Shown: positions 1 to 35,407 of the stretch, in pieces
Position numbering within the stretch: the stretch's first letter is position 1
Layout: every line of letters starts with the position of its first letter
Origin: Actinomycetota bacterium
Lineage (GTDB): Bacteria > Actinomycetota > AC-67
Direction of reading: 5' to 3'
DNA: 35,407 nucleotides
Assembly (NCBI GenBank): GCA_040905475.1
Contig: JBBDRM010000074.1
Coordinates: forward strand, 1 to 35,407
Program-made: the position numbers and the translations under genes
Notes under the pieces: model-generated
The model's input: the letters and a program-made list of their open reading frames with translations, nothing else
Databases searched by the model: none
Told to the model about the DNA's origin: nothing

Positions 1-300
1 GAAGCAGACGACCTTGCCGTCCTTGGCATACGCGGGCATCCCGTACCAGGTCTTTGGCGAGAGGTCCGGCGCGCTGGCTTTGATGATCTCGTGGATCCGC
101 TTGGCCATCGCACGATCCGATCCCTGCATCCTGGCGATCTGCGCGAGCAGGGCGCTCTCCCCGTCCGCCTTGGCCGCTTCCGCCTTCAGCTCTAGGGCCC
201 GCTCCTTCATCGCAGCCCGTTCCTCGGCCGTGAAACCACTGGGCTTCTTTCCGGTCGCGGGGGTCTTGGCGGACTTCTTCGTGGTCTTCTTTGCGCTCAC
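1..300 (-). CDS. DUF1801-family (YdhG/iron-chaperone-like) protein, C-terminus cut by window edge
   Basis: Reading leftwards from a GTG at 300, an open frame runs 100 codons to the window edge without a stop. A strong Shine-Dalgarno AGGAGG lies just upstream of the GTG on the minus strand, which decides the start. The N-terminus is a basic Lys/Thr/Ala-rich tail of about 20 residues, followed by a helical segment ([13 protein letters not shown]) and the beginning of the conserved DUF1801 fold, with the [20 protein letters not shown] stretch and the [11 protein letters not shown] strand. Family members are small soluble cytoplasmic proteins of about 120-150 residues. Some are described as frataxin-like iron chaperones, but that function is weakly established and is not shown here. 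The gene is divergent from the nitroreductase-family gene at 463. Confidence is high for the gene and the family, low for any role. Confidence 0.85.
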
Positions 301-462
301 CGTTCCCTCCTGTGGGTCGTCTCGTCGGGAGGCGCGGCCAACGATGGTACAGCGTCCGACCGGGCCTGATCGACGACGTCTCGACGAGGTGCAACTGATC
401 TCGGTCCGGCTCGAGTCCGCATTGGGGTCGCCACCTATCCAACTTCAAGGTAGAAAGACCCC

Positions 463-924
463 ATGCAGGTCGAAGGAGAGTACGAACCCAGCCCGTGGGA
501 CTGGGTACGGAACCAAGTCGAAGCGTACGAGAGTTCCGGCGGCCGCAGCGCGAACATGTTGGGCAATAGCGAGTGGCCGGTCGTCATCGTGACGAGTCGT
601 GGCAGGCGCACCGGTACGCTCCGAAAGACCCCCCTGATGCGCGTTGAGCACGAAGGCGAGTACGCGTTGATCGGCTCGCTCGGCGGGGCACCGAAGAACC
701 CGGTCTGGGTCTACAACCTCCGAGCGGATCCCAACATGGTCACGCTGCAGGACGGACCGGAACCGTTCGCGGTCACCGTGCGCGAGGTGACCGGCGACGA
801 GCGGGCGCTTTGGTGGGAACGCGCCGTCGCCGCGTACCCGCCCTACGAGCTCTATCAGAAGAACACGGAGCGCCTGATCCCGGTGTTCGTCGCCACCCGC
901 CTGGGAGACAACGAGGGAAGTTAG
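463..924 (+). CDS. Ddn-family deazaflavin (F420)-dependent nitroreductase/quinone reductase-like protein
   Basis: This 153-residue protein has the split beta-barrel signature of the Ddn family: the strand VVIVTSRGRRTGTLRKTPL around residues 40-58, then GGAPKNPVWVYNLRADP around 75-91 and a C-terminal YPPYELYQKNT segment. The RRTG...R and NP.W..NL.A.P motifs form the deazaflavin-binding region in Mycobacterium Ddn and relatives. Family members reduce quinones or nitro compounds with F420H2, but for this copy the substrate and even cofactor use are inferred. The ATG at 463 begins the homologous region. Only a weak, distant AAGG precedes it, so the start is moderately secure. The gene stands alone, with a 143-bp gap before the methyltransferase. 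A second family member lies at 20073-20516. Confidence 0.85.
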   Translation: MQVEGEYEPSPWDWVRNQVEAYESSGGRSANMLGNSEWPVVIVTSRGRRTGTLRKTPLMRVEHEGEYALIGSLGGAPKNPVWVYNLRADPNMVTLQDGPEPFAVTVREVTGDERALWWERAVAAYPPYELYQKNTERLIPVFVATRLGDNEGS

Positions 925-1067
925 GCTGCAGATCCGGCTCGAAGGGGTCGCTGGGATCCTTCGTCTTGGAACATCGCGCGGGAGCATTACGGTCCTCGCC
1001 GAGGAGGGCTAGTGGCTTCCTTACGACCGGTTGGCTCTCGGCGGCCAACGATGCCAGACTTTGTGAC

Positions 1068-1718
1068 ATGAGTCGGCGTTCCAAGCCCGAAGACATCGCC
1101 CGCTACTTCGACGAGAACATCGACTGCTGCGCTCCACGGCGCGATCCGAAAAAGCGCCCCGGCGTCAAACTCGCTCGGCTCCTCGAGCAGCAACTGAGGG
1201 CGGCGGGCTTGCAAGGGCGGACGGTGCTCGAGCTCGGGTGCGGTCGGGGCGAGCTCTCGACGGAGCTCGTCGGAGCCGGCGCCGCACGCGCGACCGGGAT
1301 CGACCTGTCGCCCGACAACATCGAGGTGGCGCGCCGGATCTCGTCCGAAGATGGGCTGAGCGACCGGATGGAGTTCCGAGTCGACAACGCGGCCACTGCG
1401 CAGCTCGGTCGGCACGACATCGTCGTCCACCACCGGGTCATCTGCTGCTACCCAGACCCTATGGGCTTGCTGGATAACTCGATCGGCGTGGCGGGGTCCG
1501 TGTACGGTTTCTCGATGCCGCGCTCGAGCGGAGTTGTCGGCCTCTTGGTCCGCGTCGGGCTCTCCTTCGAGAACCTCCTTCATCGCGTCAAGCGGCGCGG
1601 CTTCCGCGCATACGTTCACGACGAGCGTTTCGTCGACGAGACCCTCCGCGCGGCCGGCTTCCGACTGCAAGGGAGATCTAACCGGATGGGTTGGTTCGCG
1701 GCGGTGTACGCGAAGTAG
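1068..1718 (+). CDS. Class I SAM-dependent methyltransferase
   Basis: This 216-residue protein carries the SAM-binding motif I VLELGCGRGELS (Gly57-Cys-Gly59) and the following acidic motif II strand ATGIDLSPDNIEVA, the usual Rossmann methyltransferase layout. The frame is open far upstream, but homology-like sequence begins only at MSRRSKPEDIARYFDENID, so the ATG at 1068 is chosen. No Shine-Dalgarno is visible. A possible leaderless promoter (TTGGCT at 1031-1036, 18 nt, CAGACT at 1055-1060, then 7 nt to the ATG) could explain this, but the first base of the -10 is not T. The C-terminal part includes a helix region and a final beta hairpin. The substrate is unknown. The last 41 nt overlap the convergent adenylate cyclase gene. 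Confidence 0.8.
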   Translation: MSRRSKPEDIARYFDENIDCCAPRRDPKKRPGVKLARLLEQQLRAAGLQGRTVLELGCGRGELSTELVGAGAARATGIDLSPDNIEVARRISSEDGLSDRMEFRVDNAATAQLGRHDIVVHHRVICCYPDPMGLLDNSIGVAGSVYGFSMPRSSGVVGLLVRVGLSFENLLHRVKRRGFRAYVHDERFVDETLRAAGFRLQGRSNRMGWFAAVYAK

Positions 1719-2955
1719 CCGGCGATCTTTCGTCTACCAACAGATAGGTGTGCATGCGTCCCTTGCCTTTGATGTCAAGCTCGCCCCGGTCCTCAAGGAC
1801 GAAGGAACCGGCCAGCCTGTCCGCCGCTCGATCGGTTACATGGATGGCACCCGGGAGCCCGTGGGACTCCATGCGACTTGCCGTGTTCACGGTGTCGCCC
1901 CATAGGTCGTAGATGAACTTGGTGCGACCGATCACCCCGGCAACGACGGGGCCGATGTCGATCCCGATCCGAAGCGTGATGCGCGAGTCCTGGGAGCGGG
2001 TCATGATCTCGTTCTGCATGGCGAGAGCCATACGAGCGAGATTCTCGGCGTGCTGCGGATCCGCCTCGAGGAGGCCCGAGGCCACCATGTAGGCATCGCC
2101 GATCGTCTTGATCTTCTCCAGGCGATACTCGGCGGCCAGCCGGTCGAAGGCGGAGAAGATCTCGTCCAGGAGGCGAACGACGTCATCCGGCGGCATGGTC
2201 TCGGCCATGGGGGTGAAGCCGGCGATGTCCGCGAAGAGCACGCCGACGTCGGAAGCTCCGTCCGCGATCAGGTTCTCCCCGGCCTTGAGTCGTGTGGCGA
2301 TCGGTTCGGGGAGGACATTCAGGAGGAGAATCTCCGAGCGTTCCCGCTCCGCCGCGAGCGCGGCGGCGTATCGCTCGCGTTCTTGGACGAAGTATTGGAG
2401 CAAGACGTAGCAGGTTCCGGTGACCCCGAGGCAGTTGAGCGCGAAGAAGAGGATGTTGATCGCTCGTGGGATCTCCGGCGACTTGTTGGCAAGGATCGGA
2501 TCCAGCGCTCCCGCGAGCGCAACGGCCCCCGCGAACGCCACGAACCAGGGGACCGCTTGTCTGCGGCCGTAGAAGAGGAGAGCTCCGAGAGGAGCAGTGA
2601 AGGACCACAGGATTACGCCGCTCGACGGAACGAAGCCACCGAGGCTCAGCTGCAAGAAGAACGGCAGGAGCAGGCTGAGGCTCAATTCCCATAGTCGAAA
2701 GAACCTGTAACGCTTGGTCCTGGCGAAGATAGCGAGATTGATGATCGATACGACCTGATAGGCGAAGGGGATCGCTGCCGCCAGGTGCAGGCCGAGAGCC
2801 CAGTACGTGACCACCCACACGATCGCCAACCCGGTGATCAATCCGGCGGACAGAACGAGAACCTCTTTGCGGAGCGCCTCGTCCGGCGTGTCGCTCGGCA
2901 ACGCTCCGATCCTCGCGAACCGGGCCAGCGGACCCGTGATTTTGGGGGTCTCCAT
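1678..2955 (-). CDS. Membrane-anchored class III adenylate cyclase
   Basis: This 425-residue protein has an N-terminal half with about six hydrophobic helices (roughly residues 33-200), a short coiled linker rich in Glu/Arg, and a C-terminal class III nucleotide cyclase domain (about 230-410). Catalytic residues are visible: metal-binding Asp243 in LFADIAGFTPM and Asp287 in KTIGDAYMVASG, the adenine-selecting pair Lys281 and Asp350 (YDLWGD), and transition-state residues Asn357 and Arg361 in TVNTASRM. The Lys/Asp pair indicates ATP rather than GTP, so it should produce cAMP at the inner face of the membrane. The layout resembles mycobacterial Rv1625c-type cyclases, which act as homodimers. 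GGAGAG about 9 nt before the ATG at 2955 supports the start. The gene overlaps the convergent methyltransferase and is divergent from the SDR gene. Confidence 0.93.
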   Translation of the reverse strand: METPKITGPLARFARIGALPSDTPDEALRKEVLVLSAGLITGLAIVWVVTYWALGLHLAAAIPFAYQVVSIINLAIFARTKRYRFFRLWELSLSLLLPFFLQLSLGGFVPSSGVILWSFTAPLGALLFYGRRQAVPWFVAFAGAVALAGALDPILANKSPEIPRAINILFFALNCLGVTGTCYVLLQYFVQERERYAAALAAERERSEILLLNVLPEPIATRLKAGENLIADGASDVGVLFADIAGFTPMAETMPPDDVVRLLDEIFSAFDRLAAEYRLEKIKTIGDAYMVASGLLEADPQHAENLARMALAMQNEIMTRSQDSRITLRIGIDIGPVVAGVIGRTKFIYDLWGDTVNTASRMESHGLPGAIHVTDRAADRLAGSFVLEDRGELDIKGKGRMHTYLLVDERSPATSRTPPRTNPSG

Positions 2956-3084
2956 AGCTCAGATCTCTCCGTGTCGTGGGTGCGTATCGAGTAGCTACGT
3001 CACGACGGAACACCAGCCTTTGGCCGGCCTGAGAACTCCACCAACCTCGGCCACGGGATCCGTTCACGCCACAGTTTGTAGTAT

Positions 3085-3099
3085 CCCCCTCCGAGGGGG
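3085..3099. repeat. Inverted repeat CCCCCT-CCG-AGGGGG before the SDR gene
   Basis: A six-base inverted repeat with a 3-nt centre lies between the putative -10 (TAGTAT, 3079-3084) and the TTG start of the SDR gene. Its right arm forms the purine-rich ribosome-binding stretch. It could be an operator or, if transcription starts further upstream, an RNA hairpin hiding the ribosome-binding site. The repeat is seen directly; any function is inference. Confidence 0.35.
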
Positions 3100-3103
3100 G
3101 AGT

Positions 3104-3928
3104 TTGAACGGCAACGCCTTTGCGCGGAAGTACGGCCCGTGGGCTCTCGTGACGGGCGGCGCGATGGGCCTCGGCGCGGCATTCGCGGAGCGACTCGGGA
3201 TGTCCGGATTGGATCTCATCCTGGTGGATCGCGCGGCCGAGGCGTTGGCGGAACGTGCGGAGGGCCTCCGACGGCGGTTCCCCACGATCCAGGTCCGCGA
3301 GGCCGTGGCCGATCTCGCCGACACGGCCGAGGTCGAGCGCGTCTTGAACGACACCGCGGACGTCGAAGTGGGGCTTCACGTGGCCTGTGCGGCTCATGCG
3401 GTAACCGCTCCGTGGCTCGACGTCCCGCTCGAGGAAAAGATCCGCCAGATCCAGGTCAACTGCGTAGCCGTCACGCAGATGGTGGATCGTCTCTCGCGCT
3501 CGATGGCCGGTCGCGGGCGGGGCGGGATCATCGTGGTCTCGTCGGCCGCCGGACAGATCGGTACGCCGCTCGCTGCGACCTACGCGGCGACCAAGGCGTT
3601 CGATCTCATCCTCGCCGAGTCGCTGTGGGCAGAACTGCGGGGGAGCGGGGTCGATGTTCTGGGGCTGATGCCCGGGATGACGCGTACCCCCGGCTTCGAA
3701 GGTTCGCTCGGGTCGGACGCGAAGCTGCCAAAAGGCGTCGAGGTCATGGAGCCCGAGCAAGTCGTCCACGAGGCCCTCGATGCCCTCGGGAAAAGGCCGA
3801 GCATCATCGCCGGACGCCGCAACCGGCTCGCCAACGTGATGACCCAGCGACTCCTGTCTCGCAAGGCGGCGATCGAGCTCATGGCGCGCTCGATGCGATC
3901 GATGTATCCCGGCACGAAACGTCCCTGA
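3104..3928 (+). CDS. Short-chain dehydrogenase/reductase (classical SDR)
   Basis: This is a 274-residue Rossmann oxidoreductase. The cofactor motif TGGAMGLG spans residues 17-24, and the catalytic set is Ser147 (VVSSAAGQIG), Tyr160 and Lys164 (YAATK). The usual NNAG motif is replaced by ACAAH. The open frame extends far upstream, but the family begins with the FARKYGPWALVTGG block, so the TTG at 3104 with a purine-rich GAGGGGGGAG just before it is the best start. No ATG or GTG is available nearby in frame. A TAGTAT hexamer at 3079-3084 may be its -10. The stop codon overlaps the ATG of a transporter relic (TGATG), so the two were once translationally coupled. The substrate is unknown. Confidence 0.88.
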   Translation: MNGNAFARKYGPWALVTGGAMGLGAAFAERLGMSGLDLILVDRAAEALAERAEGLRRRFPTIQVREAVADLADTAEVERVLNDTADVEVGLHVACAAHAVTAPWLDVPLEEKIRQIQVNCVAVTQMVDRLSRSMAGRGRGGIIVVSSAAGQIGTPLAATYAATKAFDLILAESLWAELRGSGVDVLGLMPGMTRTPGFEGSLGSDAKLPKGVEVMEPEQVVHEALDALGKRPSIIAGRRNRLANVMTQRLLSRKAAIELMARSMRSMYPGTKRP

Positions 3929-4188
3929 TGCGGATCGCGGGAACCAAGCCTTCGTTCTGGATCCTCGCCGTTCTGCTCGGGTTCTTCCTTTTCGCGGCCA
4001 GCGGGCCTTCGCCGCTCTACGTCGTATGCGTCTCGATCAGCGTTCCGGCCGTGATCGCCGGCGTAGCGACAAGCCGGTACGGCCTTCCGAACACGACATA
4101 TGCCCTTCGGTTTGGTCGTCATGGCGTTGGCCGCGATAACGACGGTCGCCATATCGAGGTCGAGAAGCGCGTGATTCCTTCGCTCTAG
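3928..4188 (+). pseudogene. Relic of an MFS transporter: first helix joined to last helices, plus a frameshift
   Basis: The ATG at 3928 overlaps the SDR stop. The first 33 residues (FWILAVLLGFFLFAASGPSPLYVV) match the first transmembrane helix and the conserved PSPLY motif of MFS drug-resistance transporters. The next stretch (SISVPAVIAGVATSRYGLP) resembles the penultimate C-terminal helix of the same family. About ten helices that should lie between them are absent. From 4106 the other forward frame encodes FGLVVMALAAITTVAIS, a good last MFS helix ending at a TGA at 4172-4174. Dropping one C from the CCC at 4103-4105 would restore that frame. This looks like an internally deleted and then frameshifted MFS gene. 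If translated as it stands it gives an 86-residue peptide. The family assignment is from recognition, not a search. Confidence 0.6.
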
Positions 4189-4601
4189 GCCGGTATGAGC
4201 CCGAGTTGCTGCAGGGTGCCGAGGTCGTCGATGTTGCCCCACCGCTCGGCGACGAGCCCCCCGGCGATGCGGAGGATGATGCAGCCGGTCGACTCGACGC
4301 TCCGTCCGGTCGCCGGCACGGGTCCGAAGGGCCCGGTGTGCGTACCACGGAACACGATCCGAGAGACGACCCGATCTCCTTCCGCGATCTGATCTTCGAT
4401 CGTCACCGAGATGTCGGGGAGCGCCGTGAGATAGGCAGTGCATTCCTGCTTGAACCCGTCACGATCCGGCGTGCGTGGAACCGACAGGTAATGATCGACG
4501 AAGTCGGGAGCGAAGAGCGTGTCGATGGCGTTCACGTCGTGCCGGTTCCAGACCTCTTCGAAGAATCTCGCCGCGATGACTTTGAGCTCGTCCGTAGTCA
4601 T
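4185..4601 (-). CDS. SnoaL-like (NTF2 fold) ester cyclase-family protein
   Basis: This 138-residue protein has the SnoaL-like polyketide-cyclase/NTF2 fold pattern: an N-terminal helix (LKVIAARFFEEVWNRHDVNAIDTLFAPDFVDH), a central strand with the VVSRIVFRGTHTGPF turn, and the end strand GLVAERWGNIDDLGTLQQLGLI. These features are typical of the ester cyclase branch (about 130-140 residues). The name does not imply antibiotic synthesis: most family members are uncharacterised small-molecule-binding or isomerase-like proteins. A strong AGGAGGAGG precedes the ATG at 4601. Its stop overlaps the end of the transporter relic by 4 nt. It lies 40 nt downstream of the cupin/NTF2 fusion on the same strand, so the two probably form an operon. 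Confidence 0.88.
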   Translation of the reverse strand: MTTDELKVIAARFFEEVWNRHDVNAIDTLFAPDFVDHYLSVPRTPDRDGFKQECTAYLTALPDISVTIEDQIAEGDRVVSRIVFRGTHTGPFGPVPATGRSVESTGCIILRIAGGLVAERWGNIDDLGTLQQLGLIPA

Positions 4602-4641
4602 GACTCGTCCTCCTCCTGGATCTGGGATCTGGCCGAAGCGC

Positions 4642-5481
4642 TCAGGCGGTTCCCCATGGGTTATCGATCACGATCCGCCACGTTCCGTCCTGCTGACGTC
4701 GCACGACATCGCTGCTCCTACTGTTCAGATCGATCGCGCTACCGTCCGGCGCGGTGCCGCCGGAGAGGTGGCCGTCGTGGATCAGGAGAGCGACGTCGTC
4801 GGCGTGGATCACCGTGGACTCCGCAAGCTCGAGCTTGCCGCCCATCGCGAGCAACCCTTCCAGGGCTCGGCGCAAGGCATCTCTTCCATGGAGTGCCGGC
4901 ATCCCCGGCTGCGGGATGAGTGCCGCTTCGCTCTCGTAGAGCTCCAACATGCCGTCCAGGTCTCCGGCGTTGAAGCGTTCCTCGAACAGCCGGGGGATCT
5001 CTGCCGCGCTCTCCGGGAGCGTTCTGCCGTTGTGGTCGCTCTCAGGGCTCTCCTCTTCCGGCGGCGCGATCTCTTGGCCGTACTCCGCGGCGATCGTCGC
5101 GACCCGCTCTAGGTCTGGATCCGCACCGAGTCGGGCGACGTCGACGAAGAAGCCCTCGAAACCACCCGGGAGGAACGTGTAGAGGGTTCTCGACGGGCTC
5201 GTCCCGGTGTTGCGCGTCCAATGCCTGGTGTTACGCGGCACCGAGATCGATTGTCCCGGCCTCAGCGATACTGTGGTGCCGGGGAGGCGGACGTCCACGT
5301 TGCCCTCGAGGATGGCGATCACGATGTCCTCGCGGCTGTTGACGTGGGGCGGGCTGCCGCCGCCCGGACGATCGAGCTGCTCGACGACCGAATACGCCCC
5401 GTTCGTTGCCCCCGAGGGCAAGACCACCCGCAGCTTCACGCCCATGACATCAAGCTCGGCACCAGCTTCCCGCGCGGCCAT
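4642..5481 (-). CDS. Fusion of a cupin domain and an NTF2-like (SnoaL/DUF4440-type) domain
   Basis: This 279-residue protein has two domains. Residues about 1-140 form a cupin barrel (GGGSPPHVNSREDIVIAILEG, then LRPGQSISVPRNTRHWTRN), with candidate metal ligands His, Glu/Asp and His in these two motifs. Residues about 155-279 form an NTF2-like domain (IPRLFEERFNAGDLDGMLELY ... WRIVIDNPWGT). The ATG at 5481 is chosen over one ten codons upstream because GGAGGGAGG sits directly before it. The cupin half resembles small-molecule-binding or oxygenase-like cupins, and the NTF2 half resembles predicted ketosteroid-isomerase-like domains. It is followed by a second, free-standing NTF2-like gene. A two-step transformation of one small metabolite is possible but is inference. 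Confidence 0.85.
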   Translation of the reverse strand: MAAREAGAELDVMGVKLRVVLPSGATNGAYSVVEQLDRPGGGSPPHVNSREDIVIAILEGNVDVRLPGTTVSLRPGQSISVPRNTRHWTRNTGTSPSRTLYTFLPGGFEGFFVDVARLGADPDLERVATIAAEYGQEIAPPEEESPESDHNGRTLPESAAEIPRLFEERFNAGDLDGMLELYESEAALIPQPGMPALHGRDALRRALEGLLAMGGKLELAESTVIHADDVALLIHDGHLSGGTAPDGSAIDLNSRSSDVVRRQQDGTWRIVIDNPWGTA

Positions 5482-5519
5482 GTCGTCCTCCCTCCACGCT
5501 TCTCCGATCACTGCGAGAA

Positions 5520-5545
5520 CGGTAGGTTGAGTCCCGGTACCCGGG
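5520..5545. promoter_or_regulatory. Divergent promoter region with back-to-back -10 hexamers and an inverted repeat
   Basis: In the 101-bp gap between the cupin fusion (leftward) and the HD-GYP gene (rightward), ACGGTAGGTT gives a rightward TAGGTT (5522-5527) and an overlapping leftward TACCGT (5520-5525), both fitting the actinobacterial TANNNT consensus. Just right of it is CCCGG-TAC-CCGGG (5533-5545), a 5-bp inverted repeat that could be an operator. No convincing -35 boxes are seen. The arrangement would make the two promoters mutually exclusive. Confidence 0.35.
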
Positions 5546-5582
5546 CATCGGGGGAGGCACCCATTTTCGTGACATCGAGGCC

Positions 5583-7151
5583 ATGAGCGCCGTGGGGGAC
5601 GATCAGGCCGGCGGGCTGCGCCTCGCCGAACTCCTCGCCGTGCTCTCTCTGGCCACCGACCTCGGGATCGGCCGAGCGCCCGGCAACGAATTGGTCGTCA
5701 CCGCCGTCGCGATGCGGTTCGGTCGTTCGCTCTCCCGCGACGACGAGACCTTGCGAGAAGTCCTTGCCGTCGCGCTCCTTCGATGGATCGGATGTACGTC
5801 GCACGCCCACGAGCTTGCCGAGGTGTTCGACGACGAGATCGCTGCGCAGGAGAGAGCTGCGTTCCTCGACCTGACCAACCCTTTGGAGTTGCTGGGCGAT
5901 GCCGTCCGGTATGCGGGAAAAGGTCGTCCGCCACTCCGCCGGGTCAAGACCGTCGCGCGCGTTCTCGCGACGGGCCCGCGGATAGCAGCAAACTCATATC
6001 GCGCCAGCTGCGAGGTGGGAGTGCGGCTCGCCGAAACCATCGGGCTCGGAGAAGACGTTCGTCATGCCGTCGGCGCCGTCTTCGAGCGCTGGGATGGTAA
6101 GGGGTGGCCGAACGGGATGGCGGGAGATGCGATCCCGGTCAGCGTGCGCATCGTGAACGTCGCGCAGGACGCGGTGAATTTCTCGAGCGCGCGCGGTGTC
6201 GAGGGCGCTGTGGCGGTGCTCCGCGAACGTTCGGGGAAGGCTCACGACCCGGCCTTGGCCTCGTCCTTCTGCGCCGATGCGGCCGGGTTCCTGCAGGGTG
6301 AGGATGAGGAGGTCTCGTGGGAACGGGTACTGGAGTGGGAGCCCGCACCCGTTCGATTCGTCCCGGCGCATGAGATGGACGATGCGCTGCGAGCGCTCGC
6401 AGACTTCGCCGACCTGAAGGATCCGCACACGGTCGGTCACTCACGCGGCGTCGCGGAACTCGCGGCAGCGGCGGCGAGACGGCTGACCTTGCCCGCCGGC
6501 GACGTCGAGCTCGTGCGGCGCGCGTCGCTGATCCACGACCTCGGTCGGGTCGGCGTTCCAAACGGGATCTGGGAGAAGCCCGCGCGCCTCACCGAGACGG
6601 AATGGGAGGGGGTGCGCCTACACCCCTACTTCGTCGAGCGCGCGACGGCGAGGTGCGCAACGCTCGCGCCGTACGGTGAGCTGGCTGCGACACACCATGA
6701 GCGGCTCGACGGATCCGGCTATCACCGCGGCAGCAAGGCCCCGCAGATCGGGATCCTCGCGCGCATCCTGGCGGCGGCCGACGCGTACCACGCGATGACC
6801 GAAGAACGGGCGTACCGGCCGGCGCACGACGCGACGGCTGCGAAAAGGCTTCTGCGCGAGGAGGTCCGCGCGGGCAGGCTGGATGGAGAGGCCGCCGATG
6901 CGGTTCTCGCTGCCGCGGGACATCGGGTTCGCCGAACGCGTCAGGATTGGCCGGCCGGGCTGAGCACACGTGAGGTGGAGGTCCTGAGGCATGCGGTGCG
7001 CGGCGCCTCCAACCGGCAGATCGCGGAACGGCTCCACATCTCCGAGCGGACGGTCGAGCATCATCTATCGCATGCCTACACCAAGATCGGGGTGTCGAGC
7101 CGCGCTGCAGCGGCACTCTTCGCTGCTCAGAACGACCTCCTGTCGAATTGA
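5583..7151 (+). CDS. Tandem HD-GYP-type protein with C-terminal LuxR DNA-binding domain
   Basis: This 522-residue protein has two HD-GYP-like halves and a helix-turn-helix tail. The second half (about 270-440) has HTVGHS near residues 282-287, the HD pair His318-Asp319 (LIHDLGRVG), His371-His372-Glu373 and Asp376, but the GYP triad reads Gly379-Tyr380-His381. The first half (about 130-210) keeps only the DGKGWPNG part: its HHE position is FER (167-169) and no HD pair is visible, so it is probably inactive. Residues about 460-515 are a LuxR/GerE HTH (LSTREVEVL ... GASNRQIAERLHISERTVEHHL). HD-GYP enzymes hydrolyse cyclic dinucleotides. Linked to a LuxR tail, this one may act as a ligand-responsive regulator or a phosphohydrolase whose activity is coupled to DNA binding. 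Its ribosome-binding site is weak (GAGG). Confidence 0.88.
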   Translation: MSAVGDDQAGGLRLAELLAVLSLATDLGIGRAPGNELVVTAVAMRFGRSLSRDDETLREVLAVALLRWIGCTSHAHELAEVFDDEIAAQERAAFLDLTNPLELLGDAVRYAGKGRPPLRRVKTVARVLATGPRIAANSYRASCEVGVRLAETIGLGEDVRHAVGAVFERWDGKGWPNGMAGDAIPVSVRIVNVAQDAVNFSSARGVEGAVAVLRERSGKAHDPALASSFCADAAGFLQGEDEEVSWERVLEWEPAPVRFVPAHEMDDALRALADFADLKDPHTVGHSRGVAELAAAAARRLTLPAGDVELVRRASLIHDLGRVGVPNGIWEKPARLTETEWEGVRLHPYFVERATARCATLAPYGELAATHHERLDGSGYHRGSKAPQIGILARILAAADAYHAMTEERAYRPAHDATAAKRLLREEVRAGRLDGEAADAVLAAAGHRVRRTRQDWPAGLSTREVEVLRHAVRGASNRQIAERLHISERTVEHHLSHAYTKIGVSSRAAAALFAAQNDLLSN

Positions 7152-7210
7152 CCAAGGGAAGAAGTAGTACCACCTCGATCTCGGACTCGGCCGGCGAGGC
7201 CCTTTCTCGC

Positions 7211-7238
7211 TTGTTATCGACCGGAGAGCCCCTATAAT
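7211..7238 (+). promoter_or_regulatory. Sigma-70-type promoter of gltBD
   Basis: TTGTTA (7211-7216), a 16-nt spacer and a perfect TATAAT (7233-7238) lie upstream of gltB. Predicted transcription would start near 7245, leaving a leader of about 58 nt with a GAGGTGA ribosome-binding site before the GTG at 7303. It is the clearest housekeeping promoter in the window. Confidence 0.75.
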
Positions 7239-7302
7239 TCGGAGACCACCAGGGCAGCGTCGCCCCGGCCCGGTACCCATAACCGTGAGATAGAGGTGAC
7301 GC

Positions 7303-11830
<4,528 letters not shown>

Positions 11831-11838
<8 letters not shown>

Positions 11839-13276
11839 GAAGGGTGGCTTCATCCGCTACGAGCGCGAGTCGATCCACTACCGGCCGCTCGAGCGACGCT
11901 TGTCCGACTGGAAGGAGGTCTACCAACCGCTCCCCATCGTCTCGGTCAAGACGCAGGCGGCGCGGTGCATGGACTGCGGCGTTCCGTTCTGCCACAGCGG
12001 ATGCCCGCTCGGGAACCTGATCCCCGAGTGGAACGACCTCGTCTATCGCGACGACTGGCGCGACGCGATCGAGCGGCTCCACGCAACGAACAACTTCCCG
12101 GAGTTCACCGGCCGGCTGTGCCCGGCGCCCTGCGAGGGGTCGTGCGTGCTCGGCATCAACGCCCCGCCGGTGTCGATCAAAGCGATCGAGGTCACGATCA
12201 TCGATCGGGCGTTCGCCGAGGGGTGGGTCACGCCGGAACCTCCCGGGGTGCTCACCGGCCGGAAGGTCGCGGTCGTCGGCTCCGGGCCTGCCGGCCTCGC
12301 GGCCGCGCAGCAGCTCACCCGCGCCGGGCACGCCGTCGTGGTGTTCGAGCGCGCCGGCAAGCCGGGTGGCCTGCTTCGCTACGGCATCCCTGAGTTCAAG
12401 ATGGAGAAGCGGGTCCTCGACCGGCGGATCGACCAGATGCGCGCCGAGGGGACCGAGTTCCGCTGCGACGCCAACATCGGCGAGAACGTATCGGTCGACG
12501 AGCTTCGCGACGGCTTCGACGCCATCGTGCTCGCCGGCGGCTCGACGATCCCGCGCGACCTTCCCGTCCCCGGCCACGAGCTGAGCGGCATCCATTTCGC
12601 GATGGACTACCTGACGTCGTCGAACAAAGCCGTCGAGGGAACCATCGAGAAACCCGAGATCACCGCCGAGGGAAAACACGTCATCATCATCGGCGGCGGA
12701 GACACCGGCGCCGACTGCCTCGGCACCGTCCACCGGCAGGGCGCCGCCTCGGTGCATCAACTCGAGATCATGCCGCGCCCGCCCGAGGAGCGCGCCGACT
12801 CCAACCCCTGGCCGCAGTGGCCGCTGATCTTCCGGACCTCTTCGGCGCATGAGGAAGGCGGCGAGCGGGTCTTCTCCGTCGGGACCGACAAGTTCACCGG
12901 CGACGACGGGGGCAACGTCCGAACGCTGCACGGGCGTGAGGTCGAGATGGTGATCCGCGACGGTCGCCCGATGTTCGAGCCGGTCGAGGGCACCGAGTTC
13001 GAGCTCCCGTGCGACCTCGCGCTGCTCGCGATGGGCTTCTCGGGACCGCAACGCAACGGTATGCTCGAGCAGCTCGGCGTCGAGATAGATCAACGGGGCA
13101 ATGTCAAGCGCGACGAGAACTGGACGACGACCGTCCCGGGCGTGTTCGTCGCCGGCGATATGGGTCGCGGGCAGAGCCTCATCGTCTGGGCGATCGCCGA
13201 AGGCCGGTCGGCCGCCGCGGCCGTCGATCGCTTCCTGATGAGCGACACGCTCCTACCCGCGCCGCTCAACGCCTAG
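11831..13276 (+). CDS. gltD: Glutamate synthase small (beta) subunit
   Basis: This 481-residue protein is the NADPH-oxidising subunit of glutamate synthase. Cys clusters for two 4Fe-4S centres lie in the N-terminal part ([17 protein letters not shown] and [12 protein letters not shown]). The FAD motif [12 protein letters not shown] starts near residue 148, an NAD(P)H Rossmann motif [12 protein letters not shown] lies near 285-296, and the C-terminal FAD contact [14 protein letters not shown] is present. Electrons pass from NADPH through FAD and the iron-sulfur centres to the FMN of GltB. The ATG lies inside the end of gltB (8-nt overlap), and translation is probably coupled because no good ribosome-binding site is seen. 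The gene ends 2 nt short of the convergent small ORF. Confidence 0.97.
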
Positions 13277-13278
13277 AC

Positions 13279-13431
13279 TTAGTCGTACCCGAGGATCGCG
13301 GGATGCTCGCGAAGCATCCCGTCGAGCACTTCGCGGACCAGCATCCGCTCGTCGCTCGACACCCGCGGAACCACCGCCTGTATCGCCGCCAGGAAGAGCC
13401 CGATGAGCTCCTCGCGCTCCTGAGCCGTCAC
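13279..13431 (-). CDS. Small 50-residue hypothetical protein downstream of the FAD monooxygenase
   Basis: The GTG at 13431 is preceded by a strong AAGGAGA with 7-nt spacing, and the frame closes at a TAA at 13279-13281. The 50-residue product is acidic and amphipathic (TAQEREELIGLFLAAIQAV ... EVLDGMLREHP), predicted to be two helices joined by a short turn, with no signal peptide and no Cys. It begins 16 nt after the monooxygenase stop, and its ribosome-binding site is squeezed into that gap, so it is most likely the last gene of that operon. I do not recognise the family. A partner or regulatory subunit of the preceding enzyme is possible but unproven. Confidence 0.6.
   Translation of the reverse strand: MTAQEREELIGLFLAAIQAVVPRVSSDERMLVREVLDGMLREHPAILGYD
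13299..13321. terminator. Perfect 9-bp hairpin at the convergent end of gltD and the small ORF
   Basis: CGGGATGCT (13299-13307), loop CGCGA, AGCATCCCG (13313-13321) forms a perfect nine-base-pair stem 22 nt after the gltD stop. It lies inside the coding sequence of the 50-residue ORF on the other strand. No T-run follows on the plus strand, so it is not a classic intrinsic terminator. It may protect or define the 3' end of the gltBD mRNA. Confidence 0.4.
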
Positions 13432-13447
13432 GGCCGTCTCCTTCTGA

Positions 13448-14548
13448 TCACGCCGGAACGTGTTCGGCGGGGCGGGTGTTGGGTGCATGCGCCGCGATGT
13501 GGCCGGCGACGTAGCGCGCATCCCTGCTCCGGCTGGGGAGCGCGTCCGACGATGCCGAGTACTGGAAAACCAGGCCGACGAAGTACAGCCCCGGCGACGT
13601 CGTAGAGACGCCGCGCTTGTGGACCGGCTGCCCGTCCTCGCCGAAGGCAGGGAGGTCGATCCACGGAAACTCCTGGCGGAATCCCGTGCACCAGATGACG
13701 TTTCCGACCTCGGGCACCCGGCCGTCATCCAGTAGCGGTAGGCCGTGCCGTACCCCGGCGACCCGGGGCAGCCGCTCGATCCCGGCGGCCGCGAGGTCCT
13801 TGGTGCGCCGGCGGATCAGCGGGTCCGCCTTGGTCTTGAGCTTTGGGATCGCTTTCCGGCCGATCGGATTTCTCATCGTGATGACGTGGTGCATCACGAA
13901 CCGGAAGACGCGGAAACCGAGACGCGCGGGATAGCTACCGTGACGAGCTGGGATCTGGCCGGCCTCTTTGCCGGCGAGCGCCGTGCGATGGGAGGCGGCC
14001 AGCTCGTAGGCGATCTCGGCCCCCGAGTTCCCGACGCCGACCAACAGCACGCCGCCGTCTCGGAGCTGCGACGGATTCCGGTACTCGCTCGAGTGCATCT
14101 GAACGATGCTCGGATCGAGCTCCTTCGCGAACGCGGGAACCTTCGGCGTTCGGTAGGCACCGGTAGCCACCACGACGCGGTCTGCCTCGAAACGGCGGTC
14201 GTCGGCGGTGACAACGAACCGGTCGCACTCGCGGACCAGGCCGTCGACCCGGACCCCCGTTCGATATGCGATGTCGAACCGCGCTGCGTAAGCCTCGAGG
14301 TAGTCGCCCATCTCGTCCTTGGTGGGGAACGACCAGGCGGCGGCCGGGAACCTCATCCCCGGCAGGCGGCTGAAGCGGGCGGGGGTGAACAAGCGGAGGG
14401 AGTCCCAGCGCTTGCGCCAGGAATCGCCGACCCGCTCGTTCGCATCCAGGATCACGTACGACCGGCCTTGCTTCCCGAGGTGGTATCCGGTCGCCAGGCC
14501 CGCCTGCCCCCCACCGATGATCACGGTCTCGAAGCGCTCGGTGCTCAT
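13448..14548 (-). CDS. FAD-dependent monooxygenase-like oxidoreductase (FMO/pyridine nucleotide-disulfide reductase superfamily)
   Basis: This 366-residue protein has two Rossmann motifs: GGGQAG (12-17) for FAD and GVGNSG (171-176) for NADPH. Between them lies a segment DPSIVQMHSSEYRNPSQL resembling the FMO fingerprint, and the DERVGDSWRKRWDSLRLFTPAR-type region of class B monooxygenases is present after the first motif. The C-terminal GLYFVGLVFQYSASSD strand is the second FAD contact. The overall length fits the short single-protein group often annotated as NAD(P)-binding or FAD-dependent oxidoreductases that may oxygenate amines, sulfides or ketones. GAGGGGAGG precedes the ATG at 14548. It lies 118 bp downstream of a LuxR/TPR regulator on the same strand and 16 nt before a 50-residue ORF. 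The substrate is unknown. Confidence 0.87.
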   Translation of the reverse strand: MSTERFETVIIGGGQAGLATGYHLGKQGRSYVILDANERVGDSWRKRWDSLRLFTPARFSRLPGMRFPAAAWSFPTKDEMGDYLEAYAARFDIAYRTGVRVDGLVRECDRFVVTADDRRFEADRVVVATGAYRTPKVPAFAKELDPSIVQMHSSEYRNPSQLRDGGVLLVGVGNSGAEIAYELAASHRTALAGKEAGQIPARHGSYPARLGFRVFRFVMHHVITMRNPIGRKAIPKLKTKADPLIRRRTKDLAAAGIERLPRVAGVRHGLPLLDDGRVPEVGNVIWCTGFRQEFPWIDLPAFGEDGQPVHKRGVSTTSPGLYFVGLVFQYSASSDALPSRSRDARYVAGHIAAHAPNTRPAEHVPA

Positions 14549-14666
14549 CGCGGCCTCCCCTCATCCGTTGTCTGAGGCGACGGTACGCGGGGGGACCGGC
14601 CCCGGCATCGGGAGAACCAACCAAACCGCTAGGCGATGGGCGTGGGTAATCCTGCGCAGGCTCGGG

Positions 14667-16301
14667 TCAGGTCAGGTCGTGTTGGTAGGCGTAGGCGGTG
14701 GCCGCTGCCCTAGTCGAGACCCCCAGCTTGGTGAAGATGTTGCTGATGTGCCGGGCCACGGTCTTCTCGCTTAGCACCAGCTCGGCGGCGATCGCCCGGT
14801 TCGTCTTGCCGGCCGCGACCAGCCGGAGCACTTCGATCTCGCGAGCGCTCAGCCCACCCGCGGCCTTCGGCTCCGACGGCTTCGAAACCTGATCCAGCCA
14901 GGAAAGCGCCGGGGCGGCGCCGAGCTGCTGAAAGGTCTTGCGGGCCGCGGCGAGCTCGAGCTCTGCGCCGTCACGGTCGCCGAGCGCCCGGCACGCGAGC
15001 CCGATCAGGACCCGGACCCGGGCGGCTTCGTAGGGCGCTTCGATCTCCTGCCAGGTGGTCCAGGCGGGACGAAGCGCGCCGAGCGCGCCCCGGGCGTCGC
15101 CTTCGCTCAGGAGGACGGCCCCGTTCGCGTGTGCGGCTACCGCGCGCAGGAGCGGCGCGGTGAACAGGCCTGCGATGGTGGCCAGCTCGTCCGCGGAGGC
15201 CCGGGCTGCGGCGACGTCGCCGGACGCCAGCATGATCTCGACGTGAGCCGGCAGGATCTTCGACTTCGTCATGGGATCCTGAGCCTCGTCGACCTCGCGT
15301 CGGATCGATGCTGCGGCGGCGTCCAGCTGTCCCCGTGCCAGGCGGAGCAGCGCAAGACCGGGCTGTGGGGAGCGTCCCGATTCGCTCGCTTGCCGGTACG
15401 CCTCCTCGGCCTTCTTGTAGTCGCCGCGCAGCCGGTGGATCTCGCCGAGCTGGAAGTAAGCGTCCCCAACCGCCGGAGTAGGCGGTTCGGAGAGCCACTT
15501 CTGCGCGCGATGTGCTTCGTTGATCGCGTCGAGCCACGAGCCGTGCAGTTGCATGATCTCGGAGCGATGGACGAGACACTGACCACGGAACGGGACCAGG
15601 TCCGGCTGCGACTCGCACCACCGGCTCAGGGCGGCCGTCCATTCTTGCGCCCGGCGGATATCGAAGATCCTGTGACAGGCGTCGATAACGGCGCAGTAGA
15701 TGAGCCCGGCGATGAGCGGGGATACCTCGCCGGCCATGACCGCGACCATGGCGTCGTCGTGCAACGCCACGCCTTCGTCGGCCCGTCCCAACATCATCAG
15801 CGCCTGGCCCCGGCCGAGTCGTCCAAGTGCGATCAGGTCGGGATCGGCGAAACGCTTTGCGATCTCTGCGATCTGCAAGAACGTCTCGTGCGCGCTTGCA
15901 GGGTCCCCCCCGAACATCGTTTGCAGCGCGATCGGCAAGAGTAAGAAACCCTGCTCCACGCACTCGGCGCCTTCGTCGTCGAGGACGCGCCTCGCGCGGG
16001 TGAACCAGCCGCCGGCCTGGGCGATGTCGCCCTTGTCCATCAGCGCCATGCCCATGTGGTACGCGCACCGAGCAGCCTTCTGCGGTTCGCCTCCGCCGAG
16101 GAATGCTTGATGCGCGCGGGCCCAGATATCGATGCTTTCGGCGTCCCGACCGATCAAGGCGGCGGCCGTCGCGAGCAGGTCGAGATCTGCGCCCTCGAGG
16201 GCGGCCACCGCGTCCGCGGCCGACAGCTGCGCGTGTGCGTCTCCCCACGCGTGACGTGCGAAGGCCGCCCGGCCGAGATCGAGCGCCTCGCTCGTGATCA
16301 T
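14667..16301 (-). CDS. LuxR-type transcriptional regulator with TPR-like sensor region
   Basis: This 544-residue protein has a long all-helical N-terminal part of TPR-like repeats (for example AARCAYHMGMALMDKGDIAQAGGWF and AYFQLGEIHRLRGDYKKAEEAY) and a C-terminal LuxR/GerE HTH at about 482-540 (LSAREIEVLRLVAAGKTNRAIAAE, then SEKTVARHISNIFTKLGVS). It lacks the P-loop ATPase of full-size LAL/MalT regulators, so it resembles the ATPase-less branch. It probably senses a partner or ligand through the repeats and controls nearby genes, with the monooxygenase immediately downstream as the obvious candidate (inference). No Shine-Dalgarno is seen before the ATG at 16301. A TATGGT hexamer ends 9 nt upstream, which suggests an almost leaderless transcript. 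Confidence 0.88.
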   Translation of the reverse strand: MITSEALDLGRAAFARHAWGDAHAQLSAADAVAALEGADLDLLATAAALIGRDAESIDIWARAHQAFLGGGEPQKAARCAYHMGMALMDKGDIAQAGGWFTRARRVLDDEGAECVEQGFLLLPIALQTMFGGDPASAHETFLQIAEIAKRFADPDLIALGRLGRGQALMMLGRADEGVALHDDAMVAVMAGEVSPLIAGLIYCAVIDACHRIFDIRRAQEWTAALSRWCESQPDLVPFRGQCLVHRSEIMQLHGSWLDAINEAHRAQKWLSEPPTPAVGDAYFQLGEIHRLRGDYKKAEEAYRQASESGRSPQPGLALLRLARGQLDAAAASIRREVDEAQDPMTKSKILPAHVEIMLASGDVAAARASADELATIAGLFTAPLLRAVAAHANGAVLLSEGDARGALGALRPAWTTWQEIEAPYEAARVRVLIGLACRALGDRDGAELELAAARKTFQQLGAAPALSWLDQVSKPSEPKAAGGLSAREIEVLRLVAAGKTNRAIAAELVLSEKTVARHISNIFTKLGVSTRAAATAYAYQHDLT

Positions 16302-16356
16302 CGGCTACTCACCATAACGGGGCGAAGCCGGATCTGTGTAAGAAGGTGCGGAAGTT

Positions 16357-16653
16357 CTATCGACGCGCGCGACCGCGGGAGGCTTTGGAAAGTGCGGTCA
16401 TCAACCGGTCGTACCGCTGCTCGAGTTCCTCGACGCGTTTCATCAACGCCGTGACCTCTTTGCTCCGCCCACGATAAGGGCGAACGAGCGAGCGTCGCTG
16501 AAGCTCACGCTTCGAAGCGACGTTGTGCCGGGAGCTTCGGTGCCGGCCGAGACCCATGGGATGCGCGGCCTTGAATCCGCACTCAGGACAGATCAGCCCC
16601 TTCGAGCTGGACCGACCAGTGGAACGACGGGATGCTTTCTGTTTGGTCGCCAT
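16357..16653 (-). CDS. Small bacterial C2H2 zinc-finger protein with C-terminal coiled coil
   Basis: This 98-residue protein starts with a very basic Ser/Arg/Lys tail (1-20). A single finger follows, with Cys22-X2-Cys25-X12-His38-X4-His43, exactly the eukaryotic-type C2H2 spacing. A basic linker (RELQRRSLVRPYRGRSKE) leads to a C-terminal helix with heptad-like spacing (EVTALMKRVEELEQRYDRLMTA without a break), ending in another basic tail. It should bind nucleic acid and probably dimerise through the helix. It is unlike the Ros/MucR group, which has shorter finger spacing. No Shine-Dalgarno is present. TTGCTC-N17-TAGCCT ends 8 nt before the ATG, so the mRNA is probably leaderless. It lies 55 nt upstream of the LuxR/TPR gene on the same strand. 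The function is unknown. Confidence 0.8.
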   Translation of the reverse strand: MATKQKASRRSTGRSSSKGLICPECGFKAAHPMGLGRHRSSRHNVASKRELQRRSLVRPYRGRSKEVTALMKRVEELEQRYDRLMTALSKASRGRARR

Positions 16654-16661
16654 GGTTCGAC

Positions 16662-16690
16662 AGGCTAAGACCTCGTCAAACGTTGAGCAA
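16662..16690 (-). promoter_or_regulatory. Leaderless promoter of the zinc-finger gene
   Basis: Read on the minus strand, TTGCTC (16690-16685), a 17-nt spacer and TAGCCT (16667-16662) end 8 nt before the ATG at 16653. With the usual 6-8 nt from the -10 to the start point, transcription would begin at or next to the start codon. No ribosome-binding site is present, which agrees. Confidence 0.55.
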
Positions 16691-16758
16691 CTCGGCGCGT
16701 GCTATTTCCGCATTGCCCCGGCCTTGACGTACCGCGCGAGCCTAGGTATGGGCGAGGA

Positions 16759-17160
16759 TCAGACGACGCTCAAATGAGCCACGCTGGGGCGGCTCTGTTG
16801 GAACGGTCCCGAGAAGCAATCCGGGCTCGAGTACGCCCACGCCTTCACCGTGTATTGGCCCGGAGCGTAGGACCACGTGAGCTCTTGCGTCGCGGGCACT
16901 CCCGGCGGATCCTCTGGATCACAGGCGAGGAGGAGCCAGACCATCGCTCCGTCACCGAAGTCGACCGCGATCTCGGTGATGTGGCCTTCCGGATCAACGG
17001 CATCGACCCGGATCAGATATTCGGCGTTCCGTCGAGGGGTCGATTCCGAGGTGAGGGTCGCGGTGACTTTGGTGCGCGGCGGTGCGTTCTTCTCGCGCGC
17101 CTGGGCTGAGGCGCCCGGCACCAGCATCACGACCAACAGCATCAGTGCAGCACGTCTCAT
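16759..17160 (-). CDS. Small secreted protein with PKD-like fold
   Basis: This 133-residue protein begins with a clear Sec signal peptide (MRRAALMLLVVMLVPGASAQA, probable cleavage after the final Ala). The mature part has a VDFGDG motif and a YAPGQYTVKAWAY strand, the two hallmarks of PKD/immunoglobulin-like domains, plus two Cys that could form a disulfide. The ATG at 17160 with GGAGGGG in front of it is preferred to an in-frame start 24 codons upstream, because the signal peptide begins here. PKD-like domains usually bind proteins or glycans at the cell surface. There is no catalytic domain, so a binding or structural role outside the cell is the most one can infer. It lies between the zinc-finger gene and the DUF4173-like membrane protein. 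Confidence 0.75.
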   Translation of the reverse strand: MRRAALMLLVVMLVPGASAQAREKNAPPRTKVTATLTSESTPRRNAEYLIRVDAVDPEGHITEIAVDFGDGAMVWLLLACDPEDPPGVPATQELTWSYAPGQYTVKAWAYSSPDCFSGPFQQSRPSVAHLSVV

Positions 17161-17256
17161 GGTCCCCTCCAAGCCCATAGCGTTGCAGTTCGACGGACGG
17201 CGCGCCAGGCCGGTTCCCGTTCGGGACTCCACAAAAGAGAAGGAGGGGTAGAAAGG

Positions 17257-18744
17257 TCAGCTGCAGGCGGCCGACGTGATGCCCACCGAGCCGAGCGCAG
17301 TGCGGGCCGAGCTTCGCCCGAGGTTCGCCGAGCGCCATGATGGCTCCGGACCCAAAGAGTGACTCCGCACGCAAAGCGCTTCACGAAGGGCGGCCTTGTC
17401 CGCGTCGGAAAGCCGGTCGAGCAGGGCGACGAGTACCGGGACGGCGTCGCTCCCGAGAACCACGCCGAGATAGTCGATATCGATCTTCCCGACCGCTTCG
17501 TAGCGCGCGACGTTCCGCTCGGCTACGAAGCGCTCGGGGTTGACGACGTTGACGACGAGCAGGGCCGCGAACGCGACGAGGAGGAATCCGGCGACTACTC
17601 GCTCGCGTCGCCTCGCCCAGATGGCCGACGTGAGGACGACCAGCACCGCGCCGATGGAGACGATGGCCACATAACCGAAGAATCGAGCCGTCGTGAATCC
17701 GAACGCCCCTTCGTAGAGCGCCAAGCGCTTCACCGCGGAGATGAGCACGACACCGGTGAGGCCGACCATCACCGCTACGAGCGCGCGGAACCAACGCTCC
17801 TGCCGAGCGTCGTCGCGGCGGCCGGCGTCCCACAACGCAAGGATCAGTACGACGGTGAGCGCCGCCGCGACCGCGAGCTGCAAGAAGCCGGTCCGCGCGT
17901 ACTCGGCGTATGTGAGGCCCGGTGTCACGACGACGCGTTGATCCCCTCCGAAGAGATATGCGAGCTGCACGACAACGAAGGTTGCGAAGAGCAGATCGAT
18001 CCCGGCGAGCACCGTGGCCCATTCCGCGAACCCGAGGATCGGGCGATGGGTCATGCCCGGCTTGGGTTCGTTGCCGCCGACGTCGCCCAACGTGCTGCGC
18101 CACAGGATCGCAACGAGAGCCGATCCGACGATCGCCAGAACGATGTGGGACAGGATGCTGCTTACGTTCCACTCAGGGAGGATCGAGGAGAGCAGTCGAG
18201 CGAATACGCGGTCGCCGGACGCGAGGATCGTGGCGAACAGCGCCACGATCGGCAGGGCCACGAGCGCGGCCCGCAGGGCTACTTTCGCTCGTCGTCGCTC
18301 GACCGGTTCTCCGAAGCGCCCGGCCAGGAAGCGGGGGATATGGAGCGATCGCGTCAGGAGTGCCATCCCTCGGCGAACGATCCCTGTTATCGAGACCGAT
18401 CCGATCGATCCGAGATCCTGAGTGACCGCGAGGCCGAGCAGCGCCGAGACGGCGAGCACATCGAGCGCGATGAGCGGCTCGTTCGCGCGTAGGGCCGGGA
18501 AGATAGACAGCACCACGGCTCCGGCGAGGAGAACATCGGTCCCTGGAGACCGGGGAGCGACGGTTCGAAGCGAGACAGCCAGCAAGACGGTGAAGAAGGG
18601 GATCGACACCCCGGGGCGCTGCCCGTTGAAGGCAAGATCGAAAGCGACGCCCAGCGCCAGGATCGTGAGAAGGGTTCTGCGTGAGGCCTCCGGAGCCTCG
18701 AGCCCGAGGACAGCGGCGGGCTCGATGGAGTCGTGGGAGGGCAT
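17257..18744 (-). CDS. DUF4173/DUF4153-like polytopic membrane protein
   Basis: This 495-residue protein has about 11-13 hydrophobic helices. They include an early set around residues 25-110, helices around 155-175 and 200-225, and a long central block around 240-400. The segment LPEWNVSSILSHIVLAIVGSALVAILWRS and the PGLTYAEYARTGFLQL motif (residues about 280-295) are typical of the DUF4173 family. The C-terminal 60 residues are soluble. The family's role is unknown, and some members sit beside sensor or regulatory genes. The ATG at 18744 is chosen because a leaderless promoter ends 7 nt before it. A TTG twelve codons upstream is possible but would lie inside the promoter. It starts 11 nt past the stop of the acyltransferase gene on the same strand. 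Confidence 0.72.
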   Translation of the reverse strand: MPSHDSIEPAAVLGLEAPEASRRTLLTILALGVAFDLAFNGQRPGVSIPFFTVLLAVSLRTVAPRSPGTDVLLAGAVVLSIFPALRANEPLIALDVLAVSALLGLAVTQDLGSIGSVSITGIVRRGMALLTRSLHIPRFLAGRFGEPVERRRAKVALRAALVALPIVALFATILASGDRVFARLLSSILPEWNVSSILSHIVLAIVGSALVAILWRSTLGDVGGNEPKPGMTHRPILGFAEWATVLAGIDLLFATFVVVQLAYLFGGDQRVVVTPGLTYAEYARTGFLQLAVAAALTVVLILALWDAGRRDDARQERWFRALVAVMVGLTGVVLISAVKRLALYEGAFGFTTARFFGYVAIVSIGAVLVVLTSAIWARRRERVVAGFLLVAFAALLVVNVVNPERFVAERNVARYEAVGKIDIDYLGVVLGSDAVPVLVALLDRLSDADKAALREALCVRSHSLGPEPSWRSANLGRSSARTALGSVGITSAACS

Positions 18745-18751
18745 CCCTCCG

Positions 18752-18780
18752 AACCTAGGGGGAGCCGGGCCGGGCGGCAA
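18752..18780 (-). promoter_or_regulatory. Leaderless promoter embedded in the stop codon of the upstream gene
   Basis: On the minus strand TTGCCG (18780-18775), a 17-nt spacer and TAGGTT (18757-18752) end 7 nt before the ATG at 18744. The TAG of the -10 hexamer is also the stop codon of the acyltransferase gene (18757-18755). The GGAGGG that abuts the ATG is too close to serve as a ribosome-binding site. Confidence 0.6.
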
Positions 18781-20014
18781 TGCCCTTTCGGGCAGCTGGT
18801 GGTCGCTCGAACCGCCCGAAGATCACGACCAGGACCCCAAGGATGATCGCTGGGATCCCGATCCAGGCGATGCGCTCGATCCACCACGCTGTCGTACCGC
18901 TCGTCTGTCGACCGAGGCCGAGCGGCCCCAATGCGAGCACCGCGATCAGGAACGCGGTCATGTGCCACAAGAAAAGGGTCATGATGATGCTGTTGGCGAG
19001 GATCGCCGCCTTCCAAGGTCTCGGCTTCTGCAGCCAGCGACTCAGCCGCTCGCGGAGCAACATCACGGCGCCGATCGTCCAGATCCCAACGGCCAGGTAG
19101 CAGAGCGTCGGCGGATAAGCGTTCGAGATCGACTCCACGTCGGTTCCGAGGAGGCTGCGCGGGTAGTAGCCGATCCCGGGGAACCAGTCGAAGCGGGCGG
19201 CCCCGCCGATCGCTCTGAAAAGGTACGGGTTGGTCAACAAGACCAACATCGCGAGCCCGGTCGCCACCATCGTCCAGAAAACCTTGCGCGGCAGCCTCGC
19301 GAAGCTGCCGTCGGCGTAGAAGTGACCGAGCTGGTGCGGAAGCAGGAGCACGAACGCGACGTTGGCGTAGCGGACGCCGTGGAAGCCGAGCCCGAATCCG
19401 ACGACGTCGGCCCCGATCGCACCCGCGACGCACACGGCAGGGACGAGCCAGCCGAAGCGACGGTGCAGGCGGATCGTCAGCGGGCTGATCGACACCACGA
19501 TCATGTACATGCCGAGGAACCACAGGGGTCCGAACGGCAGCGTCGAGCCGGGCGGGAACATCCCGCGCAGCAGGTGGGTGTCGCCCCAGAGCTGCGGTCC
19601 GGTCGAACGTCCGACGTCGGCGAGGTGAAGGACGATCTGGATCAGCACCCACAGGCCGAGGAAGATCATCGAGGGTCGCAGGAGGCGCTCCAGCCTGCTG
19701 CGGATGAACGTCCACGTGCTCAGCCCACGCCGGCGGTACGATTCGTACGTTACGAGGTTGGAGAACCCGCCGACGAAGAAGAAGATCGGCATGACCTGGA
19801 ACACCCACGTCGCGAGCCATAGCCCGCGCGTCAACCCGATGGCGCTGGTCGTGTAGATGACGCCGTCGCGCCAGAAGATGACGCTGATCAGCCAGTGGCC
19901 GAACACGACGATCGCGATGCTCGCGGCCCGAAGGAAGTCCATGAAGCGATCCCGGGTGTCCGGGGTGAGGTCAACGAGGGCGTCCAGTCCGGTCGGTGAG
20001 GGCCTCTCCGTCAT
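18755..20014 (-). CDS. Acyltransferase-3 family (OafA/YrhL-like) integral membrane acyltransferase
   Basis: This 419-residue membrane protein has about ten transmembrane helices. The N-terminal RFMDFLRAASIAIVVFGHW carries the Arg and His pair characteristic of acyltransferase family 3, and the FFFVGGFSN and PLWFLGMYM motifs are typical of the family. These enzymes move acetyl or other acyl groups onto sugars, lipids or cell-wall polymers at the membrane; here the acceptor is unknown. The ATG at 20014 is preferred to an earlier in-frame start 28 codons upstream, because the homologous region begins shortly after it and a TAGGGT hexamer ends 7 nt before it. It is divergent from the second Ddn-family gene and followed closely by the DUF4173-like gene. 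Confidence 0.87.
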   Translation of the reverse strand: MTERPSPTGLDALVDLTPDTRDRFMDFLRAASIAIVVFGHWLISVIFWRDGVIYTTSAIGLTRGLWLATWVFQVMPIFFFVGGFSNLVTYESYRRRGLSTWTFIRSRLERLLRPSMIFLGLWVLIQIVLHLADVGRSTGPQLWGDTHLLRGMFPPGSTLPFGPLWFLGMYMIVVSISPLTIRLHRRFGWLVPAVCVAGAIGADVVGFGLGFHGVRYANVAFVLLLPHQLGHFYADGSFARLPRKVFWTMVATGLAMLVLLTNPYLFRAIGGAARFDWFPGIGYYPRSLLGTDVESISNAYPPTLCYLAVGIWTIGAVMLLRERLSRWLQKPRPWKAAILANSIIMTLFLWHMTAFLIAVLALGPLGLGRQTSGTTAWWIERIAWIGIPAIILGVLVVIFGRFERPPAARKGIAARPGSP

Positions 20015-20021
20015 CACAGAA

Positions 20022-20027
20022 ACCCTA
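20022..20027 (-). promoter_or_regulatory. Leaderless -10 element of the acyltransferase gene
   Basis: On the minus strand TAGGGT (20027-20022) is followed by 7 nt and the ATG at 20014. No Shine-Dalgarno and no convincing -35 are seen. It faces a similar element (TAGCAT, 20061-20066) for the divergent gene. Confidence 0.5.
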
Positions 20028-20060
20028 TCGGCGGGTGAGCGTCGGGCCGTGAGCATGGAA

Positions 20061-20066
20061 TAGCAT
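20061..20066 (+). promoter_or_regulatory. Leaderless -10 element of the second Ddn-family gene
   Basis: TAGCAT is followed by 6 nt and the GTG at 20073. No ribosome-binding site precedes the GTG. No clear -35 is present at the expected distance, so the element rests on the hexamer and its spacing. Confidence 0.5.
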
Positions 20067-20072
20067 CGTGCC

Positions 20073-20516
20073 GTGATCCCTTCGTTCTCGGACGTCAAGG
20101 ACCTCGCGGCGCGGGTGCTATCGCGCTCTCACGAGCAGATCTTCCGCATGACCAACGGCCGGATCGGGAACTCCGGCTTCGGGATGCCGGTCTTGATGCT
20201 CGCGACGACGGGACGTAAGAGCGGCAAGGTTCGAACGACGATGCTGACGTCGCCGGTCCAGGAGGGGGACTCGCTCGTCCTCGTCGCGTCGTTCGGCGGC
20301 GACAACCGTCATCCGGCCTGGTTCCTGAATCTGCGGGACGATCCCGATGTCGAAGTCACCATGCGCGGCTCCACCCGCAAGATGAGAGCGCGAGTGGCAT
20401 CGATCGACGAGAAGGAACGGCTCTGGCCGCAGGTGATCGCGAAGTACAAGGGGTACGCCGCGTATCAGCGTCGAACCGACCGCGACATCCCGCTCGTCAT
20501 CATCGAACCGATCTAA
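20073..20516 (+). CDS. Ddn-family deazaflavin-dependent nitroreductase-like protein (second copy)
   Basis: This 147-residue protein has the same fold as the gene at 463. VLMLATTGRKSGKVRTTML (residues about 40-58) and ASFGGDNRHPAWFLNLRDDP (about 72-91) are the F420-binding motifs, and YKGYAAYQRRTDRDIPLVI is the typical C-terminus. The N-terminal helix of about 30 residues (VKDLAARVLSRSHEQIFRMTNGR) is usual in this family and may touch the membrane. It probably reduces quinones or similar acceptors with F420H2; the substrate is unknown. The GTG is the first in-frame start after a TAGCAT -10 hexamer. Its stop is 12 nt from the convergent hydrolase gene. The two copies differ strongly in sequence, so they are not a recent duplication. 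Confidence 0.88.
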   Translation: MIPSFSDVKDLAARVLSRSHEQIFRMTNGRIGNSGFGMPVLMLATTGRKSGKVRTTMLTSPVQEGDSLVLVASFGGDNRHPAWFLNLRDDPDVEVTMRGSTRKMRARVASIDEKERLWPQVIAKYKGYAAYQRRTDRDIPLVIIEPI

Positions 20517-20528
20517 CCGCCAGGATCT

Positions 20529-22268
20529 TCAGCAGGGGAGGCTCAGGGCGATGCAGATCGCCCCGAGCGGGTCCTCGGTGAATCCGGCGCCGCTCGGAGG
20601 ATCGCCTGCCGGCGGGACTCGATCGATGGGCGCGACCGGCACGGAGATCGACGACGGGGCGCTGGCGTCGTGGTGGACGGAGAACGCATCGAGCCCGCGA
20701 GCCGGGAACGCGACCGCGACATCCGACGGCGTGATCGTGAGCATCAGCCGGTTGCCGGCGTCGACGCGATGGCTCGCGATCGTGAGTGCGATCGGCACCG
20801 CGACGGGGGTCGGGCCGAGTCCGGTCAACCCGATGCGGGCATGGGAGAACTCGTGCGCGGAGCCGTCGGGCGCGAGCTCCGACAATCCGATGTGCAACTG
20901 ACCCTCGCCCTCCGAGTCGGCGTTCGCCGACGAAACGTAGATCGTTGCCGACGGTTGGCCGGTGAACTCCGCCGTCTGCGCGAGCGGCTCCGTCGTATAA
21001 ACGAGTCGCATACGCGGGATCGCAGCGTCGTTGTTCGTGTTCACGATCGTTCCGATGAACGGCGCCTCGGGCGGACTCGCGAGGACCGGAAGGTTGCGCA
21101 GCTCCTCGGGCGGGGCGGCGGCCGGCGTCGCGGTGAGCGCGCCGTTCGCGAGATAGAACGTCTGGGTCGCCGATCCGGGGACCGGCCACCCGTGCTCGAG
21201 CCGGAACGCGTTGCCGTCCCACTCTTGCGCGATCGCGACGGTCGCGTCGCGGAGCGGCGGGCCGCCGGCGATCTGGTTCTGGATCCAGGTGAACACGTCG
21301 CCGATCACGGCGAAATTCCCGCCGACGGCTCCGTGGCCGTCGTTCGAGATGGTCAGGCGCACGTCCACGCCGAACAGATCGTCGCCGGCATCGAGCGTGC
21401 GCGCGTGCAAGACCTCGTAGGCGGAGGTGACGAGCTGCGGCAGGATGAGACGGTCGTAGAAGCTCGTCACGGCGTAGACGGGAACGTCGATGCGATCGAG
21501 CCGATGCGCGATGTCGACGAAGATGTCGGGAACCGTTCCGGGCCGGCCGGTAGTCACGCACGACGCGAGCGATCCGGCCAGCATCGGGTTGAACCGCGAG
21601 TACGCGAGCGCCTCGACGGCGAAGAGGGGGCAGATGCCGTCGTCGAGGTACTCCGTCGGCCCTTGAACGGGCGCGATCGCGTCGATCCACCGGCCGCCTT
21701 CGTCGCATGGGATCGTGGAGTCGTAGCTCGCGGCACGCGCCGCGCCGCAGTTGTAGACCGAAGCCGCCCACGAGAGCCAGCCGCCTTGCGACAGCCCGTA
21801 GAACGCGGTCCTGGTCGGTTGAACGCTGGCGTGCCACCAGGCGAGGACGGCGGCCTGGTCGGCTATGTCGTCCCGTCCGAGGAACGCGGCTTGCCCGCCC
21901 GAAGCGCCTTGCCCCCGGACGTCGTAGCTCAACACGTACATGCCGCGCTGCACGGCTTGGAGCATGTCGGCGAAGGTCAGCTCCTTCGCGAAGCCGAAGC
22001 CGTGCGCGATCACCACGCCGGCGCAGCCACCGACGCCGGGGCAGCTCTCCGGGACCCAGAGACGGGCCGCGATGTGCACCGGACTCGTCGCGCCGTCCGA
22101 ACACAGCACGAGCTCCTCGTCGTGGAACCCGAACCGCTGCTCTTGCAGTTCGAAGACGGGGTTCGCAGGATCGAGCCTCGGCGACTCGACGCAGGCTGTG
22201 GCGCTCGAAGAAAGCGCAGGAGAGAGCGCGCCGAGGAAGAGCAGGAGGGCCATGAGCCGAGGCTTCAC
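20529..22268 (-). CDS. Secreted S15/CocE-type alpha/beta hydrolase
   Basis: This 579-residue protein has an N-terminal signal peptide (MKPRLMALLLFLGALSPALS, cleavage near the following SSATA). The catalytic alpha/beta-hydrolase domain (about 40-340) has the strand GVVIAHGFGFAKE, an SYDVRGQGASGG motif typical of X-Pro dipeptidyl-peptidase/CocE enzymes, the nucleophile elbow GLSQGG with Ser160, and His312 in NDGHGAVGG. The acid is probably the Asp in TSFYDRLI. A C-terminal beta-rich domain (about 350-579) resembles the jelly-roll domain of PepX/CocE enzymes. It should cleave peptides or esters outside the cell. The start is a GTG at 22268. The nearest GGAGGAG is about 30 nt away, so the start is less certain than the gene. 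It lies 37 nt downstream of typA. Confidence 0.85.
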   Translation of the reverse strand: MKPRLMALLLFLGALSPALSSSATACVESPRLDPANPVFELQEQRFGFHDEELVLCSDGATSPVHIAARLWVPESCPGVGGCAGVVIAHGFGFAKELTFADMLQAVQRGMYVLSYDVRGQGASGGQAAFLGRDDIADQAAVLAWWHASVQPTRTAFYGLSQGGWLSWAASVYNCGAARAASYDSTIPCDEGGRWIDAIAPVQGPTEYLDDGICPLFAVEALAYSRFNPMLAGSLASCVTTGRPGTVPDIFVDIAHRLDRIDVPVYAVTSFYDRLILPQLVTSAYEVLHARTLDAGDDLFGVDVRLTISNDGHGAVGGNFAVIGDVFTWIQNQIAGGPPLRDATVAIAQEWDGNAFRLEHGWPVPGSATQTFYLANGALTATPAAAPPEELRNLPVLASPPEAPFIGTIVNTNNDAAIPRMRLVYTTEPLAQTAEFTGQPSATIYVSSANADSEGEGQLHIGLSELAPDGSAHEFSHARIGLTGLGPTPVAVPIALTIASHRVDAGNRLMLTITPSDVAVAFPARGLDAFSVHHDASAPSSISVPVAPIDRVPPAGDPPSGAGFTEDPLGAICIALSLPC

Positions 22269-22305
22269 GCTGGTTCGGTTCGGGGCCGTGGAGCGGTTCT
22301 CCTCC

Positions 22306-24135
22306 CTAGGGTGCCTTCTTGAAGGCGCGCTCCCGGACGCGACGGTCGAGCAGCCGCTTCCGAACCCGGAGCGACTCGGGGGTCACTTCGACCAGCTCAT
22401 CGGCCGCGATGAACTCGATGGCGGTCTCGACGCTCAGCTCGCGGTGCGGCTCGAGCTTGATCGCATCGTCCGAGCCGGCGGCGCGGATGTTGGTCTTCTG
22501 CTTCTCGCGGGTGACGTTGACGACAAGCTCGTCGGGGCGGGCGTGCTCGCCGACGACCATGCCTTCGTAGACCTCGGTGCCGGGCCCGATCAGGAGCTCG
22601 CCGCGAGGCTGAAGCGCGTCGAGCGCGTACGCGGTCGCCTTGCCGCTGCGGTCGGAGACCATCGCTCCTCCCGACCGATGCGGAAGCTCGCCGGTCCACG
22701 GGATCCAACCCGCGGCGTGAAGGTGCAGCAATGCCGTCCCTCGCGTCGCTTGCAGGAGCAGCGTCCGGAAGCCGAGCAGCCCGCGGGCCGGAGCTTCGAA
22801 GGTCACGATCGAGCGCCCTTGATCGCCGGGCCGGATGTCGAGCACGCGTCCCTTGCGCGGCGCAAGCGCTTGGGACACCGTCCCGACGTGATCGCCGGGC
22901 ACATCGACGATGCCGCGCTCGACCGGCTCGTGCAGGACATCGTCGATCGTCCGGGTGATGACTTCCGGGCGGGACACCTGGAACTCGTAGCCCTCGCGGC
23001 GCACGGTCTCGATCAGCACGGCGAGCTGCAGCTCTCCGCGACCGGCGACCTCCTGTACCTCCGGCGACTCGGTCTCGCGAACCCGGATCGACACGTTGCC
23101 GAGGACCTCACGCGCCAGCCGCTCGCGAAGATGGCGGCTGGTCAGGAACTTGCCCTCGCGTCCAGACAGCGGCGAAGTCGAAACCCCGAACGTCATGCGG
23201 AGAACCGGCTCGTCGACGATCAGCCTGGCGAGGGCCACGGGATTGTCGGGGTCGGCGAGCGTGTCGCCGATCTCGACGTCGGGGATCCCGGCGGCGACGA
23301 AGAGATCGCCGGCGCCGATCTCGTCCACGCGTTCGCGGTCGAGCCCGCGGAACGTCTCGAGTGCGGTGAGCTTGCGGCGCTCGGTGGAGCCGTCGTCTCG
23401 GCACAGCGCTATGAGACCGTCGGCGCGGAGCGTTCCTTGAACGACCCTCCCGACCGCGAGACGTCCCAGGTAGTCGGACGCGTCGAGGTTCGTCACGAGC
23501 GCCTGGAGCGGCTCGGATGGGTTGCCCTCGGGCGCGGGTACCGACGCGATGATCGCGTCGAGGAGCGGCTCGAGCGTCGCATCCTCGGGCGGCATGCCGA
23601 CGTCGGGCATCGTCCGCCCTTCACGAGCGATCGCCGAGATGACCGGGAAGTCGATGTGGTGATCCTGGGCCTCGAGGTCGAAGTAGAGCTGGTAGACCTC
23701 GTCGAGAACCTCGGACGTTCGCGCGTCCTTGCGGTCGACCTTGTTGAGCACGACGATCGACGCCAGGCCACGACGCATCGCCTTTCCGAGCACGTAACGG
23801 GTCTGGGGAAGGGGGCCTTCCGAGGCATCGACGATGAGCAAGATCCCGTCCACCATGGCAAGCGCACGCTCCACCTCACCGCCGAAGTCCGCGTGGCCCG
23901 GGGTGTCGACGAGGTTGATCGTGTGGCCCTTCCACGGGATCTGAGCTGCCTTGGCGAAGATCGTGATGCCCTTCTCCTTCTCGAGATCGCCGGAATCCAT
24001 GACCCTGTCGGGCGATACCGCTCCGGCGCGGATGACTCCCGAGGCACGCAGCATCGCGTCGACGAGCGTCGTCTTGCCGTGATCGACATGGGCGACGAGC
24101 GCGACGTTGCGGATGTTCTGCGGAGGGACGGGCAT
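22306..24135 (-). CDS. typA: Ribosome-associated translational GTPase TypA/BipA
   Basis: This 609-residue protein is full length for the family. The GTPase motifs are G1 AHVDHGKT (15-22), switch [19 protein letters not shown]3 [10 protein letters not shown] and G4 NKVDR, followed by the beta-barrel domain, the EF-G-like domains and the BipA-specific C-terminal domain ([21 protein letters not shown] without a gap). It binds the ribosome and assists 50S assembly and growth under stress or cold. The ATG at 24135 begins the conserved [18 protein letters not shown] block; an in-frame ATG 29 codons upstream would add unrelated sequence. A TACCCT hexamer lies 10 nt before the ATG and no ribosome-binding site is seen. 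It is divergent from the serine protease gene and is a chromosomal housekeeping marker in this otherwise accessory stretch. Confidence 0.96.
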
Positions 24136-24284
24136 GAGCGAGGCAAGGGTAGCGTGCCGGAGCCATGCTTCGCCGGTTCGGTATTCAAGCGGCGCGTCGT
24201 CGGCGTCGTGGCGCCGACACAAGGAACGGCGCTACTGTGGGTTCCGTCGTCTGGGGGATGGCGCAGCACAGAGGGGGGTTCTCT

Positions 24285-25130
24285 ATGAGACGCGCGTCCG
24301 TGCTCCTGGTGCTCGCGCTCGGCATGTTGGCTGCGGCCGCGATGCCGGCAGCTGCCATCACCGGCGGCGAGCTCGACGGAAACAACCACCCGAACGTCGC
24401 GATGATCGTCTTCTATCAGCCGGATGGTCGATTCCGGTGCACGGCCACGCTGGTTTCCTCCACCGTCCTCGTGACTGCAGCGCACTGCACCGATGGCGTG
24501 CGCGGCAAGAGCATCGTTACGTTCGACACGGTCGCGCCGACACCGACACCGCGCGCGGCGGACGACGCAGGCGACGGCATGTCGCAGACGGGATACACCT
24601 CCGCTCCGGCAGGATGGCTCGCCGGAACGCCGCACGCGCATCCGCTTTGGGACGGCGAGCTGCAGCTGAACGACCTGCACGACGTCGGCGTCGTCGTGCT
24701 CGACGCGCCGTACACCGCTGCGACACCGGCGAAGCTGCCTCCGGCCGGATACCTCGACGGCGTCAAGGCGGAGAAGTATGGGCTCAACAAGCAGGTGTTC
24801 GAGGTCGTCGGATACGGCGTCTTCTTCGAGAAGCCGGAAGGCGGACCTCAGAAGCCCACGGCGGTAGCCGATCGGACGCGGCGGTTCACCACCGCCGTCG
24901 GGCAGAACCTGACGTCCCAAACCTTGATGCTCAACGAGAACGAGAACGACTCGAAGGAGGGCGGAGGCACTTGCTTCGGCGACTCGGGCGGTCCGGCGTT
25001 CCACGGTGGGTTCATCGTGGCCGACACCAGTTGGGGCGGAAGCCAGTTCTGCAAGAGCGTCGGCGGGTTCCAGCGCCTGGACATCGCGGACGCCCGCTCG
25101 TTCCTGGACGAGTTCGTAGCCGTCCCGTGA
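24285..25130 (+). CDS. Secreted chymotrypsin-fold serine protease (family S1)
   Basis: This 281-residue protein has a signal peptide (MRRASVLLVLALGMLAAAAM, then PAAA) followed by ITGGELDGNNHPN, the mature N-terminus type of S1 proteases. The catalytic triad is His67 (TAAHC), Asp133 (HDVGVVVLD) and Ser234 (GDSGGP). The residue six before the Ser, which sets the S1 pocket (position 189 in trypsin), is Gly228. Arg/Lys cleavage is therefore unlikely, and small or hydrophobic residues are more probable. GAGGGGGG just before the ATG at 24285 fixes the start, and a TACTGT at 24233-24238 may be the -10. The gene has its own promoter and a strong terminator right after it, so it is a single-gene unit. 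Confidence 0.92.
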   Translation: MRRASVLLVLALGMLAAAAMPAAAITGGELDGNNHPNVAMIVFYQPDGRFRCTATLVSSTVLVTAAHCTDGVRGKSIVTFDTVAPTPTPRAADDAGDGMSQTGYTSAPAGWLAGTPHAHPLWDGELQLNDLHDVGVVVLDAPYTAATPAKLPPAGYLDGVKAEKYGLNKQVFEVVGYGVFFEKPEGGPQKPTAVADRTRRFTTAVGQNLTSQTLMLNENENDSKEGGGTCFGDSGGPAFHGGFIVADTSWGGSQFCKSVGGFQRLDIADARSFLDEFVAVP

Positions 25131-25143
25131 TCCCGTGAGATCT

Positions 25144-25180
25144 GGACCCCCGCCGGACGGCGGGGGTCCTTCTCTTTGTC
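25144..25180 (+). terminator. Rho-independent terminator after the serine protease gene
   Basis: GGACCCCCGCC (25144-25154), loop GGAC, GGCGGGGGTCC (25159-25169) form a perfect eleven-base-pair GC-rich stem followed by TTCTCTTTGT. It starts 14 nt after the protease stop and is the strongest intrinsic terminator in the window. Confidence 0.88.
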
Positions 25181-25234
25181 ATCCCTCGAGGGCGGGGGAG
25201 GAACGCGGGGCGCGGGTACAGAACCTTCCTCGGG

Positions 25235-26203
25235 ATGAGACGCTTCCTGCCGCTCGCGCTGGCTTTGCTGGCTCTGGGCTTCGGGCCGAGCGAGGCGGCC
25301 GTGGACCTCTGCGCTCCGCGGCTCCTGGTGCTCTCCGCGTTCCCCGGCGAGATCGACATGCTGCTGACGCAGGCGGATATCGGGGGGATCGAGGAGATCG
25401 AGGGACGCCGCTTCTTCGTGGGGACGCTTCGCGGCAACGACGTGGTCCTCGCGCTGAGCGGGATCGGGCTCGTCAACGCGGAGGTGACGACGACGAACGC
25501 GTTCGCGCACTTCAGCTGCGGCGGCGAAACCGCCATCACCGGCGTGGTCTTCTCAGGCGTCTCTGGCGGGACCACCAACATCGGAGACGTCGCGGTGCCG
25601 GATCGTTGGACGATGGACGGCACGACCTGGTTCGTCGTCGATCCGGCGATGTTCGCGACGGCCGAACAGGCGAGCGCGGCGGTGCACCTCACGCGTCGTG
25701 TGCCGATCGGAGACCTCGCGTGTGTGGGCGTCGATCCGGCGATCGTCCGGACGATCCGCATGCCGAACGCGCCGAAGATCACCTTCCACGGCGACGGCAA
25801 GAGCGCGGATTCCTTCAACGGCCGGCGGTGGCCGTGCATCCCGGGCGGGGGCGACATCTTCGGCTGCGAGCCGTGCCGTGCTCCGCTCACCGCCCCGGAC
25901 GTACAGAAGTTCGTCGAGGACGTCCGGCCATTCGTTGATCCCGACTTCTTCTTCGGGTACTTCGAGTCACCGCCGCCCGCTACGACCGAATACGCCGCTG
26001 AGGACATGGAAACCGCAGCGGTGGCGAAGGTCTCGACCGCGGCCGGGATCCCGTTTATCGCCTTCCGCTCGCTGTCCGACGGCAAGGGCGATCCGCTGCG
26101 CCTGCCCGACTTCCCGGCACAGTTCTTCTTCTACCGGCAGCTCGCCGCCGACAACGCAGCTCTCGTCACGCTGGCATTCCTCGAGGCGTGGGCCGGGATC
26201 TAA
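25235..26203 (+). CDS. Secreted MTA/SAH nucleosidase-like (purine phosphorylase superfamily) protein
   Basis: This 322-residue protein has a signal peptide (MRRFLPLALALLALGFGPS, then EAA) and a nucleoside phosphorylase fold. The Met258-Glu259 pair in EDMETAAVA, Arg278 and Asp282 in FRSLSDG match the MTA/SAH nucleosidase residues Met173-Glu174, Arg193 and Asp197 with identical spacing. The Glu in SAFPGEIDMLL fits the first catalytic Glu. It should therefore be able to cleave a purine nucleoside. Cytoplasmic MTA/SAH nucleosidases are about 230 residues; this one is longer because of an insert near residues 185-215 with three Cys and a GGG turn. Secreted relatives include plant bark-storage-type proteins. 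No ribosome-binding site is evident. It is 10 nt from a VOC relic. Confidence 0.82.
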   Translation: MRRFLPLALALLALGFGPSEAAVDLCAPRLLVLSAFPGEIDMLLTQADIGGIEEIEGRRFFVGTLRGNDVVLALSGIGLVNAEVTTTNAFAHFSCGGETAITGVVFSGVSGGTTNIGDVAVPDRWTMDGTTWFVVDPAMFATAEQASAAVHLTRRVPIGDLACVGVDPAIVRTIRMPNAPKITFHGDGKSADSFNGRRWPCIPGGGDIFGCEPCRAPLTAPDVQKFVEDVRPFVDPDFFFGYFESPPPATTEYAAEDMETAAVAKVSTAAGIPFIAFRSLSDGKGDPLRLPDFPAQFFFYRQLAADNAALVTLAFLEAWAGI

Positions 26204-26213
26204 CCAGTTCGAG

Positions 26214-26366
26214 TCACGCGGTTACCTCGGTTCCGTCCTCCTTACCTGCGTAGAGGCAGAACGGATGCCCGGCCGGGTCGAGCATCACGCGAACGTCGTC
26301 TTGACGCTGATGCTCCGATTGTTCGGCGAGCTCGAGCGTGTCCAGAGCATACGAGCCTGGGTCGAA
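26214..26366 (-). pseudogene. C-terminal remnant of a VOC/glyoxalase-like gene
   Basis: The minus-strand frame ending at a TGA at 26214 encodes about 50 residues with the typical end of a glyoxalase-like VOC protein: a helix ALDTLELAEQSEHQRQDD, then VRVMLDPAGHPFCLYAG. The matching N-terminal half is absent: upstream of about 26366 the sequence is the promoter region of the plus-strand lipoprotein gene, and no start or ribosome-binding site is present. It is therefore a truncated gene, probably non-functional. The family call is from recognition of the DPAGHPFCLY block. Confidence 0.6.
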
Positions 26367-26423
26367 CCCCGCCGGGGGGTCACTCGTATTACAGAGTGGT
26401 GAGCCTTCGGCGATGATGGACCC

Positions 26424-27452
26424 GTGAAGAACCTCGTGCGCCGGCTCTCGTCGCTGGTCGTACTCCTGGCTCTGGTCGGCTGCACGCAGACGCCGCAGAC
26501 CAAGCAGTCGGGCCCGATCTCCAGTCCTTCGACGTCGTCTGCTACGAGCCCGGTCCCGACGGTCACCTCGCCGCCGCCGCATCCCGTCTCGCTCGAGGCG
26601 CTGATGCAGAAGGAGTACACCGGCCGGAACCTGAAGGTCGGAAAGGTTCTCGCGACGACGAGCACCTACACGCGCTACTTCGTCACGTACAAGAGCGGGG
26701 ATCTCACGATCTCTGGGATCATGAACGTGCCCGAGGGGAAGGGACCGTTCCCCGCGCTCGTCCTGAACCACGGATACATCGATCCCGACATCTACGTGAA
26801 CGGCCAGGGGATGCGGCGCGAGCAGGACTACCTCGCTCGGGAGGGGTACGTCGTCCTGCACATCGACTACCGCAATCACGCGGCGTCGGACGACGACCCA
26901 AACTTCGAGATGGGCCTTCGGCTCGGCTACGCGGAAGACGCACTCAACGCAGTGATGGCCATCAAGCGATCCGCGCTTCCGTATCTGGATCGTGAGCATG
27001 TCGGGCTGCTCGGCCGTTCGATGGGCGGCGCGGTCACCTTCAACGCCGCGGTCGCACGGCCGGATCTGGTCGACGCGGTCGTGGTGTGGGCGCCGGTGAG
27101 CTCGGACACGGTCGACAACTTCAACAAGTGGTTCCGCAGGGACGAGGATCGACGCGCACTCGCTGAGCGGATCTCGGACAAGTACGGGTCTCCGGAGGAC
27201 AACCCCGAGTTCTGGCGTAACGTCTCCAGCGTGAACTTCTTCGATCGGATCGCCGTGCCCGTCGTGATCCATCACGGGACCGAGGACGAGAGCTGTCCCA
27301 TCGCTTGGTCGGACAAGACCGCCGCAGCGCTCCGCGCCGCCGGGAAGGACGTTCGATACTTCGTTTACGAGGGGGAACAACACGCGTTCGGGCCGCAATG
27401 GACGAAGTCGATGCGCCGAACGGTCGACTACCTCGACGCGCTCCTGAAGTAG
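26424..27452 (+). CDS. Lipoprotein alpha/beta hydrolase (prolyl-oligopeptidase/dienelactone-hydrolase-like)
   Basis: This 342-residue protein has a lipoprotein signal peptide with lipobox LVGC and lipidated Cys20, then a Ser/Thr/Pro-rich linker (about 25-55) that would hold the enzyme away from the membrane. The catalytic domain follows: oxyanion strand ALVLNHGYID, nucleophile elbow GRSMGG with Ser199, Asp288 in HHGTEDESCP and His320 in GEQHAFG. The arrangement matches the S9/acylaminoacyl-peptidase-like group of peptidases and esterases. It acts on the outer face of the membrane on peptides or esters, with unknown specificity. The GTG at 26424 begins the signal peptide; no Shine-Dalgarno precedes it. 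It converges on the next hydrolase with only 5 nt between the stops. Confidence 0.9.
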   Translation: MKNLVRRLSSLVVLLALVGCTQTPQTKQSGPISSPSTSSATSPVPTVTSPPPHPVSLEALMQKEYTGRNLKVGKVLATTSTYTRYFVTYKSGDLTISGIMNVPEGKGPFPALVLNHGYIDPDIYVNGQGMRREQDYLAREGYVVLHIDYRNHAASDDDPNFEMGLRLGYAEDALNAVMAIKRSALPYLDREHVGLLGRSMGGAVTFNAAVARPDLVDAVVVWAPVSSDTVDNFNKWFRRDEDRRALAERISDKYGSPEDNPEFWRNVSSVNFFDRIAVPVVIHHGTEDESCPIAWSDKTAAALRAAGKDVRYFVYEGEQHAFGPQWTKSMRRTVDYLDALLK

Positions 27453-27457
27453 CGCGC

Positions 27458-28846
27458 CTAGCAGGGAGTTGCGGCGAGCAGCCAGCGAGACTTCGCCGCA
27501 CAGGCTCGTTTCAAAAGGTCCACCGCATCCGGCGGCAGCATGAAGCCCGTGCTCACGGTCGCGTTCGTCGCCGCGACCATCTTCGCGTAGTAGACGGCGT
27601 GGCTCGGATAGAGGAGCCGCAACTGCAGGTCGGTGAATGGGATCGTGATCCCGCCGAGCCCGCACAGCGTCGAAACGTAGCTCGCGACGGGCACGTCGAT
27701 CGGCGGCAAGCGTACGCCACCCTCGGCGTTGCCGAACGTGTCCCTTGCCAGCGTGCCCGCGGCGGTGAAGGCGAAGCGCGGGCCGTTCGCGGGTGCGACG
27801 CCGGTCTCGACCCAGGCGTCCAGGTGATGGAGGGCCGCGGCGGCCGCGTAGCGCATCGGGAACGCCGCTCCGGCGAGGATGCAGGCAAGCTGAAGCGGGT
27901 GGGGCTGCTCGCCGTAGTTGCCCGCGACCACGTGGAGTTGATCGTCGGCCGACGCCGGCCGCTTGGGCGCGCCGGCGAAGCGCGGGCCTTGCCCAACCAC
28001 CTGGTGGTAGCCGATGTAGAAGTCGGAGTGTGCGGTGCCGGCGATCTCCCAGAGCCGGTAGTTCGTGCTCGTGTTGGGACTCTCCGGCGAAGCCTCTGCG
28101 TCGCTGAGCAGATGCAGGACCGGAGCGGCCGGCGGCGCGTCGTATGTCTTGCTCCCGCCGCCGTGGATCAGGAATCCGTCGATGACCCCGGCCGCCGCCT
28201 GCGCCTCGGTGACGTATCCGTACAGCCGGCCGGCGGACTGCGATTGCCCCGCCGCCAGAACACGCTCCACCGTCAGCCCGTCCATCGGGTCGACGCCGGC
28301 AGGGGAGCGGATCGCCTGCGCGACCTGAGAGAAGATGTCGAAGGAGTAATCATCGCCGGGATGGGACAACGCGCGGTACCGGACCGGATCCCAGATCTTC
28401 GGCGTGAGCGGCGTGCAGCAGATCCCGGCCGCCTGCGCGCTGACGTGGACGTAGGCCCATCCCTCGCGCAGCAGGAACTCGTGCGTCGTGATCGTGTCCA
28501 CGGCGTTCTCGAACTGGGCGGTGACGTTGACCCAGTCGAGGAGGACCGTCCCGCTGAAGCGATCGGGAGACGAAGGTCGGGTCACGATGATGCGCGTGGT
28601 GTACGGCGCGGTCGCGCCGGTGTCGAGGTTCCGGGCCGTCCCCGAGATGAAGTACTCGGCTTCCTCATACCCGAGCTCTGCGAGCGAGAACCAGCTGTCC
28701 CAGAGCGGGTACCCGTGGATACCGGTTGCCCCGATCGGACCCTTGACCGCCGGGTTCGGCACGGCGGCCCGCCCCGTGCCGGGGAGCCCGGTCAGCGCGA
28801 GGAGCGCGATGAGGATCCCGACGACCGGCGCCCGTTTCCTTGCCAT
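27458..28846 (-). CDS. Secreted alpha/beta-hydrolase-domain protein (PF20091-like)
   Basis: This 462-residue protein has a signal peptide (MARKRAPVVGILIALLALTG, then LPGTGRA). A single large domain follows, of the type annotated as alpha/beta hydrolase domain-containing protein: strand SGTVLLDWVNVTAQFENA, a GWAYVHVSAQAAGI segment, the nucleophile elbow GQSQSAG with Ser202, and the conserved C-terminal stretch LQLRLLYPSHAVYYAKMV. The lower half contains Cys pairs that may form disulfides. The family is poorly characterised and its members are presumed esterases or lactonases. GGGGAGG just before the ATG at 28846 supports the start. It is divergent from the 756-residue exported hydrolase at 28994, so the two may share a control region of 147 bp. 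Confidence 0.85.
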   Translation of the reverse strand: MARKRAPVVGILIALLALTGLPGTGRAAVPNPAVKGPIGATGIHGYPLWDSWFSLAELGYEEAEYFISGTARNLDTGATAPYTTRIIVTRPSSPDRFSGTVLLDWVNVTAQFENAVDTITTHEFLLREGWAYVHVSAQAAGICCTPLTPKIWDPVRYRALSHPGDDYSFDIFSQVAQAIRSPAGVDPMDGLTVERVLAAGQSQSAGRLYGYVTEAQAAAGVIDGFLIHGGGSKTYDAPPAAPVLHLLSDAEASPESPNTSTNYRLWEIAGTAHSDFYIGYHQVVGQGPRFAGAPKRPASADDQLHVVAGNYGEQPHPLQLACILAGAAFPMRYAAAAALHHLDAWVETGVAPANGPRFAFTAAGTLARDTFGNAEGGVRLPPIDVPVASYVSTLCGLGGITIPFTDLQLRLLYPSHAVYYAKMVAATNATVSTGFMLPPDAVDLLKRACAAKSRWLLAATPC

Positions 28847-28993
28847 GGTTCCTCCCCGCTCGATCCGCTCGAACTCGGGAATTCCCCGCGGGACGCCTCA
28901 TCTCCTGGCTACGGCCCCGAACCGTCCCAAAGAGGAAGTCCGGCGTCGCGTGTCGAATCCGACGCTCAGTCCCCCAAGGAGAGGCCTGATCTG

Positions 28994-31264
28994 ATGCGAC
29001 GCACCCGACGCTTGAGCCGAGCCGTCCTCGCCGCCGCGCTGCTGGCCGGCCTGACGTCGATCGCCCCGCTGCCGGCCGCTTCGGCGACCCGGCTCCCATG
29101 CGACCCGCTTGATACGGCGCTCTGCCTGCTGCCTTTCCCGAACGATCGGTTCACCAAAGCGGACCCGACCACCGATACCGGCCGCCGCATCGACTTCGGG
29201 CTGCTCGAGATGCCGCGCGGCCTGATGGTGAAGCCGATCATTCCGGAGGAGTGGAACCGCAACGACGGCTTCTCGCCGGGCTCGATGGTCCTGACGTTCG
29301 TGCCGGGCCTCGACCTGTATCAGACGTGGGGGACCGCGGGCATGACGGGCGCGGGCGTCGGCGGGCCGAACGATCCGCGCGACCACCTGGCCGACATCGG
29401 CCGCTACGCCGCTCACGACGCGCCCATGCTCCTGGTCGACGCGACGACCGGCGAGCGCTGGCCGTTCTGGTCGGAGCTCGACATGAACGCCGGGACGGCG
29501 GAGGACGAGCGGCTGTTGATCCTGCGACCCGCGATCAACTTCTTGGAAGGACACCGCTACCTCGTCGCGCTGCGGAACATGAAGGATGCGCAGGGCGGGA
29601 CCATCCCGGCCGCGGCGCAGTTCGCCGCCTACAGAGACGGCACGCCGGGCCCGCTCGACCCCACGTTCGAGGAGGCGCGCCGGCCGGAGATGGATCGCAT
29701 CATCTCCGAGATCGGGGAAGCCGAAACCGCCCGCGGCGTCGCGTTTGACCGATCGGAACTCTTCCTCGCGTGGGAGTTCACCGTCGCGTCCGAACGGAAC
29801 TTGAGCGAACGCGTGCTCCACATCCGGGACACGGCGTTCGCTCAGCTCGGTGACACAGACTTGTCCGACGGCGTCATCCAGGGTGAGTCGCCGAAGTTCG
29901 CGATCACGTCGGTCACCGACGAACCCTCGAACCCGACAAAGCTACGCACGGTCGAGGGCACGGTGACCGTTCCCAACTTCTTGTTCCTCCCGCCGCAGCC
30001 GGTCCCCGAGGAGATCACGTCTCCGGTCGACACGCCGGCGGGCGACAGCCTTCCCGGCCAAGCGATCCCCACCGGCCGCTTCTACTACGGGCTGGAAGAC
30101 CTCCCGCAGCAGAACCCGATCTTGTCGACGATCGACGTGCCCTTCGTCTGCTCGATCCCGGAGCTTGCGACCGCGTCGACCCCTGCGCATCCCATGCTCT
30201 ACGGGCACGGCCTGCTCGGCAGCCGCTTCGAGTCCGCCGGCGGATCAACCGAGCGCGACCGGGAGCGCAACTTCATGCCCTGCGCGGTGAACTGGATGGG
30301 CTTCGCCGAGTACGACATCGCGAACGCGGTGGTGACGCTGTTGGACCCGTCGAACATGCCGTCGATGATCGATCGCGCGCAGCAGGGATTCCTCAACTTC
30401 CTGGTGTTGGGGCGAGCGATGGCCCATCCGCAAGGTCTCGCCTCGGACCCGGCGTTCCAGACGGCCGGCACGCCGATCATAGAGGCCAACGAGCTCTTCT
30501 ACGATGGGAACAGCCAGGGCGGGATCATGGGCGCGGCGCTGACGGCGCTCGGCGTGGACTTCACGCGATCGGTGCTCGGCGTGCTCGGGATGAATTATTC
30601 GACGCTGCTGAACCGTTCCGTCGACTGGGAAGGGCCGCTGATCAACACCGAGGACGTCCTTCCGTCGTACTCGTCGCTGCTGTACACGATGTTCCCGAAC
30701 AAGCAGGAACAGCAGCTCGTCATGGCCCTTCTGCAGATGCTCTGGGATCGCGGGGAAGGGAACGGCTACGCCCAGCACATGTCGAGCGACCCTCTGCCGA
30801 ACACGCCGGCCCATCAAGTGTTGCTCCACGCAGCGCTCGGGGACTTCCAGGTGACGAACTTCTCGGCGGAGGTCGAGGCCCGCACGATCGGCGCTCGCGT
30901 GATGGACACCGCGCTGATGCCCGGCCGGCACTGGGAGATCGATCCGTTCTTCGGCCTCACGCCGTTCGCTCGTGACGGCGGCGGAGCGATCTTGCCCTGG
31001 AACGGCTCGGCGCTGGTCTACTGGGATTCGGGCAGCCTGCTGCCGCCGAACTGGAACGTTCCGCCGCTACCCGACGGAGGGGATCCGCACGAGGATCCGC
31101 GACGCGACCCGAGTGCCGGCGACCAGAAGGCGCACTTCTGGCTGACCGGCGAGATCATCGACGTGATGAACGGTGGCCCGTATCTGCTGTGTCGTCCCGG
31201 GGTCGAGGATCAGATCCCGCGCGTGCCCAGTCTCTTCAACTTCGACTGGTGCGTCGCCCCGTAG
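28994..31264 (+). CDS. Large exported alpha/beta-hydrolase-like protein of unknown specificity
   Basis: This 756-residue protein has a signal peptide (RRTRRLSRAVLAAALLAGL, then TSIAPLPAASA). The mature N-terminus contains PCDPLDTALCLLPFPNDRFT and DPTTDTGRRIDFG, a conserved block of large uncharacterised exported proteins in actinobacteria and myxobacteria. A beta-rich middle part (about 50-400) leads to a hydrolase-type core with the elbow YDGNSQGGIMG, Ser507. Asp617 (LGDFQVTN) and His714 (DQKAHFW) lie at the right order and distance to complete a Ser-Asp-His triad (inference). It is reminiscent of large bacterial lipase-like exoproteins but is not assigned to one. GGAGAGG 9 nt before the ATG at 28994 decides the start, although the frame is open much further upstream. 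Confidence 0.82.
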   Translation: MRRTRRLSRAVLAAALLAGLTSIAPLPAASATRLPCDPLDTALCLLPFPNDRFTKADPTTDTGRRIDFGLLEMPRGLMVKPIIPEEWNRNDGFSPGSMVLTFVPGLDLYQTWGTAGMTGAGVGGPNDPRDHLADIGRYAAHDAPMLLVDATTGERWPFWSELDMNAGTAEDERLLILRPAINFLEGHRYLVALRNMKDAQGGTIPAAAQFAAYRDGTPGPLDPTFEEARRPEMDRIISEIGEAETARGVAFDRSELFLAWEFTVASERNLSERVLHIRDTAFAQLGDTDLSDGVIQGESPKFAITSVTDEPSNPTKLRTVEGTVTVPNFLFLPPQPVPEEITSPVDTPAGDSLPGQAIPTGRFYYGLEDLPQQNPILSTIDVPFVCSIPELATASTPAHPMLYGHGLLGSRFESAGGSTERDRERNFMPCAVNWMGFAEYDIANAVVTLLDPSNMPSMIDRAQQGFLNFLVLGRAMAHPQGLASDPAFQTAGTPIIEANELFYDGNSQGGIMGAALTALGVDFTRSVLGVLGMNYSTLLNRSVDWEGPLINTEDVLPSYSSLLYTMFPNKQEQQLVMALLQMLWDRGEGNGYAQHMSSDPLPNTPAHQVLLHAALGDFQVTNFSAEVEARTIGARVMDTALMPGRHWEIDPFFGLTPFARDGGGAILPWNGSALVYWDSGSLLPPNWNVPPLPDGGDPHEDPRRDPSAGDQKAHFWLTGEIIDVMNGGPYLLCRPGVEDQIPRVPSLFNFDWCVAP

Positions 31265-31306
31265 CGGCTCCGGTCAGAGCTCGAGCACGCGAACTGCGAT
31301 CACGGC

Positions 31307-31756
31307 TCAGCGTTCGGCGAAACGTGCCTCGATGATGGGTCGCACCGACGCGGCTACAAGCTCGATGTGGACGCCGCCGACGGCGTCGAGGTAGACGACG
31401 AATGGCTTCCCATCCGCCTCTGCGGACCAATCCACGCCCAGGCCCGCCGCGTCCGCGCGCCGGATCGCGTCGGGCACGTCGTCGACCCAATACCCGAGGT
31501 GGTAAACGCCCTCGCCGCGTTCCTCGAGGAACGCCTGAGCGGTCCACGGTCCGCTCGTCGGCTGTACCAGCTCGACGTACGAGGGTCCCGCGTTCCCGTA
31601 AGCGGCGCGCGCTCCGGCCGTGACCTCCTCACCGCGATAGCGCGACGGCATCGCCGTCTCGAAGGTGACCCACCGCCCGATACCGAGCAGATCTCCGAAC
31701 CGGCGCATCCCATCGTCGAGGTCGTGCACGACGATCCCGACGTGGTACAGCTCCAT
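31307..31756 (-). CDS. VOC superfamily (glyoxalase/methylmalonyl-CoA-epimerase-like) protein
   Basis: This 149-residue protein has two beta-alpha-beta-beta-beta modules. Metal-ligand candidates are His5 (LYHVGIVV), the Glu in YVELVQP, the His in YHLGYWVDDV and the Glu in HIELVAAS, the order seen in glyoxalase I and methylmalonyl-CoA epimerase. The reaction is unknown. It is the last gene of the kinase-ALDH-cupredoxin operon. Two starts are possible: the ATG at 31756, used here because the conserved fold begins at it, or a GTG at 31777 that would sit 4 nt after the cupredoxin stop and fit translational coupling. Neither has a ribosome-binding site. Confidence 0.85.
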   Translation of the reverse strand: MELYHVGIVVHDLDDGMRRFGDLLGIGRWVTFETAMPSRYRGEEVTAGARAAYGNAGPSYVELVQPTSGPWTAQAFLEERGEGVYHLGYWVDDVPDAIRRADAAGLGVDWSAEADGKPFVVYLDAVGGVHIELVAASVRPIIEARFAER

Positions 31757-31781
31757 CGGACCGAGGCCGGTATCCACGCCG

Positions 31782-32576
31782 CTAGGTGACGCGCAGCGTC
31801 GCGACCATGTCGTCCGGATCCGGGCGCTCCGTGTCGGAGACATGCGGCTTGCAGTAAAGGATGTACGTGCCGGGCTTCGCCGGGATCGTGATGAGCCGTT
31901 CGCTGCCGAGCGTGATCGCCTCGTCGATCGCAAGATCGTCGACGGTGAACGTGTGCAGGAACGGATCGTCGTTGCGCACGAGCACCGCCGATCCGCCGGA
32001 GACGGACACCTCCGTTGGGGAGAACTCGAAGTCCTTCATGAGAACGGTCGCGACCGCGGAAGATGAGTCCGCAACCGTCGTCCGTCCGGTAACGGTTAGG
32101 ATCCCCGACACGAGGGCCGCCAGGCCCACGATCACGAGCGCGGTGCGCATCGTCTTGCGCTCGCCGCCCTCGGGGCTCGGTCGGAGGTCTCCACGACGGG
32201 CCGCCATGAGCGCGCGGACGCTTCCGACAAGTGCAAGCAGCGCGCCCGGAAGCACGAGCACCCCCGACATGAAGTCGAAGAAGCTCGACGGCCCGGCGAA
32301 CAGACCGAAGATCGTCCACCAGAGCCCGCCCATCATCAGGACGGCGAGCAGGATGCTCGCGATCTTCGCCCATATCGCCGGGAACCGGGAGAGGATGGCG
32401 GCGACGACGGCGATCCCGAGGACGGCTCCGAAGAAGCCGACCTCTCCTTCGCTGTCGACGCCCCACCCGAGCACCGCGATGAGAAGCAGCAAAGGACCGA
32501 GGGCCGCGAGGATGAACCCCGTGGTCGCGAGGTCGGTCCAACGAGGCCGCATACGAGTGCTTCGTGTGTCGGTCAT
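31782..32576 (-). CDS. Membrane-anchored cupredoxin-domain protein
   Basis: This 264-residue protein has a membrane half with about five to six helices (residues 15-165, including a break with a short Arg/Glu-rich loop) and a C-terminal cupredoxin domain of about 85 residues (FEFSPTEVSVSGG onward). Type-1 copper ligands are visible as His208 (FLHTFTV), Cys242 and His245 (YCKPH) and Met257. The domain should face the outside and carry single electrons, or act as a copper-holding domain. The ATG overlaps the ALDH stop (ATGA), so translation is coupled. A cupredoxin in the same operon as an NAD-type aldehyde dehydrogenase is unusual and its electron partner is unknown. Confidence 0.83.
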   Translation of the reverse strand: MTDTRSTRMRPRWTDLATTGFILAALGPLLLLIAVLGWGVDSEGEVGFFGAVLGIAVVAAILSRFPAIWAKIASILLAVLMMGGLWWTIFGLFAGPSSFFDFMSGVLVLPGALLALVGSVRALMAARRGDLRPSPEGGERKTMRTALVIVGLAALVSGILTVTGRTTVADSSSAVATVLMKDFEFSPTEVSVSGGSAVLVRNDDPFLHTFTVDDLAIDEAITLGSERLITIPAKPGTYILYCKPHVSDTERPDPDDMVATLRVT

Positions 32577-34012
32577 CCGGACCTCCCGGGCAGGCGGATC
32601 GTGACGGTCTTGACCTGGCTGTACGTGTGCAAGGCCTCGAAGCCCTTTTCGCGGCCGTACCCCGAGCGCTTGAAGCCGCCGAACGGCAGCTCGACGCCGC
32701 CGCCCGCGCCGTACGTGTTCACGTATACCTGACCCGACCGGGCCGCGCGGGCAAGTCGGTGCGCCGTCGTGACGTCCCGGGTCCATACGGCCGTAACGAG
32801 CCCGTAGTCGGTTGCGTTCGTCAGACGGATCGCCTCGTCCAGCTCGCGGAACGGCGTGACCGCGAGCACGGGTCCGAACACCTCCTCGCGTGCGATCGAA
32901 GCGTCGGGGGACACCTCGTCGAACAGCGTGGGCGAGAAGTAGTAGCCGCCGCCGAGACCCTCCGGCGACGTTCCGCCGAAGATGAGCCGCGCCCGATCCC
33001 GCGTCCCATCGACGAACCCGCGGACGCGCTCGAGCTGCTGCTTGCTGATCAGCGGCCCGAGATCGGGATCCTCGGGTCCGGGGCCGATGCGCACGGCGGC
33101 GAAGCGGTCCGCGACCGCCGAGACGACTTCGTCGTGGATCCGTTCGTCGACGAGCAGCCGCGAGCCTGCGCTGCACGTCTGACCGGCGTTCTGAAGGATG
33201 GAGTTCACGATCACCGGCAATGCGGCGTCGAGGTCGGCGTCGCCGAACACCACGTTCGGCGATTTCCCGCCGAGCTCGAGCGCGACGGGGACGACGTTGT
33301 CGGCGGTGGCTTTCTGGACCAGCTTCCCGACCTCCAGCGATCCGGTGAACGACAGGTGATCGATGCCGGGGTGCGCGGCGAGCGGTGCGCCGGCCTCCTC
33401 CCCGAAGCCGGGCACGACGTTGAGCGCGCCCGGCGGCAGGCCGGCCTCAAGACAGAGCCTGCTCAGACGGAGCGCGGTGAGCGGCGCCTCTTCCGCCGGC
33501 TTGAGCACGCAGCAGTTGCCGACGGCGAGCGCGGGCGCGACGGTGCGCGCGCTGATCTGGATGGGATAGTTCCACGGCACGATGTGCGCCGTCACGCCGA
33601 ACGGCTCGCGCAAGGTGTACGCGAGCAGCTCATCGGAGAGCGGGATCGTCTCGCCGTAGAACGCGTCGATGATCCCGCCGTAGAACTCGAAGTAGCGGGC
33701 GGCGACGTCGACGTCCGTGCGCGCCTGACGGAGCGGCTTGCCCGTGTCCCTGCTCTCGGTGAGCGCGAGGTCTTCGCGGTCGCGGCGGATAAGGTCGGCG
33801 ACCAGTTTCAGCGCCCGGCCGCGCTCGGCCGCCGGCGTGGCCGGCCACTCGCCGTCGGAGGCGGAACGAGCGGCGGAGACCGCGGCGTCGACCTCGGGTT
33901 TCCCGCAGCGGGCTACCTCCGCGAGCGGCTTCCCGCTCGAAGGGTCCTCGGTGACGAAGTAGTCGGAGGTCTCGACGTCCTTGCCGGCGATGAGTGCGGG
34001 CAGGCGGTCCAT
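32573..34012 (-). CDS. NAD(P)-dependent aldehyde dehydrogenase
   Basis: This 479-residue protein has the complete ALDH superfamily pattern: the cofactor region VPWNYPIQIS, Glu246 (LELGGKSPN) as general base, the nucleophile Cys280 (GQTCSAG), the EEVFGPVLAV block and the C-terminal PFGGFKRSGYGREKG. The last motif is typical of betaine-aldehyde and related dehydrogenases, but the substrate cannot be read off. It oxidises an aldehyde to the acid in the cytoplasm. The ATG at 34012 lies 6 nt after the kinase stop, and its ribosome-binding GGGAGAG overlaps the end of the kinase gene. Its own stop overlaps the cupredoxin start by 4 nt. Confidence 0.94.
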   Translation of the reverse strand: MDRLPALIAGKDVETSDYFVTEDPSSGKPLAEVARCGKPEVDAAVSAARSASDGEWPATPAAERGRALKLVADLIRRDREDLALTESRDTGKPLRQARTDVDVAARYFEFYGGIIDAFYGETIPLSDELLAYTLREPFGVTAHIVPWNYPIQISARTVAPALAVGNCCVLKPAEEAPLTALRLSRLCLEAGLPPGALNVVPGFGEEAGAPLAAHPGIDHLSFTGSLEVGKLVQKATADNVVPVALELGGKSPNVVFGDADLDAALPVIVNSILQNAGQTCSAGSRLLVDERIHDEVVSAVADRFAAVRIGPGPEDPDLGPLISKQQLERVRGFVDGTRDRARLIFGGTSPEGLGGGYYFSPTLFDEVSPDASIAREEVFGPVLAVTPFRELDEAIRLTNATDYGLVTAVWTRDVTTAHRLARAARSGQVYVNTYGAGGGVELPFGGFKRSGYGREKGFEALHTYSQVKTVTIRLPGRSG

Positions 34013-34018
34013 GGGACG

Positions 34019-34894
34019 TCACTCTCCCTTCGCGTGTTCGGCGGTCGGCTGTGCTTCGTAGGGGCCGCGGCCCGTCAGAACGGAGGCGCCGCATCGTGCT
34101 GCGAACGCGACCGCGGCTTCGGGCGAGCGTCCCCCGGCGAGCGCGTAAGCGAGCCCGGCTGCGAAGCTGTCGCCGCAGCCGTACGCGTCGACGACCTCCC
34201 CAGGGACCGGAGCCGGCGCGTATCGCTTGGTGGCGCCACCCTCGGGCGCGTACGTCCCGCCTTTCGCGCCCTCCGTGCGGACCACGAGTCGCGGCGCGGG
34301 ATCGAGATCGCCTTCCCGGTAGGCCTCGGCCGGGTCGAGCGCGCTTCCGACCAGCGCATCGAGCGCGACTCCGGACTCTCGAAGGGTCGGGAGGATGATG
34401 CGCGACGTCGCTACGACGCAGCGCGCTCGCCGTGCCAGACGCATCGCTTCCGGATCGCACGCGCAGACGTAGACGGCATCGGTTTCCTCGAGCTCCTCCC
34501 ACGGCAGCGGGTCGGTGGCCGACGGCGACAGCCTGGCACCGAGCACCGTGATGGTGCGCTCGCCGCTCTGATCGATGTGCGTGATCGCGCGCCGGGTCGG
34601 GTCGGGACGGAACGCAGCCTCGACCCGAAGGCCCATCGCGGTGAGCTCCTCGTACGCCCGGTGACCCAGATCGTCGTCCCCGAGCGCCGTGAAGAACGTG
34701 CATGCTCCGGCGAGCTTCGCGAGCTGGACCGCCGACACCGGGCCGCCTCCCGCCGGCTCGGACCACGTCCCGCGCGCGTGCACGATGTCCCCGGCCGAGG
34801 GCAGCCGGTCGACCCGAACGAAGTCGACCCACTCGACGTGGCCGATCACCGCCGCGCGCACATCCGACACTTTGCCCCATCCCGCACGGGCCAT
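34019..34894 (-). CDS. PfkB/ribokinase-family carbohydrate kinase
   Basis: This 291-residue protein has the PfkB pattern: an N-terminal substrate loop ending in the AGGGPVSAVQLAKLAG motif and a C-terminal DAYGCGDSFAAGLAYAL block whose Asp242 is the catalytic base. The usual GAGD reads GCGD. It should phosphorylate a sugar or nucleoside-like alcohol with ATP; the substrate is unknown. The ATG at 34894 is used, but the family may begin at a GTG at 34861 (RAAVIGHVEWVDF follows), since no ribosome-binding site marks either. It leads the operon kinase, ALDH, cupredoxin, VOC and is divergent from the SMP-30 gene across only 35 bp. Confidence 0.87.
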   Translation of the reverse strand: MARAGWGKVSDVRAAVIGHVEWVDFVRVDRLPSAGDIVHARGTWSEPAGGGPVSAVQLAKLAGACTFFTALGDDDLGHRAYEELTAMGLRVEAAFRPDPTRRAITHIDQSGERTITVLGARLSPSATDPLPWEELEETDAVYVCACDPEAMRLARRARCVVATSRIILPTLRESGVALDALVGSALDPAEAYREGDLDPAPRLVVRTEGAKGGTYAPEGGATKRYAPAPVPGEVVDAYGCGDSFAAGLAYALAGGRSPEAAVAFAARCGASVLTGRGPYEAQPTAEHAKGE

Positions 34895-34916
34895 GCCTGA
34901 GGGACCGAGAACCGGT

Positions 34917-34922
34917 TACGCT
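34917..34922 (+). promoter_or_regulatory. Leaderless -10 element of the SMP-30 gene
   Basis: TACGCT is followed by 7 nt and the GTG at 34930. There is no ribosome-binding site. The whole control region shared with the divergent kinase gene is 35 bp, so the element overlaps any promoter for the kinase. Confidence 0.5.
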
Positions 34923-34929
34923 CCGCGCC

Positions 34930-35407
34930 GTGGAGGCGCTCGTCTGGGGGTTCGATCTCGTCGAGGCGGTGCGCTGGCATCCCGACGGCAGCGTCACCTT
35001 CGCCGACGCGCTCGGCGGCGGCGTTCATCGCTGGACGACGGCCGGTGTGGAGACGGTCGTTGCGAAGCGGCGCGGTGTCGGCGGGCTCGCGTTCCACGCC
35101 GACGGCGGGTTCGTTGTCGGCGGCCGCGACCTCGCGCACGTCCGCGCCGGCGAGACGCGCACGCTGCTCGCACCCGGGGGCGTCACCGGCTTCAACGACC
35201 TCACGGTCGCTGCGGACGGCGGCGTTTACGCCGGAGCCTTGCGCTTCAAACCGTTCGGCGGCGAGCAAGTGATCCCCGGCGACGTGTGGCTCCTTCACCC
35301 CGACGGGCGCTCGGAAGTCGTGTGCTCCGGCATCGACTGGCCGAACGGGATCGGTTTGTCGCCCGACGGCGCGCTGCTGTACGTGAGCGACTATCAGAAC
35401 GCCCGCG
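34930..35407 (+). CDS. SMP-30/gluconolactonase-like beta-propeller protein, C-terminus cut by window edge
   Basis: The 159 codons present show the SMP-30/gluconolactonase/LRE pattern: an early metal-ligand Glu in FDLVEAVRWHPDGSVTF, the conserved Asn in GFNDLTVAADGGVYAG, and DWPNGIGLSPDGALLYVSD with the second Asn and Asp ligands. Complete members have about 290 residues and form a calcium- or zinc-binding six-bladed propeller that opens sugar lactones. The GTG at 34930 is supported by a TACGCT hexamer 7 nt upstream. Being divergent from a sugar-type kinase and an aldehyde dehydrogenase, it may act in the same sugar-acid or lactone pathway (inference). Confidence 0.85.
   Translation, partial: MEALVWGFDLVEAVRWHPDGSVTFADALGGGVHRWTTAGVETVVAKRRGVGGLAFHADGGFVVGGRDLAHVRAGETRTLLAPGGVTGFNDLTVAADGGVYAGALRFKPFGGEQVIPGDVWLLHPDGRSEVVCSGIDWPNGIGLSPDGALLYVSDYQNAR

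Follow-up and report, generated by a model that had tools for sequence, protein, structure and literature searches.

A small basic actinobacterial protein with one classically spaced C2H2 finger and a putative dimerisation helix

Bacterial C2H2 zinc-finger biology rests mainly on the Ros/MucR proteins. Against this background, a small actinobacterial gene raised the question of whether a C2H2 pattern with eukaryotic spacing constitutes a real finger in a bacterial protein and, if it does, what such a protein might do. The gene lies in a stretch of 35,407 nucleotides, referred to below as the window, whose host was placed in Actinomycetota by nine matches to WhiB, an actinobacterial protein. 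Classical fingers of Pfam family PF00096 are rare in prokaryotes, having been recorded in only 59 proteins and about 3% of genomes (PMC7017128), and in a survey of actinobacterial integrative elements the genes given for Frankia elements include one for a 'zinc finger - C2H2-like protein' (PMC3218068).

The encoded protein (MATKQKASRRSTGRSSSKGLICPECGFKAAHPMGLGRHRSSRHNVASKRELQRRSLVRPYRGRSKEVTALMKRVEELEQRYDRLMTALSKASRGRARR, translated from the minus-strand open reading frame 16653-16357) consists, in order, of a basic N-terminal tail, one C2H2 finger, a short helix, a putative coiled-coil helix and a basic C-terminus. It carries a net charge of +20 and has a pI of 11.8, in keeping with the basic tails given in the preliminary description of the locus. 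Its ligands are arranged as C22-PE-C25-X12-H38-X4-H43, that is, C-X2-C-X12-H-X4-H. A six-frame search for C-X2-C-X12-H-X3-5-H returned a single match in the window, and shuffling the residues of the protein reproduced the pattern in 7 of 200,000 trials. The features are collected in Table 1.

Table 1. Features of the finger gene and its surroundings in the window.
Feature	Position	Strand	Residues or length	Remarks
Basic C2H2 protein gene	16357..16653	minus	98 aa	ATG at 16653; stop ends at 16357
C2H2 finger	16525..16590	minus	22-43 (C22, C25, H38, H43)	CCHH invariant in four homologues; predicted beta-beta-alpha model; mostly synonymous divergence
Conserved V-x-S-x-R-[EQ]-L motif	16498..16521	minus	45-52	Start of predicted linker helix 48-56
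Putative dimerisation coiled coil	16363..16461	minus	65-97	Helix in model; heptad spacing in four homologues
Possible leaderless promoter, TTGCTC-N17-TAGCCT	16662..16690	minus		Ends 8 nt before the ATG; read by eye
TPR-LuxR (MalT-like) regulator	14667..16301	minus		Pfam GerE and TPR; begins 55 nt downstream of the finger gene, same strand

One alternative is that the open reading frame is spurious and its C2H2 pattern a product of chance. The frame is short and its GC3 of 0.69, the lowest in the window, is low for the genome; all 6,236 equal-length segments taken from 14 other window genes lie above this value. The homologues, however, refute this explanation and leave it next to no probability. 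Two paralogues occur in the same genome, on contigs C41 and C32 (45-52% identity), and a third homologue (43% identity) occurs in G138, a genome from another class of the phylum. Both cysteines and both histidines are kept in all four proteins, the finger region contains 20 invariant columns out of 38, and the nearly fixed core reads CP[ED]CGF[KQ]AAHxxGLGRHRxxRHxVxSxRxL, with the reservation that conservation statistics drawn from the four members found are thin. Beyond the finger, V45, S47, R49 and L51 are likewise unchanged throughout the alignment. Over the 30 codons that begin with the first Cys and extend to the R-[EQ]-L motif, pairwise comparisons gave 12-17 synonymous and 3-9 non-synonymous codon differences, and strong DNA similarity between the loci was confined to the coding region. 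This pattern demonstrates purifying selection on the finger. Because two paralogues and a homologue from another class keep the four ligands while differing mostly at synonymous positions, we conclude on these comparative grounds that the gene family, a rare and unnamed one, is real and that the finger is not accidental. The preliminary description had named loss of the cysteines and histidines in homologues as the mark of an accidental finger; no such loss was seen, and its assignment of a classically spaced C2H2 finger is backed by this conservation as well as by structure prediction.

AlphaFold2 predicted a basic, disordered N-terminus for the window protein, followed by a finger of beta-beta-alpha topology (pLDDT about 88), a short helix at residues 48-56 and a helix at residues 65-97 (pLDDT about 92 along most of it). 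With the G138 protein as query, the model contained the finger and one continuous helix, 46-93. A beta-beta-alpha finger, for which the preliminary description had called for a model, was thus predicted for two members, with block pLDDT values of about 86-90 in the finger and up to 93-97 in the C-terminal helix, though both models were built on one four-sequence alignment and are mutually dependent. The pTM of both was low (0.37-0.38), and therefore the models do not fix how the parts are arranged with respect to one another. The nearest folds in the PDB, as found by Foldseek, were eukaryotic C2H2 fingers (EEA1, ZNF473, TFIIIA and others), with a weak best E-value of 0.29, none of the matches being significant, and TM-scores, normalised to the target, of up to 0.81. 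Weak Foldseek E-values are expected for a fold of 25 residues. We read these matches as agreement of predicted topology and not as proof of homology.

The coiled coil suggested by the preliminary description was also borne out at the level of prediction. In addition to the modelled helix, core residues in the C-terminal helix are spaced 4-3-4-3-4 in all four homologues, with the pattern L-[VI]-L-x-L-L (L70, V74, L77, Y81, L84 and L88 in the window protein), and a weak profile match to the leucine zipper of CREB (E 0.13) fits such a structure.

No significant or above-cut-off family match was obtained in Pfam, NCBIfam, PHROGs or PADLOC scans. Zinc-finger matches in Pfam all fell below the cut-off, including zf-H2C2_5 for the window protein (E=0.19) and zf_C2H2_ZHX, the best zinc-finger match of any member (E 0.0049). 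A different possibility is a small RNA- or ribosome-binding protein in which the finger and the basic tails would recognise structured RNA, the coiled coil serving for dimerisation or for contact with a partner. The size of the protein, its pI of about 12 and its CPxCG-containing finger resemble those of small zinc proteins, and weak profile matches were found to archaeal HVO_2753-like small zinc-finger proteins (9fhl, E 0.045) and to ribosomal protein L37ae (1ffk, E 0.12). Neither match is significant, however, and both are largely confined to the first half of the finger; moreover, the sporadic, island-linked presence of the gene is unlike that of a ribosome-associated factor. We consider this explanation unlikely.

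That presence is sporadic indeed. Confident carriers numbered 2 of 397 sampled genomes of the phylum, 12 candidates having been scored per genome for most of them. No member of the family was found in the host's own class (the other four genomes), in that of G138 (26 other genomes) or in a large class (395 genomes, again with 12 candidates scored per genome for most); a scan of genome contigs used a single sequence as query. Several candidates were rejected. A match from Bacteroidales (L007) belongs to a different protein, a 190-aa open reading frame in which only the CPECGFK-containing segment matches; those weak matches from the phylum that were inspected among L009-L021 are not family members; and L033 lacks a finger. 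The family f26 proteins (L034, L035, L036 and L040) share only a finger-like segment, CPDCGFVAxTPPGLAAHRRTC, at their ends. These last, around position 1503, are open frames of 1,600-1,950 aa that form one family of the phylum and all bear this tail.

The surroundings of the four copies differ. The C41 copy is flanked by a glycosyltransferase gene and a GNAT gene, the C32 copy ends a same-strand run comprising HsdM, HsdS, HsdR and a PHP/SMC-type protein (PADLOC 'Ppl', TrlF-like; L041:7530-15999), the G138 copy adjoins an rve-domain transposase, and the window copy is surrounded by ordinary chromosomal genes. DNA of the C32 locus is 53-60% GC, compared with 64-68% outside it, and an IS110-like transposase, named by inspection, lies nearby. 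Because the C32 copy ends a restriction island and the G138 copy adjoins a transposase, the gene has the look of cargo that moves horizontally; its sporadic presence, low GC3 and mobile neighbours suggest horizontal spread of the gene, and the window copy in particular may have arrived in this way. Two further genes in these regions may be recorded here: a 500-aa, low-GC3, partly masked gene without a Pfam or PADLOC match near the G138 copy (L043:1410-2912) and, upstream of the window's finger gene on the same strand (16759-17160), a small putative secreted protein without a Pfam match. The C32 finger gene could, for its part, belong to a defence island as a companion gene not yet characterised.

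Two alternative functions bear directly on these neighbourhoods. The protein could be a regulator derived from a mobile element or prophage, for instance of islands or transposition, and since kept in host genomes. Two of the four copies are found near insertion sequences or within a low-GC island, and the GC3 of the window copy is low, which speaks for such an origin; yet searches of 50,697 phage records, of 72,556 plasmids and of viral contigs turned up no relatives, on which ground a phage origin was rejected, and the window copy sits in an ordinary chromosomal setting. We regard a mobile-element regulator as decidedly improbable. A protein-protein adaptor, whose finger and coiled coil bind a defence or regulatory partner instead of nucleic acid, is quite improbable too. 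In its favour, lone C2H2 fingers can act as protein-protein modules, and the best structural match is the finger with which EEA1 binds Rab5, taken from their complex, which we count against nucleic-acid binding; the C32 copy, moreover, is preceded by restriction and PHP-SMC genes on its own strand. Against this, all four members are very highly charged (net +18 to +22, pI 11.8-12.0), their neighbours are not conserved, leaving no fixed partner visible, and the zinc-finger protein has no PADLOC family match.

The same comparison bears on the LuxR gene, whose position the preliminary description had put forward. The finger gene does lie directly upstream of it on the same strand, and read-through into it is possible, but the implied link between the two was not supported: the paralogues adjoin other genes, and the LuxR-TPR gene at the C41 locus is split from the finger gene by the glycosyltransferase gene and is only 30% identical. 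The adjacency is not conserved, and a partnership with LuxR is thus unsupported. As for the leaderless promoter claimed for the finger gene, compatible boxes, read by eye, occur not only in the window but also before the C41 paralogue (TAACCT, 7 nt from the ATG) and the G138 homologue (TANNNT, 6 nt from the likely GTG start), whereas the C32 paralogue is preceded by an ordinary GGAGGAG leader and a strict sigma-70 promoter scan found nothing. A leaderless start of the window gene is plausible only.

Taking these observations together, the reading we favour, and to which we give about an even chance, is that of a small, stand-alone, strongly basic nucleic-acid-binding protein, dimeric and of low specificity, that would serve as a regulator or a local architectural protein and whose gene would be accessory and horizontally spreading. 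The C-terminal helices of two chains would pair into a coiled coil, and the resulting dimer would present two zinc-stabilised beta-beta-alpha fingers together with two disordered lysine/arginine-rich tails. Each finger with its basic flanks would bind DNA with low specificity, such that the dimer could occupy two sites or bridge them. Zinc binding, dimerisation, nucleic-acid binding and any regulatory outcome are all put forward here as what sequence and models lead us to infer. We would tentatively favour DNA over RNA on the precedent of classical fingers and on the geometry of paired fingers. The gene would be an accessory one, spreading horizontally, and not one for a core nucleoid protein. 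The small nucleoid-associated or RNA-binding factor suggested by the preliminary description is plausible, though a core role in nucleoid architecture is unlikely, as the distribution is patchy and at least two of the four loci are horizontally acquired or lie by a transposase.

If this reading is right, so compact a bacterial protein, eukaryotic in its spacing and equipped with a dimerisation helix of its own, would make it possible to test in a minimal system what a lone classical finger achieves without tandem repeats, and the family would add a data point to the question of whether classical fingers arose in bacteria or were acquired by them. Given that neither Pfam nor NCBIfam covers it, present annotation would probably label the protein hypothetical.

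How, then, does the protein compare with known systems? It resembles the H-NS-like bridging proteins (Lsr2, H-NS, MvaT) in idea only, being a small protein with a putative oligomerisation helix and a putative DNA-binding part; it shares no domain with them, and its gene is sporadic. The Pfam scan gave no match of the window protein to the Lsr2 domain (PF11774), and Lsr2 was found in none of five genomes of the class, including the host's own, by a search that does find it in a Corynebacterium control. A simple replacement of Lsr2 is ruled out, as Lsr2 is missing class-wide, also from genomes without the finger gene, and its absence from the host genome carries no weight for the same reason.

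SUPERMAN (with its QALGGH motif) and the GAGA factor are single-finger eukaryotic factors with basic flanks. The window protein likewise has one finger that basic residues may help, and its MGLGRH aligns with QALGGH, but this resemblance is by eye only and gives no sign of common descent. With the classical eukaryotic C2H2 fingers (PF00096; EEA1, ZNF473, TFIIIA) it shares the C-X2-C-X12-H-X3-5-H spacing, the predicted beta-beta-alpha topology, the conserved helix leucine (here L35) and its best fold matches. It differs from them in being bacterial, in having a single finger that falls below all Pfam cut-offs, in placing the core aromatic at C25+2 (F27) and not at C25+4, and in its helix motif, xGLGRH.

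A functional parallel may exist with Ros/MucR, small bacterial proteins that also combine one C2H2 finger with an oligomerisation region, putative in our case. In Ros the ligands C79, C82, H92 and H97 follow the spacing C-X2-C-X9-H-X4-H, and in the Ros/MucR proteins, AT-rich DNA binders termed H-NS-like, the zinc-finger domain is C-terminal and oligomerisation N-terminal (PMC9779718). Here, in contrast, the spacing is X12, as the preliminary description had noted in setting this finger apart, and the order is reversed, with the finger first and the coiled coil last; the larger zinc-finger domain with an extra helix belongs to Ros/MucR. Pfam and NCBIfam scans gave no match of the window protein to the Ros/MucR family, and ligand spacing and domain order rule out membership in it; nonetheless, from outside that family the protein may act in a similar manner. 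It is thus conceivable, though we hold the idea only tentatively and think it rather doubtful, that these four proteins represent an undescribed family in which one eukaryote-spaced finger and a coiled-coil dimer would bind or bridge DNA, and that this family, borne by horizontally moving islands of Actinomycetota, parallels Ros/MucR and the H-NS-like proteins independently.
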